This document shows positions 1 through 64,000 of a DNA stretch of 64,000 nt, in pieces; position 1 is the first letter of the stretch; every line of letters starts with the position of its first letter. The notes under the pieces are model-generated. The model saw only the letters and a program-made list of their open reading frames with translations, was not told the DNA's origin and made no database searches. A program made the translations under genes and the position numbers. This DNA is from Clostridium sp. (GTDB lineage: Bacteria; Bacteroidota; Bacteroidia; Bacteroidales; Bacteroidaceae). The stretch lies in NCBI GenBank assembly GCA_023663705.1, contig JAMPGY010000011.1:1-64000 (forward strand). The letters are read 5' to 3'.

Positions 1-108
1 CGGAAATTTTCGGCAGTCTTTTATATTTTTCCCCACTATTTTTCTACTGAGCCATAAATCTACCGAACTGCTCACATGCTATATTCAAACAAAAAATACA
101 TTGGATTC

Positions 109-139
109 TTTGTACGGATTGAATTTATTACTAATTTTG
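109..139 (+). promoter_or_regulatory. Bacteroides-type promoter for the Fur-family gene
   Basis: A TTTG (-33) at 109-112 and TAATTTTG (-7, fits TAnnTTTG) at 132-139 are separated by 19 nt, the usual spacing for the Bacteroidetes primary sigma factor. It lies 36 nt upstream of the start codon at 176. The upstream 100 nt are AT-rich. No clear operator was recognised. Confidence 0.7.
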
Positions 140-175
140 TAACCATTACAATTAAGTTAATAACACTTGTAAGGT

Positions 176-601
176 ATGCTTAGCAACAACCAGATAATAG
201 ACTTGCTTCAACAGGCAAACATAAGACCGTCTGTGCACAGGATTGCCGTGCTGGAGTATGTGGCCAACCGCCACACCCACCCCACAGCCGACGAAGTCTT
301 CACCGCACTTATTGCAGATTTTCCCACGGTGTCGAGAACCACCGTCTACAATTCCCTGCACACCCTGGTGGAGGCCGGACTGCTCAAGGAGCTGGAAATA
401 GAAAGCAATTCCACACGCTACGACCTGGCGCGCCAGCTGCCACACAGCCATTTCAGATGCACCCGTTGCGGAGTCATCTTCGACATGGCGCTGCCCGCCG
501 GGCTCAACGACATCGTGCAGGCCGGCTTTATCGTACAGGCCACGGAATTGTACTTCTCGGGCATCTGCCCGGAATGTGCCGCTGCATCAGCAAAAAAATA
601 A
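176..601 (+). CDS. Fur family transcriptional regulator (PerR-like)
   Basis: This 141-residue protein has the standard Fur/PerR length. Its N-terminal half is a winged helix with the family's recognition-helix segment SRTTVYNSLHTL (about residues 53-64). The C-terminal half is a dimerisation domain with two CxxC pairs, CTRCG near 96 and CPEC near 131, which bind structural zinc in PerR-type proteins. The family represses peroxide-defence or metal genes in response to H2O2 or metal. The next gene, 37 nt downstream on the same strand, is rubrerythrin, a peroxide-reducing protein, so a PerR-type role is the best inference over iron-responsive Fur. The ATG at 176 follows the promoter at 109-139. 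Confidence 0.9.
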   Translation: MLSNNQIIDLLQQANIRPSVHRIAVLEYVANRHTHPTADEVFTALIADFPTVSRTTVYNSLHTLVEAGLLKELEIESNSTRYDLARQLPHSHFRCTRCGVIFDMALPAGLNDIVQAGFIVQATELYFSGICPECAAASAKK

Positions 602-638
602 TCACATTATATATTAACTACTTTAAACTTACTGAACA

Positions 639-1181
639 ATGAAAGAACTGAAAGGAACCAAGACAGAGAAGAACCTCATGGAGGCATTTGCCGGTGAATC
701 ACAGGCACGCAACAAGTACACCTACTATGCTTCGAAAGCCCGCAAGGAGGGTTATGAGCAAATTGCCGCCCTCTTTGAGGAGACGGCTCAGAACGAGAAA
801 GAGCACGCCAAACTGTGGTTCAAGTATCTACACGGCGATGACGTGCCCGACACAATGACCAACCTGCGCGATGCTGCCGACGGCGAGAACTACGAATGGA
901 CCGACATGTACGACCGCATGGCTGCCGAAGCCGAGGAAGAGGGCTTCACCCAGATTGCCTACCGCTTCAGAGCCGTGGCCGCCATCGAGCGTCATCACGA
1001 GGAGCGCTACCGCCGCCTGCTGCAGAACATCGAAGAGGGCATCGTCTTCTCCCGCGAAGGCGACGCAGTGTGGATCTGCCGCAACTGCGGACACGTTGTG
1101 GTGGGCAAGAATGCTCCTACCGTTTGCCCCGTCTGCTCGCATCCGCAGAGCTTCTTTGAGATAGAAGCCGGCAATTATTAA
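639..1181 (+). CDS. rbr: Rubrerythrin
   Basis: This 180-residue protein has the usual rubrerythrin architecture. The N-terminal ferritin-like four-helix bundle (about 1-140) carries the di-iron ligands, seen as E-rich segments [11 protein letters not shown] near 16-26 and an ExxH motif (NEKEH) near 50. The C-terminal rubredoxin-type domain has CRNCGH near 145 and CPVCSH near 162 for the FeS4 centre. The family reduces hydrogen peroxide to water in the cytoplasm of anaerobes, using NADH-derived electrons. It sits 37 nt behind the PerR-like regulator, which probably controls it, and is followed by a hairpin at 1209. Confidence 0.95.
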
Positions 1182-1208
1182 GCGTTGCCACATCCCGACA
1201 GCAACCGA

Positions 1209-1246
1209 CCGTGAGGGTGTACGTCAACCGTCACGGCCGGTTTTTA
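1209..1246 (+). terminator. Rho-independent terminator after rubrerythrin
   Basis: CCGTGA (1209-1214) pairs with TCACGG (1231-1236), followed by CCGG and a run of five T (1241-1245). The stem is short but the position, 28 nt after the rbr stop, fits. Confidence 0.55.
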
Positions 1247-1362
1247 TGTTCCCTCATACAGGCCACATCGACCTGCTCCGCATCTGCACATTGCCGCCCC
1301 CGCATAAGGCCATGGAAACGGGCAGCCTGTACGGCTACTTTACTTATACGATCATTAGTCTC

Positions 1363-1449
1363 TTACTTTCGTAGAAGTAAACTTGTAATTCCCATTAAAA
1401 TAAACCTTTACTCCACGCAGAAGTAAGCCTTTACTCCATGTGGAAGTAA
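1363..1449. repeat. Short near-palindromic repeats TTACT-N-AGTAA, 23-nt spacing
   Basis: Three copies of a motif starting TTACT and ending AGTAA occur at 1363-1380, 1408-1426 and 1431-1449. The last two (TTACTCCACGCAGAAGTAA and TTACTCCATGTGGAAGTAA) are 23 nt apart start to start. A further partial motif (AAAGTAAAC) follows at about 1454. Each could form a small hairpin. The 403-nt gap between rbr and the small gene at 1585 holds no other gene I can support. Confidence 0.6.
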
Positions 1450-1521
1450 CAACAAAGTAAACCCCACTCGACAAACGGAACAAACATGTACCTGATTATC
1501 ATCGAAAGACTTAAGGGAACA

Positions 1522-1568
1522 CAAAAAAAGAGCCATATCCCGCCGGAAATTCCCGGGTATATGGCTCT
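1522..1568 (-). terminator. Terminator of the AICAR transformylase / small basic protein unit
   Basis: On the minus strand AGAGCCATAT (1568-1559) pairs with ATATGGCTCT (1538-1529), with extra pairing of CCCGGG toward the loop, followed by TTTTTTT (1529-1523). This is a textbook intrinsic terminator 17 nt after the stop of the small gene. Confidence 0.85.
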
Positions 1569-1584
1569 CGTTATACTTGCTGTT

Positions 1585-1794
1585 TTATCCGTTCTTATGT
1601 CGGTTGGCCCGCTTGCGGCGTATCTCGGCTTTCATCTTGGCCGAGCCCGAACCGTGGGAACCGGTAATATAGGATTTCTTCTTGGCCTTTGTCTTCACCT
1701 TGTTCTCGGCCGGCCGCTCTTTCTTGCTGCCACCGCGAAAGACAATGCCGCCCGTTATCACCTTGTCTATGTCGTCTCCTCCGAAATTTGCCAT
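1585..1794 (-). CDS. Small basic protein of unknown function
   Basis: This 69-residue gene has an ATG at 1794, 13 nt after the stop codon of the AICAR transformylase, and a terminator just beyond its stop. It begins MANFGGDDIDKV and ends in a Lys/Arg-rich tail (KMKAEIRRKRANRHKNG). The middle is also basic (KVKTKAKKK) with a small Gly/Ser/His stretch (TGSHGSGS). No signal peptide or membrane segment is visible. The charge suggests a nucleic-acid or ribosome-associated protein, but I do not recognise the family. Its spacing and shared terminator make co-transcription with the upstream purine gene likely. Confidence 0.6.
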   Translation of the reverse strand: MANFGGDDIDKVITGGIVFRGGSKKERPAENKVKTKAKKKSYITGSHGSGSAKMKAEIRRKRANRHKNG

Positions 1795-1807
1795 ACGATG
1801 CAGGGAA

Positions 1808-2989
1808 TTAATGGTGGAACAGGCGCACACCGGTGAAGGCCATGGCAATGCCATACTTGTCGCAGGTGGAGATGACATGGTCGTCGCGCACGCTACCGCC
1901 GGCCTGTGCCACATACTGCACACCACTCTTATGGGCACGCTCGATATTGTCGCCGAAGGGGAAGAAGGCATCCGAACCCAGAGCCACACCGGTGTTTCCG
2001 GCCAGCCATTCTTTCTTCTCCTCGCGGGTAAGCGGCTCAGGCTTCTCGGTGAAGAACTTCTGCCATTCACCGTCGGCCAGCACGTCCATATAGTCGTCGC
2101 TGATGTATATGTCGATGGTGTTGTCGCGGTCGGCACGGCGTATCTTCTCCACAAAAGGCAGATTCATCACCTTGGGATGCTGACGCAGATACCAGATGTC
2201 GGCCTTGTTGCCGGCCAGGCGAGTGCAGTGGATACGGCTCTGCTGTCCGGCACCGATGCCGATGGCCTGTCCGTCTTTCACGTAACACACCGAGTTGCTC
2301 TGGGTGTATTTGAGGGTGATGAGGGCTATCACCAGGTCGCGGCGCGCCTCCTCGGGGAAGTTTTTGTTTGCCGTGGGTATATTCTCAAACAGGGCGGGGT
2401 CGTTGAGGTTCACTTCGTTGCGTCCCTGCTCAAAGGTGATGCCGAACACCTGCTTGCGCTCAATGGGTTCGGGCACGTAGTCGGGATTGATGCGGATTAC
2501 ATTGTACGTGCCGTTGCGTTTCTCACGCAGTATCTGCAGGGCACCGTCGGTGAAGGCGGGGGCTATCACGCCGTCCGATACCTCACGCTTGATAAGCGTG
2601 GCCGTGGCCTCATCGCAGGTGTCGCTCAGCGCAATGAAGTCGCCGTAACTCGACATGCGGTCGGCACCGCGCGCACGGGCGTAAGCGCAGGCAATCGGCG
2701 TGAGGGGGAGCTTCACATCATCCACAAAATAAATCTTCTTCAGCGTGTCGCTCAGCGGAAGTCCCACGGCGGCCCCGGCCGGAGACACGTGTTTGAAAGA
2801 AGCGGCCGAAGGCAGACCTGTGGCGGCTTTCAGTTCCTTGACCAGCTGCCAGCTGTTGAGCGCATCCAGAAAGTTAATGTAACCGGGACGGCCGTTCAAT
2901 ACTTCGATGGGTAACTCTCCTTCGATCATGTAGATGCGCGAAGGCTTCTGATTCGGATTGCATCCGTACTTCAATGCCAATTCTTTCAT
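1808..2989 (-). CDS. Stand-alone AICAR formyltransferase (PurH C-terminal domain type)
   Basis: This 393-residue protein corresponds to the formyltransferase domain of PurH without the N-terminal IMP cyclohydrolase domain. It would transfer a formyl group from 10-formyl-THF to AICAR, the penultimate step of IMP synthesis, in the cytoplasm. The catalytic Lys-His pair is in SFKHVSPAGAA near residue 65. QSNSVCYVKDGQAIGIGAG and QQSRIHCTRLAG further on are typical of the fold, and the C-terminus ends IAMAFTGVRLFHH. The ATG at 2989 is preferred over an upstream TTG at 2998. IMP cyclohydrolase must come from elsewhere, for example a full-length purH. Such short paralogues are known in Bacteroides. 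Confidence 0.85.
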   Translation of the reverse strand: MKELALKYGCNPNQKPSRIYMIEGELPIEVLNGRPGYINFLDALNSWQLVKELKAATGLPSAASFKHVSPAGAAVGLPLSDTLKKIYFVDDVKLPLTPIACAYARARGADRMSSYGDFIALSDTCDEATATLIKREVSDGVIAPAFTDGALQILREKRNGTYNVIRINPDYVPEPIERKQVFGITFEQGRNEVNLNDPALFENIPTANKNFPEEARRDLVIALITLKYTQSNSVCYVKDGQAIGIGAGQQSRIHCTRLAGNKADIWYLRQHPKVMNLPFVEKIRRADRDNTIDIYISDDYMDVLADGEWQKFFTEKPEPLTREEKKEWLAGNTGVALGSDAFFPFGDNIERAHKSGVQYVAQAGGSVRDDHVISTCDKYGIAMAFTGVRLFHH

Positions 2990-3047
2990 ATTTTGCAATA
3001 AATTAGATTCTCTTTCAGCGAAACAAAGCGGTCTCTGCTCCTGCCTG

Positions 3048-3055
3048 CAAAGATA
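3048..3055 (-). promoter_or_regulatory. Probable -7 box for the AICAR transformylase gene
   Basis: The minus strand reads TATCTTTG, a perfect TAnnTTTG box, about 59 nt upstream of the ATG at 2989. I do not see a clean TTTG at the -33 position. Confidence 0.5.
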
Positions 3056-3116
3056 CGATTATTCCGCCATACGGAAAAATAGTTATCCGCCCTTTTTGCC
3101 AAACCCGCCCAACAGA

Positions 3117-3166
3117 CATCGCCGCCACACGGCCGGCTTCTGACTAGCGGACGTGTGACGGCGATG
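3117..3166 (-). terminator. Strong hairpin after the fimbrial operon
   Basis: The 15-nt arms at 3117-3131 and 3152-3166 pair with a single mismatch (CATCGCCG-x-CACACG). It lies 22 nt past the last fimbrial gene. No T run follows on the minus strand, so it may act with another factor or protect the mRNA end. Confidence 0.5.
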
Positions 3167-3187
3167 CCATCTGTATATCAAGCAGAC

Positions 3188-4696
3188 TCAGTCTCTGTCC
3201 TTCACCGGACGGACGGAGTGCCCCATGTAGCGGTCGTAGCTGAACACCAGCTTGCTACCCTGCATGAACATCATGCGGACAGCCTTGGTTCCGGTGGAAC
3301 TGTTGGCATCGAGCGTGCCCGACCAGTAGCATCCGCCCGTACCCACCATCTGGCTTTCGTAGCCCACACGGGCTCCCGCCGCCGGCAGGAAGATGCTGTT
3401 GCCGTTGGGGCCGGTCACCTTGCAGCCCCACACGCCCTTGTAGGTCCCCCAGGCCCATGTGCAACGGGCCGACAGCAATTCGTCGAAGTGGGCCAGCGTG
3501 GGTATGCGCCAGGTGCCGCCCCATTGTGCACGGGCGATATCGTATTCCGTGCCGCTTATCTCCAACGGCGGGTTGACCGACGGATAACTGTCGTTGTTGG
3601 TGGTAATGAGCACACCGGTCGGGTCGGCCCATCCGTACAGGCCGCCATACTCCTCGGGCCGTGTGGCACCCACATTGCGGGAAGCCCAGTTCACGCTCAG
3701 TCCCAGGTCGATTTCCTCACCCTCAGTGATGTCGCCCAGCACGGTCATGTCGGTGAGCGACAAACCGTAATTAAAAGTCTTGCCACTCTCGTATTGCGTG
3801 TGCAGATCCTTTGGCTGTGTAGCCGTGCGTACCTGCCCGTCGGGCATGGTGATGCGGAACAGCTGCGCGTCCGGCTCCACGGTCTGGGGCACCACAATGG
3901 CACAGCAGGTTTTCGTGATGGTCTTTCCCTCGCTTACCGTGAAGTCGGCCGCCGTAAGTTCCATATTGGCCACGGCCACCGTCTTCGGTTCGGCCGCACC
4001 GGTCACCTCACCCGTCAGCAAATCCACCTCACACTGCGTGTTCACATCAAGCATTTCCACCTTTATGGTGCCGAAACGGGTGACCGACGCCTTCTCTATC
4101 TCCAGCGTCACCATCACTTTGGTGAGCAGATGGCGGAATCCCATCTGCACCATACCCCGCGTACGGAAGGGGTTGGTGACGTCTCCCGCCGGCTCCGCCC
4201 ACAGGAGGTCGCTGGCGATGACGGCCTCATCCTCGCGCTGGTCGGTCTGTACGGCAAAGGTCCTGCGGTTCCAGTCCTCAGCGGAGTCTTCCGCCCCACT
4301 CCACTCTTCCTGATAAGGGGCATAGGTATAGGCGCTCACCAGCTCGGTCTCTTCCTCGGGATAGTACAACACCGTATTCAGGTTCAACCGTCCACTGCCG
4401 TCCGCCACAGCCTTCACATTGTGATAACAGTCTTCCGGCTGTGCGGCACGCACATAGATACCTGTCTCCAATCCATTGGCAAGGGCATCGCCCTGCAACG
4501 TGGTGTTCACGCCTCGTGTGAGCGTGGGCGTAGCATAGGAGAAACGGATGGGCTGCCGACCGTCTGTCATTTCCGCCTGCGTGTTCTCCGTCATTTCATC
4601 CTCGCTGCACGAGGCTGTGAGCAGGCATCCGGCCAACATCATCACGCATAGGCTCCAAAAGCCGCATCTTCCTTTATGTAGTTTTCCAGCTGTCAT
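3188..4696 (-). CDS. Fimbrillin-like lipoprotein with C-terminal FISUMP-type domain
   Basis: This 502-residue protein has a lipoprotein signal peptide with lipobox LLTASC (Cys near 30) followed by acidic residues. The N-terminal 330 residues resemble the Mfa/FimA-type fimbrillin fold, with a Thr-Arg-Gly site (LTRGV near 60) and HLLTKV near 180. From about residue 325 a separate domain (EIDLGLSVNWASRNVGA, GGTWRIPT, then YWSGTLDA and GHSVRPVKD at the end) matches the Fibrobacter succinogenes major paralogous (FISUMP) module. It is the last gene of the operon, 8 nt after the barrel protein, which suggests a tip or accessory fimbrial subunit. The organisation is known for Bacteroides minor fimbrillins; the tip role is inference. 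Confidence 0.75.
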   Translation of the reverse strand: MTAGKLHKGRCGFWSLCVMMLAGCLLTASCSEDEMTENTQAEMTDGRQPIRFSYATPTLTRGVNTTLQGDALANGLETGIYVRAAQPEDCYHNVKAVADGSGRLNLNTVLYYPEEETELVSAYTYAPYQEEWSGAEDSAEDWNRRTFAVQTDQREDEAVIASDLLWAEPAGDVTNPFRTRGMVQMGFRHLLTKVMVTLEIEKASVTRFGTIKVEMLDVNTQCEVDLLTGEVTGAAEPKTVAVANMELTAADFTVSEGKTITKTCCAIVVPQTVEPDAQLFRITMPDGQVRTATQPKDLHTQYESGKTFNYGLSLTDMTVLGDITEGEEIDLGLSVNWASRNVGATRPEEYGGLYGWADPTGVLITTNNDSYPSVNPPLEISGTEYDIARAQWGGTWRIPTLAHFDELLSARCTWAWGTYKGVWGCKVTGPNGNSIFLPAAGARVGYESQMVGTGGCYWSGTLDANSSTGTKAVRMMFMQGSKLVFSYDRYMGHSVRPVKDRD

Positions 4697-4704
4697 ATCT
4701 GTAT

Positions 4705-6747
4705 TTAGAAGTGGAACGAGGTTCCGATATTAAATTTTACCAACAATGATTTCTTGTCCACCATCACGCCACGTCCGATGAATCCGTCCTTGAGGAAGTA
4801 TTGCATCTCGGGTTCGGCATACACACTCCAGCGCGGGGTAATCCGGTAGTCCACCGTCATGCCACCGTTGAGTGCCCAAGCCCCGCTACCCTTCATGTCC
4901 TTGACAATCGGAGTGGCATTGTCGCCCACCACGAGTTCCTTTTCGTAAAGGTGTCCCTTTTGGGTGAGATAAAGTGCATAGGCCGGGCCGAAGTTGAAGT
5001 ACACATTCAGTTTGCGGTCGGGATTATAGCCCTGATAGAGGTTGGACAGATTGACCATCAGCTGCACCTTGGTGTTGAGCAGTCCGTAGGTGAAGTGCCA
5101 CTGCGACTCGTAGCGGCGGGTGAATCCGTTCCAGTCCACCTCGTAATCGGTATCGGTGTTGCGGTTGAAAGTCATGTATTCCACGCCCACCTTCACGCCT
5201 GCGAAAGCAAAGGGTTGATAACCGACTTGCAATCCTGCGGCCATGTTCATCGTCTGGTCGCCCACACGCTTCAGGTTGGCCACCTGCTTCAGTCCGCCCA
5301 CCTGTGCGCTGACGAAGATGTCGCGTCTGAACTCACTGTAGCTGTGATGCTTGCGTTCCGCTTCCTGCGGACGGATAAAGCGCGCGCCAGCATTGAGATA
5401 AAGCAGACGGTCTGTGAATTTCTTTTCTGCCGGGATGTTGGAGTAAGGCATCACATACTTTGCCCACAGCACACGCGGTTCGATAAAAAGTGCCGTGCTG
5501 TGGCTCACATTGTAGAGTCCTTGCACAGCCATCGTGAATCCGATATAATTACATTTCAATCCGTTTCGCGAATCTTTCACGTACTTGACCATACGTCCCA
5601 ACTCACCGCCCATTGACAGGTTGACATCGAACATACGGTATTGCGTGCGTGCTTTCTTAGAGAAATGAAGGGGATTGAGCATCACCTCCGCACGTCCGGA
5701 AAAGAGGGCGGCACGATAGTGATCCTCGTAAGCAGGTCGGCTGGCCGTCGCCGAAGTCATGTAGCGGCTGTAGAGGTAATCGGAAGCCTGTCCGCTGATG
5801 CGTGCGCCCACAAGGGGGTCGAACCATTTACCCACAGTCAAGGTGTAGCCTGTCCCCATGGTTTGCCCGATGTTGTCCAACCGGCGTGTGCCGAAGAAGG
5901 TAAGTCCCTGCGAAGCTTCTATGAAGAGGTTGCCGTTGTGCGTAGTTCCGGCCAGATATTCTTTCTCGCGTCCGAAGCGCACACTCACACCGGCCTTCAC
6001 GCCGTATTGTATATCGTGGTTGGCAGGGTTTCCCTTTCCACCCGAATGGTCAATCTGGTCGGTGGCTATGGCAAAGAACGGTTCGGCAAACAGTTCGGCA
6101 TTGCGCCCGATGTGGAACGCGCCGTGCAGTCCCACCTGCCCTTTATACACGCGTTCCTTATGTCCCCTCAGATGGGAGGAGATGACACCGATACCGAGTG
6201 TACCGGTCAGGCTGAACAGGCGGTCGGGATTGTATCCGTTGAGGTAAGACGTGAAGTTGAACATATAGTCCAGGTCTACCCCCGCCTGCTGTATGTCGCG
6301 CAGATTCTGGTCCAAGGTGTAACGCTGATAGGTGGCGGTGAGCCGGACACCGTGCAACCGATTGAAATAGTTTCCGATGAACAGGCTCAGAGGTATACCG
6401 GCTTCCATATCTCGTCCTCCACGCGGCGTTACCTTGGACACACCGGCACTGGCGCCCAAGAAGATATGATCGTAGAAATAGTTGCGGAACTTTTGGCCTT
6501 TCTCGATGTATCGGGGCTGAAGAATATATTGTTCTGGACGAATCATATCCATATTCTTTTGCCGTTGAGACATAGGCACTACCGTATCTGCGACCACACT
6601 CTTAACAGAATCTACAACAAGTGAATCAATGGAAGAATGCAGAGTATCCTTCACGTGAGCAAATGTATCCAGCGCCATGCTTTCCATTGAAGAAAACGAC
6701 AATAGGCACACCGAAAGACGGATTAATATTTTTATATTTGCTTTCAT
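4705..6747 (-). CDS. Outer-membrane protein with three tandem barrel-like repeats
   Basis: This 680-residue protein starts with a signal peptide and a Ser/Asp/Val-rich linker to about 70. It then contains three homologous units at about 93-258, 272-458 and 474-680. The units share four landmarks in order: an opening strand (IFLGASAGV / LFIEASQGL / IFVSAQVGG), a middle segment (NGYNPDRLFSLTG / KKARTQYRMFDVNL / QGYNPDRKLNVYFN), a penultimate strand (LFAEPFFAIA / LFIEPRVLWA / VYAEPEMQYF) and a closing strand (YGVKAGVSVRF / LYLNAGARF / VKFNIGTSFHF). Alternating aromatic/polar strands and the terminal Phe are typical of outer-membrane barrels. Unit size matches the 8-strand DUF3575 proteins of this operon. 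It probably anchors or exports fimbrial subunits. The exact family is not recognised. Confidence 0.7.
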   Translation of the reverse strand: MKANIKILIRLSVCLLSFSSMESMALDTFAHVKDTLHSSIDSLVVDSVKSVVADTVVPMSQRQKNMDMIRPEQYILQPRYIEKGQKFRNYFYDHIFLGASAGVSKVTPRGGRDMEAGIPLSLFIGNYFNRLHGVRLTATYQRYTLDQNLRDIQQAGVDLDYMFNFTSYLNGYNPDRLFSLTGTLGIGVISSHLRGHKERVYKGQVGLHGAFHIGRNAELFAEPFFAIATDQIDHSGGKGNPANHDIQYGVKAGVSVRFGREKEYLAGTTHNGNLFIEASQGLTFFGTRRLDNIGQTMGTGYTLTVGKWFDPLVGARISGQASDYLYSRYMTSATASRPAYEDHYRAALFSGRAEVMLNPLHFSKKARTQYRMFDVNLSMGGELGRMVKYVKDSRNGLKCNYIGFTMAVQGLYNVSHSTALFIEPRVLWAKYVMPYSNIPAEKKFTDRLLYLNAGARFIRPQEAERKHHSYSEFRRDIFVSAQVGGLKQVANLKRVGDQTMNMAAGLQVGYQPFAFAGVKVGVEYMTFNRNTDTDYEVDWNGFTRRYESQWHFTYGLLNTKVQLMVNLSNLYQGYNPDRKLNVYFNFGPAYALYLTQKGHLYEKELVVGDNATPIVKDMKGSGAWALNGGMTVDYRITPRWSVYAEPEMQYFLKDGFIGRGVMVDKKSLLVKFNIGTSFHF

Positions 6748-6760
6748 TTTCTTAATTCAA

Positions 6761-9034
6761 TTAAAACATGGGGTCATCCAATTCTCCATTCTTATACATT
6801 TTCCACACCTTATCGAAAAACTTACGATAGTTCTCATTGAAATCACCATCATTTCGCGCTATTTTATAATAACGCTCCTCCTGTTTGCAACATTCTAACA
6901 AATAGGTATTATCTTCACACAATGCGTATTCATCAAAAACCTCCAATGAACGTCCTGTCACAATTGCTTTTAAATACAATATTTTAGGGTCATTCTGATT
7001 GGGGAAATATGTGGTATCATTCAATACCTCCATTGCCATTTCATCAAACATTTTGTTATCCATTGCCGAATAAATTACAGCTCTGTTCATGGGAGATGTT
7101 GACGCCACATATTCTCGAATTTCCTCATTATCCTCATATCCTCCGTTCAGACAATCCAAAAACTTGCGCAACTTATCACTTTCCTCCGTCTTTGGCAACA
7201 ATCCAGTCAACCCATATCCTTCCAAATAATCACCCATCTTCACCATCATAACAATCTGAGTGGAAACAATTGCCTCATCATTTATTATCTCTTCAACAAC
7301 CATACTACCATCCGGCATAACAAGTTGCTTCTTAAAATTTGGAATACGGTCAAAACGAATAAACGGAGCCAATAAGGTTGTATCACAGGTATCACGTTTC
7401 AAATAACATTGAGCCAAATGATAGGCAGCCAATGGCCATGGATTCTTCATATTTTTAGAGACCTTATAAGCACGACGAGCCAATATTTCCAACTCTTTTG
7501 GATCTTTAACCTGATCAAATAAGTATCCGAATTCATACAAAGCAAATTCCTTTTTCCCGCTACGGAAATCTTCATCTGTCTGCCAACGCTTCAAAACCTC
7601 CTCTGGAGAAAGAGCACGATTAATCTCATGCTGGTACTGATAGTATACAGTACGAAGACGAGGTAATATTCTTTTTATATCTTTTTCATAAAAAGGCAAC
7701 TTTGCAATACGTTGATATTGAGCATCTCTATTTGAGGTACTACGTACAATCGCCCTAACCTGCTCTGCATAATCCTTTAAGGAGTCTGCAAATAAAGAAT
7801 CTGCGACTTGATTCCAATCCGCAACCCTACTGTCTTTCGTCATATTACGCCGATCCATACCTGGAAGAGATGCAATTTCATTGAAAGCAAACATCATACG
7901 ATCATGTCCCAAACGCTCATTCGTTGAATAACGACCTTCGGGTGAAGATTGTCCCAGGATATCAAACTGTTGAACAGTTCCGTCTTCACTATTTAAAATC
8001 GCAGAAAGTTCAGACTTCAAGTTATTCAATTGAATAAAATTGGTAGAATCGTTTGGATCTAATTCTGCCTTACCAACCAAGAAGGTCAAAGACAAGCTAC
8101 CCGGCTGATTGTGACGTTCCGGCTGAGGTCTTTTTCGATAATCCTCCGGATTAATTTCCTTTGCATCCACTTTAAATTCCAAAAAACGCAACGGTTGTCT
8201 GGCCTCACAAGGAACACAGTTAAAAGAATCACGATAGTAGACCATATTATAGTCTTCATACCAATATTTAATATCACATCGGTAATTCTTTCCCATTTCG
8301 AGCTTGGTCAAAGAATCCTCAACGTGAATTGTTGCACTTTGTCTCGTCTCCATATCCCCCTTTACCCGATATTCAATCAACGGATCATGCGACTCTTCAT
8401 ACCCCATTCTGCGCTTTTGCGTTGTTTTGTATTGCACACCATCCAATACCCAAGGATGTTTAATTGCAAACGTATCTTCCTCCTGACAATCAAATGCAAC
8501 AGGTGACAATACGACACGAGCATTTGTTTGAGCATACTGCGGTAAAACAGGAAAATCATTCTCAAACTTCAATTTATTACCAAATCGTTTACCGGGCTTC
8601 GGACGAGGCTGCATCTTTGCCTTTGCATTTACATCGACCTGCTTTATAAATTTACCAAAACCACTCAATGGGATTGTTAACTCCGTCTGTCCGTTAATAC
8701 GTCCATAATACGGTTCCTTCAAACTCATACCAACAACCATGATACCACCATTTAGCGGGGCAGTCAATGAGCACATACCATCCTGTGAAATACCCATATT
8801 TTTCGCAGACTTCGGGTTTTCACCTGTTTTTTGGTATTCACGAGCTGCCTCATAAGCCTGACTTGGTGTATTAAAAACATAAACACTTACAGACTCCAGC
8901 AAAGGCACATTCCCCTCGTCCTTATTGACAAGCTTGACAGTTATGAGTTTATCTGAGGTTCCAAAAATCTGTCCTTGACAAACAGTAATGCCAGTGACAA
9001 GTAGCAAGAGCGTCCAAACAATCTTCTTCATCAT
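6761..9034 (-). CDS. Large periplasmic fimbrial-locus protein with OmpA-like segment
   Basis: This 757-residue protein has an N-terminal signal peptide (about 1-22, cleavage near CQGQ). It has a beta-rich N-terminal half, an OmpA-C-like segment near 320-395 (SLTFLVGKAELDPNDS, then LGQSSPEGRYSTNERLGHDR), and a long helical C-terminal half of probable TPR-like repeats with LARRAYKVSKN and YHLAQCYLKRD. The OmpA-like segment would bind peptidoglycan in the periplasm and could hold the outer-membrane assembly in place. It lies 13 nt before the triple-barrel gene and 19 nt after the DUF3575 gene. Its DNA is visibly more AT-rich than every neighbour in the operon. An AGAGGA Shine-Dalgarno-like sequence precedes the ATG. 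Confidence 0.65.
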   Translation of the reverse strand: MMKKIVWTLLLLVTGITVCQGQIFGTSDKLITVKLVNKDEGNVPLLESVSVYVFNTPSQAYEAAREYQKTGENPKSAKNMGISQDGMCSLTAPLNGGIMVVGMSLKEPYYGRINGQTELTIPLSGFGKFIKQVDVNAKAKMQPRPKPGKRFGNKLKFENDFPVLPQYAQTNARVVLSPVAFDCQEEDTFAIKHPWVLDGVQYKTTQKRRMGYEESHDPLIEYRVKGDMETRQSATIHVEDSLTKLEMGKNYRCDIKYWYEDYNMVYYRDSFNCVPCEARQPLRFLEFKVDAKEINPEDYRKRPQPERHNQPGSLSLTFLVGKAELDPNDSTNFIQLNNLKSELSAILNSEDGTVQQFDILGQSSPEGRYSTNERLGHDRMMFAFNEIASLPGMDRRNMTKDSRVADWNQVADSLFADSLKDYAEQVRAIVRSTSNRDAQYQRIAKLPFYEKDIKRILPRLRTVYYQYQHEINRALSPEEVLKRWQTDEDFRSGKKEFALYEFGYLFDQVKDPKELEILARRAYKVSKNMKNPWPLAAYHLAQCYLKRDTCDTTLLAPFIRFDRIPNFKKQLVMPDGSMVVEEIINDEAIVSTQIVMMVKMGDYLEGYGLTGLLPKTEESDKLRKFLDCLNGGYEDNEEIREYVASTSPMNRAVIYSAMDNKMFDEMAMEVLNDTTYFPNQNDPKILYLKAIVTGRSLEVFDEYALCEDNTYLLECCKQEERYYKIARNDGDFNENYRKFFDKVWKMYKNGELDDPMF

Positions 9035-9053
9035 ACCCAGTTTCCTCTTTACC

Positions 9054-9599
9054 TTATTTTATAATATATGAGAATGAGACTCCCAGTTTGAATGGAATAA
9101 CGGCGTAACCACAGGAGTTGTTGCGCACGCCCAGATATTCATCGCGGTCGCCCGTGTAGTAGTGGCGCTGGTCGTAGTAGATGGCACCCACACTGCCGTA
9201 GCACTCCAGGTTCCAGTGGCTGGACAGATTGAACGAGTAACCGAAAGTAAGGCCGGCACCGATGGCGTTGCCATCATACACCTGCTTGCCCCATGTGAGA
9301 TCGTAGTTGACCCCAATCACAGCCAGACCGACAAACTCACGCGTCATCGGACGACCGTTGAACCAGAAACGGTATTCCGGCATCAGACCTATCATCTTGA
9401 TGTCCTTTCCATACACCTTGTAGGAACCGAACACAGAGGCATTGATACTGCTCCGCTCTCCAACCACCAATTCTCCGTTCAGGTTGGGAACCATCAACAC
9501 ATCCATCAAAGCGTCTGTCTTCACGGCAAGCAATTGCGCACGCAGCGCCGATGAGCCGAGACATAACATCGTTGTCAGCAGGAATAAAAACCGTTTCAT
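9054..9599 (-). CDS. DUF3575 family outer-membrane protein
   Basis: This 181-residue protein has a signal peptide ending near ALRAQ and then about 155 residues of short amphipathic strands. The start LLAVKTDALMDVLMVPNLNG is the typical DUF3575 opening (VKTNLL...PN...E). It ends with Ile-Ile-Lys after a final strand (LGVSFSYI). The family is a small 8-strand outer-membrane barrel that recurs in Bacteroidales fimbrial loci, with no proven activity. Its strand pattern (FGYSFNLSSHWNLECYGSVGA) resembles single units of the triple-barrel protein encoded two genes downstream. The neighbouring gap of 112 nt to the fimbrillin upstream is the longest inside the operon. Confidence 0.8.
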   Translation of the reverse strand: MKRFLFLLTTMLCLGSSALRAQLLAVKTDALMDVLMVPNLNGELVVGERSSINASVFGSYKVYGKDIKMIGLMPEYRFWFNGRPMTREFVGLAVIGVNYDLTWGKQVYDGNAIGAGLTFGYSFNLSSHWNLECYGSVGAIYYDQRHYYTGDRDEYLGVRNNSCGYAVIPFKLGVSFSYIIK

Positions 9600-9711
9600 C
9601 TATCTCTATCTTAGTCTTTATGTTTTTTGTTTTAAAAGCGTACCTGCACGCCACGCAACACGCGCGGCGGCAGATACTGAACATCGATACTTTCTACAAA
9701 AAGGGGAATCA

Positions 9712-10812
9712 TTAAAGTTCGATGTCTATGCCATCACCTTCTTCCCAGTCTTGCAACTCGGCTTCCAGAGTGATTTCCTTAGGTCCATGAACGGTAAGCT
9801 TCACGTTGTAAGACTTACCCTTCTCAAATACAGCACCGTCCTTGCCGTTCATCTCCAGCCAGCACTCCATCTGCATCACCTCGCCGGGGAAGCTTTCGTG
9901 AGTGAAGTCTACGGCCAGCAGATACTTGGCCTCAGGATAAAGCAACAAGCTCTCGCCCACGTTCACCTCGCCATTGGCCAAAGATGCAGGGGTCAACTCG
10001 GTACCGTCTTCGTTCTTCAAATATACATCCTCGCGAATATCGCTGTTCGGATTGATCACACCTTCCTCTTCAGTCAATATGCCGTTAGCGTCACGTTTAG
10101 CCACCGTCAGGGCAAGGTTGGTATACACCTGCTTGATGTAGATCTTCTGCACCGTCATGCCGGCTGCAGCCGCACCTTCATCAGCACCTTCCTCATCAGG
10201 AATGGCCGTGAATGTGAAGCGGGACAGCAAGTGCTGCAAATCCAACTTGGGCTTTGCAACTTCCGGATGCAAACGGAAATACTTGGCGCTGTAGGCATAC
10301 TGCTCTTCGCTGGTAGCCTTACCCCAGATGATGTCCTGAGAACCATCGATCACATAGTTGGCCACAACGGTGTTGAGCATGGTAGTGTCCACCTGTGCAT
10401 CATAGGGATAGTAACCATAGAAGTCATAACTGTAGAACTGGCTGATGGGATAGAAATAGTGCTTGCCTTCTTCCAGCCAAGTGATACTTGCTCCCTGCTT
10501 GGTTGCAGCCACATTGTTCATAATACAGGCCGACCAGTGCAAGGGGTCATTGTCAAACCAGTTAATATCCGAGGCACCGCTGTTGATTTCCTGCTTGGCC
10601 TTGGCCAGACAGAAGATACCCATCTCGTCCAGATCACCGTCGCCCTGGATAGCTGCACGGGTCATGCCGCCGTTACCCAAAACGATCTCCACGGGATTGC
10701 CTTCCACATCCACGTTGCCACCGATTGTGCCAGCCGCCAAATCATCGTCGTTGGAGCAGGCAGACAGCATCGCTACCGATGCTGCCAATGCCATATAAGT
10801 GTACTTCTTCAT
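9712..10812 (-). CDS. Fimbrillin-like lipoprotein (third in the operon)
   Basis: This 366-residue lipoprotein has a signal peptide with lipobox MLSACS (Cys near 19) followed by NDDD. A Thr-Arg site (GGMTRAAIQ, near 50) lies where P. gingivalis FimA-type proproteins are cut by an Arg-specific protease during donor-strand assembly. The HLLSRFTFTA segment near 190 and the C-terminal FEKGKSYNVKLTVHGP strand are hallmarks of the fimbrillin fold. It ends DWEEGDGIDIEL. It is separated by 24 nt from the preceding fimbrillin, which it resembles in length and order of motifs. Role as a stalk subunit is inferred from family and position. Confidence 0.8.
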   Translation of the reverse strand: MKKYTYMALAASVAMLSACSNDDDLAAGTIGGNVDVEGNPVEIVLGNGGMTRAAIQGDGDLDEMGIFCLAKAKQEINSGASDINWFDNDPLHWSACIMNNVAATKQGASITWLEEGKHYFYPISQFYSYDFYGYYPYDAQVDTTMLNTVVANYVIDGSQDIIWGKATSEEQYAYSAKYFRLHPEVAKPKLDLQHLLSRFTFTAIPDEEGADEGAAAAGMTVQKIYIKQVYTNLALTVAKRDANGILTEEEGVINPNSDIREDVYLKNEDGTELTPASLANGEVNVGESLLLYPEAKYLLAVDFTHESFPGEVMQMECWLEMNGKDGAVFEKGKSYNVKLTVHGPKEITLEAELQDWEEGDGIDIEL

Positions 10813-10836
10813 TCCTAATCAGTGAAAAAGATTATA

Positions 10837-12117
10837 TTAGTTGTTTTCAACCACACCTTCATCCTCGGGAGTGAGCGTAACGTCGCCACCGTCTGCCCAA
10901 CCGGTCAACGTAGCGATAGCCTCGATCTTCTGCAGACCGAACATCTTGATGGTTACGTTGTAAGAAGAACCTTCCATGAAAGCAACGCCTTCCTTACCGG
11001 TGTTCAGCTCAACATTGAAAGAAATAGTCTTGTTGTTCACCTCGTTTTCGTCAGGCTGCTGAGCTACAGTCACACGGAGTGTATACTTCATCTCGGGCTT
11101 TACCAACAGAGCCTCACCAACGGCAACAGCACCTTCCTTATCGGTCTCAAAGAGGGATACAGCATCCAACTTCTCCAAATTCTTGTTAGCCTCTTTACGC
11201 TGCTTCAGCACCATCTCTGCCTTGCTGTTCTCATCCCATGTGATGATTTCCTCAGGAGCAACAGTATAGGCCACAGCCATTTCACCCTTGTTGTATACAC
11301 CACCGTCCGTATTCTCATTGTAACCAATGATTTCAACAGACTGAATCTTTACGGCACGTGCCTCATTATATTCCTCGTTAAAGAAACCAGCAGCCTTTGC
11401 ATCACCTGCAATGGCAGAGAACTTCAGACGAGTCAACAAGTGCTTGAACTGCAAACGGGGCTGAACATCATAACGGGCAGCCTTTGAGCTGTAGCAGAGG
11501 TTGGCAGCAGCTGCAGCATCCTCAGCCACACCGGCAGCAGTGAGCTTCGACAAATCGAATGTGTTGGGTTCAGCCTTAGCCACCATCAAATCCTGAGAAC
11601 CATCAATAGTGAAATCAACTGAGAAAGTTTCCTCGTCTGCACTCTTCTTGATTGTTGCGTCACCTGCATTATCCAAGTGATAAGCAAAGAAATCGTAGTA
11701 GTTGTTCAAGGGATAGTACTTGGGCACACCGCCGTTGTAGTGTACGTACTCGCTTTCTTCATCGGCAGAAGGAGCTGTAACCTCTTCGTTCTCGAACAAA
11801 TACGGATTGTCCGTACCCATAGCCTTGTTCGGATCCAAAACTGCATAAGACAAAGGAGTTCCTTCCTGAGTGCGGTTGAGCATCAACAGACGAAGGCTCT
11901 CGCCCTGCCAGGTGTTTTCCTCAGAACCTTCCAAATCACCTACAGAACCCGTGCCACGAGTTACGGATACACTCGGAGTACCCAAACTGAACATGATGGG
12001 CTGACGGCCATCGTTCTCTACCTGATTGGCTGCACCCGGAGTTACGTCCGTGTCGTTGGAGCAGCTTGTCATTGCGCCCATAGCAACAAGGGCTGCAAAC
12101 AAATAACTTTTTTTCAT
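10837..12117 (-). CDS. Fimbrillin-like lipoprotein (second in the operon)
   Basis: This 426-residue lipoprotein has lipobox AMTSCS (Cys near 19). A Val-Thr-Arg-Gly site near 54 follows a NDGRQPIMFSLGTP segment that is almost shared with the FISUMP-type subunit (TDGRQPIRFSYATP). The fimbrillin landmarks FTIDGSQDLMVAKA (near 170), FKHLLTRLKFSAI (near 225) and the C-terminal FMEGSSYNVTIKMFGL are present. These are matched in the neighbouring fimbrillins (for example YVIDGSQDIIWGKA). It is rich in Glu and Ala and lacks Cys after the lipobox, as is common for pilus subunits. It is probably a structural subunit whose processed form inserts a donor strand into the next one. Confidence 0.8.
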   Translation of the reverse strand: MKKSYLFAALVAMGAMTSCSNDTDVTPGAANQVENDGRQPIMFSLGTPSVSVTRGTGSVGDLEGSEENTWQGESLRLLMLNRTQEGTPLSYAVLDPNKAMGTDNPYLFENEEVTAPSADEESEYVHYNGGVPKYYPLNNYYDFFAYHLDNAGDATIKKSADEETFSVDFTIDGSQDLMVAKAEPNTFDLSKLTAAGVAEDAAAAANLCYSSKAARYDVQPRLQFKHLLTRLKFSAIAGDAKAAGFFNEEYNEARAVKIQSVEIIGYNENTDGGVYNKGEMAVAYTVAPEEIITWDENSKAEMVLKQRKEANKNLEKLDAVSLFETDKEGAVAVGEALLVKPEMKYTLRVTVAQQPDENEVNNKTISFNVELNTGKEGVAFMEGSSYNVTIKMFGLQKIEAIATLTGWADGGDVTLTPEDEGVVENN

Positions 12118-12174
12118 GTGAAAAATAAATTAATAATTAAACAATTAATATATACTCAATTTTAAGTTGTTTCT

Positions 12175-13560
12175 TTATTCACCCAGATTCTCGTAATTAT
12201 CATCCGTTTTCGGATTGTCGGGATCAACGTTCAAGTCTCCATCTCCGCCGTTTCCATCAATCCACTGAGGCGCTCCCATGCTCATCTCAATATCCTGCAA
12301 TCCATACACCATAATACCGATGGTGTAAACATGACCAGCCTCAAACTTCTGGGAGTAATCGGCTGCCAGACGCACACGGTAGTAAGGCGTTGTGGTGTAG
12401 ACTCCCACCGTTCCGTCTTCGTTGTATCTGTTCTCGCGGCAAGTGAGACGAACATCGTAGGAAACATCCGGAAGCACAAGGAAAGATGTGCCTAAGCGGG
12501 TTGACTTCTGATGGTATTTGTCCAGTGTCTGATCGAATGCCATCACTTCGTTCAAGATGTTGTTCGCATACACACTGTAGTGTCCGTTCTCGTCCTTGTC
12601 CTCCTTGCCCGGGAGCGACCAGGTAATATCCTTGGGCTGGTTGTCGGCCACCGTCAGTCCTATCTTTGTAGTATCCGCATCGGCCACCGTCAGGATAGCG
12701 CGTGTCTTAGGATTCACCAGTTCCACTTTCTCCAGCACCATACCGTCGGCTTTCTTGTCACCCGGTGTTACCTCGAATACCAGTTGCACCAGTTCGTGTT
12801 TCATCTTGAACTGCGGATGCACACCGCGGTGACCGGCATAGGTGGAATAGATAAGCTCGCTCCAACGGGAGAGCAGTGGTTTGTATTCCTGTCCTTCCAG
12901 GCTCTCCATCTTCTTGCGGCTCGGACGGGCCACCGCCGTCATGATGTCGTTCGTTCCGTCTATGGTAATGTTGGCGCTAAGCGAGGTGGTCGTACGGTTT
13001 GCATTGTTCCAATTAATGCGATTGCCGTTCCAGTCCTCAGTGTCATCATCGTAATAACACAGCGAGAAGTTGTATTTGTAGTCCTGATGTTCGGTACTAT
13101 AATAAGGTGTCTTTCCGGCCCACTTCATGTTGACATAGGTGATATCGTCCTCTTCCCAGGTCTTGCCCCAATCGCCCTCCAGAATCACCTCATTGCCATA
13201 AAGCAACCAATTGACACCCGGGTTCTCCTTGTTCTCATCATAATCCTTGATGAGCAGATTGGTCATATCGGGATTGGCCTCATTGGGCGTGCGCCATGCA
13301 AAAGTGCGGAAACGCGCCTGCTTCCAGTGGTCGCGGTCTTCCTGCACAGAACCAAACGCTCCCGTACTACGGGTGAGGATGGAATAGGCGGGATCATTGA
13401 ACGAATACAGAATGGGTATGCGGTCGCTTACCACTTCGTTGCTTCCGACATCCTTTCCACCACTGCCCTGCGGGGCATTCAGTCCCGGAAAACTCTCGCT
13501 ACACGATGATGCCAGACAACAGAGTCCCACCATCCAAGCTGTAGATTTTATCCTGTTCAT
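12175..13560 (-). CDS. Fimbrillin-like lipoprotein (first in the operon)
   Basis: This 461-residue lipoprotein has lipobox LASSCS (Cys near 20). A Leu-Thr-Arg-Ser site (near 65) is the putative Arg protease site. The fimbrillin landmarks ITIDGTNDIMTAVA (near 195), FKMKHELVQLVFEV (near 250) and FEAGHVYTIGIMVYGL (near 425) are present. It ends in an acidic tail (about the last 25 residues). It is somewhat longer and more diverged from the other two subunits than they are from each other, which could mean an anchor or adaptor rather than the main stalk. It begins 17 nt after the DUF5119 gene. Confidence 0.75.
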   Translation of the reverse strand: MNRIKSTAWMVGLCCLASSCSESFPGLNAPQGSGGKDVGSNEVVSDRIPILYSFNDPAYSILTRSTGAFGSVQEDRDHWKQARFRTFAWRTPNEANPDMTNLLIKDYDENKENPGVNWLLYGNEVILEGDWGKTWEEDDITYVNMKWAGKTPYYSTEHQDYKYNFSLCYYDDDTEDWNGNRINWNNANRTTTSLSANITIDGTNDIMTAVARPSRKKMESLEGQEYKPLLSRWSELIYSTYAGHRGVHPQFKMKHELVQLVFEVTPGDKKADGMVLEKVELVNPKTRAILTVADADTTKIGLTVADNQPKDITWSLPGKEDKDENGHYSVYANNILNEVMAFDQTLDKYHQKSTRLGTSFLVLPDVSYDVRLTCRENRYNEDGTVGVYTTTPYYRVRLAADYSQKFEAGHVYTIGIMVYGLQDIEMSMGAPQWIDGNGGDGDLNVDPDNPKTDDNYENLGE

Positions 13561-13577
13561 TTTATATATGTATCTTT

Positions 13578-14903
13578 TTATGCATCAATAATTATGGTTT
13601 CGGCCGGGATCCAGCGATCCATACCGGTGTCGTTGTCCGAATCCTCTATAATCACACCTTTCTGAATCGTCAACACCCGATTGATCTTCAACGTAGCCGA
13701 CCGCTTGTTAATCACATAGTGTTCGTCATCGTCGGCCCATTTGATCAGCGCTGCCTCACGAAGCGTGTTGCGCAAGTTGATCAGACACTGTATCGCCTTG
13801 TATCTAAGTTGTCCGTCATCGTCCGTTGTCGATGTGTAGACCACCAATTGCATGATGCCGGGACCGGTCACTAAATTGCGGTCGAAACTGTGCATGATAC
13901 TCGTCACATCCAATTCCCCTGTACAATTCACCGTAGTGGCATTGATGTTTTCGGCCGCAAAAACCGGTTCAAACAGAATCTTGTTGGTATGCTCCACATC
14001 CAGATAACCGGTGGTGAACTGGATTCCGGAGGGTATTCCGCTCATATCGGCCAACATGCGTTCTATCTTCACGCCACGCTCCTTGTTGATGGAGAACTGC
14101 ACCGTAATCTTCTGCGTCACCGGCTGCGGCTTGAATGTGATGGTACACTTTTGGTTGAGCGTCACCGGCACGTTCTCGCATGTGGCGTAAAAAATGGGAT
14201 AGTTGCAGTTCTTCACAAAGCGGGCATACGGATTATAGTCCTTCCAACTTCTCCAGCCTTCAAACAGCACCTCATCCAGATCATGCGTCTTATATCTAAG
14301 GTGCAGATTGTCCATATCATAGGAAGGATCCGTACGGAATTCGTCCAACCCATCCATCTCGAAGCCCTCGGCATCACTGTTGAAAGCCAGGAAACGGTAT
14401 TCTCCGTTCTTCAATCTCATCTTATGCCACACTTCAACCGGCTGGTCTTCATCGGCCAATGCAGCAAAAGCAGCCTCTCCGTCCGTATCCGAACCTTTCT
14501 CGTCTTCCGCTCCATCCGGCAACGGATCTCCACCTTCGTTCTCGTCTTCGCCTTCGTCCCCGTCCGGTGTTTCTCCCGGAGTCACGTCCGGTTCCGGAGT
14601 AGTGGGTGAGGCCGGATAGAGCAACACCTGTTCTTCCAGCGGAAACAGCATCGATCCGCGATTACCGGATGCCTTGGCTTCAGTGGAAAATATATATTTA
14701 TAACTGTTCACAATACGGTGAGCCAACACGTACATGCGATCCGGATGTTTACCGGCATCCTTCCACTGCCCCCAGTCGAAATGTACATCCAATGTGGCAC
14801 GATGCGGATGATCCGAATGACAGAGTTCAACCTCCGTATTGCAGGCCTGAACCAGCATAATCGACACCAGCAGTAACATCCATTTCATTATCAATCGTCT
14901 CAT
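13578..14903 (-). CDS. DUF5119-type lipoprotein of a fimbrial locus
   Basis: This 441-residue protein has a short signal peptide with lipobox LVQAC (Cys near 21). The lipobox is followed by the DUF5119 signature: acidic/His segment (ELCHSDHPHRATLDVHFDW) then a Trp-containing stretch. A Pro/Glu/Asp-rich, low-complexity insert occupies about residues 100-150. The remainder is beta-rich (for example GEYRFLAFNSDAEGF). DUF5119 proteins sit next to fimbrillins in many Bacteroides loci, similar in place to FimB/Mfa2 anchors. The start at 14903 overlaps the upstream stop by 4 nt (ATGA) and has a GGAGG Shine-Dalgarno sequence. A length-control or anchor role is inference. Confidence 0.7.
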   Translation of the reverse strand: MRRLIMKWMLLLVSIMLVQACNTEVELCHSDHPHRATLDVHFDWGQWKDAGKHPDRMYVLAHRIVNSYKYIFSTEAKASGNRGSMLFPLEEQVLLYPASPTTPEPDVTPGETPDGDEGEDENEGGDPLPDGAEDEKGSDTDGEAAFAALADEDQPVEVWHKMRLKNGEYRFLAFNSDAEGFEMDGLDEFRTDPSYDMDNLHLRYKTHDLDEVLFEGWRSWKDYNPYARFVKNCNYPIFYATCENVPVTLNQKCTITFKPQPVTQKITVQFSINKERGVKIERMLADMSGIPSGIQFTTGYLDVEHTNKILFEPVFAAENINATTVNCTGELDVTSIMHSFDRNLVTGPGIMQLVVYTSTTDDDGQLRYKAIQCLINLRNTLREAALIKWADDDEHYVINKRSATLKINRVLTIQKGVIIEDSDNDTGMDRWIPAETIIIDA

Positions 14904-16432
14904 GCCTTCAGCCCTCCTTTCTCACCGAAACGCATTATTCCCGATGTTGCATATATCTTCAGTTGCATATCCTGATTATCCAAATCACTGTCACCCTCAC
15001 CGGATTCGTCCGATGTTTCCTCCTCCGGCTTTTCCACAGGTTCTTCCGGCATCACTTCGGGTGCCTCCTCTGCAGGCTCATCCGGTGTCTCCTCCGAAGT
15101 ACTCTCATCCGGTTGCGCATCCGGTTCCTCAGGCATCACCTCGGGCACGGGCACATCCCCCACCTCTGTACTGTCCGTTTGTTCTTCCGGCGCATCAGGG
15201 AATACAACTTCCTCAATACGGGCAACAGTATCTATCGGTTCTTCCATTACCGCAGGAATATTTCCTTCCGGAACAGCTATAGAATCACCGGGATATACGT
15301 CTAATGAATCCTTACGATTCTTAGACGCTTTTTTCAACAACTTGGCAGCAGCCTTCTCAGCACGTTCCAGTGAATCGCGCATCCGTTTGTCCTGACGAAC
15401 CGAGTCTGCCACAAACCTCTTACGAAGATCGGCCAATGAATCGGCCATCTTCTTCTCCATTTTAAGAGAATCAGCCTGATATTTCTTATATTCGTGTTGC
15501 AACGAGTCGGCCAAGCGCTTCTTATTCTTCTCCTGCGACAACGAATCGGCCACAAACTTCCTGCGTGCATTCTTCTCCGTACGCTTGAGTTTCACCGAAT
15601 CAGCTTCATCCTGATGTTTCTTCGCCTTTTCTACCCAAGCATTATCCCAATCGTCCGCACGTCTCTTATTCCATTTATACTTATTCTTGGACGATGCCAT
15701 ACGATACACCAATGACACGTGGACATCCTGTATAACAGGGAATGGCACAAAATGCTTCTGCTTAGTTTCGGTATAAGCATAGCAAGCGCTTTCCTCCTCG
15801 TATGAAAACTTGTCAAAACGCGTATAGCGAAAACCGGCACGGGCTCCCACTTCAAACTCAATACTGCCGTGTCTCAACTGATAGAGCGGCTGGGTAAAAC
15901 CTCCGGAAACACCTACCCCGGCACCTTTTCCCTGGATACCATTACCCATTAGAATGGTATGCTTGTCATACTCGCCATACAAACCTATATAATAAGCCCT
16001 GTAAGAGCGAGGTCTCTTTTTCACTGCCGCACGCGTACGGAAATGATGCCAAGCATTTTTCAGAAAGAAGACATTGCTATCCGGCTTCCAAACAACCCCT
16101 TCCGAACGGGTGTGCCAATAATAACGCCCCTCCACATTAAGCTCAAACACATTGTACACAATACGCGGATTCTGCGTATGCCGAGTATTCCAATTATATT
16201 TCATTCCTGCAAGCACCGCCAGACGGTTGTAGGGCGAACCCGTCACATCCAACTCCACCGTTGCATTGGGCGTCCCCGTCAACCAATCAATCATATTGGT
16301 GTGAAAGGAAAGCCGTTTACCGAAAGCCAACGTGTCCAGCTTTTCACCGGTAGTCCGCGCTCTTTGCTGTGCCGAACCCGGCACAACCCACAAGCACAGC
16401 AACAATAAGATTCCTTTTATTATCGTTTTCAT
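14900..16432 (-). CDS. DUF3575 protein with coiled-coil and acidic C-terminal extension
   Basis: This 510-residue protein is the first gene of the fimbrial operon. A signal peptide (to about 22) precedes a DUF3575-type barrel (about 28-255, opening LSFHTNMIDWLTGTPNATVEL). Unlike ordinary DUF3575 proteins it then carries about 130 residues of repeated charged units built on ADSL (for example FVADSLSQEKNKKRLADSL), probably a coiled coil, followed by about 100 residues very rich in Pro and Glu. A topology of barrel in the outer membrane with a periplasmic or surface stalk is inferred. The ATG at 16432 (MKTIIKGIL) is chosen over an in-frame ATG at 16462, which would spoil the signal peptide. Confidence 0.7.
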   Translation of the reverse strand: MKTIIKGILLLLCLWVVPGSAQQRARTTGEKLDTLAFGKRLSFHTNMIDWLTGTPNATVELDVTGSPYNRLAVLAGMKYNWNTRHTQNPRIVYNVFELNVEGRYYWHTRSEGVVWKPDSNVFFLKNAWHHFRTRAAVKKRPRSYRAYYIGLYGEYDKHTILMGNGIQGKGAGVGVSGGFTQPLYQLRHGSIEFEVGARAGFRYTRFDKFSYEEESACYAYTETKQKHFVPFPVIQDVHVSLVYRMASSKNKYKWNKRRADDWDNAWVEKAKKHQDEADSVKLKRTEKNARRKFVADSLSQEKNKKRLADSLQHEYKKYQADSLKMEKKMADSLADLRKRFVADSVRQDKRMRDSLERAEKAAAKLLKKASKNRKDSLDVYPGDSIAVPEGNIPAVMEEPIDTVARIEEVVFPDAPEEQTDSTEVGDVPVPEVMPEEPDAQPDESTSEETPDEPAEEAPEVMPEEPVEKPEEETSDESGEGDSDLDNQDMQLKIYATSGIMRFGEKGGLKA

Positions 16433-16462
16433 ACATCTAACATTCGTAATCATCCAACCCAC

Positions 16463-16962
16463 ATTGGATAGTCAACACCGCTTCTTTCTTCATCGCCCCT
16501 CTAATCAACAACAAGAAACAGAAGTTTTTCTCCACACGAGCCCAACCCGCACAAGTCAGTCCATATCATCGATACATTCCCAAAAGCGCCGTACTTGCAT
16601 TTTTCGATACACGTTGTCGTCACTTCTCTCTAATAAGGATATCAGACTAATGCCTAAATAATCATTTGCACTGCAAAGATAGGATATTTAAGTTCAATAG
16701 ACAAAAATTTAGACTCTAATTTTTCGTTTTTAAATACAAAAATTACCCCCCCCCTATAAGCTAATCAAAACTCAATCAATAACTTACAACAAATAAAAAG
16801 AATTACAGCGAGAATACAACCATTCAAAAGACAATAAAAAGAAAACTAAAAAAGGAGAACATAACCATCTATACCTTTATAAATTACCTCTTCACGTCGG
16901 CACGAGTTATTTTAAAAATATACCAAGCTCCCTGTTCAAGAATGCGAGTTAAAAAAAGATCC
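16463..16962. other. 500-nt intergenic region between pgeF and the fimbrial operon
   Basis: This region is strongly AT-rich. It holds the fimbrial promoter (16674-16705, minus strand), a run of nine C at 16746-16754 about 40 nt upstream of that promoter, and a roughly 240-nt untranslated leader. I see no gene here. The part next to pgeF (16860-16960) shows no clear terminator. Confidence 0.6.
16674..16705 (-). promoter_or_regulatory. Promoter of the fimbrial operon
   Basis: On the minus strand TTTTG (16706-16702) and TATCTTTG (16681-16674) are separated by 20 nt, an excellent match to the Bacteroides -33/-7 consensus. The leader to the ATG at 16432 would be about 230 nt. A C9 (G9 on the transcribed sense strand) tract at 16754-16746 lies upstream of the -33 element. 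Confidence 0.75.
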
Positions 16963-17760
16963 TCAATCAGACAGAAATATACCATTCAAGATACGCCCGG
17001 AACAAACACCTAATCTACGGGCCGAGAAAAAATCGTGATGCCTGGCATAAGTACAGATACGGGCCTCCATTATCCGATCCTCACGGACACCCGCACTTCG
17101 CAAGCACCAACGATTGGCTTCCCACAGATCAAGATGCCATTTCTCGCCCACCGCTTGTCCGGTTGCCGGATAGCGATAAGCAATCCGGTCCATCGGAAAG
17201 CCGGCACAGAAAAAGCCGTCATACACTTCATCTCCCACCTCAAAGGCATCCAAAGATATGCCGGGACCTATTACGGCACAAACATCCTCCGAACGGGTTG
17301 CATACGTTTCGGACATAGTTCGCAGAGTCTTTTCTACGATATGAGCCACCGTACCACGCCAACCGGCATGTACCGCCGCCACCACACGCATTCTTCTATC
17401 ATAAAGCAGCACAGGAATACAATCCGCAGTAGAAACCGCCACACATACACGGGACACATCCGTCATCACGGCATCCACTCCCTCAGACAAAGCGGAACGC
17501 ACATCCATCCCCGATGACAGGAAAGCCTCATCCACACGCAAAACCCGTTCACCGTGAGTCTGATGCGGCATCACCAGCCGCGTCCTGTCTATACCCAACT
17601 CACCACACAAAAGTGCTTCGTTACGATACACATTCTCCGGATCATCTCCACAATATGCATTCACATTGAAAGAAGTATATGTACCGGTACTATAACCGCC
17701 ATGCCGCAACGTGCTGAAAGCACGCACCCCCTCCCCCATGCGGTAATTGAGAAATTCCAT
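16963..17760 (-). CDS. pgeF: Peptidoglycan editing factor / multicopper-oxidoreductase-like protein (YfiH family)
   Basis: This 265-residue protein is of the YfiH/PgeF/LACC1 family. Family members act on nucleosides (adenosine/inosine phosphorolysis or deamination) and affect cell-wall precursor quality. Visible motifs are MPHQTHGE near 64 (first conserved His), STADCIPVLLYD near 110 (catalytic Cys), HAGWRGT near 131 and GPGIS near 166. These are the family's zinc site residues. The ATG at 17760 is 49 nt downstream of obgE, with a terminator-like hairpin between them, so it may be read only partly from the obgE transcript. Confidence 0.85.
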   Translation of the reverse strand: MEFLNYRMGEGVRAFSTLRHGGYSTGTYTSFNVNAYCGDDPENVYRNEALLCGELGIDRTRLVMPHQTHGERVLRVDEAFLSSGMDVRSALSEGVDAVMTDVSRVCVAVSTADCIPVLLYDRRMRVVAAVHAGWRGTVAHIVEKTLRTMSETYATRSEDVCAVIGPGISLDAFEVGDEVYDGFFCAGFPMDRIAYRYPATGQAVGEKWHLDLWEANRWCLRSAGVREDRIMEARICTYARHHDFFSARRLGVCSGRILNGIFLSD

Positions 17761-17772
17761 ATCCTATTTTAC

Positions 17773-17800
17773 AAAAAATGCCGGCCAAAAACGACCGGCA
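17773..17800 (-). terminator. Terminator between obgE and pgeF
   Basis: On the minus strand TGCCGGTC pairs with GGCCGGCA around a short T-rich loop, followed by TTTTTT (17778-17773). It lies 10 nt after the obgE stop and 13 nt before the pgeF start, so it may terminate or attenuate readthrough. Confidence 0.7.
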
Positions 17801-17809
17801 CACATTATT

Positions 17810-18982
17810 CTATTCATCCCACTCTTCCTCGTCCTCGTATTCAAAGTCGTCAAGGTCTTCTACATCCTCCGCATCCACAAATTCGATATCCTCATCTTCG
17901 CCCATCGCTTTCAACTCCGACTTCAACGCTTCAATATCCTTGTTCTTATGCACAATCTTGCTCTGATCAGTAATAGCCTGCAACTTATTACTCTCGCTGT
18001 TGAGTTCATGCCACAAGATGTCCTTCAGCTGCGGTATACCGATTCCGGCTACTGCAGAAATAAACACACAAGGCACATCCGGCAAGTCAGCCGACAACAT
18101 CTCCATCAGTTCGCTATCCAGCAGATCGCATTTAGTGACAGCCAACACACGCTGCTTATCCATCAATTCCGGATTGAACGTGGACACCTCACGCAACAAA
18201 ATTTCATACTCACGCCGAATATCATCCGTATCGCCGGGCACCATAAATAACAGCAGAGAGTTTCGCTCTATGTGTCGCAGAAAACGCAATCCCAGTCCAC
18301 GTCCTTCACTGGCCCCCTCGATAATACCGGGAATATCGGCCATTACAAATGATTGGTTATCACGGTACGACACAATACCCAGGCTGGGTTCAAGCGTAGT
18401 GAACGGATAGTTGGCTATCTTGGGGCGTGCCGAAGACAGGGCGCTCAGTAATGTCGACTTACCGGCATTCGGAAAACCCACCAACCCCACGTCTGCCAAC
18501 AGTTTCAGTTCCATTATCACCGTCAATTCACGCATAGGTTCACCGGGTTGCGCATAACGCGGCGCCTGGTTGGTGGACGTTCGGAAGTTCCAATTACCCA
18601 GTCCCCCACGTCCGCCTTTGAGCAGCATCACCACCTGCCCATCATCCGTCACGTCGCAAATGTATTCCCCGGTCTCAGCGTTATAAACCACCGTGCCACA
18701 AGGCACATCTATGTAGCGGTCTTCACCGTCCTTGCCCGAAGAGCGACTCTTGGAACCGTTGCCACCGTGTCCGGCAAACACATGACGGTCATAGCGCAAA
18801 TGGAGCAATGTCCAATAGTTGCGGTTACCACGCAGATAAACGTGTCCGCCCCGCCCTCCGTCTCCACCGTCCGGTCCACCGTTGGGCACATATTTGGCCC
18901 TGCGCATATGCATGGAGCCTCGCCCGCCCTTGCCGGAGCGGCAATATATCTTCACATAATCAACAAAGTTCGATTCGGCCAT
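17810..18982 (-). CDS. obgE: GTPase ObgE/CgtA
   Basis: This 390-residue protein is a ribosome-associated GTPase of the Obg family. The N-terminal Gly-rich Obg fold (about 1-158) has repeated GG motifs such as [12 protein letters not shown] and GGRGGLGN. The G domain (about 160-330) has the P-loop GFPNAGKST, switch segment NYPFTT, DIPG (G3) and TKCD (G4). The C-terminal ~55 residues are very acidic (ending DEEEWDE), as in other Bacteroidetes Obg. The family acts in late 50S assembly and stress response. It lies 28 nt downstream of adk and is probably co-transcribed with hpt and adk. Confidence 0.97.
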
Positions 18983-19010
18983 AGCTTATCCGCGAGTGTA
19001 ATTTTTTATT

Positions 19011-19586
19011 TTATTTGTTTTCCGCGTCAATGACGGCAAATATATCTGCCAGCATCTGTTCCTTGGAACCCTTCCAGACGAACGTGTGACGCAGGCCTTC
19101 CTTCTCAAACCATTCGGCCAAAGGAGCCGTCTGGTTGTGATACACGGCAAAGCGCTTCTTGATGGTTTCCTCGTTGTCATCCGCACGTCCCTGTTCAACA
19201 GCACGGTTGAGCAGACGGCTCATCAAGGTTTCCTCATCCACAACCAACTCAATCATCATACCCATATCGTGTCCACGCTCGGCCAACATCACCTTCAAAG
19301 CCTCGGCCTGCGCGATAGTGCGGGGAAATCCGTCGAAGATCACACCGGTACCCAGAGGCAGCGCATCATAAGTCTTGGCCAAGATGTCGATCATCAACTC
19401 ATCGGGAATGAGCTGGCCGTTATCGATATACCCCTTGGCCACACGTCCCAATTCCGTATCGTTCTTAATTTCGGCACGGAGCACATCACCCGTGGAGATA
19501 TGTCCCATACCGTATTTGGTCACAATCTCATCGCTATAGGTACCCTTACCAGAACCCGGGGCACCGAAAATCACAATATTCTTCAT
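19011..19586 (-). CDS. adk: Adenylate kinase
   Basis: This 191-residue protein is of the short adenylate kinase type without the zinc-binding LID insert. It interconverts AMP + ATP and 2 ADP in the cytoplasm. The P-loop GAPGSGKGT is at about 8-16, the AMP-binding segments HISTGD and LRAEI follow, and DGFPRT is near 85. The LID arginines (RADDNEETIKKRF) are near 132-144. It begins 50 nt after hpt and ends 28 nt before obgE. Confidence 0.97.
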   Translation of the reverse strand: MKNIVIFGAPGSGKGTYSDEIVTKYGMGHISTGDVLRAEIKNDTELGRVAKGYIDNGQLIPDELMIDILAKTYDALPLGTGVIFDGFPRTIAQAEALKVMLAERGHDMGMMIELVVDEETLMSRLLNRAVEQGRADDNEETIKKRFAVYHNQTAPLAEWFEKEGLRHTFVWKGSKEQMLADIFAVIDAENK

Positions 19587-19636
19587 TGCTGTTATATATT
19601 TACTTTGCTTATAATCACCTTAAACCAAACCATCCG

Positions 19637-20170
19637 TCATACCACGGTATAGATATCACGCGTATTACGCCCATATCCATCGTAATCCAACCCATACCCC
19701 ACGATGAAGTCATTGGGAATCTCCAGACAAGTGTATTTAATATCGAGGTTCACCTTCAGGTTGCCCGGCTTTACGAGCAACGAACACACATCAATGGATT
19801 TGGGATTCTGACTTTTCAACGTCTCAATCATGTGTTTCATGGTCAGTCCGGAGTCTACTATATCCTCCACAATCACCACCGCACGTCCGGTAATGTCGCA
19901 ATTCAGTCCAATCACCTCCTTTATGCTTCCGGTAGAAGACACACCCTCATAGGAAGCCAACTTCACGAATGAAATCTCACACGGCAACGTCACCTCGCGC
20001 AGCAAGTCGGCCGCAAATATGAATGATCCGTTCAACACGGCCAGAAACAGAGGATTCTCCCCCGCCAGGTCACGATTAATCTCAGCGGCTACTCTTTTCA
20101 CCTGCTTCTGTATCTCTGCCTCCGGCAAAGACACGGCAAACGTTTTGTCCTTTATCTGAATCGTTTTCAT
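19637..20170 (-). CDS. hpt: Hypoxanthine phosphoribosyltransferase
   Basis: This 177-residue protein is a purine salvage phosphoribosyltransferase that converts hypoxanthine or guanine plus PRPP to IMP or GMP in the cytoplasm. The PRPP-binding motif VVIVEDIVDSGLT lies near 95-107. The N-terminal AVLNGSFIFAADL and the C-terminal DFIVGYGLDYDGYGR are family signatures. The ATG at 20170 (MKTIQIKDK) is chosen because a promoter (20195-20224) lies just upstream. Longer in-frame starts would overlap the divergent nnr gene. It heads the operon hpt-adk-obgE. Confidence 0.95.
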   Translation of the reverse strand: MKTIQIKDKTFAVSLPEAEIQKQVKRVAAEINRDLAGENPLFLAVLNGSFIFAADLLREVTLPCEISFVKLASYEGVSSTGSIKEVIGLNCDITGRAVVIVEDIVDSGLTMKHMIETLKSQNPKSIDVCSLLVKPGNLKVNLDIKYTCLEIPNDFIVGYGLDYDGYGRNTRDIYTVV

Positions 20171-20194
20171 GTCATGTACATGTAAAATCCTGTG

Positions 20195-20224
20195 CAAAGA
20201 TATGAATTTTCCAGAAACAGACAA
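20195..20224 (-). promoter_or_regulatory. Promoter of hpt-adk-obgE
   Basis: The minus strand has TTG (20224-20222) and TATCTTTG (20202-20195) separated by 19 nt, a good Bacteroides promoter. It is 24 nt from the hpt ATG. Confidence 0.7.
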
Positions 20225-20278
20225 TGTAAAGGGTGCATTTTCGCCACATACAAACGGGGATAATTCAGGGATTTTGCG

Positions 20279-20286
20279 TACATTTG
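20279..20286 (+). promoter_or_regulatory. -7 box for nnr (very short leader)
   Basis: TACATTTG fits TAnnTTTG and ends 5 nt before the ATG at 20292. With the usual +1 position the mRNA would be leaderless or nearly so. The same octamer precedes the DUF4831 gene at 21838. No clear -33 TTTG is seen. Confidence 0.45.
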
Positions 20287-20291
20287 CAAGT

Positions 20292-21803
20292 ATGAAAGTA
20301 CTGACTGCCGGACAATGCAAAGCGCTGGATCGATATACCATCGAACACGAGCCCATCTTACCCATCGATCTGATGGAACGCGCCTCCATGGCCATCACCC
20401 GGGAGATCTGCTGCCGATGGGACTCCTCCCATCCGATCATCCTGTTTGCCGGACCGGGCAACAACGGTGGAGACGCCTTGGCCGTAGCCCGACTGCTGGC
20501 GCAGGAAGGTTACCGCTCGCAAGTGTTTCTGTTCAACGTGAGTGGCAAACTCAGTCCGGACTGCCAGACGAATATGGAACGATTGGCCGGGAATCCCAAC
20601 GTACATCTCACCGAGGTCACCTCACAATTCTGCTTCCCCATCGTCCGGCCGGAACATGTGATTGTGGACGGACTTTTCGGCACAGGACTAAACAAACCGC
20701 TCAACGGAGGCTTCGCCGGCGTCACCCAGCAGATCAATGCTTCCGGAGCACCAGTAGTGAGTATCGACATCCCGTCGGGACTGATGTGCGACGACAATAC
20801 CTACAACTACATGAGTTATGTGGTGCGCGCCACACTTACCCTGACTCTGCAAACCCTGAAACCGGCTTTCCTCTTTGCCGAGAACCAGCGTTATCTGGGC
20901 GAGGTGAAACTATTGGACATCGGGCTGATGGAGAACGGACTTCCGCCAAACGAAAGCTATATACGCATCACCGAACCGGAAGATATACACCGCATACTGC
21001 GTCCCCGTGACCCGTTCGCCCATAAGGGCACCATGGGGCACGGTCTGTTGGTGAGCGGGCAATATGGCATGGCCGGAGCCGCCATCCTGGCCACACGGGC
21101 ATGCCTGAGAAGCGGAGCAGGCAAAGTGACCGTCCACACTCCACGACTCAATCTGACCGCCCTACAGATAAGCGTTCCGGAGGCTATAATACACACCGAT
21201 CCTGACGATGAGATCGTAACACGAGCCATGGATCTGCGCCCCTATCGTGCCGTAGCCATCGGCCCCGGAATAGGTACGGACGAAGATACGGCCGAAGCCT
21301 TCCACAACTATCTGATGCAGGTGCAATGCCCGCTGGTGCTCGATGCCGATGCCCTGAATCTGCTGGGACTCTACCGCGAATGGATACAGGACGTTCCCGA
21401 AGGGAGCATCCTGACACCCCATCCCAAGGAGTTGGAACAGCTCACCGGACAGTGCACCAACAGTTACGAACGCATGACCAAAGCTGCCGATCTGGCCTCA
21501 CGCCTCAAATTACACATTGTGGTGAAAGGACACAACACTCTCATCTGCATGTCCGACGGTAGCATTTTCTGCAATCCGACCGGCAACGCCGGCATGGCCA
21601 CAGCCGGCAGCGGAGATGTGCTGACCGGCGTCCTGCTGGGATTACTCACACGGGGATACACAGCCCAACAGGCCGCCACCCTCGGTGTCTACCTTCATGG
21701 ATTGGCGGGAGACATCGCCGCCGATCGTATGGGCCAGGAGAGCATGACCGCCGGCGATATTGTGAACGCCCTACCGGCAGCGTTCAGGAAGTTGATCGAA
21801 TGA
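20292..21803 (+). CDS. nnr: Bifunctional NAD(P)HX epimerase / ADP-dependent dehydratase
   Basis: This 503-residue two-domain metabolite-repair enzyme converts damaged hydrated NAD(P)H back to NAD(P)H. The N-terminal epimerase (YjeF_N, about 1-215) has IDLMERAS near 25 and FAGPGNNGGDAL near 56-67. The C-terminal dehydratase (ribokinase-like carbohydrate kinase fold, about 225-500) has KGTMGHGLLV near 246, TPHPKELEQL near 376 and the anion hole/active-site NAGMATAGSGDVLTG near 433. Start 20292 (MKVLTAGQCKALD) is preferred over the far-upstream ATG at 20169, which overlaps hpt and its promoter. It is divergent from hpt. Confidence 0.93.
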   Translation: MKVLTAGQCKALDRYTIEHEPILPIDLMERASMAITREICCRWDSSHPIILFAGPGNNGGDALAVARLLAQEGYRSQVFLFNVSGKLSPDCQTNMERLAGNPNVHLTEVTSQFCFPIVRPEHVIVDGLFGTGLNKPLNGGFAGVTQQINASGAPVVSIDIPSGLMCDDNTYNYMSYVVRATLTLTLQTLKPAFLFAENQRYLGEVKLLDIGLMENGLPPNESYIRITEPEDIHRILRPRDPFAHKGTMGHGLLVSGQYGMAGAAILATRACLRSGAGKVTVHTPRLNLTALQISVPEAIIHTDPDDEIVTRAMDLRPYRAVAIGPGIGTDEDTAEAFHNYLMQVQCPLVLDADALNLLGLYREWIQDVPEGSILTPHPKELEQLTGQCTNSYERMTKAADLASRLKLHIVVKGHNTLICMSDGSIFCNPTGNAGMATAGSGDVLTGVLLGLLTRGYTAQQAATLGVYLHGLAGDIAADRMGQESMTAGDIVNALPAAFRKLIE

Positions 21804-21837
21804 GCCTTTCCAATTCCGAACAAACAAGAGCCTTGCA

Positions 21838-21845
21838 TACATTTG
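21838..21845 (+). promoter_or_regulatory. -7 box for the DUF4831 gene
   Basis: TACATTTG lies 23 nt before the ATG at 21869 and repeats the nnr octamer. A clear -33 element is not visible. Confidence 0.4.
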
Positions 21846-21868
21846 AAAATCATATAATAATCACTGAT

Positions 21869-22939
21869 ATGAAAAAAACAATCGCAATAAGCGCACTCGC
21901 CACATTGCTGAGCCTGTCAGCTCATGCACAGACCGATGTTTCCGCCTACCGGCCGGGAGTGACACTGGACGGAGTGACCTACTTTCTGCCAAAAACAGCA
22001 CTGCGCATCACCGTAACCGCAGAAAAAAGCGTATACACACCGGGGGATTTCAATAAATACGCCGACCGTTTCCTACGACTGAAACAAGTGAGCGGAGAAG
22101 CACACACCCTGTGGACCATCAAGCATATCACAGTGGAACCTTACGGAGTCCCCGACCCCGGGAAGGTATACTCCATCAAACTGAACAAGCGCACGGTAGC
22201 TCCCAATGTCACACTGTCGGAAGAAGGCATCCTACTGGCCATTAATACAGAAGGTACGGAAGAAGTTCTTCCGCCCCTGCCGGCACGAGTGCCTGCTCCG
22301 GCCCGCCCCAATCCACGCGACTATATGAATCAGGAGATGCTGACTGCCGGTAGCACCCTCAAGATAGCCGAACTGGTAGCTCAGGAGATTTACGATATAC
22401 GGGACAGCCGTAATGCCTTGGTGCGAGGTGAAGCTGACAACACTCCCAAAGACGGTCCCCAACTGAAACTGATGCTCGACCAACTGAATATGCAGGAAAC
22501 CGCACTCACCAGCCTGTTCAAGGGTACCACCGATGTAAGTACGGAAGTATTCTCACTCGATTTCATACCAGAAGAGGAAACCGAACGCACGGTACTGTTC
22601 CGTTTCTCTCAACGGTTAGGCTTGGTTGATACTGATGATCTGGCCGGCGAACCGGTATACATCTGTGTGAAGGATTTACAATCAACTCCTGCACCCACAG
22701 AAGACGAGAAAATACAGAAAAAGAAACAAAAAATGGAAACCGGAGTATATTATAACATACCCGGACGTGCTTCCATCCGTATTTTCAACGGAGGAGGAAC
22801 CACATTCTGCACCAAAGACGTGAATCTGGGACAGTTTGGCAATACCGAAATCCTGAGCAACGTTCTCTTTGACAAGCAGGCAACCACACAGGTAACCTTC
22901 TTCCAAAGCAACGGAGGTGTGGAAGCGATTAAACAATAA
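21869..22939 (+). CDS. DUF4831 family secreted protein
   Basis: This 356-residue protein has a signal peptide ending near ALSAHAQ (about 21). It is followed by the typical DUF4831 segment VTLDGVTYFLPKTALRITVTAEK. Central parts include GSTLKIAELVAQEIYDIRDSR, and the protein ends in a beta-rich domain. It is presumably periplasmic and of unknown function, restricted to Bacteroidota. The start at 21869 (MKKTIAIS) gives a clean signal peptide; an upstream in-frame ATG at 21800 overlaps nnr. It ends at a bidirectional terminator shared with the convergent aldolase gene. Confidence 0.8.
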   Translation: MKKTIAISALATLLSLSAHAQTDVSAYRPGVTLDGVTYFLPKTALRITVTAEKSVYTPGDFNKYADRFLRLKQVSGEAHTLWTIKHITVEPYGVPDPGKVYSIKLNKRTVAPNVTLSEEGILLAINTEGTEEVLPPLPARVPAPARPNPRDYMNQEMLTAGSTLKIAELVAQEIYDIRDSRNALVRGEADNTPKDGPQLKLMLDQLNMQETALTSLFKGTTDVSTEVFSLDFIPEEETERTVLFRFSQRLGLVDTDDLAGEPVYICVKDLQSTPAPTEDEKIQKKKQKMETGVYYNIPGRASIRIFNGGGTTFCTKDVNLGQFGNTEILSNVLFDKQATTQVTFFQSNGGVEAIKQ

Positions 22940-22964
22940 GGTAAAACGGAAAACCAACACGCAT

Positions 22965-23012
22965 AAAAAAATGCCGGTCAACGACTCACGTCTTCGACCG
23001 GCATTTCTTTTT
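22965..23012. terminator. Bidirectional terminator between DUF4831 and aldolase genes
   Basis: AAATGCCGGTC (22969-22979) pairs with GACCGGCATTT (22996-23006), flanked by A-rich sequence on the left and T-rich sequence on the right. It can serve both converging genes. Confidence 0.85.
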
Positions 23013-23072
23013 CTGTTTCAAAAACAGAGTTCACAATCTGTTTTTAAAGATACTGATAAAAAGCAATTTAAA

Positions 23073-24071
23073 TTACAACTTATCGTTTGAACCGAGCACG
23101 TTGATGATCTTGTGCTTGTACATCTTCGTCATATTGTCGCGAGCCGGACCCAAGTACTTACGGGGATCAAACTCTGCGGGCTTCTCGGCAAATACCTGAC
23201 GGATAGCAGCCGTCATGGCCAGACGAGAATCGGAGTCGATGTTGATCTTGCAGACAGCGCTCTTGGCAGCCTTACGCAATTCCTCTTCGGGGATACCGAT
23301 AGCCGCATCCAACTTACCGCCGAACTTGTTGATGGTATCAACCTCTTCCTGAGGAACTGATGAAGAACCGTGAAGCACAATGGGGAAACCGGGCAGTTCC
23401 TTCATCACACCGTCCAGCACGTCAAATGCCAAAGGAGGAGGAACAAGACGACCCGTAGCGGGATCTACGTGGCACTGTTCGGGCTTGAACTTGTAAGCTC
23501 CGTGAGAAGTACCGATAGAAATAGCCAAAGAGTCGCAACCGGTCTTTGTCACGAAGTCAACCACTTCTTCGGGCTTCGTGTAGGTGTGATGCTCGGCAAC
23601 AACCTCGTCTTCAACACCGGCCAAAACACCCAGTTCGCCTTCAACTGTCACATCATACTGATGAGCGTATTCAACAACCTTCTTCGTGAGAGCTACGTTC
23701 TCGTCGTAAGGCAGATGTGAGCCGTCGATCATGACAGAAGAGAAGCCCATATCCACACAAGACTTGCAGAGTTCGAAAGAATCACCGTGGTCAAGGTGCA
23801 ACACGATCTGGGGCTTTTCGCAACCCAATTCCTTAGCATATTCCACAGCACCCTCTGCCATGTAGCGGAGCAGGGTCTGGTTGGCATAGTTGCGGGCACC
23901 CTTGGAAACCTGCAAAATAACCGGAGACTTTGTCTCAACAGCAGCAGCAACGATAGCCTGCAACTGCTCCATGTTGTTGAAGTTGAATGCGGGAATGGCA
24001 TAACCGCCATCAATGGCCTTGGCAAACATTTCCTTGGTGTTGACCAAGCCTAATTCTTTGTAACTAATCAT
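23073..24071 (-). CDS. fba: Class II fructose-bisphosphate aldolase
   Basis: This 332-residue zinc-dependent aldolase interconverts fructose-1,6-bisphosphate with DHAP and glyceraldehyde-3-phosphate. It has the FBA class II start (IPAFNFNNMEQLQAI), catalytic/metal segment LHLDHGDSF near 92 (His and Asp), an EGELGVLAG loop near 144, the metal-binding VLHGSSSVP near 234, and INIDSDSRLA near 274. The enolase gene is elsewhere in this window (37016). The N-terminal methionine at 24071 is unambiguous. A TATCTTTG box lies 45 nt upstream. Confidence 0.97.
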   Translation of the reverse strand: MISYKELGLVNTKEMFAKAIDGGYAIPAFNFNNMEQLQAIVAAAVETKSPVILQVSKGARNYANQTLLRYMAEGAVEYAKELGCEKPQIVLHLDHGDSFELCKSCVDMGFSSVMIDGSHLPYDENVALTKKVVEYAHQYDVTVEGELGVLAGVEDEVVAEHHTYTKPEEVVDFVTKTGCDSLAISIGTSHGAYKFKPEQCHVDPATGRLVPPPLAFDVLDGVMKELPGFPIVLHGSSSVPQEEVDTINKFGGKLDAAIGIPEEELRKAAKSAVCKINIDSDSRLAMTAAIRQVFAEKPAEFDPRKYLGPARDNMTKMYKHKIINVLGSNDKL

Positions 24072-24115
24072 TTCTCTTTATAGTTTAAAAAGTTAAATGT
24101 TTCATTATTTGCGGA

Positions 24116-24123
24116 CAAAGATA
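24116..24123 (-). promoter_or_regulatory. -7 box for fba
   Basis: Minus-strand TATCTTTG, 45 nt upstream of the fba ATG. TTTG at 24150-24147 is 23 nt upstream, slightly longer spacing than usual. Confidence 0.5.
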
Positions 24124-24138
24124 GACAAAATAAATAAG

Positions 24139-24158
24139 AAAACGCGCAAAGCGCTTTT
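24139..24158 (-). terminator. Hairpin after the EEP nuclease gene
   Basis: On the minus strand AAAAGCGC (24158-24151) pairs with GCGCGTTTT (24147-24139) around TTT. It overlaps the region upstream of the fba promoter. Confidence 0.45.
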
Positions 24159-24180
24159 ATTTTTTCTCTACGGGACAAGC

Positions 24181-25230
24181 CTACTTTATCTCCTTGACGA
24201 GATAGACGACCACAGGCAGATGATCGCTGTATCCGTCGAGCCAAACCCCACCGGCGTGCGTGCGCTTGGTGTTGCCCTTGTATTTACCCTCTGTCTGCAT
24301 CAGATAGTCGCGGCGGAACACCTCGGCCTTGTGATACTTAAGTTCCGAAAAGTCACGCGCACCTTTCCGGTTGAGCAGATTGGGAGAGAGCACAATCTGA
24401 TCGAACAGATTCCACCCGCCCTGATAAGTGAGCGTTCCCTTGCCGGTTGATTTCAGAATGTTCCACCAGGGGTTGAACATCTCATCAGCCTTCACCTTAT
24501 CAAGATCGCGCTTGGCTCCGAGTGCCTGACACATGCTCTTGTCGGTGGGATCATCGTTCATATCGCCCATCACCATCACCTTCATCCGCGGATTGGCCGC
24601 CAAAATGCTGTCCTTCAGGTGACGCACCTGCTCTCCGCCACGCTCGCGATAGTAGGAGGTGGCAAAACGGCTCGGCCAGTGACACACGATAAAAGTCACG
24701 TCATCACCGGCCATCTTGCCCTGCACGGTGAGGAATCCGCGGGTACGGTTGGTACTATCCTTTGGCTCATACACATAAGGTTGAAGGAAGGATTTCTCGG
24801 GAGTGAAAAAACGGGGATTGTAGAGCAACGCACAGTCCACTCCGCGACGGTCGGGGCCTTCGATGTGGACAAACTGCATGCCGCGCTCCTTGAGCAAAGG
24901 CTGGTTGACCAGATCGGTGAGCGCACGGGCATTCTCCACCTCGGACACGCCCACCACAGCCGCTCCGATTCCCTTCAACTGGTCAGTACCCAACTCGGAG
25001 ATTACCTTGGAAAGATTTTTTAGTTTGGAGAGATACTTGCGCGAATCCCAATGATTTGATCCATTGGGCAGGTACTCATAATCGTTCTTTCCCTTGTCGT
25101 GAATCGTATCAAAGAGATTTTCCAGATTGTAGAATGCCACGGCATAGCATCCGAACTTCTTCTCCTGACTTCTTGCCGCCACGGCTGTCATCAGACACAG
25201 CAGCAGGGCAAACATCATTTTCTTGTTCAT
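24181..25230 (-). CDS. Secreted endonuclease/exonuclease/phosphatase (EEP) family protein
   Basis: This 349-residue protein has a signal peptide (to about 21, AARSQ). The EEP metal-dependent phosphoesterase core follows: AFYNLENLFD near 31, VGVSEVEN near 93 (catalytic Glu), RRGVDCALLY near 127, VCHWPSR near 182, GDMNDDP near 221 and SDHLPVVV near 336. The family cleaves phosphodiesters in nucleic acids or phosphomonoesters of various substrates. Together with the divergent TonB receptor (316 nt away), an OB-fold lipoprotein and two more secreted nucleases nearby, I infer that it degrades extracellular nucleic acids or released nucleotides. Alternatives are phosphatase or sphingomyelinase-like activity. 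Confidence 0.85.
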   Translation of the reverse strand: MNKKMMFALLLCLMTAVAARSQEKKFGCYAVAFYNLENLFDTIHDKGKNDYEYLPNGSNHWDSRKYLSKLKNLSKVISELGTDQLKGIGAAVVGVSEVENARALTDLVNQPLLKERGMQFVHIEGPDRRGVDCALLYNPRFFTPEKSFLQPYVYEPKDSTNRTRGFLTVQGKMAGDDVTFIVCHWPSRFATSYYRERGGEQVRHLKDSILAANPRMKVMVMGDMNDDPTDKSMCQALGAKRDLDKVKADEMFNPWWNILKSTGKGTLTYQGGWNLFDQIVLSPNLLNRKGARDFSELKYHKAEVFRRDYLMQTEGKYKGNTKRTHAGGVWLDGYSDHLPVVVYLVKEIK

Positions 25231-25546
25231 GGTTTCCTTTTTATCTTTTATTTATAAATTTTCCATATCACCCACCTAACGTATTGTCCCATCTTCGGGA
25301 TGGGGTTACAAATATACATTCTTTCCCCGAAATACGCACTTTTCACGGGCAAAAAAGAAAGCGGCAATCACTATGCAAGCCCTTTTCCCATGCCGTTTAT
25401 GACAAAAGACTTACGAATCGGAAGGACTTCGGACACAAATATACGGAATTTGGGGTTCCAAAGCCAAAAAAGAGGGGGTAAAGGCATGTCGGTAAGCACT
25501 TTTTTTTATTACTTTGCAACATAGTTTTTAATATTATAGCAAATTT
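25231..25546. other. Intergenic region between EEP nuclease and TonB receptor
   Basis: A 316-nt divergent control region. It holds CAAATATA (TATATTTG on the minus strand) twice, at 25309-25316 and 25436-25443, and a near-consensus TTACTTTG box at 25509-25516 on the plus strand. No gene is visible here. Confidence 0.5.
25436..25468 (-). promoter_or_regulatory. Candidate promoter for the EEP nuclease gene
   Basis: Minus-strand TTTG (25468-25465) and TATATTTG (25443-25436) are 21 nt apart. A second TATATTTG at 25316-25309 is closer to the gene but lacks a -33 partner. Confidence 0.4.
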
Positions 25547-28099
25547 ATGAAAAAACAGCTAAAGTTAGCGGCAGGCCTGCTTTGCGCGTCGGCAGCCACT
25601 TATGCTCAACAACCGGTCACCGATCCACAGAAAATCATCCACGAGGATAATGCGGCGTTTGTTTTCTCAGAGTCGCAATTGGGCGAGGACGACGACATGG
25701 ATCAGAGCATCAGTGTAGTCAGCTCCAACAACAACGTGTTTACGAGCAATGTGGGCTACACATTCAGTCCCATGCGATACAAATATCGCGCTTACGACGC
25801 ACGATACAACGACATTTATTTCAACGGTGTGCAGGCCAACAACGGAGAAAACGGCCGTTTCAGCTACAGCACCATCGGAGGCATGAACGATGCCACACGC
25901 GGCATGGAATCTTCGCTTCCCTTTGAAAACAATACATTCAGTATTGCCGGACTGGGCGGCGCCAACAACTACGACTTCCGTGCCAGTCATTACGCGGCTG
26001 GCGGTAAGGCCACACTGAGCGGAGCCAACCGCAACTATCGCCTGCGCGGCATGCTTACATACGCCACCGGACTGAAAGAGAACGGATGGGCGTTCATGGG
26101 AACCGTAGGCTACCGATGGGCCAATGAAGGATGGGTGGAAGGCACCTTTTATAATTCACTGGCCTACTTCCTGTCGGCTCAGAAGGTGTTCAACAGCCGC
26201 CACAGCCTGTCTTTCGCCACATGGGGCAACCCCACGGAACGTTCCACCCAAGGCGCTTCCACCGACGAGGCCTATTGGCTGGCCAACGACCGCTACTACA
26301 ACCCCTATTGGGGCTATCAGGACGGCAAGAAGAGAAACTCACGCGTAGTGAACAATTTCGAACCTTCCGCCCTCATTACTTGGGACTTCAACATCAACGA
26401 GAAGGCCAAACTAACAACCACCTTGTTGGGTCGTTACGCCATGTACAGCTCCACCAAACTGAATTACAACGGATCCGAGAATCCCGCACCGGACTATTGG
26501 AAAAATTTCCCGAGCGCATCCTACAACGTGTGGGATGGTAGCGATGTGGGCAACACCGAGTATAGTCTGCAGCAGTGGATCGACAGCCGGGATTATTGGA
26601 TGGCCAGCAAAGCCAATCGACAGATCCAATGGGATAAACTCTACTATGCCAACCGGCAGCAGAACCTCAACGGGCAGGATGCTGCCTACTACGTGCAGGC
26701 CAAACACAACGACCATTTGATGATTAACTTCGCCTCCACTCTGGATCTGGCCGTGACGAAAGACAGCAAATGGCAGGTGGGCGTGAACCTGGGCACCAAC
26801 AAGGGTATGCACTACCAGACCATGGAAGACATGCTGGGCGCCAACAACATGCACAACATCAACAACTATGCCATAGGCACTTACACACCGTCCGACCCGC
26901 GCGTACAGTATGATTTGAACAATCCCAACGGACGTGTACGCGAAGGAGATCGCTTCGGTTACGACTACAGTCTGTTTGTCAACAAACTGACTCTGTGGAC
27001 ACAGTATGCGCTGGACAAGGGTATCGCCCACTCCTACATTGCCGGCAAGGTGGGTGCTTCCCACATGTGGCGCGAGGGTAACATGCGCAACGGTCTGGCC
27101 GCAGACAATTCTTACGGCAAAAGCCAAAAAGCACGCTTCCTGGACGGCGGTGTGAAAATCGGAACGAACCTGAACTTGGGCTACGGTAACACGCTGACCT
27201 TCGGTTTCGGCATGGAGGCACGCAGCCCGCAGGCTTACGTGGCTTTCCAGGCTCCGGAAATCAACAATGACTTCTCCGAAAACCTGCAGTGCGAACACGT
27301 CAGTTCGGTGGAATTGGGCTATGCGCTCAACACGTCTTGGTTGCGCGCCAACCTGACGGGTTACTTCAGCCACACCAGCAAGGGCAACGAATGGCAGAAC
27401 TTCTACTACGATGACGTGAACAGCTTCACCTATGTGTCGCTCAACGGTGTGACGAAGAACTACTACGGTGTGGAACTGGGCATGCAGTTCAAGGTGACAT
27501 CCAATTTCAAGATCAACGTGCTGGGTGTGTACAGCGACGCCAAGTATGCTGAAAACACCAACGTGGCTTATATGCACTCCACCAGTGGAAACCTGATGCA
27601 CGACGTTTGTATGAACAAGGACATGCGCGAAAGCGGCACACCTCTCACCGTAGGTAGCATCGGACTGAGCTACAACATCAAGGGATGGTATCTCGACCTG
27701 ACGGGCAACTACTACGACCGCATCTATCTGAGCTACGCTCCCAACCTGCGCTACCGCGAGACGCTCATCAATATGGGCAACGTGGACAACGAGGGCAACC
27801 TCATCGTGCCCGAACAGCAGAAGGGTAAGGGCGGATTCATGCTCGACGCGTCTGTGGGCAAGCAGTTCCGTATCGGCAAGAACCGTCTGAGTGTGAACCT
27901 GATGCTGACCAACGTGACGAACAACCAGAAGATGGTGTCCGGCGGTTACGAACAGAGCCGTAGCAACTACTCGGCCAGTGACAAAGGAGATGGCAACTAC
28001 GAGACAGGCGCTAAGCGTGTGTACAGTTTCAGCAAGAATGCTAAAAAATATTACGTGCAGGGCATCAACGGTATGTTGAACCTCAACTTCCGTTTCTAA
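25547..28099 (+). CDS. TonB-dependent receptor-like outer-membrane protein
   Basis: This 850-residue protein has a signal peptide (to about 20, ATYAQQ) and many short aromatic strands of a large beta-barrel. It ends NGMLNLNFRF with terminal Phe, as in outer-membrane proteins. Unlike SusC proteins it has no carboxypeptidase-like N-terminal domain; the plug is only about 120-130 residues (SQLGEDDDMDQSIS through MNDATRGM). It is not followed by a SusD gene but by DUF5689 and OB-fold lipoproteins. I infer uptake of nucleotides, oligonucleotides or DNA fragments made by the adjacent nucleases; the substrate is unproven. Confidence 0.75.
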   Translation: MKKQLKLAAGLLCASAATYAQQPVTDPQKIIHEDNAAFVFSESQLGEDDDMDQSISVVSSNNNVFTSNVGYTFSPMRYKYRAYDARYNDIYFNGVQANNGENGRFSYSTIGGMNDATRGMESSLPFENNTFSIAGLGGANNYDFRASHYAAGGKATLSGANRNYRLRGMLTYATGLKENGWAFMGTVGYRWANEGWVEGTFYNSLAYFLSAQKVFNSRHSLSFATWGNPTERSTQGASTDEAYWLANDRYYNPYWGYQDGKKRNSRVVNNFEPSALITWDFNINEKAKLTTTLLGRYAMYSSTKLNYNGSENPAPDYWKNFPSASYNVWDGSDVGNTEYSLQQWIDSRDYWMASKANRQIQWDKLYYANRQQNLNGQDAAYYVQAKHNDHLMINFASTLDLAVTKDSKWQVGVNLGTNKGMHYQTMEDMLGANNMHNINNYAIGTYTPSDPRVQYDLNNPNGRVREGDRFGYDYSLFVNKLTLWTQYALDKGIAHSYIAGKVGASHMWREGNMRNGLAADNSYGKSQKARFLDGGVKIGTNLNLGYGNTLTFGFGMEARSPQAYVAFQAPEINNDFSENLQCEHVSSVELGYALNTSWLRANLTGYFSHTSKGNEWQNFYYDDVNSFTYVSLNGVTKNYYGVELGMQFKVTSNFKINVLGVYSDAKYAENTNVAYMHSTSGNLMHDVCMNKDMRESGTPLTVGSIGLSYNIKGWYLDLTGNYYDRIYLSYAPNLRYRETLINMGNVDNEGNLIVPEQQKGKGGFMLDASVGKQFRIGKNRLSVNLMLTNVTNNQKMVSGGYEQSRSNYSASDKGDGNYETGAKRVYSFSKNAKKYYVQGINGMLNLNFRF

Positions 28100-28141
28100 A
28101 GCTACCGCGCACATAACCAACGACTAAAAACAACAGCATAT

Positions 28142-29008
28142 ATGAAAACAAAAAATATAGCTTACCTTCTGGTCATGGGGCTTTGCCTGCCTTTCACCTC
28201 CTGCATGGACGGCGACTGGGATGACCCCACTGTCAACTCCACGTCCTCCTTTTATGGCAATGACGCCATCATGGAGAATGTAGAGGGACATATTTCCGTG
28301 GCGGATTTGAAGACCAAGTATAAAGCCATCACCGATGCCAGCAACCAGTTCTCCCTGATAACGGAAGACCTGCAACTGAAGGGTATCGTCACCATCAACG
28401 ACCTGGGCGGCAACCTCACCCAACAGATTGTGCTGGACGACGGCACGGGAAGCATCATCATCGGCATCACGGACAACTCCATCTATGCCTACCTGAGCCC
28501 CGGTCAGGAGATCTTAGTGAACCTGAAAGGCCTCTATATCGGCGGTTACGGCAAGCAGGCACAGATCGGCTATCCGTCCACCGGACGCAACCCGGCCACC
28601 AGCTCCTACGGCGTGACCCGCATCGGACGCATGCCCAAGAACATCTGGTATCAGCACTTCCGCCCCATCGGAACACCGGATATTACCCGCGTGGATACCG
28701 TTGATTTTGATCCAAACTGGGATATGGATACGAAAGCTTGCCAGATTGTACGCGTAACAGGCGTAACGCTCGCCGGTGCCGATGGCAAGAAAGTGCTGGC
28801 CGAAAAAGCCAGCAGCGATGCCGGAAACGGTGTGAACGTAACGGTAAACGGCCTGTCTAAGTCGCTCACCCTGCGCACCAGCACCTACGCCGACTTTGCC
28901 AGCATGGTAATGCCCACCGGCAAAGTGACACTCTACGGTCTGCTCACCCGCTACAACAGCACCTGGCAGATTGCCTTGCGCTACGAGACAGATCTCGTGG
29001 CTGAGTAG
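28142..29008 (+). CDS. DUF5689 domain lipoprotein
   Basis: This 288-residue lipoprotein has lipobox PFTSC (Cys near 21) after a 20-residue signal peptide, and starts 42 nt after the TonB receptor. DUF5689 features are the ISVADLKTKYK segment near 52 and the beta-rich QLKGIVTINDLGGN...QIVLDDGTGSIIIGI region near 78-107, typical of an OB-type fold, with repeats of small strands. Members usually accompany TonB receptors or nucleases and are thought to be surface binding proteins. It probably captures substrate for the receptor. Confidence 0.8.
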   Translation: MKTKNIAYLLVMGLCLPFTSCMDGDWDDPTVNSTSSFYGNDAIMENVEGHISVADLKTKYKAITDASNQFSLITEDLQLKGIVTINDLGGNLTQQIVLDDGTGSIIIGITDNSIYAYLSPGQEILVNLKGLYIGGYGKQAQIGYPSTGRNPATSSYGVTRIGRMPKNIWYQHFRPIGTPDITRVDTVDFDPNWDMDTKACQIVRVTGVTLAGADGKKVLAEKASSDAGNGVNVTVNGLSKSLTLRTSTYADFASMVMPTGKVTLYGLLTRYNSTWQIALRYETDLVAE

Positions 29009-29058
29009 GAAACAGCAGAATAATTAATTAACTAAACTATAAACAGTATAAAAAGATT

Positions 29059-30939
29059 ATGAAAACACTTTGGAAATCTCTCTTATGCGTAGCTCTCGGT
29101 GCCTTCACCTTTGCTGCCTGCGATGACGTACCCGAACCTTATCCCACACCGGGACAGGGAACAGAAGGCGGTTCACAAACGAGCGACCCTGTCGGCGATG
29201 GTACCGCTGAAAATCCATTCAACAGCATTGCGGCCAACAACTATATCGCCGAAAATCTGGCTGAAGGACAAAGCACAACCGATAATTTCTACATTAAGGG
29301 CAAGGTAGTAAGCATCAAAGAGAACTTCACCACCCAATACGGTAATGCAGCTTTCTATATCTCGGATGACGGTACAAGCAAAAACCAGTTCTACGTTTAC
29401 CGCGCACTCTATTTGGGCAATGTGAAATACACATCCGGAACCCTGCTCTCTGCTGGAGACGAAGTGGTAGTCTGCGGTAAGCTGACCAACTATAACGGAA
29501 CGTATGAGACCGTACAGAACAGTGCATACGTAGTTTCCATCAACGAGGAAGGCAGCGCTCCTTCCACCCCCATCACCGGTGAGAACATTCTGCCCAACGG
29601 TGACTTCGAGACTTGGGCCGACGGTCTGCCCACAGGCTGGAAGTCTGCAAGTACAGCCAGCTCCGCCACATTGAGTCAAAGCACCGATGATGTTCATGGC
29701 GGCTCATATGCTGTTAGAGTAGCCGGAAACGAAGCACAGAACAAGCGTCTTGCTTCCAAGGAACTTACCCTGAAAGCCGGTACGTATGAATTCAGTTTCT
29801 ATGCCAAGTCCACCACCGATCAGGCCGCACAATGCAACATTGGATATGTACCCGTTACCAACGGTTCTGTGGGTGACTACAACTATGCTGGTTATGTTTC
29901 GCTCAATAACACAACATGGACACAGGCCACTCAAAACTTCACACTTACAGAAACCACAACAGTCTGCCTTGTTGTCATGAACCCGAAAACCACCAACTAC
30001 GCCACCGCACAGGACATCCTGATTGACGATGCCACATTGAAGACCAATGACGGTGGTATCGTAGAAGAAGGTGGCGAAACAACTCCCTCTGAACCGGGCG
30101 CCGCAACCGGTGACGGCACATTGGAAAATCCGTTCAACAGCATCGCAGCCAACGAGTATGCAGCAACGCTTGCAGACAACGAAGTGTCCACCGATGTATT
30201 CTACATCAAGGGTAAGATTGCATCCATCAAAGAAAATTTCACCTCTACATACGGCAATGCCACATTCTATATTTCGGATGACGGCACAAGCAAAGACCAG
30301 TTCTACGTATACCGAACCTACTATCTGAACAACGAGAAGTATACGGAAGGCGATGTACTGGCTGTGGGCGATGAAGTTGTTGTATGCGGCAAGATTACCA
30401 AATATGTAAGCAGCTATGGTACCACCCTCGAAACAGCACAAAACGAAAGCTACCTATATTCTTGGACAAAGAACGGTGAGAATACTCCCGGCGGCGATGA
30501 GAATCCCGGTGGTGGTGAAGTTAGTGAAAACTCCATCACTGTAACAGCTATTTCATTCGGCGTGGAAAGTGGGAAAGAAGTTGGTACACAAACGCTTGCA
30601 GATGGTACCGTTATCTCATTTGACGGTGGCGGAAACTCCAATGTCCCTAAATATTACACAACTGGAACAAACATCCGCATGTATCCCAAAAACACGATGA
30701 AGATTACTTCAAGCAAAAAGATTGTATCTATCATCATGAACTGCGACACCTATCAGGGAACCATCTGCAACGCCAGCGGTGATGTTGCCTCCACATCCGG
30801 TTCCGTCAACACCAACGATGCTGTAATTACAGTCAGTGGTGTAGACAATACAGAAGTGACAATTTCCAACACTTCTGCTACAACAGGACCTGCCAGCCAG
30901 ATCCGTATGGTATCATTCACCATCAATTATGCCGAATAA
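29059..30939 (+). CDS. Lipoprotein with two OB-fold domains and carbohydrate-binding-like domains
   Basis: This 626-residue lipoprotein has lipobox FAAC (Cys near 21) after the signal peptide. Two near-identical OB-fold domains lie at about 50-160 and 350-468, with matching pieces: ENPFNSIAAN, FYIKGKVVSIKENF / FYIKGKIASIKENF, YGNAAFYISDDGTS / YGNATFYISDDGTS, and GDEVVVCGKL / GDEVVVCGKI. Between them (about 175-327) is a CBM-like jelly-roll (NILPNGDFETW, then SFYAKST), and another beta-sandwich (about 490-626) ends the protein. OB folds commonly bind single-stranded nucleic acid, so this may be a surface nucleic-acid-binding protein for the locus. It ends at a strong terminator. Confidence 0.75.
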   Translation: MKTLWKSLLCVALGAFTFAACDDVPEPYPTPGQGTEGGSQTSDPVGDGTAENPFNSIAANNYIAENLAEGQSTTDNFYIKGKVVSIKENFTTQYGNAAFYISDDGTSKNQFYVYRALYLGNVKYTSGTLLSAGDEVVVCGKLTNYNGTYETVQNSAYVVSINEEGSAPSTPITGENILPNGDFETWADGLPTGWKSASTASSATLSQSTDDVHGGSYAVRVAGNEAQNKRLASKELTLKAGTYEFSFYAKSTTDQAAQCNIGYVPVTNGSVGDYNYAGYVSLNNTTWTQATQNFTLTETTTVCLVVMNPKTTNYATAQDILIDDATLKTNDGGIVEEGGETTPSEPGAATGDGTLENPFNSIAANEYAATLADNEVSTDVFYIKGKIASIKENFTSTYGNATFYISDDGTSKDQFYVYRTYYLNNEKYTEGDVLAVGDEVVVCGKITKYVSSYGTTLETAQNESYLYSWTKNGENTPGGDENPGGGEVSENSITVTAISFGVESGKEVGTQTLADGTVISFDGGGNSNVPKYYTTGTNIRMYPKNTMKITSSKKIVSIIMNCDTYQGTICNASGDVASTSGSVNTNDAVITVSGVDNTEVTISNTSATTGPASQIRMVSFTINYAE

Positions 30940-30959
30940 CATTCATTCCGCATAACGCC

Positions 30960-30994
30960 AACCGGGCGGGAAACACCACGTTTCCCGCCCGGTT
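30960..30994 (+). terminator. Terminator of the TonB receptor operon
   Basis: AACCGGGCGGGAAAC (30960-30974) and GTTTCCCGCCCGGTT (30980-30994) form a 15-bp perfect stem with a 5-nt loop, followed by TCGTTATA. Confidence 0.85.
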
Positions 30995-31140
30995 TCGTTA
31001 TACGCTTTCATCTCAACGGCCTGCCACAACCATTCTATACGAGCAATACATTATCTATAAATCATAACGAAAGAAACAGACGGCAAATCAAAAATAAAAT
31101 AACATACTATTATTCAATGAGTTTAATTCAAAAATAGACT

Positions 31141-31239
31141 TTATCTTGTAATAATTCGGCTGATAAAACCATCGATTCTTGTAATGAATTGATAGATAAG
31201 TCCGGCATTTCCTGTAATAAATCGAGGGATAAAAGGCGG
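31141..31239. repeat. Three tandem 33-nt repeats upstream of rpmE2
   Basis: Three adjacent 33-nt copies start at 31141, 31174 and 31207. Each has a TTGTAAT- or CTGTAAT-like core (CTTGTAAT at 31145 and 31178, CCTGTAAT at 31211) followed by GATAA. On the minus strand the repeat would encode an 11-residue unit (SxxxLLQExxxL type), but no credible gene surrounds it. It lies between the TonB operon terminator and the rpmE2 promoter in a 463-nt gap that otherwise shows no gene. Confidence 0.6.
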
Positions 31240-31286
31240 AAATGAGGAGCGGGGAACGGGTGAGAAATGAAAAAAACAGGGGAAAG

Positions 31287-31318
31287 TTTGCCCGTTATCG
31301 GAAAAACATGTATCTTTG
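31287..31318 (+). promoter_or_regulatory. Promoter of rpmE2
   Basis: TTTG (31287-31290) and TATCTTTG (31311-31318) are separated by 20 nt, a perfect Bacteroides promoter. The leader to the ATG at 31403 is about 75 nt. Confidence 0.8.
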
Positions 31319-31402
31319 CACCTCGTAAAATCAGACCATTACACAATTATAGTTACCAGCTATAAAAAGTAAAAACGAAATAAATCAAAAACAAACGAAG
31401 AT

Positions 31403-31654
31403 ATGAAAAAAGGTATTCATCCTGAAAATTACCGTCCTGTTGTATTCAAGGACATGAGTAACGGCGATATGTTCCTCTCTCGCTCAACCTGCAAAACAAC
31501 CGACACTGTTGAGTTCGAAGGTCAGACCTACCCCGTAGTAAAGCTTGAAATCTCCAGCACTTCTCACCCCTTCTACACAGGTAAGAGCAAGTTGGTGGAC
31601 ACAGCCGGTCGCGTGGACAAGTTCATGAGCCGCTACGCCAAGACACGCAAGTAA
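31403..31654 (+). CDS. rpmE2: 50S ribosomal protein L31 type B
   Basis: This 83-residue protein starts [17 protein letters not shown] and ends [10 protein letters not shown], the L31 type B pattern (L31B). The family is the zinc-free form, lacking the CxxC pair seen in L31 type A, and the sequence has only one Cys. It belongs to the large ribosomal subunit. It has its own promoter and terminator. It is a single-gene unit inside the nuclease region and not obviously related to it. Confidence 0.95.
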
Positions 31655-31680
31655 TCTCGGAGAAAAATACTGTATTATAT

Positions 31681-31721
31681 AAAAGGTGTGGAAAGAAACT
31701 ATTTTCTTATCCACACCTTTT
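31681..31721 (+). terminator. Terminator of rpmE2
   Basis: AAAAGGTGTGG (31681-31691) pairs with CCACACCTTTT (31711-31721), followed by CTTTC. It lies 26 nt after the rpmE2 stop. Confidence 0.85.
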
Positions 31722-31754
31722 CTTTCACATATATACGTATAGCCACAATCTGCA

Positions 31755-32648
31755 ATGAAAATAAAACACACGCTATTCCACAGCTTGCTGGGCATCACAT
31801 GCCTGTGCCTTGCCACAGCCTGCAACAGCGATGATGATGCCGCCAACTCCATCAGCGGCGCCAACACCAACCGAAACAATCCGGCCACGGCCTGTGCCGA
31901 CCGCCTGGAGATACCCCGGTTGAAAGAAGGAGGCAACAACCTCTTCTTGGTACACTCAGTCAGTACCTATGGTGTGAACATGTGCATCGAATGGGACTGC
32001 GACAAGAAAGCCCAGCGCTGGACGGCCTACCAGATGTACGCCTCCAACAGTGTGGTCAACTGGAACCGCAACAACTGGCCCAACGGGGATCCCTTTCAGG
32101 AAGACACGGCTATCCCCGAACAATACCGTACTACTTTGGCCGATTACAGAAGAACCGGCTACAACCGCGGCCACATCTGTGCTTCGGCCGACCGCCTTTG
32201 CTCTAAAGATGCCAACGAACAAACCTTCTTCCTGAGCAATATGCAGCCCCAAGTGTATGCCTTCAACGCCGGCACCTGGGAGAAAATGGAGGAGAAAGTG
32301 CGCAGCTGGAACAACAACAGTTTCCGCGACACGCTCTACGTGGTGAAAGGAGGTACGATAGACCGCGCCGACCAATTGCTCTCTCCCGCCAATACAGGAC
32401 TGCTCGTGCCCAAATACTTCTTCATGGCCATCTTGTGCAAAAACCAAGATCCCTCGCAATACGGCTACAAGGCGTTAGGATTTTGGATCGAGCACAAGGC
32501 CAATTCGGACACGGATCTGAAAAAATACACCGTATCCATTGACGAACTGGAAGAAAAAACAGGTATAGACTTCTTCTGCAACCTGCCGGATCAGATAGAA
32601 GACGCGGTGGAACGCAACTTAGTGCCGAGTGTCTGGGGATTCCGGTAA
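31755..32648 (+). CDS. DNA/RNA non-specific endonuclease lipoprotein
   Basis: This 297-residue protein has a signal peptide with lipobox LATAC (Cys near 23) followed by SDDD. The catalytic core has the family's DRGH-type motif as NRGHICASADR near 139-149 (His general base). FLSNMQPQ near 160 carries the Asn metal ligand. The family cuts single- and double-stranded DNA and RNA outside the cell. The lipid anchor suggests display at the outer membrane. It lies near the TonB receptor locus and complements the secreted EEP and endonuclease I enzymes. Its 3' end overlaps the converging DUF3256 gene by 30 nt. Confidence 0.9.
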   Translation: MKIKHTLFHSLLGITCLCLATACNSDDDAANSISGANTNRNNPATACADRLEIPRLKEGGNNLFLVHSVSTYGVNMCIEWDCDKKAQRWTAYQMYASNSVVNWNRNNWPNGDPFQEDTAIPEQYRTTLADYRRTGYNRGHICASADRLCSKDANEQTFFLSNMQPQVYAFNAGTWEKMEEKVRSWNNNSFRDTLYVVKGGTIDRADQLLSPANTGLLVPKYFFMAILCKNQDPSQYGYKALGFWIEHKANSDTDLKKYTVSIDELEEKTGIDFFCNLPDQIEDAVERNLVPSVWGFR

Positions 32649-33269
32649 GAATCCTTCCTCACCGCACCAGCGGTAACGCAACACACGGAGACAGGGCGCA
32701 ACAGACTTGCGCCCTTCTTCTGTCAGGTCACCCGTCTGCAAGATAAACGTAAGCACAGTTTCCGCCATTTCCGGCACCGCTGTCACACAACGCAGATCCA
32801 TGGAATGTTGCAGGCGTCGGTATTCAGCCTCATCCAGCGAATCGGGTTTCTGCCAGAAATCCTCGAAAGCCGGTTGCTTAAGATAAGCCCCGGCATCCAG
32901 TTTATTCCAGTCCGCATCATAAAAAGTCACCATGCTCTCCGGCACCGGACCGTCATAAGTGCGGATCAGGCACACCACCTGCACGGAGTCGCCCAGCGGA
33001 AGCAATTTCATATCCACCCGGCTACTTGAAGTGAGTGCCATCGACAGATAGTCGTCCGTCAGCGCCGTCAGTTCGGAATAATTATCAAAGAGGTTGCGCA
33101 CACGCGCCGGCATATTATTCTCGATGAAGTCGATACAGTCCAATCGGTTGTTGCGGGTGAGCATCACCAACACACTGTCCGGCATGTCGGCAAACACCTC
33201 TCTCATCTTACGTGCACAGACATCCTGCATCAGGCACAGCAACAAGCATATACATCCTATCTTTTTCAT
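32619..33269 (-). CDS. DUF3256 family protein
   Basis: This 216-residue protein has a signal peptide (to about 18, DVCARK). It has the DUF3256 pattern: MREVFADMPDSVLVMLTRNNRLDCIDF near 22-48, then NNMPARVRN and a C-terminal YLKQP and SLDEAEYRRLQ region. Function is unknown; proteins of this family are periplasmic or secreted in Bacteroidales. Its end overlaps the nuclease gene tail-to-tail by 30 nt, and a TATCTTTG box lies 30 nt upstream (33299-33306). Confidence 0.75.
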   Translation of the reverse strand: MKKIGCICLLLCLMQDVCARKMREVFADMPDSVLVMLTRNNRLDCIDFIENNMPARVRNLFDNYSELTALTDDYLSMALTSSSRVDMKLLPLGDSVQVVCLIRTYDGPVPESMVTFYDADWNKLDAGAYLKQPAFEDFWQKPDSLDEAEYRRLQHSMDLRCVTAVPEMAETVLTFILQTGDLTEEGRKSVAPCLRVLRYRWCGEEGFLPESPDTRH

Positions 33270-33298
33270 AATCGGCTACGTATTTTCAACACAATCGA

Positions 33299-33306
33299 CA
33301 AAGATA
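33299..33306 (-). promoter_or_regulatory. -7 box for the DUF3256 gene
   Basis: Minus-strand TATCTTTG, 30 nt from the ATG at 33269. No good TTTG at -33 was found. Confidence 0.4.
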
Positions 33307-33381
33307 ATGCAAATTCTCCGAAAACACCGAAGCATTCTCTGCCGTATTTACCTCAGCTCCTCAAAAACACGGCTCCGCACC

Positions 33382-34299
33382 TTATCGGGAACCGATATAG
33401 AGACACACCATGCCCAACAACACCAGTAACAAATCCACAGCCTTGCCGCGCAGATTTTTCTCGCGGAACACCCATGCACCGAACAGAAAGGACACGATGA
33501 CACTGCCCCGTCGGATCATGGAAACCACAGAGATGAGCGCACCGTCCAGACTGAGCGAATAGAAATAGACGAAATCGGCCGCCGAGAGGAAGAGCGAGAT
33601 GAGCGGTATGCAGACATCCCAACGGAAAGGCGTGGTGGAACGTCGGCGCGGCCACCAAAGCAACAGCAGCATTATTCCCATGAGGACGCACTGGTAGATG
33701 TTGTAGTAACTCTGCACGGTCATCCGGTCGAGTCCCAGTCCGCCGTTAGCGGGAGCAGCCATCAGATATTTGTCGTAGAGTCCGCTCACCGCTCCCAGCA
33801 CGGCTGCCGCCACCACACAGAAAATCCAACGGTTGTGACGGAAGTCTATCCCCTCCTTCTTGCCGCTACGGCTCAACAGAAAGAACGAACACACGGCCAG
33901 CAACACACCGGCCCACTGCCAGGCGTTGAGCCGTTCGCCATATACCAGCACGGCTCCCACAAGCACCATCACGGGACGCGTGGCATTGATGGGACCGACC
34001 AGCGTGAGCGGCAGATGTTTGATACCGAAGTAGCCGAACAGCCAGGAGGAAAGCACAATAAATGCCTTCAGCAGGATGTAGCGCTGCACCGACCAGTGAA
34101 ACGGAGGCACATAGCACATCTGCCCCTCGGCCAGACCGCCACGGGCAGACAGGACAATCATCGGTACAAAAATGAGCGAACAGAACAGCGTGTTGAGAAA
34201 CAGGACGGGGATGACGGCGTTACCGCGCAACGATTGTTTCTTGAACACGTCGTAGCAACCCAACAAGGCTGCCGAACAGAATGCCCAGATCAACCACAT
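33382..34299 (-). CDS. EamA/DMT-family transporter
   Basis: This 305-residue protein is an inner-membrane protein of the drug/metabolite transporter superfamily, with about ten hydrophobic helices. It has two repeated EamA-like halves separated by a charged loop ([15 protein letters not shown], near 160). The start ([24 protein letters not shown]) and the [23 protein letters not shown] helix pair are characteristic. Its substrate cannot be predicted. It starts inside the last 10 nt of truA and is therefore translationally coupled to it. Confidence 0.8.
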
Positions 34300-35087
34300 A
34301 CGTTTCCTTCCTCCTTTGCTGTCAGGAACAAATGTCCGGGATAGGCCACATCCACCAGAAAGAGAGCGTGTCCGGGCATTGACTCGCCGGCACCGCAGCG
34401 ATCCTTACCCTCTATCACGCGCCGGAAACCCTCCACGGAGAGTTTACCTCGTCCCACCTCCATCAACGTGCCCACCACGGCACGCACCATGTTGCGCAGA
34501 AAACGGTCGGCCTGTATCTCGAAGCGCCACTCGCCCGGTGCCATCTGTTGCCATTCGGCTTTCATCACGCGGCAGTTGTTGGTCTTGGTGTCGGTGTTCA
34601 CCTTGCTGAAACTGGTGAAGTCGGTATAGTCCATCAGGCAGCGTGCCGCCTCGTTCATCCGTCCGAAATCGGGTTCGGAAAAGAGCCGGCAGGAGTAGTG
34701 CCGTGCAAAGGGCGACTTGGCTGTGTGGACAAAGTAGTGGTAGGTGCGCGACAGGGCATCGAAACGTGCGTGGGCATCGGCCGTCACCGGTACGGTGCGG
34801 TAGACGGAGATGTCGGGTGGAAGCACACGGTTGAGTTTGTCGGTCAGTCGCCGGCAGTCGAGTGTGTCGCCAAAGGTGGTGCTTCCCTCATAATCGAAAT
34901 GCACCACCATCAGCCGTGCATGCACGCCGGCATCCGTGCGTCCGGCGCCCACCACAGGCACCGGTCTGCGCAGTAATGTAAACAACGCGTCCTGAAGCAC
35001 CTCCTGCACGCTCAGCCCGTTGGGCTGTATCTGCCACCCGTGATAGCGCGTACCGTCGTACGCGATATAAAGAAAGTATCTTTGCAT
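34290..35087 (-). CDS. truA: tRNA pseudouridine synthase A
   Basis: This 265-residue protein isomerises U38-U40 of tRNA anticodon stem-loops to pseudouridine. The family signatures are the start [17 protein letters not shown], catalytic Asp in [11 protein letters not shown] near 50, and YHYFV near 115. It begins 20 nt after a TATCTTTG box, with the ATG at 35087. The EamA gene overlaps its 3' end by 10 nt. Confidence 0.95.
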
Positions 35088-35107
35088 CCTGTTTCTGTTT
35101 TCGGATG

Positions 35108-35115
35108 CAAAGATA
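35108..35115 (-). promoter_or_regulatory. -7 box for truA
   Basis: Minus-strand TATCTTTG, 20 nt before the truA ATG. A possible -33 TTG at 35135-35133 is 17 nt away, shorter than usual. Confidence 0.5.
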
Positions 35116-35172
35116 CGCTTTTTATTTCATATCAAGACGATTCCGGAGCTGCAAGCAGCTCACGCGAAATCA

Positions 35173-36690
35173 TCAGGGCACAACCACCTTATAGGCATGG
35201 CGGTTGCGGCGCACCACGTAGATGCCCCGGCTCTCGGGCACCCGATTGCCCACATACGTGCCGCCGATGGTGAACACGCCCTCAGCATCGCTCACCGGCG
35301 AGGCGAAGTTGTCGTGAATGCTTGTGGGCACAGGCTCACCCGTCACACGCACGTTGCGTATCTCCCAGGCATAGCAGGCGTCCGCCGTAGCCGTGTATTG
35401 GAAAGCCACACGGATTTTCTGTCCGGCAAAGGCCGAAAGATCCACCTCACCGGCCGACTCGAACTGGGTGAAGTTCTTGCTCGGACGGGCCGGGAAGTCG
35501 GGCTGGAGCGTGGTCCATTGCGCCACCTGGGGGCATCCCTCGTAGTCGGTGCTCACCTTCACAAAGAAATGTCCGTCGGCATCCTCGTTGTAGTTGAATC
35601 CCGTAGCGTGGTCAAACGTCAGTTTGGCCGAACGGTAGTCGGTCAAATCCAATTCCGACGACACCAACCAGGCATCCGCCTCCTTACCTTTATTGAACGC
35701 ATTGGCCACCATACATTTATAGGTGGAACTATGTTCCCATACAGTGGAATATCCGCCATACACGTCACACACCGTAAAGTTACCGCCTTGTGAGGCTTCA
35801 AACGTCTCGTCTATCAGCACGGTGGGATCCTTGGGATCGTCCGGCACGATGGGATCAGGATCTATCGGAGTGGTGGAACTGCCGCTCACCGAGAAGGCAT
35901 AGGCGATACTGTCACCCCAGATATATTCGGCCAAATAGGGGTAGTCGATGAAAGGATTGCGGTTGCCCTGCCGCTTGTACACAGCCTCATTGCGCTCGCG
36001 CTCAATGTCGTCCACCGGGTCATCCTTACACCACTGCAGGAAAAGTTTGTAGGCCCATTCCTGCAACGTGGGCCAGTCGCCGTTGGTCAGTGTGCCCGTA
36101 CCCGCCGATGTCCACGATAGATTCTGATAGCAGGTGGCCATATAAAAATAGGTACGTGCGAAGTCACCCTTCCACTCGTCGGCCGGCTCCCACAACTGGA
36201 TGAGTTTGCCCCCGGCTCCGGGTCCCTTGCCCACCTTGGTGCATCCGTTATTCGTGGTCACATCAGTCACCACTCCCATGGGATAGTTACCCTTCGAGGA
36301 GTTAATTTTCGATTCACAGGGCATCAGGTGATGAATATCCTTATAAGCCTGATTCTTGCTTCCTCCCCACCAACTTTTGGGAAAAGAATGCTCGATGTTC
36401 ATACCCGAAGGCACGGCGCCCCGACTGGTGAAATAAAAGGTGCCGTAACTGTAGCGGTCGCGCACCTTATTATCCGCCATGCGGTCGGTGTCGTAAAAAC
36501 CGTCCCATGTGGCTTCGCTTCCGGCACCGTAACTCAGCACATCGGCATTCTTAATAATATCATGGATAGCGTTTTTCAGCGCTTCCTTCTTCTTCCCGTC
36601 GGCGGCATCGTAGTAGCCCGGAGGTATGGAAGCCGACATCGGCTCCGCACACAACACACAGGAAAGAACCGTGAAAAATATCTTTTTCAT
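35173..36690 (-). CDS. Secreted endonuclease I with C-terminal sorting-type domain
   Basis: This 505-residue protein has a signal peptide (to about 20, MSAS). The endonuclease I domain (about 25-290) contains NIEHSFPKSWWGG near 98 and IHHLMPCESKINSSKGNYP near 119-137, with conserved His/Asn residues of the divalent-metal site. A choice-of-anchor-J-like lectin domain (about 300-450, LIDETFE, ADAWLVSSELDL) follows. The last ~60 residues (GVFTIGG...GIYVVRRNRHAYKVVVP) resemble a type IX secretion C-terminal domain. The family degrades DNA extracellularly. Start 36690 gives the proper signal peptide; a longer frame opens at 36750. Confidence 0.85.
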   Translation of the reverse strand: MKKIFFTVLSCVLCAEPMSASIPPGYYDAADGKKKEALKNAIHDIIKNADVLSYGAGSEATWDGFYDTDRMADNKVRDRYSYGTFYFTSRGAVPSGMNIEHSFPKSWWGGSKNQAYKDIHHLMPCESKINSSKGNYPMGVVTDVTTNNGCTKVGKGPGAGGKLIQLWEPADEWKGDFARTYFYMATCYQNLSWTSAGTGTLTNGDWPTLQEWAYKLFLQWCKDDPVDDIERERNEAVYKRQGNRNPFIDYPYLAEYIWGDSIAYAFSVSGSSTTPIDPDPIVPDDPKDPTVLIDETFEASQGGNFTVCDVYGGYSTVWEHSSTYKCMVANAFNKGKEADAWLVSSELDLTDYRSAKLTFDHATGFNYNEDADGHFFVKVSTDYEGCPQVAQWTTLQPDFPARPSKNFTQFESAGEVDLSAFAGQKIRVAFQYTATADACYAWEIRNVRVTGEPVPTSIHDNFASPVSDAEGVFTIGGTYVGNRVPESRGIYVVRRNRHAYKVVVP

Positions 36691-38296
<1,606 letters not shown>

Positions 38297-38330
38297 TTAC
38301 GATATACTTTTTTACGAATAAGCCATTAGT

Positions 38331-38367
38331 GAAAACAGCGTCCTTGGGAAAGGGCGCTTGTTTTTTT
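38331..38367 (+). terminator. Terminator of eno
   Basis: A/C-rich left arm (AAACAGCGTCCTT) pairs imperfectly with AAGGGCGCTTGTTT, followed by a run of T (38361-38367). Confidence 0.65.
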
Positions 38368-38396
38368 AGCCATAGCCACAAATGAGGTTTGTCCAC

Positions 38397-38908
38397 AAAA
38401 TGCTTCAATGGTTCAAACTATTTGTATTTCAGCGACAAAAGGTTCATTTTTCCTTCACAAATGATTCAGTTATCCTTCAGAAAGCCTGCCTCCGACCTAC
38501 ACATCCGCCCTCTCCCCTACCGTAGGCCTATGCAAAATTATCCCGTAGGCTTACGGTAAGGGTAAACCGCAGGCAAGCGGGGCAATATACCGTAGGCCTA
38601 TGGGACAACCTCCCGCTTGCCTACGGCTTACTCCCGGAATGGCCCAAACCGTACACACCCTTCGCCCCCTATCCCCAAATGGTTCACCATGCAACGAATG
38701 AACCATTTCTCTCTGTATATCAAAGAGAAATGGTTCAGCAAAAGAGGCTCTTTCTGAAAACAATCCAGTGGATTACTGAACCTTTTCCACCTGATTACCA
38801 GCGACAAATGGTTCATTTTCGCAGACTGAACCACAGATGAAACTTTATGAAGGAAAAATGAACCTTTTGTCGCTGAAATACAAATAGTTTGAACCATTGA
38901 AGCATTTT
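38397..38908. mobile_element. MITE-like or invertible element with 61-bp terminal inverted repeats
   Basis: Arms 38397-38457 and 38848-38908 are a perfect 61-bp inverted repeat (each starts AAAATGCTTCAATGG reading inward), separated by 390 nt. Immediately outside both arms the top strand reads CCAC, a possible 4-nt target duplication. Beyond that GTTTGT (left) and ACAAAC (right) are complementary, so the empty site would be a hairpin with CCAC as its loop. No transposase is inside. A non-autonomous transposable element or a recombinase-invertible segment are both possible. Confidence 0.6.
38518..38636. repeat. Tandem near-palindromic repeat CCGTAGGCCTATG, period about 23 nt
   Basis: Five copies of a CCGYAGGC-type palindrome (for example CCGTAGGCTTACGG and CCGCAGGCAAGCGG) start at about 38520, 38543, 38567, 38590 and 38613, all spaced 23-24 nt. 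Each unit could form a small hairpin. They lie inside the 61-bp inverted-repeat element. Confidence 0.75.
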
Positions 38909-38981
38909 CCACACAAACGACACCCCACCCATCCGCCACGTGCTACGCGCATTCTGTCGCACGCATACATCAGCATCTGCA

Positions 38982-39073
38982 GTACACGTAAATAAGCACC
39001 TTATGTACACATACATAACGGCATTATGTACACGTAATGCAGCACCTTATGTACACGTAACGCAAATAACACG
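38982..39073. repeat. Four tandem 23-nt repeats with core GTACACGTAA
   Basis: GTACAC cores occur at 38982, 39005, 39028 and 39051, exactly 23 nt apart. Three copies are preceded by TTAT, giving TTATGTACA, one base away from the DnaA box consensus TTATNCACA. The array lies 250 nt upstream of lpxD. Confidence 0.75.
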
Positions 39074-39318
39074 GTCCACACACCATCTTTTCCCAATATC
39101 ACCAGACACTTTTTCCTCTCCCCCCGGCTTCTTTGCAATCGCGTTTTCCATGCCACCGAATAAATACCTGCACGTCCTATATACTTAAAAATCCATAAAA
39201 TAAGTATTTAAATCATGAATCGTATCCATAATCCTCTTAAATTTTATCCCATGAATATAGAGGTTATATCATTTTTTTTTGCGAAATTTGCAAAATTAGT
39301 ATTGACAACCTATTAAAT

Positions 39319-40368
39319 ATGGAATTTACAGCTAAGCAAATAGCCGAATTTATCCAGGGCCGCGTAGAGGGCAATCCTGATATTGCGGTTCACACCTTTG
39401 CAAAAATTGAAGAAGGTGTTCCCGGAGCTATTTCTTTTCTCTCAAATCCTAAATACACACATTATTTATACGAAAGCCAATCCAGCATCATCCTCGTAGA
39501 CAACAGCCTGCAACTGGACGGTCCGGTAAAAGCCACCCTCATCCGGGTGGAAAGTGCCTATGAAGCCGTGGCAAAACTGCTCACCCTCTACGAATCGATG
39601 AAGCCCCGCAAAACGGGGATAGACCCGCTGGCTTCCATTCACCCCACAGCCAAGGTGGGCGACAACTGCTATATCGGTCCGTTTGCCTGCATCGGTGAGA
39701 ATGCCGTCGTGGGCAGCAACACGCAGATCCATCCCCACGCCACCGTCGGTGAAGGCGCGCAAGTGGGTGACGACTGCATCCTCTATCCCCACGCCACAAT
39801 CTACCACCACTGCAAGGTGGGACATCGCGTTGTCCTGCATGCCGGATGCGTGATCGGTGCGGACGGATTCGGATTCGCCCCCTCGGCCGACGGATACAAC
39901 AAGATACCGCAAATCGGAATCGTGACGGTTGAAGACGACGTGGAGATAGGCGCCAACACTTGTGTGGACCGCTCCACAATGGGTTCCACTTACATCCGCC
40001 GGGGCGTGAAACTGGATAATCTGGTGCAGATAGGCCACAATGTGGAAGTGGGCGAACACACGGTCATGTCCGCCCAGGTGGGTGTGGCCGGTTCCACCAA
40101 AATCGGCCGCTGGTGTATGTTCGGCGGCCAGGTAGGCATCGCCGGGCACGCCGTCATCGGCGACCGGGTGAACTCCGGCGCACAGGCCGGCATAGCCGGA
40201 AGCCTGCGCAAGGGCCACGTCACGGTGCAGGGTTCACCGGCCATCGATGCCAAGAATTTCGCACGCTCCAGCGTGGTCTACAAGAACCTGCCGGAGATGT
40301 ATGCCGACGTGAACCGCATGAAAAAAGAAATCGAAGAATTAAAACAACTCTTATCAAATAAGGAATAA
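39319..40368 (+). CDS. lpxD: UDP-3-O-acylglucosamine N-acyltransferase
   Basis: This 349-residue acyltransferase adds the N-linked 3-hydroxyacyl chain in lipid A synthesis. An N-terminal uridine-binding domain (about 1-100) is followed by left-handed beta-helix hexapeptide repeats (about 105-315). The catalytic His lies in [14 protein letters not shown] near 240. It ends in a short helical tail ([13 protein letters not shown]). It starts the lpxD-lpxC/fabZ-lpxA cluster, with 9 nt to the next start. Confidence 0.96.
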
Positions 40369-40377
40369 ACAGAAGCC

Positions 40378-41763
40378 ATGCTGAAACAAAATACACTGAA
40401 CGGCAGCTTTTCGCTCTGCGGAAAAGGTTTGCACACGGGGCTCAACCTGACCGTGACCTTCAATCCGGCACCCGAGAACCACGGATATAAAATACAGCGT
40501 ATCGACATGGAAGGGATGCCCATCATCGACGGTGTGGCCGAAAATGTGGTGGAGACCACACGCGGCACTGTGCTGGGGCGCGGCGAAGCCAAATGCAGCA
40601 CCGTGGAACACGCGTTGGCCGCCCTCTATGCCATGGGGGTGGACAACTGCCTGATACAGGTGAACGGACCCGAGGTGCCCATTTTGGACGGCAGTGCCGA
40701 AATCTATGTGGAAAACATCAAGCGGGTGGGTATCGCCGAGCAGAACGCGGTGAAAGACTATTATATCATCCGCAAGAAAATCGAGGTGAAGGACGAGGCC
40801 ACAGGCTCGTGCATCACCATCCTGCCCGATGAGGATTTCAGCATCACCACAATGATCTCGTTCAACTCCAAAGTGCTCAACAGCCAGTTTGCCACGCTGG
40901 ACAACATGGCCAACTTCGAGCAGGAGATCGCCCCGAGCCGTACGTTCGTCTTCGTGCGCGAGATTGAGCAATTGCTCCATGCCGGACTCATCAAGGGCGG
41001 CGATCTGGACAACGCCATCGTAATTTATGAAAACGAAACCAGCCAGGAAGCACTGGACAAGCTGGCCGACCAAATAGGCGTGCCCCATCACGACGCCACC
41101 AAGAAAGGCTACCTCAACCACAAACCGCTGGTGTGGGAAAACGAACCCGCACGCCACAAACTGCTGGACATCATCGGCGACATGGCGCTGATCGGCAAGC
41201 CCATCAAGGGACGCATCATCGCCACCCGTCCGGGACACACCATCAACAACAAGTTTGCCCGTCTGATGCGCAAGGAAATCCGCGCACACGAAATACAGGC
41301 ACCGGGATACGACTGCAACGAGACACCGCTCATGGACGTGAAACGCATCCGCGAACTGTTGCCCCACCGCTACCCCATGCAATTGGTGGACAAGGTGATC
41401 GAACTCGGCCCCACCTCCATCGTGGCCGTGAAGAACGTGACCTCCAACGAGCCGTTCTTCGTGGGACATTTCCCTCAGGAACCGGTGATGCCTGGAGTGC
41501 TCCAGATCGAGGCCATGGCACAGGCCGGCGGCCTGCTGGTACTGAACTCGGTGGAGGAACCCGAACGCTGGAGCACGTATTTCCTGAAAATTGACGGCGT
41601 GAAGTTCCGTCAGAAAGTAGTGCCCGGCGACACCTTGCTGTTCAAAGTGGAACTGCTGGCTCCGCTGCGCCATGGTATCTCGTCGATGAAAGGTTACGTG
41701 TTTGTGGGCGAGAACGTAGTGACCGAAGCTACATTTACCGCACAGATCGTTAAAAACAAATAG
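40378..41763 (+). CDS. lpxC-fabZ: Bifunctional UDP-3-O-acyl-GlcNAc deacetylase / 3-hydroxyacyl-ACP dehydratase
   Basis: This 461-residue fusion is the usual form in Bacteroidetes. The LpxC half (about 1-310) performs the committed lipid A step and has zinc/catalytic residues in CSTVEHALAALYAMG near 73 (Glu, His), DIIGDMALIG near 262 and RPGHTINN near 282. The FabZ half (about 320-461) dehydrates 3-hydroxyacyl-ACP, with LPHRYPMQLVDKV near 325 and catalytic His/Glu in HFPQEPVMPGVLQIEAMAQ near 363. Linking both activities balances lipid A and fatty acid flux. It starts 9 nt after lpxD and ends 6 nt before lpxA. Confidence 0.97.
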   Translation: MLKQNTLNGSFSLCGKGLHTGLNLTVTFNPAPENHGYKIQRIDMEGMPIIDGVAENVVETTRGTVLGRGEAKCSTVEHALAALYAMGVDNCLIQVNGPEVPILDGSAEIYVENIKRVGIAEQNAVKDYYIIRKKIEVKDEATGSCITILPDEDFSITTMISFNSKVLNSQFATLDNMANFEQEIAPSRTFVFVREIEQLLHAGLIKGGDLDNAIVIYENETSQEALDKLADQIGVPHHDATKKGYLNHKPLVWENEPARHKLLDIIGDMALIGKPIKGRIIATRPGHTINNKFARLMRKEIRAHEIQAPGYDCNETPLMDVKRIRELLPHRYPMQLVDKVIELGPTSIVAVKNVTSNEPFFVGHFPQEPVMPGVLQIEAMAQAGGLLVLNSVEEPERWSTYFLKIDGVKFRQKVVPGDTLLFKVELLAPLRHGISSMKGYVFVGENVVTEATFTAQIVKNK

Positions 41764-41769
41764 ACCGAT

Positions 41770-42543
41770 ATGAGTAAAATAAGTCCGCTGGCCTACATCG
41801 ATCCCGAAGCTCAGATCGGAGAGAACTGCGAGATTGGCCCATTCTGCGTTATCGACAGGAATGTCGTCATCGGCGACAACAATATATTGATGAACAGCGT
41901 GACCGTGCTGAGCGGCTCACGCATCGGCAACGGCAACCGTCTGTTTCCGGGTGCCGTCATCGGTGCCATCCCCCAGGATCTGAAATTCCGGGGAGAGGAG
42001 ACAACAGCCGTCATCGGCGACAACAACACGTTGCGCGAAAACGTGACGGTAAACCGGGGAACGGCCTCCAAGGGTACAACCCGCGTGGGCAGCAACAACC
42101 TGCTGATGGAAGGCGTACATGTGGCTCACGACGCCACATTGGGCAACGGTTGCATCATCGGCAACGGAACCAAGATGGCCGGTGAGATTGTCATCGACGA
42201 CTTTGCCATCCTGAGCGCCAACGTGCTGATGCACCAGTTTTGCCGCGTGGGCAGCTACACCATGGTGGGCGGCGGCACACGCTTCAGCCAGGACATTCCG
42301 CCTTTCACCATCTGCGCCCGCGAACCGGCGGCCTACTGCGGCCTCAACCTCGTGGGACTGCGTCGCCGCGGATTCAGCAACGAACTTATCGAGAACATCC
42401 ACGCTGCCTACCGCATCATCTATCAGGAGAAACTGAAACTGGACGAGGCGCTGGAACGCATCCGTGCGGAAGTGCCCATGAGCAAGGAAATCGAATATAT
42501 CATCCGTTTCATACAGGACTCTAAAAGAGGATTCGTACATTAA
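41770..42543 (+). CDS. lpxA: Acyl-ACP--UDP-N-acetylglucosamine O-acyltransferase
   Basis: This 257-residue enzyme performs the first lipid A step, O-acylation of UDP-GlcNAc. It is built from hexapeptide repeats (MSKISPLAYIDPEAQIGEN onward), with the catalytic His in GVHVAHDATLGN near 116. The helical C-terminal domain (about 190-257) follows the GLNLVGLRRRGF segment near 195. It completes the lpxD-lpxC/fabZ-lpxA cluster; 14 nt separate it from the next gene. Confidence 0.97.
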   Translation: MSKISPLAYIDPEAQIGENCEIGPFCVIDRNVVIGDNNILMNSVTVLSGSRIGNGNRLFPGAVIGAIPQDLKFRGEETTAVIGDNNTLRENVTVNRGTASKGTTRVGSNNLLMEGVHVAHDATLGNGCIIGNGTKMAGEIVIDDFAILSANVLMHQFCRVGSYTMVGGGTRFSQDIPPFTICAREPAAYCGLNLVGLRRRGFSNELIENIHAAYRIIYQEKLKLDEALERIRAEVPMSKEIEYIIRFIQDSKRGFVH

Positions 42544-42557
42544 GCCGGAACCGCACC

Positions 42558-43109
42558 ATGATACACAAATTCATCCTCATCTCGCCCGAAACGGAAGATT
42601 TCGTGTGCGAACTGTTGATTGATGCCGATGCCACATTTCACGATCTGCATCGCCTCATCCTGCAAACTTGCGGATATACCGACGACCAAATGACGAGTTT
42701 CTTCCTCTGCAACGCCAATTGGGAGAAGGAACAGGAGATTGTCTTGGAGGACATGGGGCAGAGCACCTCGGACGAGGATCTGCTGGTGATGAAGGACACA
42801 CGTCTGGGCGATATGCTGGAGGACGAGAAACAGCACGTGGCCTACGTGTTCGACCCGTTCAACGAGCGCGTCCTTCTGCTCGAACTGAGCGAAATTATTT
42901 TTGGCAAGCATCAGGAAACACCCGTATGCAACCGCCGTCACGGTGAGGCTCCGGCGCAAACGGCCGACATCGCCACCGATACCGCCGAGACAAGCCTCGG
43001 ACGAAAAGCGGAAGAAATAGACGAGAATTTCTACGGCAGCGAGGGATTTGAGGACGAGGAATTTGATCCCGAAGGATTTGAAATCAGCGACGGTAACCCC
43101 TACGACTGA
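42558..43109 (+). CDS. Plasmid pRiA4b ORF-3-like family protein
   Basis: This 183-residue protein starts with the pRiA4b ORF-3 type fold, with [20 protein letters not shown] near 30 and [18 protein letters not shown] near 94. The last 40 residues are acidic and low in complexity ([20 protein letters not shown]). The family has unknown function and is often next to tRNA-modification or DNA genes. The stop codon overlaps the miaA ATG by 1 nt (TGATG), so the two are translationally coupled. Confidence 0.8.
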
Positions 43110-44008
43110 TGAAACATCTTGTGGTACTGACCGGCCCTACCGGCGTGGGAAAAACAGAACTCAGCCTTTCGTTGGCTGAGTTTTTGCATTCCCCCGTCAT
43201 CAATGCCGACTCCCGCCAACTGTATGCCGGAATGGAAATCGGAACGGCTGCTCCCACACCGGCACAACGGAAGCGGGTGGAACACCTTTTTGTGGGTACT
43301 CTGCAACCGGGCGACTACTACAGTGCCGCACAATACGAGACGGACGTGATGCGTGTGCTCAACAATCTGTATGCCAGTCAGGATCATGCCTTGCTCTCGG
43401 GCGGCAGCATGATGTATGTGGATGCCGTATGCAAGGGCATAGACGACATCCCCACCGTCGACGACGACACCCGCCGGCTCATCCAGGAGCGTTATCGCCG
43501 GGAAGGTCTGGAACCGCTGTCCCAAGAGCTGAGACTGTTGGATCCCGACTACTACAACGAGGCGGACACACGCAATCCCAAGCGGGTGATGCACGCCCTG
43601 GAAATCTGCTACATGACGGGCAAACCCTACTCCACCTTCCGCACCCGCAACACCAAGCAGCGTCCGTTCAACATCATCAAAATCGGCTTGCAACGCGATC
43701 GCGAGGAACTGTACGACCGTATCAACGGCCGCGTGGAAGCGATGGTGCGGGACGGGCTGGTGGAAGAAGCACGGCGCGTGCAGGCCTTCCGCCACACCAA
43801 TGCGCTCAACACGGTGGGCTACAAAGAAATCTATAAATATATCGACGGAGACTGGACATTGGACTACGCCAAAGAGAAAATCAAGCAGAATACCCGCATC
43901 TACTCGCGCAAGCAGATGACATGGTTCCGCCGGGATACCGACATGAAATGGTTTCATCCGGATCAAACCGAGGATATTCTAAAATTCGTGGAGAAAGTAA
44001 TCGGATAA
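43109..44008 (+). CDS. miaA: tRNA dimethylallyltransferase
   Basis: This 299-residue enzyme adds the dimethylallyl group to A37 of tRNAs reading UNN codons. The P-loop [13 protein letters not shown] is near residue 6, [16 protein letters not shown] near 32, and the [14 protein letters not shown] segment near 96. The C-terminal basic helix region ([12 protein letters not shown]) binds tRNA. Its start is coupled to the preceding gene; the PBP gene starts 42 nt downstream. Confidence 0.97.
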
Positions 44009-44021
44009 ACAAACAAATTCG

Positions 44022-44029
44022 TACTTTTG
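44022..44029 (+). promoter_or_regulatory. -7 box in front of the PBP1A gene
   Basis: TACTTTTG fits TAnnTTTG and lies 21 nt before the ATG at 44051. No TTTG at -33 is apparent, so readthrough from miaA is also likely. Confidence 0.4.
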
Positions 44030-44050
44030 CACATAGATACATGGAATGCT

Positions 44051-46501
44051 ATGAGCAAAAAAGATATATCCGCACAACGCCTCACCACACCGGCCAAACC
44101 CAACGTTTTCCGCCGCACCCTGCACCGCATCTACGGCGGTCCTTGGTACAAACGCCTGCCCGCATGGATCGTCACGCTCTTCCTCTGCCTCATCCTGTTT
44201 CTCGTGGCGGTGGACTGCAATTTTCTCCACCTCTTCGGCCGTTCGCCCGGCATAGACGACATCAAGAATCCCGTCAACAACGAGGCATCGGAAATCTACA
44301 GTGCCGACAGTGTGCTCATCGGACGATACTTCAGCGAGAACCGGACACCGGTGACCTACGATCAGATCTCCCCCTTGCTGGTGCAGACACTCATCGACAC
44401 GGAAGACGAACGCTTCTACAGCCACCACGGCATCGACTTCAAGGGGCTGTTTGCCGCCGTGAAAGACATGATGGGCGGACGGGCACGCGGCGCCAGTACC
44501 CTCACGCAGCAACTGGCCAAAAACCTGTTCCGCGTGCGCACCCAGTACTCCACCGGCGCATTGGGCAGGATACCCGGCGTGAAAATCCTCGTGATGAAGC
44601 TCAAGGAGTGGATCGTGGCCATCAAGCTGGAACGGGTGTTCGGCAAAGAGGAGATCCTCACCATGTATTTCAATACGGTAGACTTCGGTTCCAATTCCTT
44701 CGGCATAAAAACCGCCTGCCGCACATACTTCGGAACCACCCCCGACAAGCTGACCTATGAACAGTCGGCCACTCTGGTGGGACTGCTGAAAGCCACTTCC
44801 ACCTACAACCCGCGCCTGAATCCCCGGAACAGCACGGAACGCCGCAATGTGGTGCTCACTAACCTCTACAACCACGGACATCTGATAATCGGTGGGAAAA
44901 GGGCTACAGCCGCCCAGCTGGATTCGATCAAGGCCATTCCCATGAAGGTGGTGCCCCGCAGTTCCGAAAGCCGATACGACGGTCCGGCGCCCTATTTCCG
45001 CGAGGCGCTGTCGGACTATATCGACATGCTGTGCGAACAGGAACTCATACCCGGTATGGATGCCGATCACAAACTGGATCTGTATGCCGACGGACTGAAA
45101 ATATACACCACGCTGGACACCCGCATGCAGCAGCACGCTGAAGAAGCAGTGAAAAAACAAATGCGGGTGATACAGGACAAGTTCAGGAACCACTGGGGAA
45201 ACACGCCGCCCTGGCAGGATGAACGTCACCGCGAAATCCCCGACTTCATCGAAGACCTGGCCAAGCGCACCACAGCCTACAAATACCTGAGCCAACGATA
45301 CCCCGACCAACCGGACTCCGTGTGGCATTATCTCAACCTACCCCACCGCACCACTCTGTTCAGCTACGACGGCCCCGTGCAAGACAGCCTGAGCACGATG
45401 GACTCCATCCGCTACATGGTGAAATTCATGCACTGCGGATTTGTGGCCATAGAACCGGACACACGCCACGTGAAAGCCTGGGTGGGCGACGTGGACTTCA
45501 ACTTTTGGAAATACGACAAAGTGACAGCCATGCGCCAGCCGGGCTCCACATTCAAACTGTTTGTCTACACCGAGGCCATGAACCAAGGACTGACTCCCTG
45601 CGACACCCGCGTGGATTCATGGGTGCAATACCCCGACACCGTGGACGGAAAACCTACCCGATGGGCGCCCCACAACGCCAACGGAACATATTACAACGTG
45701 GCTGTCCCGCTGAAATCAGCCTTTGCACAAAGCATCAACACCATTGCCGTGAAGCTGGGCTACGAAACGGGCATCGCCAACGTGGCACGCACGGCTCACG
45801 CCATGGGCATACAATCTCCTCTCCACGAGACGCCGTCGCTCAGCCTCGGTTCATCGGACGTAAACCTGCTGGAACTGACCAATGCCTACAGCACGGTGAT
45901 TGCCGACGGATTGTATCAGATGCCCATCCTGGTGACACGCATCGAAAACCGGAACGGGGAGATCATCTACGAGGCTACCCCACAAACCGAACAGGCCATC
46001 CCCTACCGCTCGGCCTATCTGATGCAGCAGATGCTGCGCTACGGCATGCGCGACCGGGGAGGCACCACAGCCGCCCTGTGGAGCTATATACGTCCTGTGG
46101 CAAACCTCACGCAGTTTGGCGGAAAGACAGGAACTTCCAACAATCACTCCGACGCCTGGTTTGTGGGTGTGACCCCCAAACTGATCACCGGTGCCTGGGT
46201 GGGCGGCGAATACCGAAGCATACACTTCCGTACCGGTGAACTGGGACAAGGCAGCCGGACGGCTCTGCCCATCTGCGGCTACTTCTATCAGAACGTGCTG
46301 TCGGACGACCGGTTCGCACAATACCGGGTGCCTTTCCCCGAAGCGAAAGAAGACATTCCCGCCTCGTTCTACAACTGCGAGGGATATTATGTGCCCATGG
46401 ACAGGGATTCGTTGGACACGGACAGCGACAGTCTGATCAGCAGCCGTCCCGCTCCGGAAAACAGCGCAACATCCGAGACACCTGCCACAACGGTCGAATA
46501 A
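44051..46501 (+). CDS. Class A penicillin-binding protein (PBP1A type)
   Basis: This 816-residue bifunctional peptidoglycan synthase has an N-terminal transmembrane helix (about 40-58, LPAWIVTLFLCLILFLVAV). The glycosyltransferase domain has IDTEDERFYSHHGIDFKGL near 116 and GASTLTQQLAKN near 147. The transpeptidase domain has SxxK in QPGSTFKLFVY near 497, SIN (AQSINTIAV) near 560, and KTGTSNNHSDAWF near 694. The ATG at 44051 is preferred over a TTG at 44027. It is followed 22 nt later by the PIF1-like helicase gene. Confidence 0.93.
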   Translation: MSKKDISAQRLTTPAKPNVFRRTLHRIYGGPWYKRLPAWIVTLFLCLILFLVAVDCNFLHLFGRSPGIDDIKNPVNNEASEIYSADSVLIGRYFSENRTPVTYDQISPLLVQTLIDTEDERFYSHHGIDFKGLFAAVKDMMGGRARGASTLTQQLAKNLFRVRTQYSTGALGRIPGVKILVMKLKEWIVAIKLERVFGKEEILTMYFNTVDFGSNSFGIKTACRTYFGTTPDKLTYEQSATLVGLLKATSTYNPRLNPRNSTERRNVVLTNLYNHGHLIIGGKRATAAQLDSIKAIPMKVVPRSSESRYDGPAPYFREALSDYIDMLCEQELIPGMDADHKLDLYADGLKIYTTLDTRMQQHAEEAVKKQMRVIQDKFRNHWGNTPPWQDERHREIPDFIEDLAKRTTAYKYLSQRYPDQPDSVWHYLNLPHRTTLFSYDGPVQDSLSTMDSIRYMVKFMHCGFVAIEPDTRHVKAWVGDVDFNFWKYDKVTAMRQPGSTFKLFVYTEAMNQGLTPCDTRVDSWVQYPDTVDGKPTRWAPHNANGTYYNVAVPLKSAFAQSINTIAVKLGYETGIANVARTAHAMGIQSPLHETPSLSLGSSDVNLLELTNAYSTVIADGLYQMPILVTRIENRNGEIIYEATPQTEQAIPYRSAYLMQQMLRYGMRDRGGTTAALWSYIRPVANLTQFGGKTGTSNNHSDAWFVGVTPKLITGAWVGGEYRSIHFRTGELGQGSRTALPICGYFYQNVLSDDRFAQYRVPFPEAKEDIPASFYNCEGYYVPMDRDSLDTDSDSLISSRPAPENSATSETPATTVE

Positions 46502-46523
46502 CCCCTCCAAGAAACGATAGCCC

Positions 46524-48539
46524 GTGAACATCGACACACAGAACCCTGAGTTTCAAAATGCCCTGAGGCTGATTCAATACACCCGTCAATCCCTGTTTCT
46601 GACGGGAAAAGCCGGCACGGGCAAATCCACATTTCTCAAGTATGTGTGCAATCACACGAAAAAGAAATACGTGGTGCTGGCTCCCACCGGCATCGCAGCC
46701 ATCAACGTGGGTGGCGCCACATTGCATAGTTTCTTCAAACTCCCCTTCTTTCCCCTGCTGCCCGACGATCCGCGCTTCTCCTTCCGCAAGATCAAGGATT
46801 ATCTAAAATACAATAAACAACAGTGCAAGATCATCGAGCAACTGGAACTGCTCATCATTGACGAGGTGTCGATGGTGAGGGCGGACATCATCGACTTTAT
46901 CGACAAGGTGCTGCGCATCTATTCGCACAACATGCGTCAGCCCTTCGGCGGCAAACAGCTGATGCTGGTGGGCGACGTGTTCCAACTGGAGCCTGTGGTG
47001 AAAAGCGACGAGCGCGAGATGCTGCAACGCTACTATCCCTCGCCTCACTTTTTCTCGGCCCATGTGTTCAAGGAAATGGAACTGGTGTCGGTGGAGCTGA
47101 CCAAAGTATACCGGCAGAACGAAAAAGCCTTTATCACCATCCTCGACCACATACGCACCAACACGGCCGGATCCGCCGACCTGCAGTTGCTCAACTGCCG
47201 TGTGAACAACCGGACAGAAACAGAAGAAACAGACGGCATGACCATCACACTGGCCACACGGAGGGATAACGTGGACTACATCAACAGTCACCGGCTGGAA
47301 ACCCTTCCGAAGGAAAGCCATATCTTCAAAGGAGAGATCAAAGGCGAGTTTCCGCTCAACTCGCTTCCCACTCCCTGCGAACTGGAACTGAAGGTGGGCG
47401 CCCAGGTGATGTTTATCAAAAACGATACGGACAAACGCTGGGTGAACGGCACCCTGGGCACCGTCACCGACATCAATGAGGAGGAGGAAATGATACGGGT
47501 GCTCTGCGAAAACGGGACCGAATATACAGTGGAACGGGACACATGGAGCAACGTGCGATACACCTACAACGAGCAGGAAAAGAAAATCGAGGAGGAAGAA
47601 CTGGGCGTGTATGTGCAGTTCCCCTTGCGACTGGCCTGGGCCATCACCATACACAAGAGCCAGGGACTGACATTCAACCGGGCCGCGGTGGATCTGACGG
47701 GAGGGGTGTTCAGCGGCGGACAAACCTATGTGGCACTGAGCCGTTGCACCAGCCTGGAGGGACTTACCCTGAAAAAGCCCGTGACACAGAAGGATATCTT
47801 TGTCAAACCGGACATCCTGCGCTTTGCCTCGCAGTTCAACAACCGGCAGGCTATGGAACGCGCCATGAACACCGCACGCGCCGACATCGAGTATGAACAG
47901 GCCAACACTGCCTACGATGAAGGACGCATGCAGGATTTCCTGGATCACTTCTTCACCGCCATTCATATCCGCTACGACATCGAGAAACCGGAAATCAAAC
48001 GCCTGCTCCGCAGCAAACTCAACGTGATAAACCGGCAGAAACGACAAATAGCCCGACTACGTGAACAACAGCATGCCCGGGACATACGCCTGCAAAAATA
48101 TGCCCGCGAATACTACGAACTGGGCAACGACAGCATCACACAGGCTCACAACGTGAGAGCCGCCCTGGCCAACTATGACAAAGCCATCGAGCTGTGGCCT
48201 TCCTTCACCGATGCCTGGGTGCGCAAGGGAGTCACGCTGCACAACGACGGTCGTCTCACCGAAGCGGAAGACTGTCTGAACGAAGCGGTACGACTCAGCC
48301 CCACGCTGTTCAAAGCCGTATATCACCGGGGCAAAAACCGTCTGGCCATGCACGATGACGAACGGGCCAAAGCGGATCTGGACAAAGCTGTCGCGCTGAA
48401 ACCGGAGCATGCCCGTGCCCACGAACTGTTCGGCGATGCCCTGGCACGGACAGGGCAAGAGAATGAGGCCGCCATACATTGGGCGATCGCAGATGAACTC
48501 CGCAAGAGACCCACGGACAGACACGAACGGACAAACTGA
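46524..48539 (+). CDS. PIF1-like AAA helicase with C-terminal TPRs
   Basis: This 671-residue SF1B-type helicase starts with GTG at 46524. Walker A (FLTGKAGTGKST) is near 26-37, Walker B (LLIIDEVSM) near 111, and GDVFQLEPV near 151. The SF1 motif VALSRCTSLEGLTL lies near 405. The C-terminal part (about 490-660) has a charged region and about three tetratricopeptide repeats (for example WPSFTDAWVRKGVTLHNDGRL). PIF1 family members unwind DNA and G-quadruplexes; the TPRs suggest protein partners. It lies 22 nt after the PBP gene. Confidence 0.85.
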   Translation: MNIDTQNPEFQNALRLIQYTRQSLFLTGKAGTGKSTFLKYVCNHTKKKYVVLAPTGIAAINVGGATLHSFFKLPFFPLLPDDPRFSFRKIKDYLKYNKQQCKIIEQLELLIIDEVSMVRADIIDFIDKVLRIYSHNMRQPFGGKQLMLVGDVFQLEPVVKSDEREMLQRYYPSPHFFSAHVFKEMELVSVELTKVYRQNEKAFITILDHIRTNTAGSADLQLLNCRVNNRTETEETDGMTITLATRRDNVDYINSHRLETLPKESHIFKGEIKGEFPLNSLPTPCELELKVGAQVMFIKNDTDKRWVNGTLGTVTDINEEEEMIRVLCENGTEYTVERDTWSNVRYTYNEQEKKIEEEELGVYVQFPLRLAWAITIHKSQGLTFNRAAVDLTGGVFSGGQTYVALSRCTSLEGLTLKKPVTQKDIFVKPDILRFASQFNNRQAMERAMNTARADIEYEQANTAYDEGRMQDFLDHFFTAIHIRYDIEKPEIKRLLRSKLNVINRQKRQIARLREQQHARDIRLQKYAREYYELGNDSITQAHNVRAALANYDKAIELWPSFTDAWVRKGVTLHNDGRLTEAEDCLNEAVRLSPTLFKAVYHRGKNRLAMHDDERAKADLDKAVALKPEHARAHELFGDALARTGQENEAAIHWAIADELRKRPTDRHERTN

Positions 48540-48634
48540 TGCCATCAACTCTTTCGGATTTCAATCTCGCAACTTCTTTGGTTAAAAAAAACTAATAAAC
48601 ACACACACCGATACTCTCTACCGTATAAAAATGG

Positions 48635-48642
48635 TATTTTTG
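48635..48642 (+). promoter_or_regulatory. -7 box upstream of the GH43-like gene
   Basis: TATTTTTG fits TAnnTTTG, 35 nt before the ATG at 48678. No good -33 was recognised. Confidence 0.4.
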
Positions 48643-48677
48643 AACGATTAATACCGACACAAAACACATTAACAGAC

Positions 48678-49676
48678 ATGAAACACTCGCGCATGGTATG
48701 GCTTTGTGCCATAGCCGGCCTTATGGCCTTGATTTCAATCCCCCACCCCTTGGCTGCCCGAAAGAAAGTGGCCTATCTATTTACCTATTTCACAGGAAAC
48801 AGCCCCGAGCAAGAGCAAATCTGCTATGCCGTCAGTCACGACGGATATAACTACACGCCGCTCAACGACGGAAGACCCATCATCTCGTCCGACACCATAT
48901 CACTGAAAAAAGGTGTGCGCGACCCGCATATCCTGCGCGGACAGGACGGTTGGTTCTATATGGTGGTGACCGACATGCGCTCCAGTCAGGGCTGGAGTTC
49001 CAACCGGGGCATGGTTCTCCTACGCAGCAAGGATATGGTACACTGGCAACACCACACGGTGCATTTCCCTGAGAAATATGCCGGCACAATGTTTGCCAAT
49101 GTCACCCGTGTGTGGGCTCCGCAAACCATCTACGACGAACAGGCCAAGAAATATATGGTATATTTTTCCATCCTCACCTCGGACGGCAATTGCACATACG
49201 ACAAGGTATACTGGGCATACGCCAACAAGGACTTCAGCGATCTGGAAGGCGAGCCCCAGCTGCTGTTCGACTTCAAGAGCGCAGCCATTGACACCGACAT
49301 CGTGAAGGACGAGGACGGATGGTATCACGTATTTTTCAAAACCGAAGGCGGACAAAAGAAAGGCATCCGCCAATACCTTACCAGAAATCTTCACAATGCG
49401 GCCGAATGGGAGTTGCTACCCGAAAACTGCGAGGTGACACAGAAAGCCGTGGAAGGCGGCGGTGTGTTCCGGCTGATCAAAGGCGATTGGGTACTGATGT
49501 ACGACTGTTACATGAACGGACATTACCAGTTTTGCACCAGTAAGGATCTGCGCCACTTCACATTCAAACAAGACACACAGACCCAAGGCGCTTTCACCCC
49601 GCGCCACGGCACCGTGATGCCCATAACCCGGAAAGAACTGAAACGACTGCAGAAAGCATTTCCCAATCATAACTAA
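48678..49676 (+). CDS. GH43-like glycoside hydrolase
   Basis: This 332-residue protein has a signal peptide (to about 26, LAAR). It shows a five-bladed beta-propeller pattern typical of glycoside hydrolase family 43 and related GH32/68/117 families. Candidate catalytic residues are the Asp in KKGVRDPHILRG near 77 (base), the Asp in AAIDTDIVKDEDGWYHVFF near 204 (modulator) and the Glu in AVEGGGVFR near 258 (acid). These enzymes typically remove arabinose, xylose or galactose. The substrate is not known here. It starts the enzyme run, with 24 nt to the next gene. Confidence 0.7.
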   Translation: MKHSRMVWLCAIAGLMALISIPHPLAARKKVAYLFTYFTGNSPEQEQICYAVSHDGYNYTPLNDGRPIISSDTISLKKGVRDPHILRGQDGWFYMVVTDMRSSQGWSSNRGMVLLRSKDMVHWQHHTVHFPEKYAGTMFANVTRVWAPQTIYDEQAKKYMVYFSILTSDGNCTYDKVYWAYANKDFSDLEGEPQLLFDFKSAAIDTDIVKDEDGWYHVFFKTEGGQKKGIRQYLTRNLHNAAEWELLPENCEVTQKAVEGGGVFRLIKGDWVLMYDCYMNGHYQFCTSKDLRHFTFKQDTQTQGAFTPRHGTVMPITRKELKRLQKAFPNHN

Positions 49677-49700
49677 TACCTGTACATCAAACAACATTTT

Positions 49701-52463
49701 ATGAAACACCTATTTACCATACTCACCTTATGCTGTTTCGGCCTACAGACCGCGTTGGCCGGAAACACAATCCGAAGCATAGCACAAGTGACCGGATCCG
49801 TCACACTGAACGAAGACGTAGACTACGTCATCACGGGAGAAACACCTTTTGCCGTGACCGGATCCATCAATATCACCAACACGGATCATGCCGTCGTTAT
49901 TCTGGAAAACATTCGTCCCAGCCAAGCTTTATCTTATTTGTCTTTCATCAAAATCAACGGGGAGACAGCCGTCAATGACCGGAACTGCCAAGTGAAGCTG
50001 TATGCACAAGGCACCATCATCCTGCCCTATAGCAACACCATCCGTCCGCTCACGGTCTATTCCGGGCAGAACTTCCAAGGTCAGTCGGTCAACAGTTTCG
50101 GTCTGGAACACAGCGGCGGCTACATGAATACACTGACCACTGCCAAACTCAACAACCAGATCCGCAGTTTCAAACTGAAAAGAGGCTATATGGTCACCTT
50201 TTCCACAGCACCAGGCGGACGCGGTTACAGTCGTTGCTTCATCGCCGACACGGAGGATCTGGAATTTGCAAGTTTACCCACCGTACTGGATCGCAAAATT
50301 TCATCCTATCGTGTGTTTAAGTGGTATGATGCCGACAAGAAGGGACTGGCAAACAATACCAGCCTATCGGCCACGCAAGCACTGAACGTCACTTGGTGTT
50401 ATGCGTTCGGATTGGGTGAAAACCGGGGTATAGACTGCGAGTGTGTACCTCACCATATCTATGAAGACTGGCCTTCTTCATCCGCCTGCGGCAGCGTGAG
50501 CTACTCGCCACACATGAAAACCAACAACGAACCGGGTAACTCCGCCGACGATCACCCGCAGACCGTAGACCAAATTCTGGCCAACTGGGAAAACCTGATG
50601 CGCACCGGCATGCGCCTGTGCTCTCCATCGTCCCACGACGGCAGCCTGAACCACCTGTGGGCCTTTATGGACTCTATCGATGCACGCGGCTGGCGTTGCG
50701 ACATCCTGGACATCCACAGCTATTGGGAAGAAGGGTCGTTCGGTAACCTGAATACCTGGTACAATCGCTACAAACGCCCCATCTGGATCTCCGAATGGGT
50801 GTGGGGAGCCTCATGGAACAACAACGGAGCCTTCCACCCCAACCGACGGAACGACGAGGCCACCTACAACGGCACACTGCCCATTTTGACCAAAATTAAC
50901 AGTTGGCCTTATGTGGAACGTTACGCCTACTGGAACAGCGAAGCTTGGTATTCAAACATCTACCGTGATGGACAACTGACCAAACTCGGGCAGTATTATG
51001 CTACGATGAATCCCGGCATCGGTTATCGCAAGGATTACGAGTATGTCCCCAAGTTTGTGTATAAAAAGCCCTACGACCTGACAGCCACCTTCAGCCCGCT
51101 GAGCCGACGTCTGGATCTGAAGTGGAACAACCCCAATGGAGAACAGAGCGATTCGCTGTACATCGAATTGCAAAACGAACAAGGGGCATGGACACTCTTT
51201 GCGAAAATGGACGCCAACGAGGAAACCGAACAGAGCTATCAGTATGTGTATCCGGAGACACCGGCCGGCGGATCCTACACATTCCGTATCCACACGTTTG
51301 ACTCCGACGGCATACAGCGCTATACCAACACGGCATCTTTCTCCGTGGGTGGTGCACAAGGCGAAGCCGGATTCCAGTATGGGGAGATTTCATTCTCCAA
51401 CACCAATCAGATCACTACTTACCTGCTTCCTTTTGACGAGGAAGAGACGGCTCCGTCCGTCTTCTTGGGAGCCTGTACCTACAACAACATCGACATGGGA
51501 CTGCTCAGCCTGATGAACAGCATCAACGCCAAACAGTTTCGTTTCACCCCGTTTCCCTGGCAGCTGGAATATTCCACCACCATGCAAAACGAGGAGACCG
51601 TGACTTTCCTCTCTGTGGCTCCGGGCAACCACACCTATGGCAAACTGAACATCGAGGTGGGACAGTGCGAAAACCGGATAGGCAACGAAGCACAGGAGAT
51701 TACGTTTAATGTGCCTTTTGAGGACAATGTAATACCCGTGGTGCTTGTACAAGTTGTGACCACCTCCTCCAGCTATCCCATTATGGCCCGTGCCTATGAC
51801 GTGACGGCCACCGGATTCAAAGTGAAACTGGAACGCCAGTCCACTGTATCCGCCGCCAATTTCCTGCCTCAGAAAGTACACTATATGGCCATCACACCGG
51901 GCAGCACGATACTCCCGAACGGCAAGATGCTGTCCGCCGGCATTGCCACGGATAAAATCGGAGGTAGCGCCTCAAGATATTTCTACCTGAAGAATCCTGA
52001 AGGTGAGAACTACCAACTGAAGAATCCCATCGTTGTTGTGGCCCCGCAAACGCATAACACCGACGCAGCCTCCCTCTTCCGCCTGCACAGTACGGCCGAA
52101 GAAAGTGTCACGGCAGACGGCGAACAGTTCTCCGCCGTCATCGGATTCAGAGCCATGCGACAAGTGGATAAAACTTCCGGCGAAGGAAACGGAACGGCTG
52201 CCCGAAACGGCGACCAAATGGGCTGGGTGGCAGTCAGTGACGCCTACGGTAATACCGGAACAGGAAATGCCATACGGGACATCACCGGCAACGGGACGAC
52301 TCTGGAGGTTGATGTCGAAGGAAATCTCATACACGTGACCAGCGACCGTCCCTACACCATACACTGCGCATCCGGCATATCCGTACAGGCCGGAAGCGTG
52401 CTCTCTCCAGGAGTTTATATCGTGAAAAGCGGAAACGAGACCCGTAAAGTGACCATCAGATAA
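49701..52463 (+). CDS. Secreted Asl1-like (GH128-type) glycosyl hydrolase
   Basis: This 920-residue protein has a signal peptide (to about 20, ALAGN). A beta-helix-like region (about 30-200) precedes a catalytic TIM barrel of the Asl1/GH128 type (about 215-430). The candidate acid/base Glu is in MKTNNEPGNSADDH near 276 and the nucleophile in RPIWISEWVWGASW near 365. Fn3-like and other beta domains follow to about 850. The final ~70 residues end GVYIVKSGNETRKVTIR, a T9SS-type sorting domain. GH128 enzymes cleave beta-1,3-glucans, so a laminarin-like substrate is a reasonable guess. The start is clear. Confidence 0.75.
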   Translation: MKHLFTILTLCCFGLQTALAGNTIRSIAQVTGSVTLNEDVDYVITGETPFAVTGSINITNTDHAVVILENIRPSQALSYLSFIKINGETAVNDRNCQVKLYAQGTIILPYSNTIRPLTVYSGQNFQGQSVNSFGLEHSGGYMNTLTTAKLNNQIRSFKLKRGYMVTFSTAPGGRGYSRCFIADTEDLEFASLPTVLDRKISSYRVFKWYDADKKGLANNTSLSATQALNVTWCYAFGLGENRGIDCECVPHHIYEDWPSSSACGSVSYSPHMKTNNEPGNSADDHPQTVDQILANWENLMRTGMRLCSPSSHDGSLNHLWAFMDSIDARGWRCDILDIHSYWEEGSFGNLNTWYNRYKRPIWISEWVWGASWNNNGAFHPNRRNDEATYNGTLPILTKINSWPYVERYAYWNSEAWYSNIYRDGQLTKLGQYYATMNPGIGYRKDYEYVPKFVYKKPYDLTATFSPLSRRLDLKWNNPNGEQSDSLYIELQNEQGAWTLFAKMDANEETEQSYQYVYPETPAGGSYTFRIHTFDSDGIQRYTNTASFSVGGAQGEAGFQYGEISFSNTNQITTYLLPFDEEETAPSVFLGACTYNNIDMGLLSLMNSINAKQFRFTPFPWQLEYSTTMQNEETVTFLSVAPGNHTYGKLNIEVGQCENRIGNEAQEITFNVPFEDNVIPVVLVQVVTTSSSYPIMARAYDVTATGFKVKLERQSTVSAANFLPQKVHYMAITPGSTILPNGKMLSAGIATDKIGGSASRYFYLKNPEGENYQLKNPIVVVAPQTHNTDAASLFRLHSTAEESVTADGEQFSAVIGFRAMRQVDKTSGEGNGTAARNGDQMGWVAVSDAYGNTGTGNAIRDITGNGTTLEVDVEGNLIHVTSDRPYTIHCASGISVQAGSVLSPGVYIVKSGNETRKVTIR

Positions 52464-52464
52464 A

Positions 52465-52509
52465 CCGGATTTCCAGAGGAGCCGACGGAGAAATCCGGCC
52501 TGCTCCTCT
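52465..52509 (+). promoter_or_regulatory. Two mutually exclusive hairpins between GH128-like and metallopeptidase genes
   Basis: CCGGATTTC (52465-52473) pairs with GAAATCCGG (52490-52498), and AGAGGAGC (52475-52482) pairs with GCTCCTCT (52502-52509). The second stem's left arm lies in the loop of the first, so the two are alternative. This could be an RNA switch or attenuator in the 66-nt gap. Confidence 0.4.
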
Positions 52510-52529
52510 GCTTCTTATCGCAGTAAAAC

Positions 52530-53804
52530 ATGAAAACGATTGCACCTTTTTTTATCTGTGCAGCCATTGCCATAATGACACAAAACTGCACACAGGACGA
52601 AGACATACAAGCAAGTTTTCCGTCCCAACCGCACGATACGGAAACGGAGGAAGCCATCCGTCCGTCACTGAAAATGAGCGTGACAGCCATCCAATCCACC
52701 GAAGCCACCGTAGAGGGTTATATTACCAATCCTGCCGGAATCAGCATCGCCCGACGCGGATTCGTGTACTCCGAAACAAATGCAGTACCTATGCTCAATC
52801 AGGAGAACACTTACAACCGCATTTCCACTGTACGAAAAGACACGTTTTCCACCAATTTACCGGCTTTGACAGCAGAACGCTCATATAATGTACGCGCGTA
52901 CATTATATATGGCAGTCCTAAGGATACCCTGTATTCGGAAACGGTATCCTTTATCCCCCGCAAATCACTTCCTGCAGTCAGCACCATGGAAGTATTCAAC
53001 CGGGTGAAAAAAGCAGCTATCGTGTGCGGCCGCTTTACCGCTCCGGGCGAGGATGTGCGTTCCTACGGTGTCTGTCTGAGCCGCAATCCGCTGCCCGATG
53101 TCAAAAACGACACACACGTTGCCGCAACCGACACCGCAACCGATGCCCGATATCACGGTATCTTCGGTGTGTTCTTTGACGATCTGGAAGAAAACACCCT
53201 GTATCACGTCAGATCCTACGCCATCACACCCACCGATACCGTCTACGGCAACGACCGGGTATTCAAGACCACTCACGGCGGCACATTCAACTGGCAGTTC
53301 AACAACCGCGAGGGGGCTGCCAACGACGGAGCGGAAGAACGCATCGTGGAGGCTGTGGACTCCGCCATGTATTACTATCGCAACTACACGAACCTGAATA
53401 AATATCTCTGGGTGAACTATGCACCCGGGACACCCACAGCCGACTGCAACATCGAAGGATGGATGCGTGTGGGATCCGTGGCCCGCTACCAATGGGTGGG
53501 TACCATCCAACATGAAATGTGTCATGCACTGGGCGTGGGCACAGCCAGCAATTGGATGTCGTTTGCCAACCAATGGGATCAACCCAAAGCGGTTCTCACC
53601 CTCCGCGTGATGATGAAAGACATGAGCGTCGCACTCACCCACGACAACCAGCACTTCTGGCCGGGAGGTATCAACCAGCAGGAAGAAGTGACAAACGGGA
53701 CGGCCAACAACAAAGGCACCTATACACTCAAAGGTGCCCTGATGCTCAAAGCCAACGCACTTATCATTAACGCCATGCGCGACGACGGTCTGACTTCTTA
53801 TTAA
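52530..53804 (+). CDS. Putative zinc metallopeptidase lipoprotein
   Basis: This 424-residue lipoprotein has a weak lipobox (TQNC, Cys near 20). The first ~250 residues are two or three Fn3-like beta domains. The C-terminal part contains HEMCHALGVGT at about 328-338, an HExxH zinc motif with Glu catalytic residue, and QHFWPGG near 374-380 with another His that could be the third ligand. The Gly after the motif (HExxHxxG) is metzincin-like, but the third position is Thr, not His/Asp. Unknown Bacteroidota proteins with similar HExxH and HFWPGG segments exist. Its role among glycan-degrading enzymes is not known; cleaving glycoproteins is plausible. Confidence 0.6.
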   Translation: MKTIAPFFICAAIAIMTQNCTQDEDIQASFPSQPHDTETEEAIRPSLKMSVTAIQSTEATVEGYITNPAGISIARRGFVYSETNAVPMLNQENTYNRISTVRKDTFSTNLPALTAERSYNVRAYIIYGSPKDTLYSETVSFIPRKSLPAVSTMEVFNRVKKAAIVCGRFTAPGEDVRSYGVCLSRNPLPDVKNDTHVAATDTATDARYHGIFGVFFDDLEENTLYHVRSYAITPTDTVYGNDRVFKTTHGGTFNWQFNNREGAANDGAEERIVEAVDSAMYYYRNYTNLNKYLWVNYAPGTPTADCNIEGWMRVGSVARYQWVGTIQHEMCHALGVGTASNWMSFANQWDQPKAVLTLRVMMKDMSVALTHDNQHFWPGGINQQEEVTNGTANNKGTYTLKGALMLKANALIINAMRDDGLTSY

Positions 53805-53815
53805 TTGCCATCATT

Positions 53816-55669
53816 ATGAATATCTCATATACCATACTCGGCGGAGCGCTCTGCCTCTGCAGCCATCTTGCCTCTGCACAAAACAGAGACAGCCTGACCC
53901 TCGAAAACTCCAGGGATTTGGGCAACAAGTTCACCATGGAAATCCGGAATGTACAGTTCAACCGGACAAACCAGGAATTGAAAATCGTGATCCGGCATGC
54001 CTACAATAACCTGACCGTAGGCAGCCAACTCATCCTCTCTCCCGAACGGATTCAAGGAATCACTCCCGTGGCACAAACACTGGTAGCCGACGGACTGTAT
54101 GGCGCCAGACAACCGCACACCTACACCATCACCAGCAACAACACCTTGCTGTCTGTCTACCGCGACCATATTCTTTTAGGCAAATTCTACGAAAGCACAA
54201 TCAACGAAGCTGCCGGAATCAGTCTGGTACACGACAACGCCCTCACCGGAACCTATGAAACATCGGTTACTCCCGATCTTGTGGAAGAACCGGACGAAAG
54301 AGCACTGGAAACAAATGTGGCGGATATGCTTCCGGCCACTTGTCCCAACCTGATCGCAGATCCGTTCTTCAACCGGGGATTCACACGAACCGGAGACCAT
54401 GCTGCGGAACGCACCTTCTTCAGTCAACAAGCCATTTATTCGGGTTGGGGAGCCGAAGCCACTATCGACACCCTGCAGGCTTGGTCGGGCAACCACTGTC
54501 TGCGCATCAGCGGACAGGCCGTCCGCCCATCACAGGGAGCCTCGGTGGAAACTGCGGTGAATTTCACCGCCCACACGCCCTACTACATCAGAGCCATGGT
54601 GAAAAGCGACGGATATGAAGGAAAGATCGGCATCCAGTCCAACAACTGCTTTCTCCACATCACCGACACAAAAGGCGAATGGAAGCAACTGGAGGGCGTG
54701 CTCACTCCCGGCACAGCCTCGGAAGTGCTTTTCATAAACAATGCGGACTATAACAACAACGGCACCGTGTGGATAGACAATCTGGAAGTGTACAAAGGAT
54801 ATTCCTCCACCGCCTCCACCACCGCACGGCAAGAGATACCCTATGTCAATCTGGCAGCAGGCGAATACTGGTCACCCCGCCGCAACAGCAACGTGTATAT
54901 GTTGGGATTCACAGACAACGGCACGGAACATTCAACCGTAGACACCACAAAAGTGAGTCTGTTGGGAGGAACCCGCCTGACCAAAACCGTTGCCGGATCA
55001 CAGATGTATGCGTTGTCCTTCCCCGGCCCGCTCCGTAATGTGCAGACCAGCGGATGGTATGACGGTGTGAACCATACGGACGAACTGCTTTATCCCGGTG
55101 TGGACTTCGTTCTGCAACGGTATGAATATCCCCGCTTCCACTATGTGGATACGGAAGAAGTCCCCGAAGGATGCTACATCGTGCAGTTTGTCGACAACCT
55201 CGACGGCCTGGATGTGACGATGACGTTCGGTGCCCCGGATTCCGCCGGTAGCGAGGAGAATAGTCCTTATCGTCTGCAAGGCAACAACACGGGCACCGAC
55301 CTGGCACCGGAAGGAACCTTCCTGAAATTCTCGGAGAAGAACCTGAAATTCGAACGTACCCATGCGGAATGTGTGAAACCGTTTGAAGCCTACATCACCA
55401 CCACGGCCGATGCTCCGGTCTATCAGATCGTGCCCAACGGCACGGCCACCGCACTCAAACGCATTCAATCCACAGACGGCAGTCCCCTCAGCATACAGGG
55501 AGGACACAACCACCTCACGGTACATGCCGCACAGGATTGCACACTGAACGTCTACACCATCAACGGATGTTTACGGGTACGGCAGGAAATTAAAGCCGGA
55601 CACCAACAAATCAGTCTTCCGGCCGGCATCTATCTGGCCGGAGGGCAAAAGGTGATGGTCACCCGATAA
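53816..55669 (+). CDS. Secreted protein with CBM4/9-like domain and C-terminal sorting-type tail
   Basis: This 617-residue protein has a signal peptide (to about 21, ASAQN). A central carbohydrate-binding-like jelly roll (about 180-325) shows LIADPFFNRGF, WSGNHCLRISG and TVWIDNLEVYKG, as in CBM4/9/CBM22 domains. Other beta regions follow. The last ~60 residues (NVYTINGCLRV... GIYLAGGQKVMVTR) resemble the T9SS-type sorting tail. It starts 11 nt after the metallopeptidase gene, and a strong hairpin (55685-55735) ends the transcript. I infer substrate binding for the preceding enzymes. Confidence 0.6.
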   Translation: MNISYTILGGALCLCSHLASAQNRDSLTLENSRDLGNKFTMEIRNVQFNRTNQELKIVIRHAYNNLTVGSQLILSPERIQGITPVAQTLVADGLYGARQPHTYTITSNNTLLSVYRDHILLGKFYESTINEAAGISLVHDNALTGTYETSVTPDLVEEPDERALETNVADMLPATCPNLIADPFFNRGFTRTGDHAAERTFFSQQAIYSGWGAEATIDTLQAWSGNHCLRISGQAVRPSQGASVETAVNFTAHTPYYIRAMVKSDGYEGKIGIQSNNCFLHITDTKGEWKQLEGVLTPGTASEVLFINNADYNNNGTVWIDNLEVYKGYSSTASTTARQEIPYVNLAAGEYWSPRRNSNVYMLGFTDNGTEHSTVDTTKVSLLGGTRLTKTVAGSQMYALSFPGPLRNVQTSGWYDGVNHTDELLYPGVDFVLQRYEYPRFHYVDTEEVPEGCYIVQFVDNLDGLDVTMTFGAPDSAGSEENSPYRLQGNNTGTDLAPEGTFLKFSEKNLKFERTHAECVKPFEAYITTTADAPVYQIVPNGTATALKRIQSTDGSPLSIQGGHNHLTVHAAQDCTLNVYTINGCLRVRQEIKAGHQQISLPAGIYLAGGQKVMVTR

Positions 55670-55684
55670 CCCACCTGCTTCCAA

Positions 55685-55735
55685 GCAGTCGGGTAAGGGT
55701 ATTCTGAAATACAGAAGCCTCCCTTACCCGACTGC
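55685..55735 (+). terminator. Strong hairpin ending the enzyme gene run
   Basis: GCAGTCGGGTAAGGG (55685-55699) pairs perfectly with CCCTTACCCGACTGC (55721-55735). The loop contains a second small stem (TTCTG with CAGAA). There is no T run, so a factor-dependent or stabilising role is possible. Confidence 0.6.
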
Positions 55736-55986
55736 CTTATATAAGTCCCGTCTGCTTCATCCCCCAGCCTTAACCGATCTTTCCAAACATAAAACGTATC
55801 CTGAGCCCCTTTGTTTTTAACATTTGAGACGAATCACCCTGTTAATTTACGTTAACCAAGCATATAAAACCACCTGTTTTAGAGGGCTTATATTTAAGAG
55901 TTTGTTAAATTTGCAAACTATGTGTATAATATACATATAACCAAAAATCGAAAACGTAAAAACAAATCAAAATAACTTCAAATTTA
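55736..55986. other. Intergenic region upstream of the FAS1/SusC/SusD operon
   Basis: 251 nt, AT-rich. A TAAATTTG -7 box lies at 55906-55913, 74 nt upstream of the start at 55987. No clear -33 TTTG or other gene is seen. The 317-nt gap 55670-55986 also contains the hairpin. Confidence 0.5.
55906..55913 (+). promoter_or_regulatory. -7 box for the FAS1/SusC/SusD operon
   Basis: TAAATTTG fits TAnnTTTG and marks a new transcription unit after the hairpin at 55735. A -33 element is not obvious. Confidence 0.45.
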
Positions 55987-58900
55987 ATGTTTATGAGAAA
56001 CCGTTTTAGCCAACTCAGCAAGCGAAGCATTCGTGCTTTATGTGTGCTTGCCGCCTGTGGACTAACGTATTCTTGTTCCGATGATTATTTCTGGGATGAT
56101 GAAACCCCGGCATGGCTTGGATCAAGTGTCTACAACACGTTGCAGGAGCGCGGGAACTTTACCAACATTGTCAAACTAATCGACCAGAATGAAGATCTGA
56201 AGAAAACCCTTCAGAAAACGGGTAGCCGTACCTTATTTGTGGCCAATGACGCTGCGTTCGACACGTTCTACAAAGAAAATGCCCTGCGTCCGGAATCGGA
56301 TCCTTGGCACACGGCTACCAGTTTTGAAAACCTGACGGCCGCACAGCGCAGAGTCATTCTCAACTCCAGCATGATCAACAACCCCTACCAATTGGAAATG
56401 TTGCCCGGTGCCCCCACCAGCGGTGAGGTGGTAAAGGGTCAGACCATGCGACGGCTCACGGCCAGCGACGTGATGGACAGTGTGCCTTATTTCACTCCGG
56501 AAACATTGCCGGCGCAGACCTTGAACCCGAATGACGAGGATCTGTGGAGCAGCGTCCGCAAAAATCCAAAGACGTATATGGTGCTGGACAATACTCCGAC
56601 CATGATGATACACTTCATCAACAACCAGATGGCGCAGAACAACATCACGGATGACGATTTCTTCCGCCTGACCGGCAAACAACGCACTTCAAATGACGTA
56701 CACATCTACGACAGTAAGATCATAGAGCAAAACATCACGTGTGAAAACGGTTATATCAATGTGGTGGATCGCGTCATTCTGCCTCCATCCAATATGGCCG
56801 AAATCATCCGCACAAACGGACAGACCAACATCTTCAGTCATATTCTGGATCGTTTCAGTGCCCCTTACGAAAACACAAAGCTCACGGAATACTATCAAAT
56901 TGAGCATCCCGAATTCACCGGTAAGATTTATGAGAAGCGCTATGCGTCCAACAACTCACACGCAGCCACCACTGGCGAAGGCTATGTCGTAAGCCAATCC
57001 GGAAAGACCGTAAAAAAGAAGCCGGACAACACGGATTTCGGTCCCGACGCCCTGCTGGACTTCGATCCGGGATGGAACGGCTACTACGGTGCGGACAGCG
57101 ATCCGGCACTGGACATGGGTGCCGTCTTTGTGCCTAACGACGAAACACTTTGGAATTTCTTCCAGAAAGAAGGTAAAAACCTGATCGATGTTTACGGAAC
57201 CAAAGAGAACACCCGGGAAAACCTGTTCGAGAACATCGATATGATTCCCCTGAACACCATGAACGCATTGGTTAACAACCTGCTCAAACCGAGTTTCATC
57301 AATTCCGTGCCCTCCAAATTCAGCAATATCAAAGATAAGAGTCAGGACGATATGTTCATTGATGAGAGCGGTGCCGCCTACGATGGTAAAGACGATCTGG
57401 TGGAGGCCAAGCTTGCCAACAACGGTGCCGTGTACATCATGAAAAAGGTGTATATGCCGGCCGACTATGTGTCTGTGGCGGCTCCGGCGTTTATCAGCAA
57501 GGATAAGCAAGTAATCAAATGGGCCATCTACAACGGTGAACAAAGCAGTGCCGCCGACTACATGACCCTGAAATACTATGCGTATCTGCGTGCTCTGAGT
57601 TCCAAGTTCACATTCCTTATTCCGACGGACACCGCCCTGATGTACTACTACGACCCCGTCAGCATTGGAACCATCAACTCCCAAAACGGAGATGTCAACA
57701 CGGATATATCCCGTGTTCTTCAATTCGCAGTAAACGGAACCAGTGTCAAGGCCACTCCCAGACGTTTCTCAGACGATGAAACCGGTGTGATAGCCAGAAA
57801 CACCAGCGGAAACGTGTTAGCACCTGCCGTTGTTGGCGAACTGACCAACCGCTTGAAAGAAATTTTGGAAAGCCATACCATTATTCATGAAAATGACGAT
57901 GAGAAAGAACTCGGCATGGCTTGCGGCAAAGAATATTTCCTGGCCAAGAACGGAGCCCCGATCCGTATCAATCCGGATGAATTCAATGGAGATTTAAGCC
58001 AGTTGAACAGCTTCCGTGGCGGCTTCCAATTAGACAATCAGGCTTTGTATGGCGATCTTACTCCGGAACCCTCCGAAGTATTGAACGGCCTTTACAACAA
58101 TACCGGACGTACGGTCTGCAACGTTGAGACGGAAGTTGTTAACGGCCTGGAGCAGAAAGGTTTTTATGAGCAGCGAAACGGTTGGAGTTTTGTCATCAAT
58201 GCTCCTCTAAACCCCACTCGTTACTCGGTACACGATATTTTAACCAAGATAAAGGCCGATGAAATGAAGGAGTTCTACAACTTGTGTGACCATCCCAAAT
58301 TGGATGATATCGTGAAAGCTTGCGGATTGATAGATGAAACGCAATCCGAATCCATCCAAAACAGAGAATTGAAGAAGTATCACATCTTCAACAATCCGGC
58401 AGATAACGACAACTACGATTATGTCACCAGCCTCTTCAACAACTACAACTACACGGTGTATATTCCTACCAACGAGGCCATACGCTACGCCATTGACGTG
58501 CAAAAGCTTCCGACCTGGGATAGCATTAATGAGGAAATAGAAGAGTACTACAAGACTCACGATGAAGACGAACCCATGGACGCCAAACTTCAGGAAAAAC
58601 TGCAAAAGCAGATTCACTGCCTGATGAACTTCCTGAAAGGACACTTCCAAGACCGTTCTGTCTTTGCAGACCGTCCGGCAACGAAGGCTTCGTCCTACAC
58701 AACCGCGACCTTGAACGACTGGGGTACCTTTGTGAAACTGGAAGTATCCTGCGACGGCGGAACCACCTCCGAACAATCCGGTCTGACCATCAAGGACGAA
58801 AGCGGACAAATTGCCCACACAACAGGAACCATCAATATTCTGGCACGTGATGCGACCTACAGCTCCACCACAAGCGGAGCCAAGAATGTTTCCCGAAACG

Positions 58901-59025
58901 CAAGTAAGTCGATCGAAAACATCCTCATAAGTTCAACGTCTTATGCCGTCATCCACCAGATAGACAAGGCTCTGCAATTTAAATCGTTGGCGAACAACAG
59001 TTATGAATCGCTGTGGGAGAATTAA
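55987..59025 (+). CDS. Fasciclin (FAS1)-domain lipoprotein of a SusC/SusD operon
   Basis: This 1012-residue lipoprotein has lipobox TYSC (Cys near 30) after a signal peptide, then SDDYFWDD. Several FAS1-like domains are visible: YNTLQERGNFTNIVKLIDQN...TLFVANDAAFDTFY (about 48-95), GAVFVPNDETLWNFF near 379, and a late FNNYNYTVYIPTNEAIRYAI near 817. FAS1 domains usually mediate protein or glycan adhesion at the surface. It begins 33 nt before the SusC start gap and shares a transcript with it. MFMRN at 55987 or MRN at 55993 could be the start. Confidence 0.75.
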   Translation: MFMRNRFSQLSKRSIRALCVLAACGLTYSCSDDYFWDDETPAWLGSSVYNTLQERGNFTNIVKLIDQNEDLKKTLQKTGSRTLFVANDAAFDTFYKENALRPESDPWHTATSFENLTAAQRRVILNSSMINNPYQLEMLPGAPTSGEVVKGQTMRRLTASDVMDSVPYFTPETLPAQTLNPNDEDLWSSVRKNPKTYMVLDNTPTMMIHFINNQMAQNNITDDDFFRLTGKQRTSNDVHIYDSKIIEQNITCENGYINVVDRVILPPSNMAEIIRTNGQTNIFSHILDRFSAPYENTKLTEYYQIEHPEFTGKIYEKRYASNNSHAATTGEGYVVSQSGKTVKKKPDNTDFGPDALLDFDPGWNGYYGADSDPALDMGAVFVPNDETLWNFFQKEGKNLIDVYGTKENTRENLFENIDMIPLNTMNALVNNLLKPSFINSVPSKFSNIKDKSQDDMFIDESGAAYDGKDDLVEAKLANNGAVYIMKKVYMPADYVSVAAPAFISKDKQVIKWAIYNGEQSSAADYMTLKYYAYLRALSSKFTFLIPTDTALMYYYDPVSIGTINSQNGDVNTDISRVLQFAVNGTSVKATPRRFSDDETGVIARNTSGNVLAPAVVGELTNRLKEILESHTIIHENDDEKELGMACGKEYFLAKNGAPIRINPDEFNGDLSQLNSFRGGFQLDNQALYGDLTPEPSEVLNGLYNNTGRTVCNVETEVVNGLEQKGFYEQRNGWSFVINAPLNPTRYSVHDILTKIKADEMKEFYNLCDHPKLDDIVKACGLIDETQSESIQNRELKKYHIFNNPADNDNYDYVTSLFNNYNYTVYIPTNEAIRYAIDVQKLPTWDSINEEIEEYYKTHDEDEPMDAKLQEKLQKQIHCLMNFLKGHFQDRSVFADRPATKASSYTTATLNDWGTFVKLEVSCDGGTTSEQSGLTIKDESGQIAHTTGTINILARDATYSSTTSGAKNVSRNASKSIENILISSTSYAVIHQIDKALQFKSLANNSYESLWEN

Positions 59026-59058
59026 AGCCAGTCATACATCCTTAATTACAAGACTACA

Positions 59059-62000
59059 ATGAAAACAAAAATAAAATGCCTATTGCTGTTGCTGGTGAGC
59101 ACTTTCTCGCTTACCCTTTCAGCACAACAACGCAGAATATCGGGTAATGTATCCGATGACATAGAGGGCGTGATGATGGCCAATGTGACGGAGCGCGACA
59201 AGAACAACCGTATTGTATCTGCCGCCGTAACGGACATGAACGGTAACTTCACCATGACCATCAAAGATCCCAAGAATTATTTGGAAGTGTCCTATGTAGG
59301 CTTCCAGAAATGGCGTGAACCGATTGGAAACCGCACCATATTTAAGATCAAGCTGGTTGACAACGCCAAACAGATTACGGAGGTGAACATCACCGCCAAG
59401 CGAAAGAAAACCTCCAACGGTCTGTCCATCCCCGAACGGGAAATGTCCGTGGCCTCACAGAGTTTCAACATGAGCGAGATGGAAGGTTTGGCCTTCACCT
59501 CTGTCGACGAAGCCCTGCAAGGTAAAATCGCCGGTTTGGACATTGTATCCAATTCCGGTAACTTAGGTTCCGGTACCACGATGCGTCTGCGCGGTGTGTC
59601 CAGTATCAACGGTAATGCCCAGCCACTCATTGTTGTGGACGAGCATATCTATGAAATCCCCGAGGGATATGAAAACACCGACTTCAGTAACTTCGACAAC
59701 GAAGAGCAGTTCTCCTCCCTGTTGAGCGTAAATCCGGAGGATATCGAGTCGATTGAAGTCCTTAAGGACGCTTCGGCCACAGCCATCTGGGGTTCACGCG
59801 GTGCAAACGGTGTCATCAAGATTAAGATCAAGCGTGGTGCACGCGGTAAAACCCGTGTGGACTTCACCTACCGCTTCAAGGGCACTTGGCAGCCGGAAGG
59901 CATGAATCTGCTTAACGGAGATCAATACACCATGATGCTGAAAGAGGCTTATTTCAATCCGCGTCAAAACCCGAACGCATCTCTTTTCCCTGAAATCAGC
60001 TACGACGAAAGTGCCTCCAACAAAGCGATATACTACAACTATGACAAGAATACCGACTGGGTGGATGCCGTGAAGCAGTTCGGTCAAGGACATTACTACA
60101 ATGTCAACCTGACCGGTGGTGGTGAAAAGGCCACATTCCGCATCTCGGCCGGTTATGATAAGGAAAAGGGTACGGTGATCAAAAACACACTGGATCGCTT
60201 CACCACCCGTTTGGCTTTGGACTACTGGGTGTCTGACCGTATCACCTTCTCGTCCAACTTCTCTCTGACCTATACCGACCGTGTGAGAGACGCAGACAAC
60301 ACCACTCTGAGTCGTGCCTATAAAGCAATGCCCAACATGAGCATCTGGGAATACGATAATCAGGGCAACCCGACCGGTGAGTATTTCAATATGTTCCCGC
60401 TTACCGGATCCGCACCTCTCACCTCAGGCGAACTGAAGGATGTATACAACAACGGTAACCCTGTGGCGTTTGTCAATTCAGCCTGGAGACGGGAAAAACG
60501 CTACAACCTGTCTCCGCAATTCTCGCTGACCTACAAATTGCTGGGTAAAGAGGATGATGAGACACGCTTGAACTATACCGGAGACGTCTTCATGAACATC
60601 TACAACAACTCCGACTATGCCTACACGCCGGCATCGCTGACCCGGAACGTTTGGAATTACACGGACGGAAAATATATCGGTATTTCTCCAGCCGGAAATG
60701 ATGAATACAAGAGTTTTGAGTTTACAACCCGTCACGATCTGGCATTTTATCCCCATTTCAAAAACGAAGATCATGCCGTCAGCGCATTGGCCCGCTTTGA
60801 GATGACCACCGGAAACAGTAGCTCCCAAGGCTTGTGGACCAAAAACATTCCGGTGGGTATCACAGATCCCACAGTAGATTCTTATTTGGATCAATTCACC
60901 AACAGCAACACCGAATGGCGTCGTCTTTCCTATTCTGCGAGTGTTCACTACTCCTACAAATCCAAATATAGTGCCGACGTTACCTTGCGTGCAGACGGAA
61001 GCACGGCCTACGGTGCCGGCAACAAATGGGGCGTATTTCCCGGATTGTCCGGACGCTGGAATATTGTGGACGAGCCTTGGATGAAATGGTCTGAGAAATG
61101 GCTCAGCATGCTGGCAGCCAAATTCGGCTGGGGTATTGTGGGTAACAATGTCGGTTCCGGAAACGACCAGTTCAACAGATATGCCATGTATGGCAACTAT
61201 AACGGTTATGCAGCCATTAGCCCGCAAAACCTGCGTCTGACAAACCTTCGCTGGGAAAAGACCCGCCAATGGAATGTCGGATTTGAATTGGCACTGTTCA
61301 AAGACATGCTTAAATTCAATCTCGACATCTACGACCGTGTCACAAACGACCTTGTAATGAACAATATCCGCATAGCCTCCAGCAACGGATACAGCAGTTT
61401 GGCCAAAGGGAATGTGGGTGAGATGGAAAACAAAGGTTGGGAATTGTACGTGAACACCGGCGACTTTGCCAGGGTTGGCAAATTCAGAATGTCCGTCTGG
61501 GGCAACATATCCCAAAACTTCAATACGATTCAAGATATGGACGCGTCCGTTCTGGAAACCATGCAACAGGAATTCAGCTATAACAACCAAGACTATCTGA
61601 ATCGTATCCAAATCGGTAATGCCCTCGGTTCCATCTACGGCTTCCGCTACAAAGGTGTATATGCTTACGACTATGACCACAACGGATACACCGAAGACTC
61701 CGAGAAAGAATACGGAAGCACTCCATTCGTAGACAGTTCCGGTCGTCTCATTTATCCGACAGCCAAATCAGCGGCCGAAGGCGGACAGAGCAACAGCACC
61801 TGTCCCATTGCCCGGGATGCCAACGGCAACATCATCTACGACTCCAAAGGCAACCCCTTGCAGATGTACTACAACTATGGCGGCAAGAACTACAAATTCA
61901 GTGGCGGTGACGTCATTTACGAAGACGTAAACCATGACGGACAGATCAATGCCCTGGATATTGTATACCTCGGCAACTGTCTGCCTAAGTGTCAGGGTGG

Positions 62001-62487
62001 CTTCGGTGCTACATTCAAGTACGCTCGCTGGAGTCTGCGTGCCAGCTTCAACTACCGTATCGGCAACAAGATCATCAACCTGGCGCGTCAGCAGGCTGAA
62101 GCAATGACCAGCAACATCAACCAGAGTATCGCCACCACCTGGCGCTGGAGAAAGAACGGTGATGACACGGAAATTCCACGTGCCATGAACAGCGATGCCG
62201 CAGGCGGTGCCACCTACAACTCGTTGGCCAGCGACCGTTATATCGAAAACGGAGATTATCTGCGTCTGCAATACATTCAGTTGCAATATAGCTTCGACGA
62301 GAAAAAACTCAAAAAGATCGGTTTGAACCGACTGATGCTTTCCGCTTCGGCAGACAACATCTGGTTCTGGAGCAAATACACGGGCACAGATCCGGATGTG
62401 GCTCCGAGTAGCTGGGGCAGAGCCGTGGATAATGAAAAGACACCACGTTCCCGCTCCTTTACGCTTCACCTCAGTGTAGGATTCTAA
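59059..62487 (+). CDS. SusC/RagA-type TonB-linked outer-membrane transporter
   Basis: This 1142-residue protein has a signal peptide (to about 22, LSAQQ). A carboxypeptidase-like domain (about 24-105, RRISGNVSDDIEGV) precedes the plug (about 120-260, with DEALQGKIAGLDIVSNSGNLG and IEVLKDASATAIWGSRGANGVI). The rest is a 22-strand barrel ending SFTLHLSVGF. It imports large glycan fragments together with the SusD-like protein encoded 14 nt downstream. The preceding FAS1 gene is 33 nt away. The substrate cannot be inferred from sequence. Confidence 0.93.
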   Translation: MKTKIKCLLLLLVSTFSLTLSAQQRRISGNVSDDIEGVMMANVTERDKNNRIVSAAVTDMNGNFTMTIKDPKNYLEVSYVGFQKWREPIGNRTIFKIKLVDNAKQITEVNITAKRKKTSNGLSIPEREMSVASQSFNMSEMEGLAFTSVDEALQGKIAGLDIVSNSGNLGSGTTMRLRGVSSINGNAQPLIVVDEHIYEIPEGYENTDFSNFDNEEQFSSLLSVNPEDIESIEVLKDASATAIWGSRGANGVIKIKIKRGARGKTRVDFTYRFKGTWQPEGMNLLNGDQYTMMLKEAYFNPRQNPNASLFPEISYDESASNKAIYYNYDKNTDWVDAVKQFGQGHYYNVNLTGGGEKATFRISAGYDKEKGTVIKNTLDRFTTRLALDYWVSDRITFSSNFSLTYTDRVRDADNTTLSRAYKAMPNMSIWEYDNQGNPTGEYFNMFPLTGSAPLTSGELKDVYNNGNPVAFVNSAWRREKRYNLSPQFSLTYKLLGKEDDETRLNYTGDVFMNIYNNSDYAYTPASLTRNVWNYTDGKYIGISPAGNDEYKSFEFTTRHDLAFYPHFKNEDHAVSALARFEMTTGNSSSQGLWTKNIPVGITDPTVDSYLDQFTNSNTEWRRLSYSASVHYSYKSKYSADVTLRADGSTAYGAGNKWGVFPGLSGRWNIVDEPWMKWSEKWLSMLAAKFGWGIVGNNVGSGNDQFNRYAMYGNYNGYAAISPQNLRLTNLRWEKTRQWNVGFELALFKDMLKFNLDIYDRVTNDLVMNNIRIASSNGYSSLAKGNVGEMENKGWELYVNTGDFARVGKFRMSVWGNISQNFNTIQDMDASVLETMQQEFSYNNQDYLNRIQIGNALGSIYGFRYKGVYAYDYDHNGYTEDSEKEYGSTPFVDSSGRLIYPTAKSAAEGGQSNSTCPIARDANGNIIYDSKGNPLQMYYNYGGKNYKFSGGDVIYEDVNHDGQINALDIVYLGNCLPKCQGGFGATFKYARWSLRASFNYRIGNKIINLARQQAEAMTSNINQSIATTWRWRKNGDDTEIPRAMNSDAAGGATYNSLASDRYIENGDYLRLQYIQLQYSFDEKKLKKIGLNRLMLSASADNIWFWSKYTGTDPDVAPSSWGRAVDNEKTPRSRSFTLHLSVGF

Positions 62488-62501
62488 AAACAAGAACAAC
62501 A

Positions 62502-64000
62502 ATGAAAAAGACAAAAATAAATAAATTGGTAGCCATGGGATGCCTGCTGGCCGGGATCGGACTGACCGGCTGCGAGGATTGGCTGACCATATATCCCAAT
62601 TCCCAAATTGTAGAGGAAAACTTCTGGGAAGATAAAAACGACCTGCAATCTGTTCGCTATGCAGTCTACAAAAACATGCTCTCCACCATCGACAAATACT
62701 TTGTCTGGGGAGAGTTGCGAGCCGACTATTATCAGGCACATCCCAGCAATTTCAATCAGGAGGTAACCAACCTGCTGAAGGCCGACCTTCAGGCTACAGA
62801 CGGCTATACCTCGTGGGCAACGTTCTACAATACCATCAACTTCTGCAACAAAGTGCTGGAGCATGGTGAGGAAATTATGGCCAAAGATGCCAGTTTCACC
62901 CTTACGGACTGGTTGCCTATTCAAGCTGAAATGTATGGATTGAGGGCATTGAACTACTTCTATCTGATCCGCGCCTTCGGTAATGTACCCTATGTGACAG
63001 TGTCCATCAACGATGATACACAAACAGCCAATCATCCGGCCGTATCTCAATTGGACATTCTGAATGACTGTCTGCTCCATATGGAAAACACGGTGGGTAA
63101 TGCGGTCAATAATTACGGAACCTGGACAGACAACAAGGCTTTCATGACCAAAAACGCCATCTATGCATTGATGGCCGACATGTACTTGTGGCGAGCCTCG
63201 CTCCTGCAAGGGCAAGGAGAGGAGGAGAAAGCCCTTGCAGATTATGCACGCTGCAACGAGTGTTGCCAGATTGTCATAGACAAGATCCGGGAACAAACGG
63301 AAGAATATAATAAAACCCATATCAGCAGCGGTTCAATGGGAGGTGGAAGCAACCTGCCGGGAAGTGGCTCTACGGATGATGATCCTTATGACTTCCTGAT
63401 TCAGACTTCCACTCGGGGGAACACATCCTCAAGCGGTGCATATAACGCTATCTTCGCAGACGGAAACAGCACGGAAAGCATATTTGAGCTGCAATGCACA
63501 GGCGATAATAATACTAATCCGATCACTGCATCCTATCTGTATGGAGATAAAGCCAAATTACAGGCATCCAGCAAGTTGTATAGTGCTTCAACCACAACGT
63601 TGGATCAGAACGCAAATATGTATTATAAAACAGACCTGAGAAAACGTGAAGCGACAGACTATGACCCGGATAACAAAACGTACTACTACATTCAAAAGTT
63701 AGCGTGCACTGCTATTCTGCATACAACCGAAGACATCAAGGATAACACAATTGATGACAGCGGTTCAAACCCGAAATTTGAAGCACTTCTTTCCGGGGGA
63801 GCAACCACAAACTGGATTATATATCGAGTGACGGACATCATGCTGATGAAGGCAGACGCCCTCAATCAGATGAACTACGCAGAAAACAAAGATGAAGCCT
63901 TTGCCTTGGTAGAAGCCGTCTACAAACGCTCCAATCCTTATCCTTATGAAAATAACACTTTAGCAGACATGTTGCCCTCTACCAAAGCAAATTCCAAGGA
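62502..64000 (+). CDS. SusD/RagB-type lipoprotein (3' end outside the window)
   Basis: This gene is open to the window edge, with 499 codons visible. A signal peptide with lipobox GLTGC (Cys near 24) is followed by EDWLTIYPNSQI. The N-terminal region shows the helical TPR-like SusD pattern (FWEDKNDLQSVRYAVYK, AEMYGLRALNYFYLIRAFGNVPY near 147-169, and LMADMYLWRA near 226). Late segments include ALLSGGATTNWIIYRVTDIMLMKADA. It partners the SusC protein as a lid that binds glycan. It begins 14 nt after the SusC stop. Confidence 0.92.
   Translation, partial: MKKTKINKLVAMGCLLAGIGLTGCEDWLTIYPNSQIVEENFWEDKNDLQSVRYAVYKNMLSTIDKYFVWGELRADYYQAHPSNFNQEVTNLLKADLQATDGYTSWATFYNTINFCNKVLEHGEEIMAKDASFTLTDWLPIQAEMYGLRALNYFYLIRAFGNVPYVTVSINDDTQTANHPAVSQLDILNDCLLHMENTVGNAVNNYGTWTDNKAFMTKNAIYALMADMYLWRASLLQGQGEEEKALADYARCNECCQIVIDKIREQTEEYNKTHISSGSMGGGSNLPGSGSTDDDPYDFLIQTSTRGNTSSSGAYNAIFADGNSTESIFELQCTGDNNTNPITASYLYGDKAKLQASSKLYSASTTTLDQNANMYYKTDLRKREATDYDPDNKTYYYIQKLACTAILHTTEDIKDNTIDDSGSNPKFEALLSGGATTNWIIYRVTDIMLMKADALNQMNYAENKDEAFALVEAVYKRSNPYPYENNTLADMLPSTKANSK

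Follow-up and report, generated by a model that had tools for sequence, protein, structure and literature searches.

To our knowledge, almost every outer-membrane protein described has a single barrel in its chain. Chains with several barrels have reportedly been treated by Solan et al. 2021 (PNAS), and among them combinations of eight-stranded barrels are said to prevail. Eight-stranded OmpA-type barrels are closed and have no through-pore. Multi-barrel outer-membrane proteins form a recognised class, of which GfcD/YjbH is a studied case, as stated in excerpts of PMC11494523 and PMC8592465. In these excerpts the two barrels of GfcD, with 12 and 13 strands, differ from each other and flank a middle domain. 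The 680-residue protein described here, P0001, shares with this class the presence of several outer-membrane barrels in one chain. Set against GfcD by description, its family differs in that the units are predicted to have eight strands each, follow one another in A(BC)n order up to a total of 13 barrels and are encoded beside a conserved partner gene; it is an ordered, length-variable variant of the known multi-barrel class.

Other systems offer further points of comparison. The fold predicted for the first two units of P0001 is that of the OmpA/OprF/NspA barrel; unlike those proteins, the P0001 family has at least three barrels per chain and an OmpA-like domain in a separate protein, while a single-barrel relative (L042, 368 aa) carries an OmpA domain, as OmpA-type proteins do. 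Type V (FimA/Mfa) fimbrial operons of Bacteroidales encode fimbrillin-like proteins, as does the P0001 operon. Type V pili are built from tip, stalk and anchor pilins, which start as surface lipoproteins and are then cleaved and assembled at the surface; the sections of PMC12632263 that give this account mention no multi-barrel protein, unlike the P0001 operon. Fimbrial-operon barrels of the DUF3575 family (PF12099) share the operon with P0001 and are similar in size to its units, and the excerpted text of PMC10434189 names DUF3868 and DUF3575 genes in Bacteroides thetaiotaomicron BT4233-36. Among the matches listed in a partial library covering multi-barrel proteins, DUF3575, fimbrillins and Paraprevotella, nothing concerned the A(BC)n family, which does not prove its absence from print.

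The operon lies in a 64,000-nucleotide stretch of contig JAMPGY010000011.1, referred to as the window, and comprises nine genes on one strand:

16674..16705 (-), match to the promoter consensus that we take to be of Bacteroides type, TTTG-N20-TATCTTTG (5 matches in the window against 0.91 expected)
14900..16462 (-), P0004, DUF3575 protein with a long charged tail, first gene of the operon (E 3.9e-12)
13578..14903 (-), DUF5119 protein (E 5.5e-12)
12175..13560 (-), fimbrillin-like protein, weak Mfa_like_1 match (E 0.0053, below cut-off)
10837..12117 (-), fimbrillin-like protein, weak Mfa_like_1 match (E 2.8e-4, below cut-off)
9712..10812 (-), fimbrillin-like protein, Mfa_like_1 (E 2.1e-17)
9054..9599 (-), P0003, DUF3575 barrel, third gene of the cassette discussed below (E 1.4e-36)
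6761..9034 (-), P0002, partner protein of 757 aa with NTE-like, OmpA-like and TPR-like regions
8642..8956 (-), NTE/CarboxypepD_reg-like domain of P0002, residues 27-131
7622..8128 (-), OmpA-like domain of P0002, residues 303-471, with an SPEG motif, Asp absent at the usual site and Arg kept
6785..7612 (-), TPR-like helical region of P0002, residues 475-750, weak matches only
4705..6747 (-), P0001, outer-membrane protein with three barrels, A-B-C, by homology and prediction
4711..5322 (-), barrel C of P0001, residues 476-679, eight strands and a short extra strand (609-613), by prediction and unit profiles
3188..4696 (-), fimbrillin-like protein with a C-terminal extension, last gene of the operon (E 8.7e-25)
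3117..3166, inverted repeat with 19-nt arms (89%) and a 12-nt loop, terminator candidate just past the last gene

Two of the operon's genes exceed the Mfa_like_1 cut-off and two fall below it; Mfa_like_1 fimbrillin genes are a feature of type V fimbrial operons. The last of them, at 3188..4696, perhaps encodes a tip subunit. At the other end of the operon, P0004 combines a DUF3575 barrel with charged, DSL-rich repeats spanning about 250 residues and with an acidic tail rich in Pro; translation probably begins at an internal Met, residue 11. The extra C-terminal region of the 3188..4696 protein gives a weak Lcl_C match (residues 392-498, E 0.082).

Barrel units of P0001

The earlier note had described three homologous units in P0001, at residues 93-258, 272-458 and 474-680, and a self-comparison together with a structure prediction of the full chain bears this out. 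The AlphaFold2 model, computed from an alignment of 10 sequences (pLDDT 72.6, pTM 0.59), places the units at residues 95-257, 274-458 and 476-679, close to the bounds first claimed. The repetition of strand landmarks likewise stands, with the correction that the four landmarks claimed per unit are in the model eight strands, the third unit having a further short strand (609-613). Pairwise similarity of unit 1 to units 2 and 3 lies about three standard deviations above shuffled sequences (4 and 5 of 500 shuffles scored as high); for units 2 and 3 the similarity lacks significance, since 100 of 500 shuffles did as well. Profile-profile self-comparison, built on a 14-sequence alignment, gave E-values of 1.8e-11 (units 1-2), 9e-16 (1-3) and 1.5e-8 (2-3). 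The corresponding scores of 59.5-101.9 compare with 17-23 for reversed profiles, and none of the 60 column shuffles made for each pair exceeded 31.6. Rotated profile copies, which retain part of the match, scored 47-95.

The chain therefore holds more than one complete barrel domain, all three units as judged by homology and prediction and the first two, A and B, also by a fold match to solved barrels of the OmpA/NspA/OprF type. Each unit is predicted to close as a separate barrel, the modelled arrangement of the barrels being tentative at a pTM of 0.59, and the claim of three separate barrels in one chain is thus supported. That P0001 is instead a single 24-stranded barrel whose repeats are mere appearance is highly improbable: TonB-dependent receptors do rank first in the Foldseek list (E 2.6e-9), but those among its 50 rows reach a TM-score of at most 0.16 at an rmsd of at least 22.5 Å, units A and B of the model each align with a complete single barrel, and family members with 2 to 13 units exist.

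P0001 has no match to the Pfam profile OMP_b-brl (PF13505); a 13-barrel relative matches this profile in seven stretches (E 1.1e-21). Neither does it match the DUF3575 profile (PF12099), up to an E-value of 1. A resemblance of the units to the operon's own DUF3575 barrels had also been proposed; it is mainly one of size, and at the profile level it is weak and equivocal. When family profiles of units A, B and C were compared with two DUF3575 sets, five of the six scores (14.6-23.9) fell inside the range of reversed controls (15.3-30.8 over all pairs), and the sixth, of C units with the longer DUF3575 set, was a weak, ambiguous match (score 32.6, probability 26.6%, E 6.9e-4). One natural fusion of a unit barrel (residues 34-232) with a DUF3575 barrel (234-408) was observed at L164, 8601-9854 (-), right after the partner gene.

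Order and number of barrels in the A(BC)n family

A family search gave matches in at least 86 of 201 genomes of the same taxonomic family. Loci were taken as 40 stretches from this search and 28 from a scan of named genomes, with some contigs shared between the two sets, and barrels were counted with a unit model in 65 non-identical open reading frames, from which two subfamilies emerged. In the subfamily of P0001 the similarity between units alternates like a checkerboard. Across both subfamilies, labelling units by parity beats every other labelling in 25 of the 30 chains with at least five units, the five others being L037, L038, L046, L086 and L043. Profiles for A, B and C were built from those 25 parity-fitting chains, leaving P0001 outside the training set. 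With these profiles the order A-B-C was assigned to all 25 three-unit chains, P0001 included and none of them used in training, although two (L058 and L087) are incomplete. The units of P0001 score 172/58/66, 20/146/37 and 36/32/125 against the A/B/C profiles, so that the chain ends in C, and its last residue is Phe, which is also the case for 44 of the 54 complete chains when the two subfamilies are pooled. L043 is classed as A-B-C-B-C-B-C by the same profiles even though parity labelling is not its best.

Our phylogenetic analysis of 245 units (FastTree, omitting partial chains and some near-identical ones) recovers A (47 units), B (85) and C (85) each as an exact clade, with support of 0.94, 1.0 and 0.82. 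The idea of a fused trimer accordingly survives in that there are three barrels in one chain, but not in the sense of copies of one type, since A, B and C are distinct types in clades of their own. The remaining 28 units, from the second subfamily, fall outside these clades and form no clade of their own. For some B and C units the nearest neighbour in the tree lies in the same chain, in 6 of 10 chains examined (L091, L069, L066, L057, L042 and L065), and pairs have therefore been duplicated several times, independently. At L065, 8404-11730 (+), the DNA of C units 3 and 5 agrees at 95% of 678 bases and their B units differ more; the identity of the C units points to recent duplication, conversion or recombination there.

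Complete chains of the P0001 subfamily number 49 (59 open reading frames minus 10 that are incomplete or single-barrel). Three barrels occur in 23 of them, five in 15 and seven in 7, and counts of 9, 11, 13 and 2 are each represented by one chain; the counts rest largely on draft genomes, where near-identical repeats can collapse. An odd number (3, 5, 7, 9, 11 or 13) is thus found in 48 of the 49, which are not independent events because some form near-identical pairs (L080/L081 and L082/L098). The lone complete exception is L031, A-B, of 436 aa. Left out of the count are L058, L089 and L092, which run off their contig or stretch, and L087, which has masked bases. L036, L094 and L095, likewise left out, were rejected as candidates for even chains: their pieces, searched apart, read A-B-C-B-C, A-B-C-B-C-B-C and A-B-C-B-C, respectively.

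Taken together, these sequence comparisons show that the A(BC)n family lengthens through duplicated B-C pairs, the repeat unit being a barrel pair, and that P0001 is its shortest regular member. A is nearer to C than to B (hhalign scores 176 and 119), and we therefore read the series as two alternating barrel classes with the A/C class at both ends, an arrangement that would force odd barrel numbers. The second subfamily (L037, L038, L046, L086, L039 and L040) departs from this pattern. Its first four members were placed there partly on account of their parity failure, and the placement finds support in their units, which belong to none of the A, B and C clades and which the three models score similarly. 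It has no consistent alternation and 4, 5, 6 or 8 barrels, so that the odd rule fails there; an eight-barrel member, L162, shows some parity.

Partner gene, cassette and proposed role

P0002 lies directly upstream of P0001, with 13 bp between 6761 and 6747, and a partner gene followed by a multi-barrel gene was found in 53 of 57 places. Some partner match at E ≤1e-10 occurs in 183 of the 201 genomes, a number that includes shorter OmpA-type relatives. Such relatives, matched mainly in the OmpA region, are common in the family. P0002 scores as an OmpA-like fold in the fold test. At the Asp and Arg positions that we take to form the peptidoglycan-binding site of OmpA-like domains, the Asp is absent, with Ser or a gap aligned there; Ser364 and Arg379 are invariant in 20 of 20 sequences. 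A tie to the cell wall is therefore doubtful. Partner length does not increase with barrel number (Spearman -0.27, p 0.054, 51 chains), which does not favour a docking site for each barrel.

Together with a DUF3575 gene, the NTE/OmpA-like/TPR-like partner and the multi-barrel chain make up a cassette that is also present in five other families of Bacteroidales, where 10 of 11 genomes have chains of 5, 6 or 8 barrels. At L051 (G174:C6:8000-27500), a single contig bears two tandem cassettes of partner and multi-barrel gene, separated by DUF3575, DUF5119 and fimbrillin-like genes. Fimbrillin-like neighbours, searched with the window's own four proteins as queries, occur in 18 of the 40 loci of the first set (L047 and L051 overlap), and in 8 of the 28 named-genome loci, at least five of these on contigs shared with the first set. 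In 12 of 12 genomes, picked because no fimbrillin gene had shown up close to their cassettes, no Mfa_like_1 match lies near the cassette, as judged with a model of incomplete sensitivity that leaves two of the window's four fimbrillin-like proteins under its cut-off; where the contig does hold one, the distance is about 59 kb or more (G489 having the closest), and two of the 12 (G044 and G228) have no Mfa_like_1 match genome-wide. The four-gene cassette of Prevotella pallens (L090), with two DUF3575 genes, partner and multi-barrel gene, likewise has no recognisable fimbrillin gene nearby. Recognisable fimbrillin genes are thus no fixed part of the system.

P0001 most likely serves as an outer-membrane scaffold. 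In the reading that we favour, three eight-stranded, non-porous OmpA-type barrels of kinds A, B and C would be arrayed next to one another in the outer membrane; the conserved turns would face the periplasm and dock on the P0002-type partner encoded just upstream. Pair identity is higher in periplasmic turns than in extracellular loops (0.39 vs 0.25, p 3e-5), and a GYNPDR motif stands in the turn following strand 4 of units A and C of P0001. The DUF3575 barrel would be the third core part of this multi-point membrane scaffold, whose load in the window operon would most likely be the fimbrillin-like surface proteins, carried or anchored; in other species the same core would act without them. 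To this reading as a whole, an A(BC)n member that docks on its partner and carries or anchors fimbrillin-like proteins here, we give an even chance. Its last element matches the suggestion that P0001 holds a fimbria, which is possible at this locus, with fimbrillin-like genes in the operon, and does not extend to the cassettes that have no Mfa_like_1 match nearby.

Distinctly more tentative is a generalisation of this scaffold, in which A(BC)n would be a genetically encoded, length-variable belt of barrels. Each B would obligatorily bridge two barrels of the A/C class, and pair duplication would therefore keep the count odd; the number of pairs would set the size of a surface platform resting on DUF3575 and partner proteins, a general Bacteroidales assembly with fimbriae as one of several cargoes.

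Somewhat less probable again is a surface array, in which the barrels mount many variable extracellular hairpins with adhesive or receptor function, and B-C pairs multiply binding sites or alter antigens. The greater variability of extracellular loops, the lineage-specific amplification of pairs in the unit tree and the two near-identical C units of L065, as a recent duplication or conversion, would all suit such an array. A plain adhesin, however, needs no periplasmic-type partner gene, whereas the pairing of the two genes is nearly constant, and the loops of unit A in P0001 are short (2-16 residues).

We regard as unlikely an envelope tether with no fimbrial link, that is, an OmpA split and multiplied, one gene supplying the barrels and its neighbour the OmpA-like domain. 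The division into OmpA-type barrels and a separate OmpA-like domain fits it, as does the core of DUF3575, partner and multi-barrel gene that lacks recognisable fimbrillins in P. pallens and other families; against it stand the missing peptidoglycan-site Asp of the partner and the fimbrillin-like genes in the window operon and in nearly half of the first-set loci.

The earlier note's own proposal, an export platform for fimbrial subunits, is very improbable. It draws on the fimbrillin-like operon, which a single promoter candidate precedes and a single terminator candidate follows, but the barrels, being eight-stranded, have no pore, and export through them is therefore unlikely; type V pilins are, in the excerpts of PMC12632263, surface lipoproteins cleaved and assembled at the surface, and cassettes without fimbrillins exist.

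Whatever the cargo of the proposed scaffold, the conserved cassette of DUF3575, NTE/OmpA-like/TPR-like partner and multi-barrel chain is a target for deletion studies. With chains that range between 3 and 13 barrels and nearly always differ by multiples of two, the family offers a natural series for the folding by BAM of many barrels in one chain. Only the last barrel ends the chain, and the A(BC)n series bears on how BAM handles the others and on why barrels are added pairwise.
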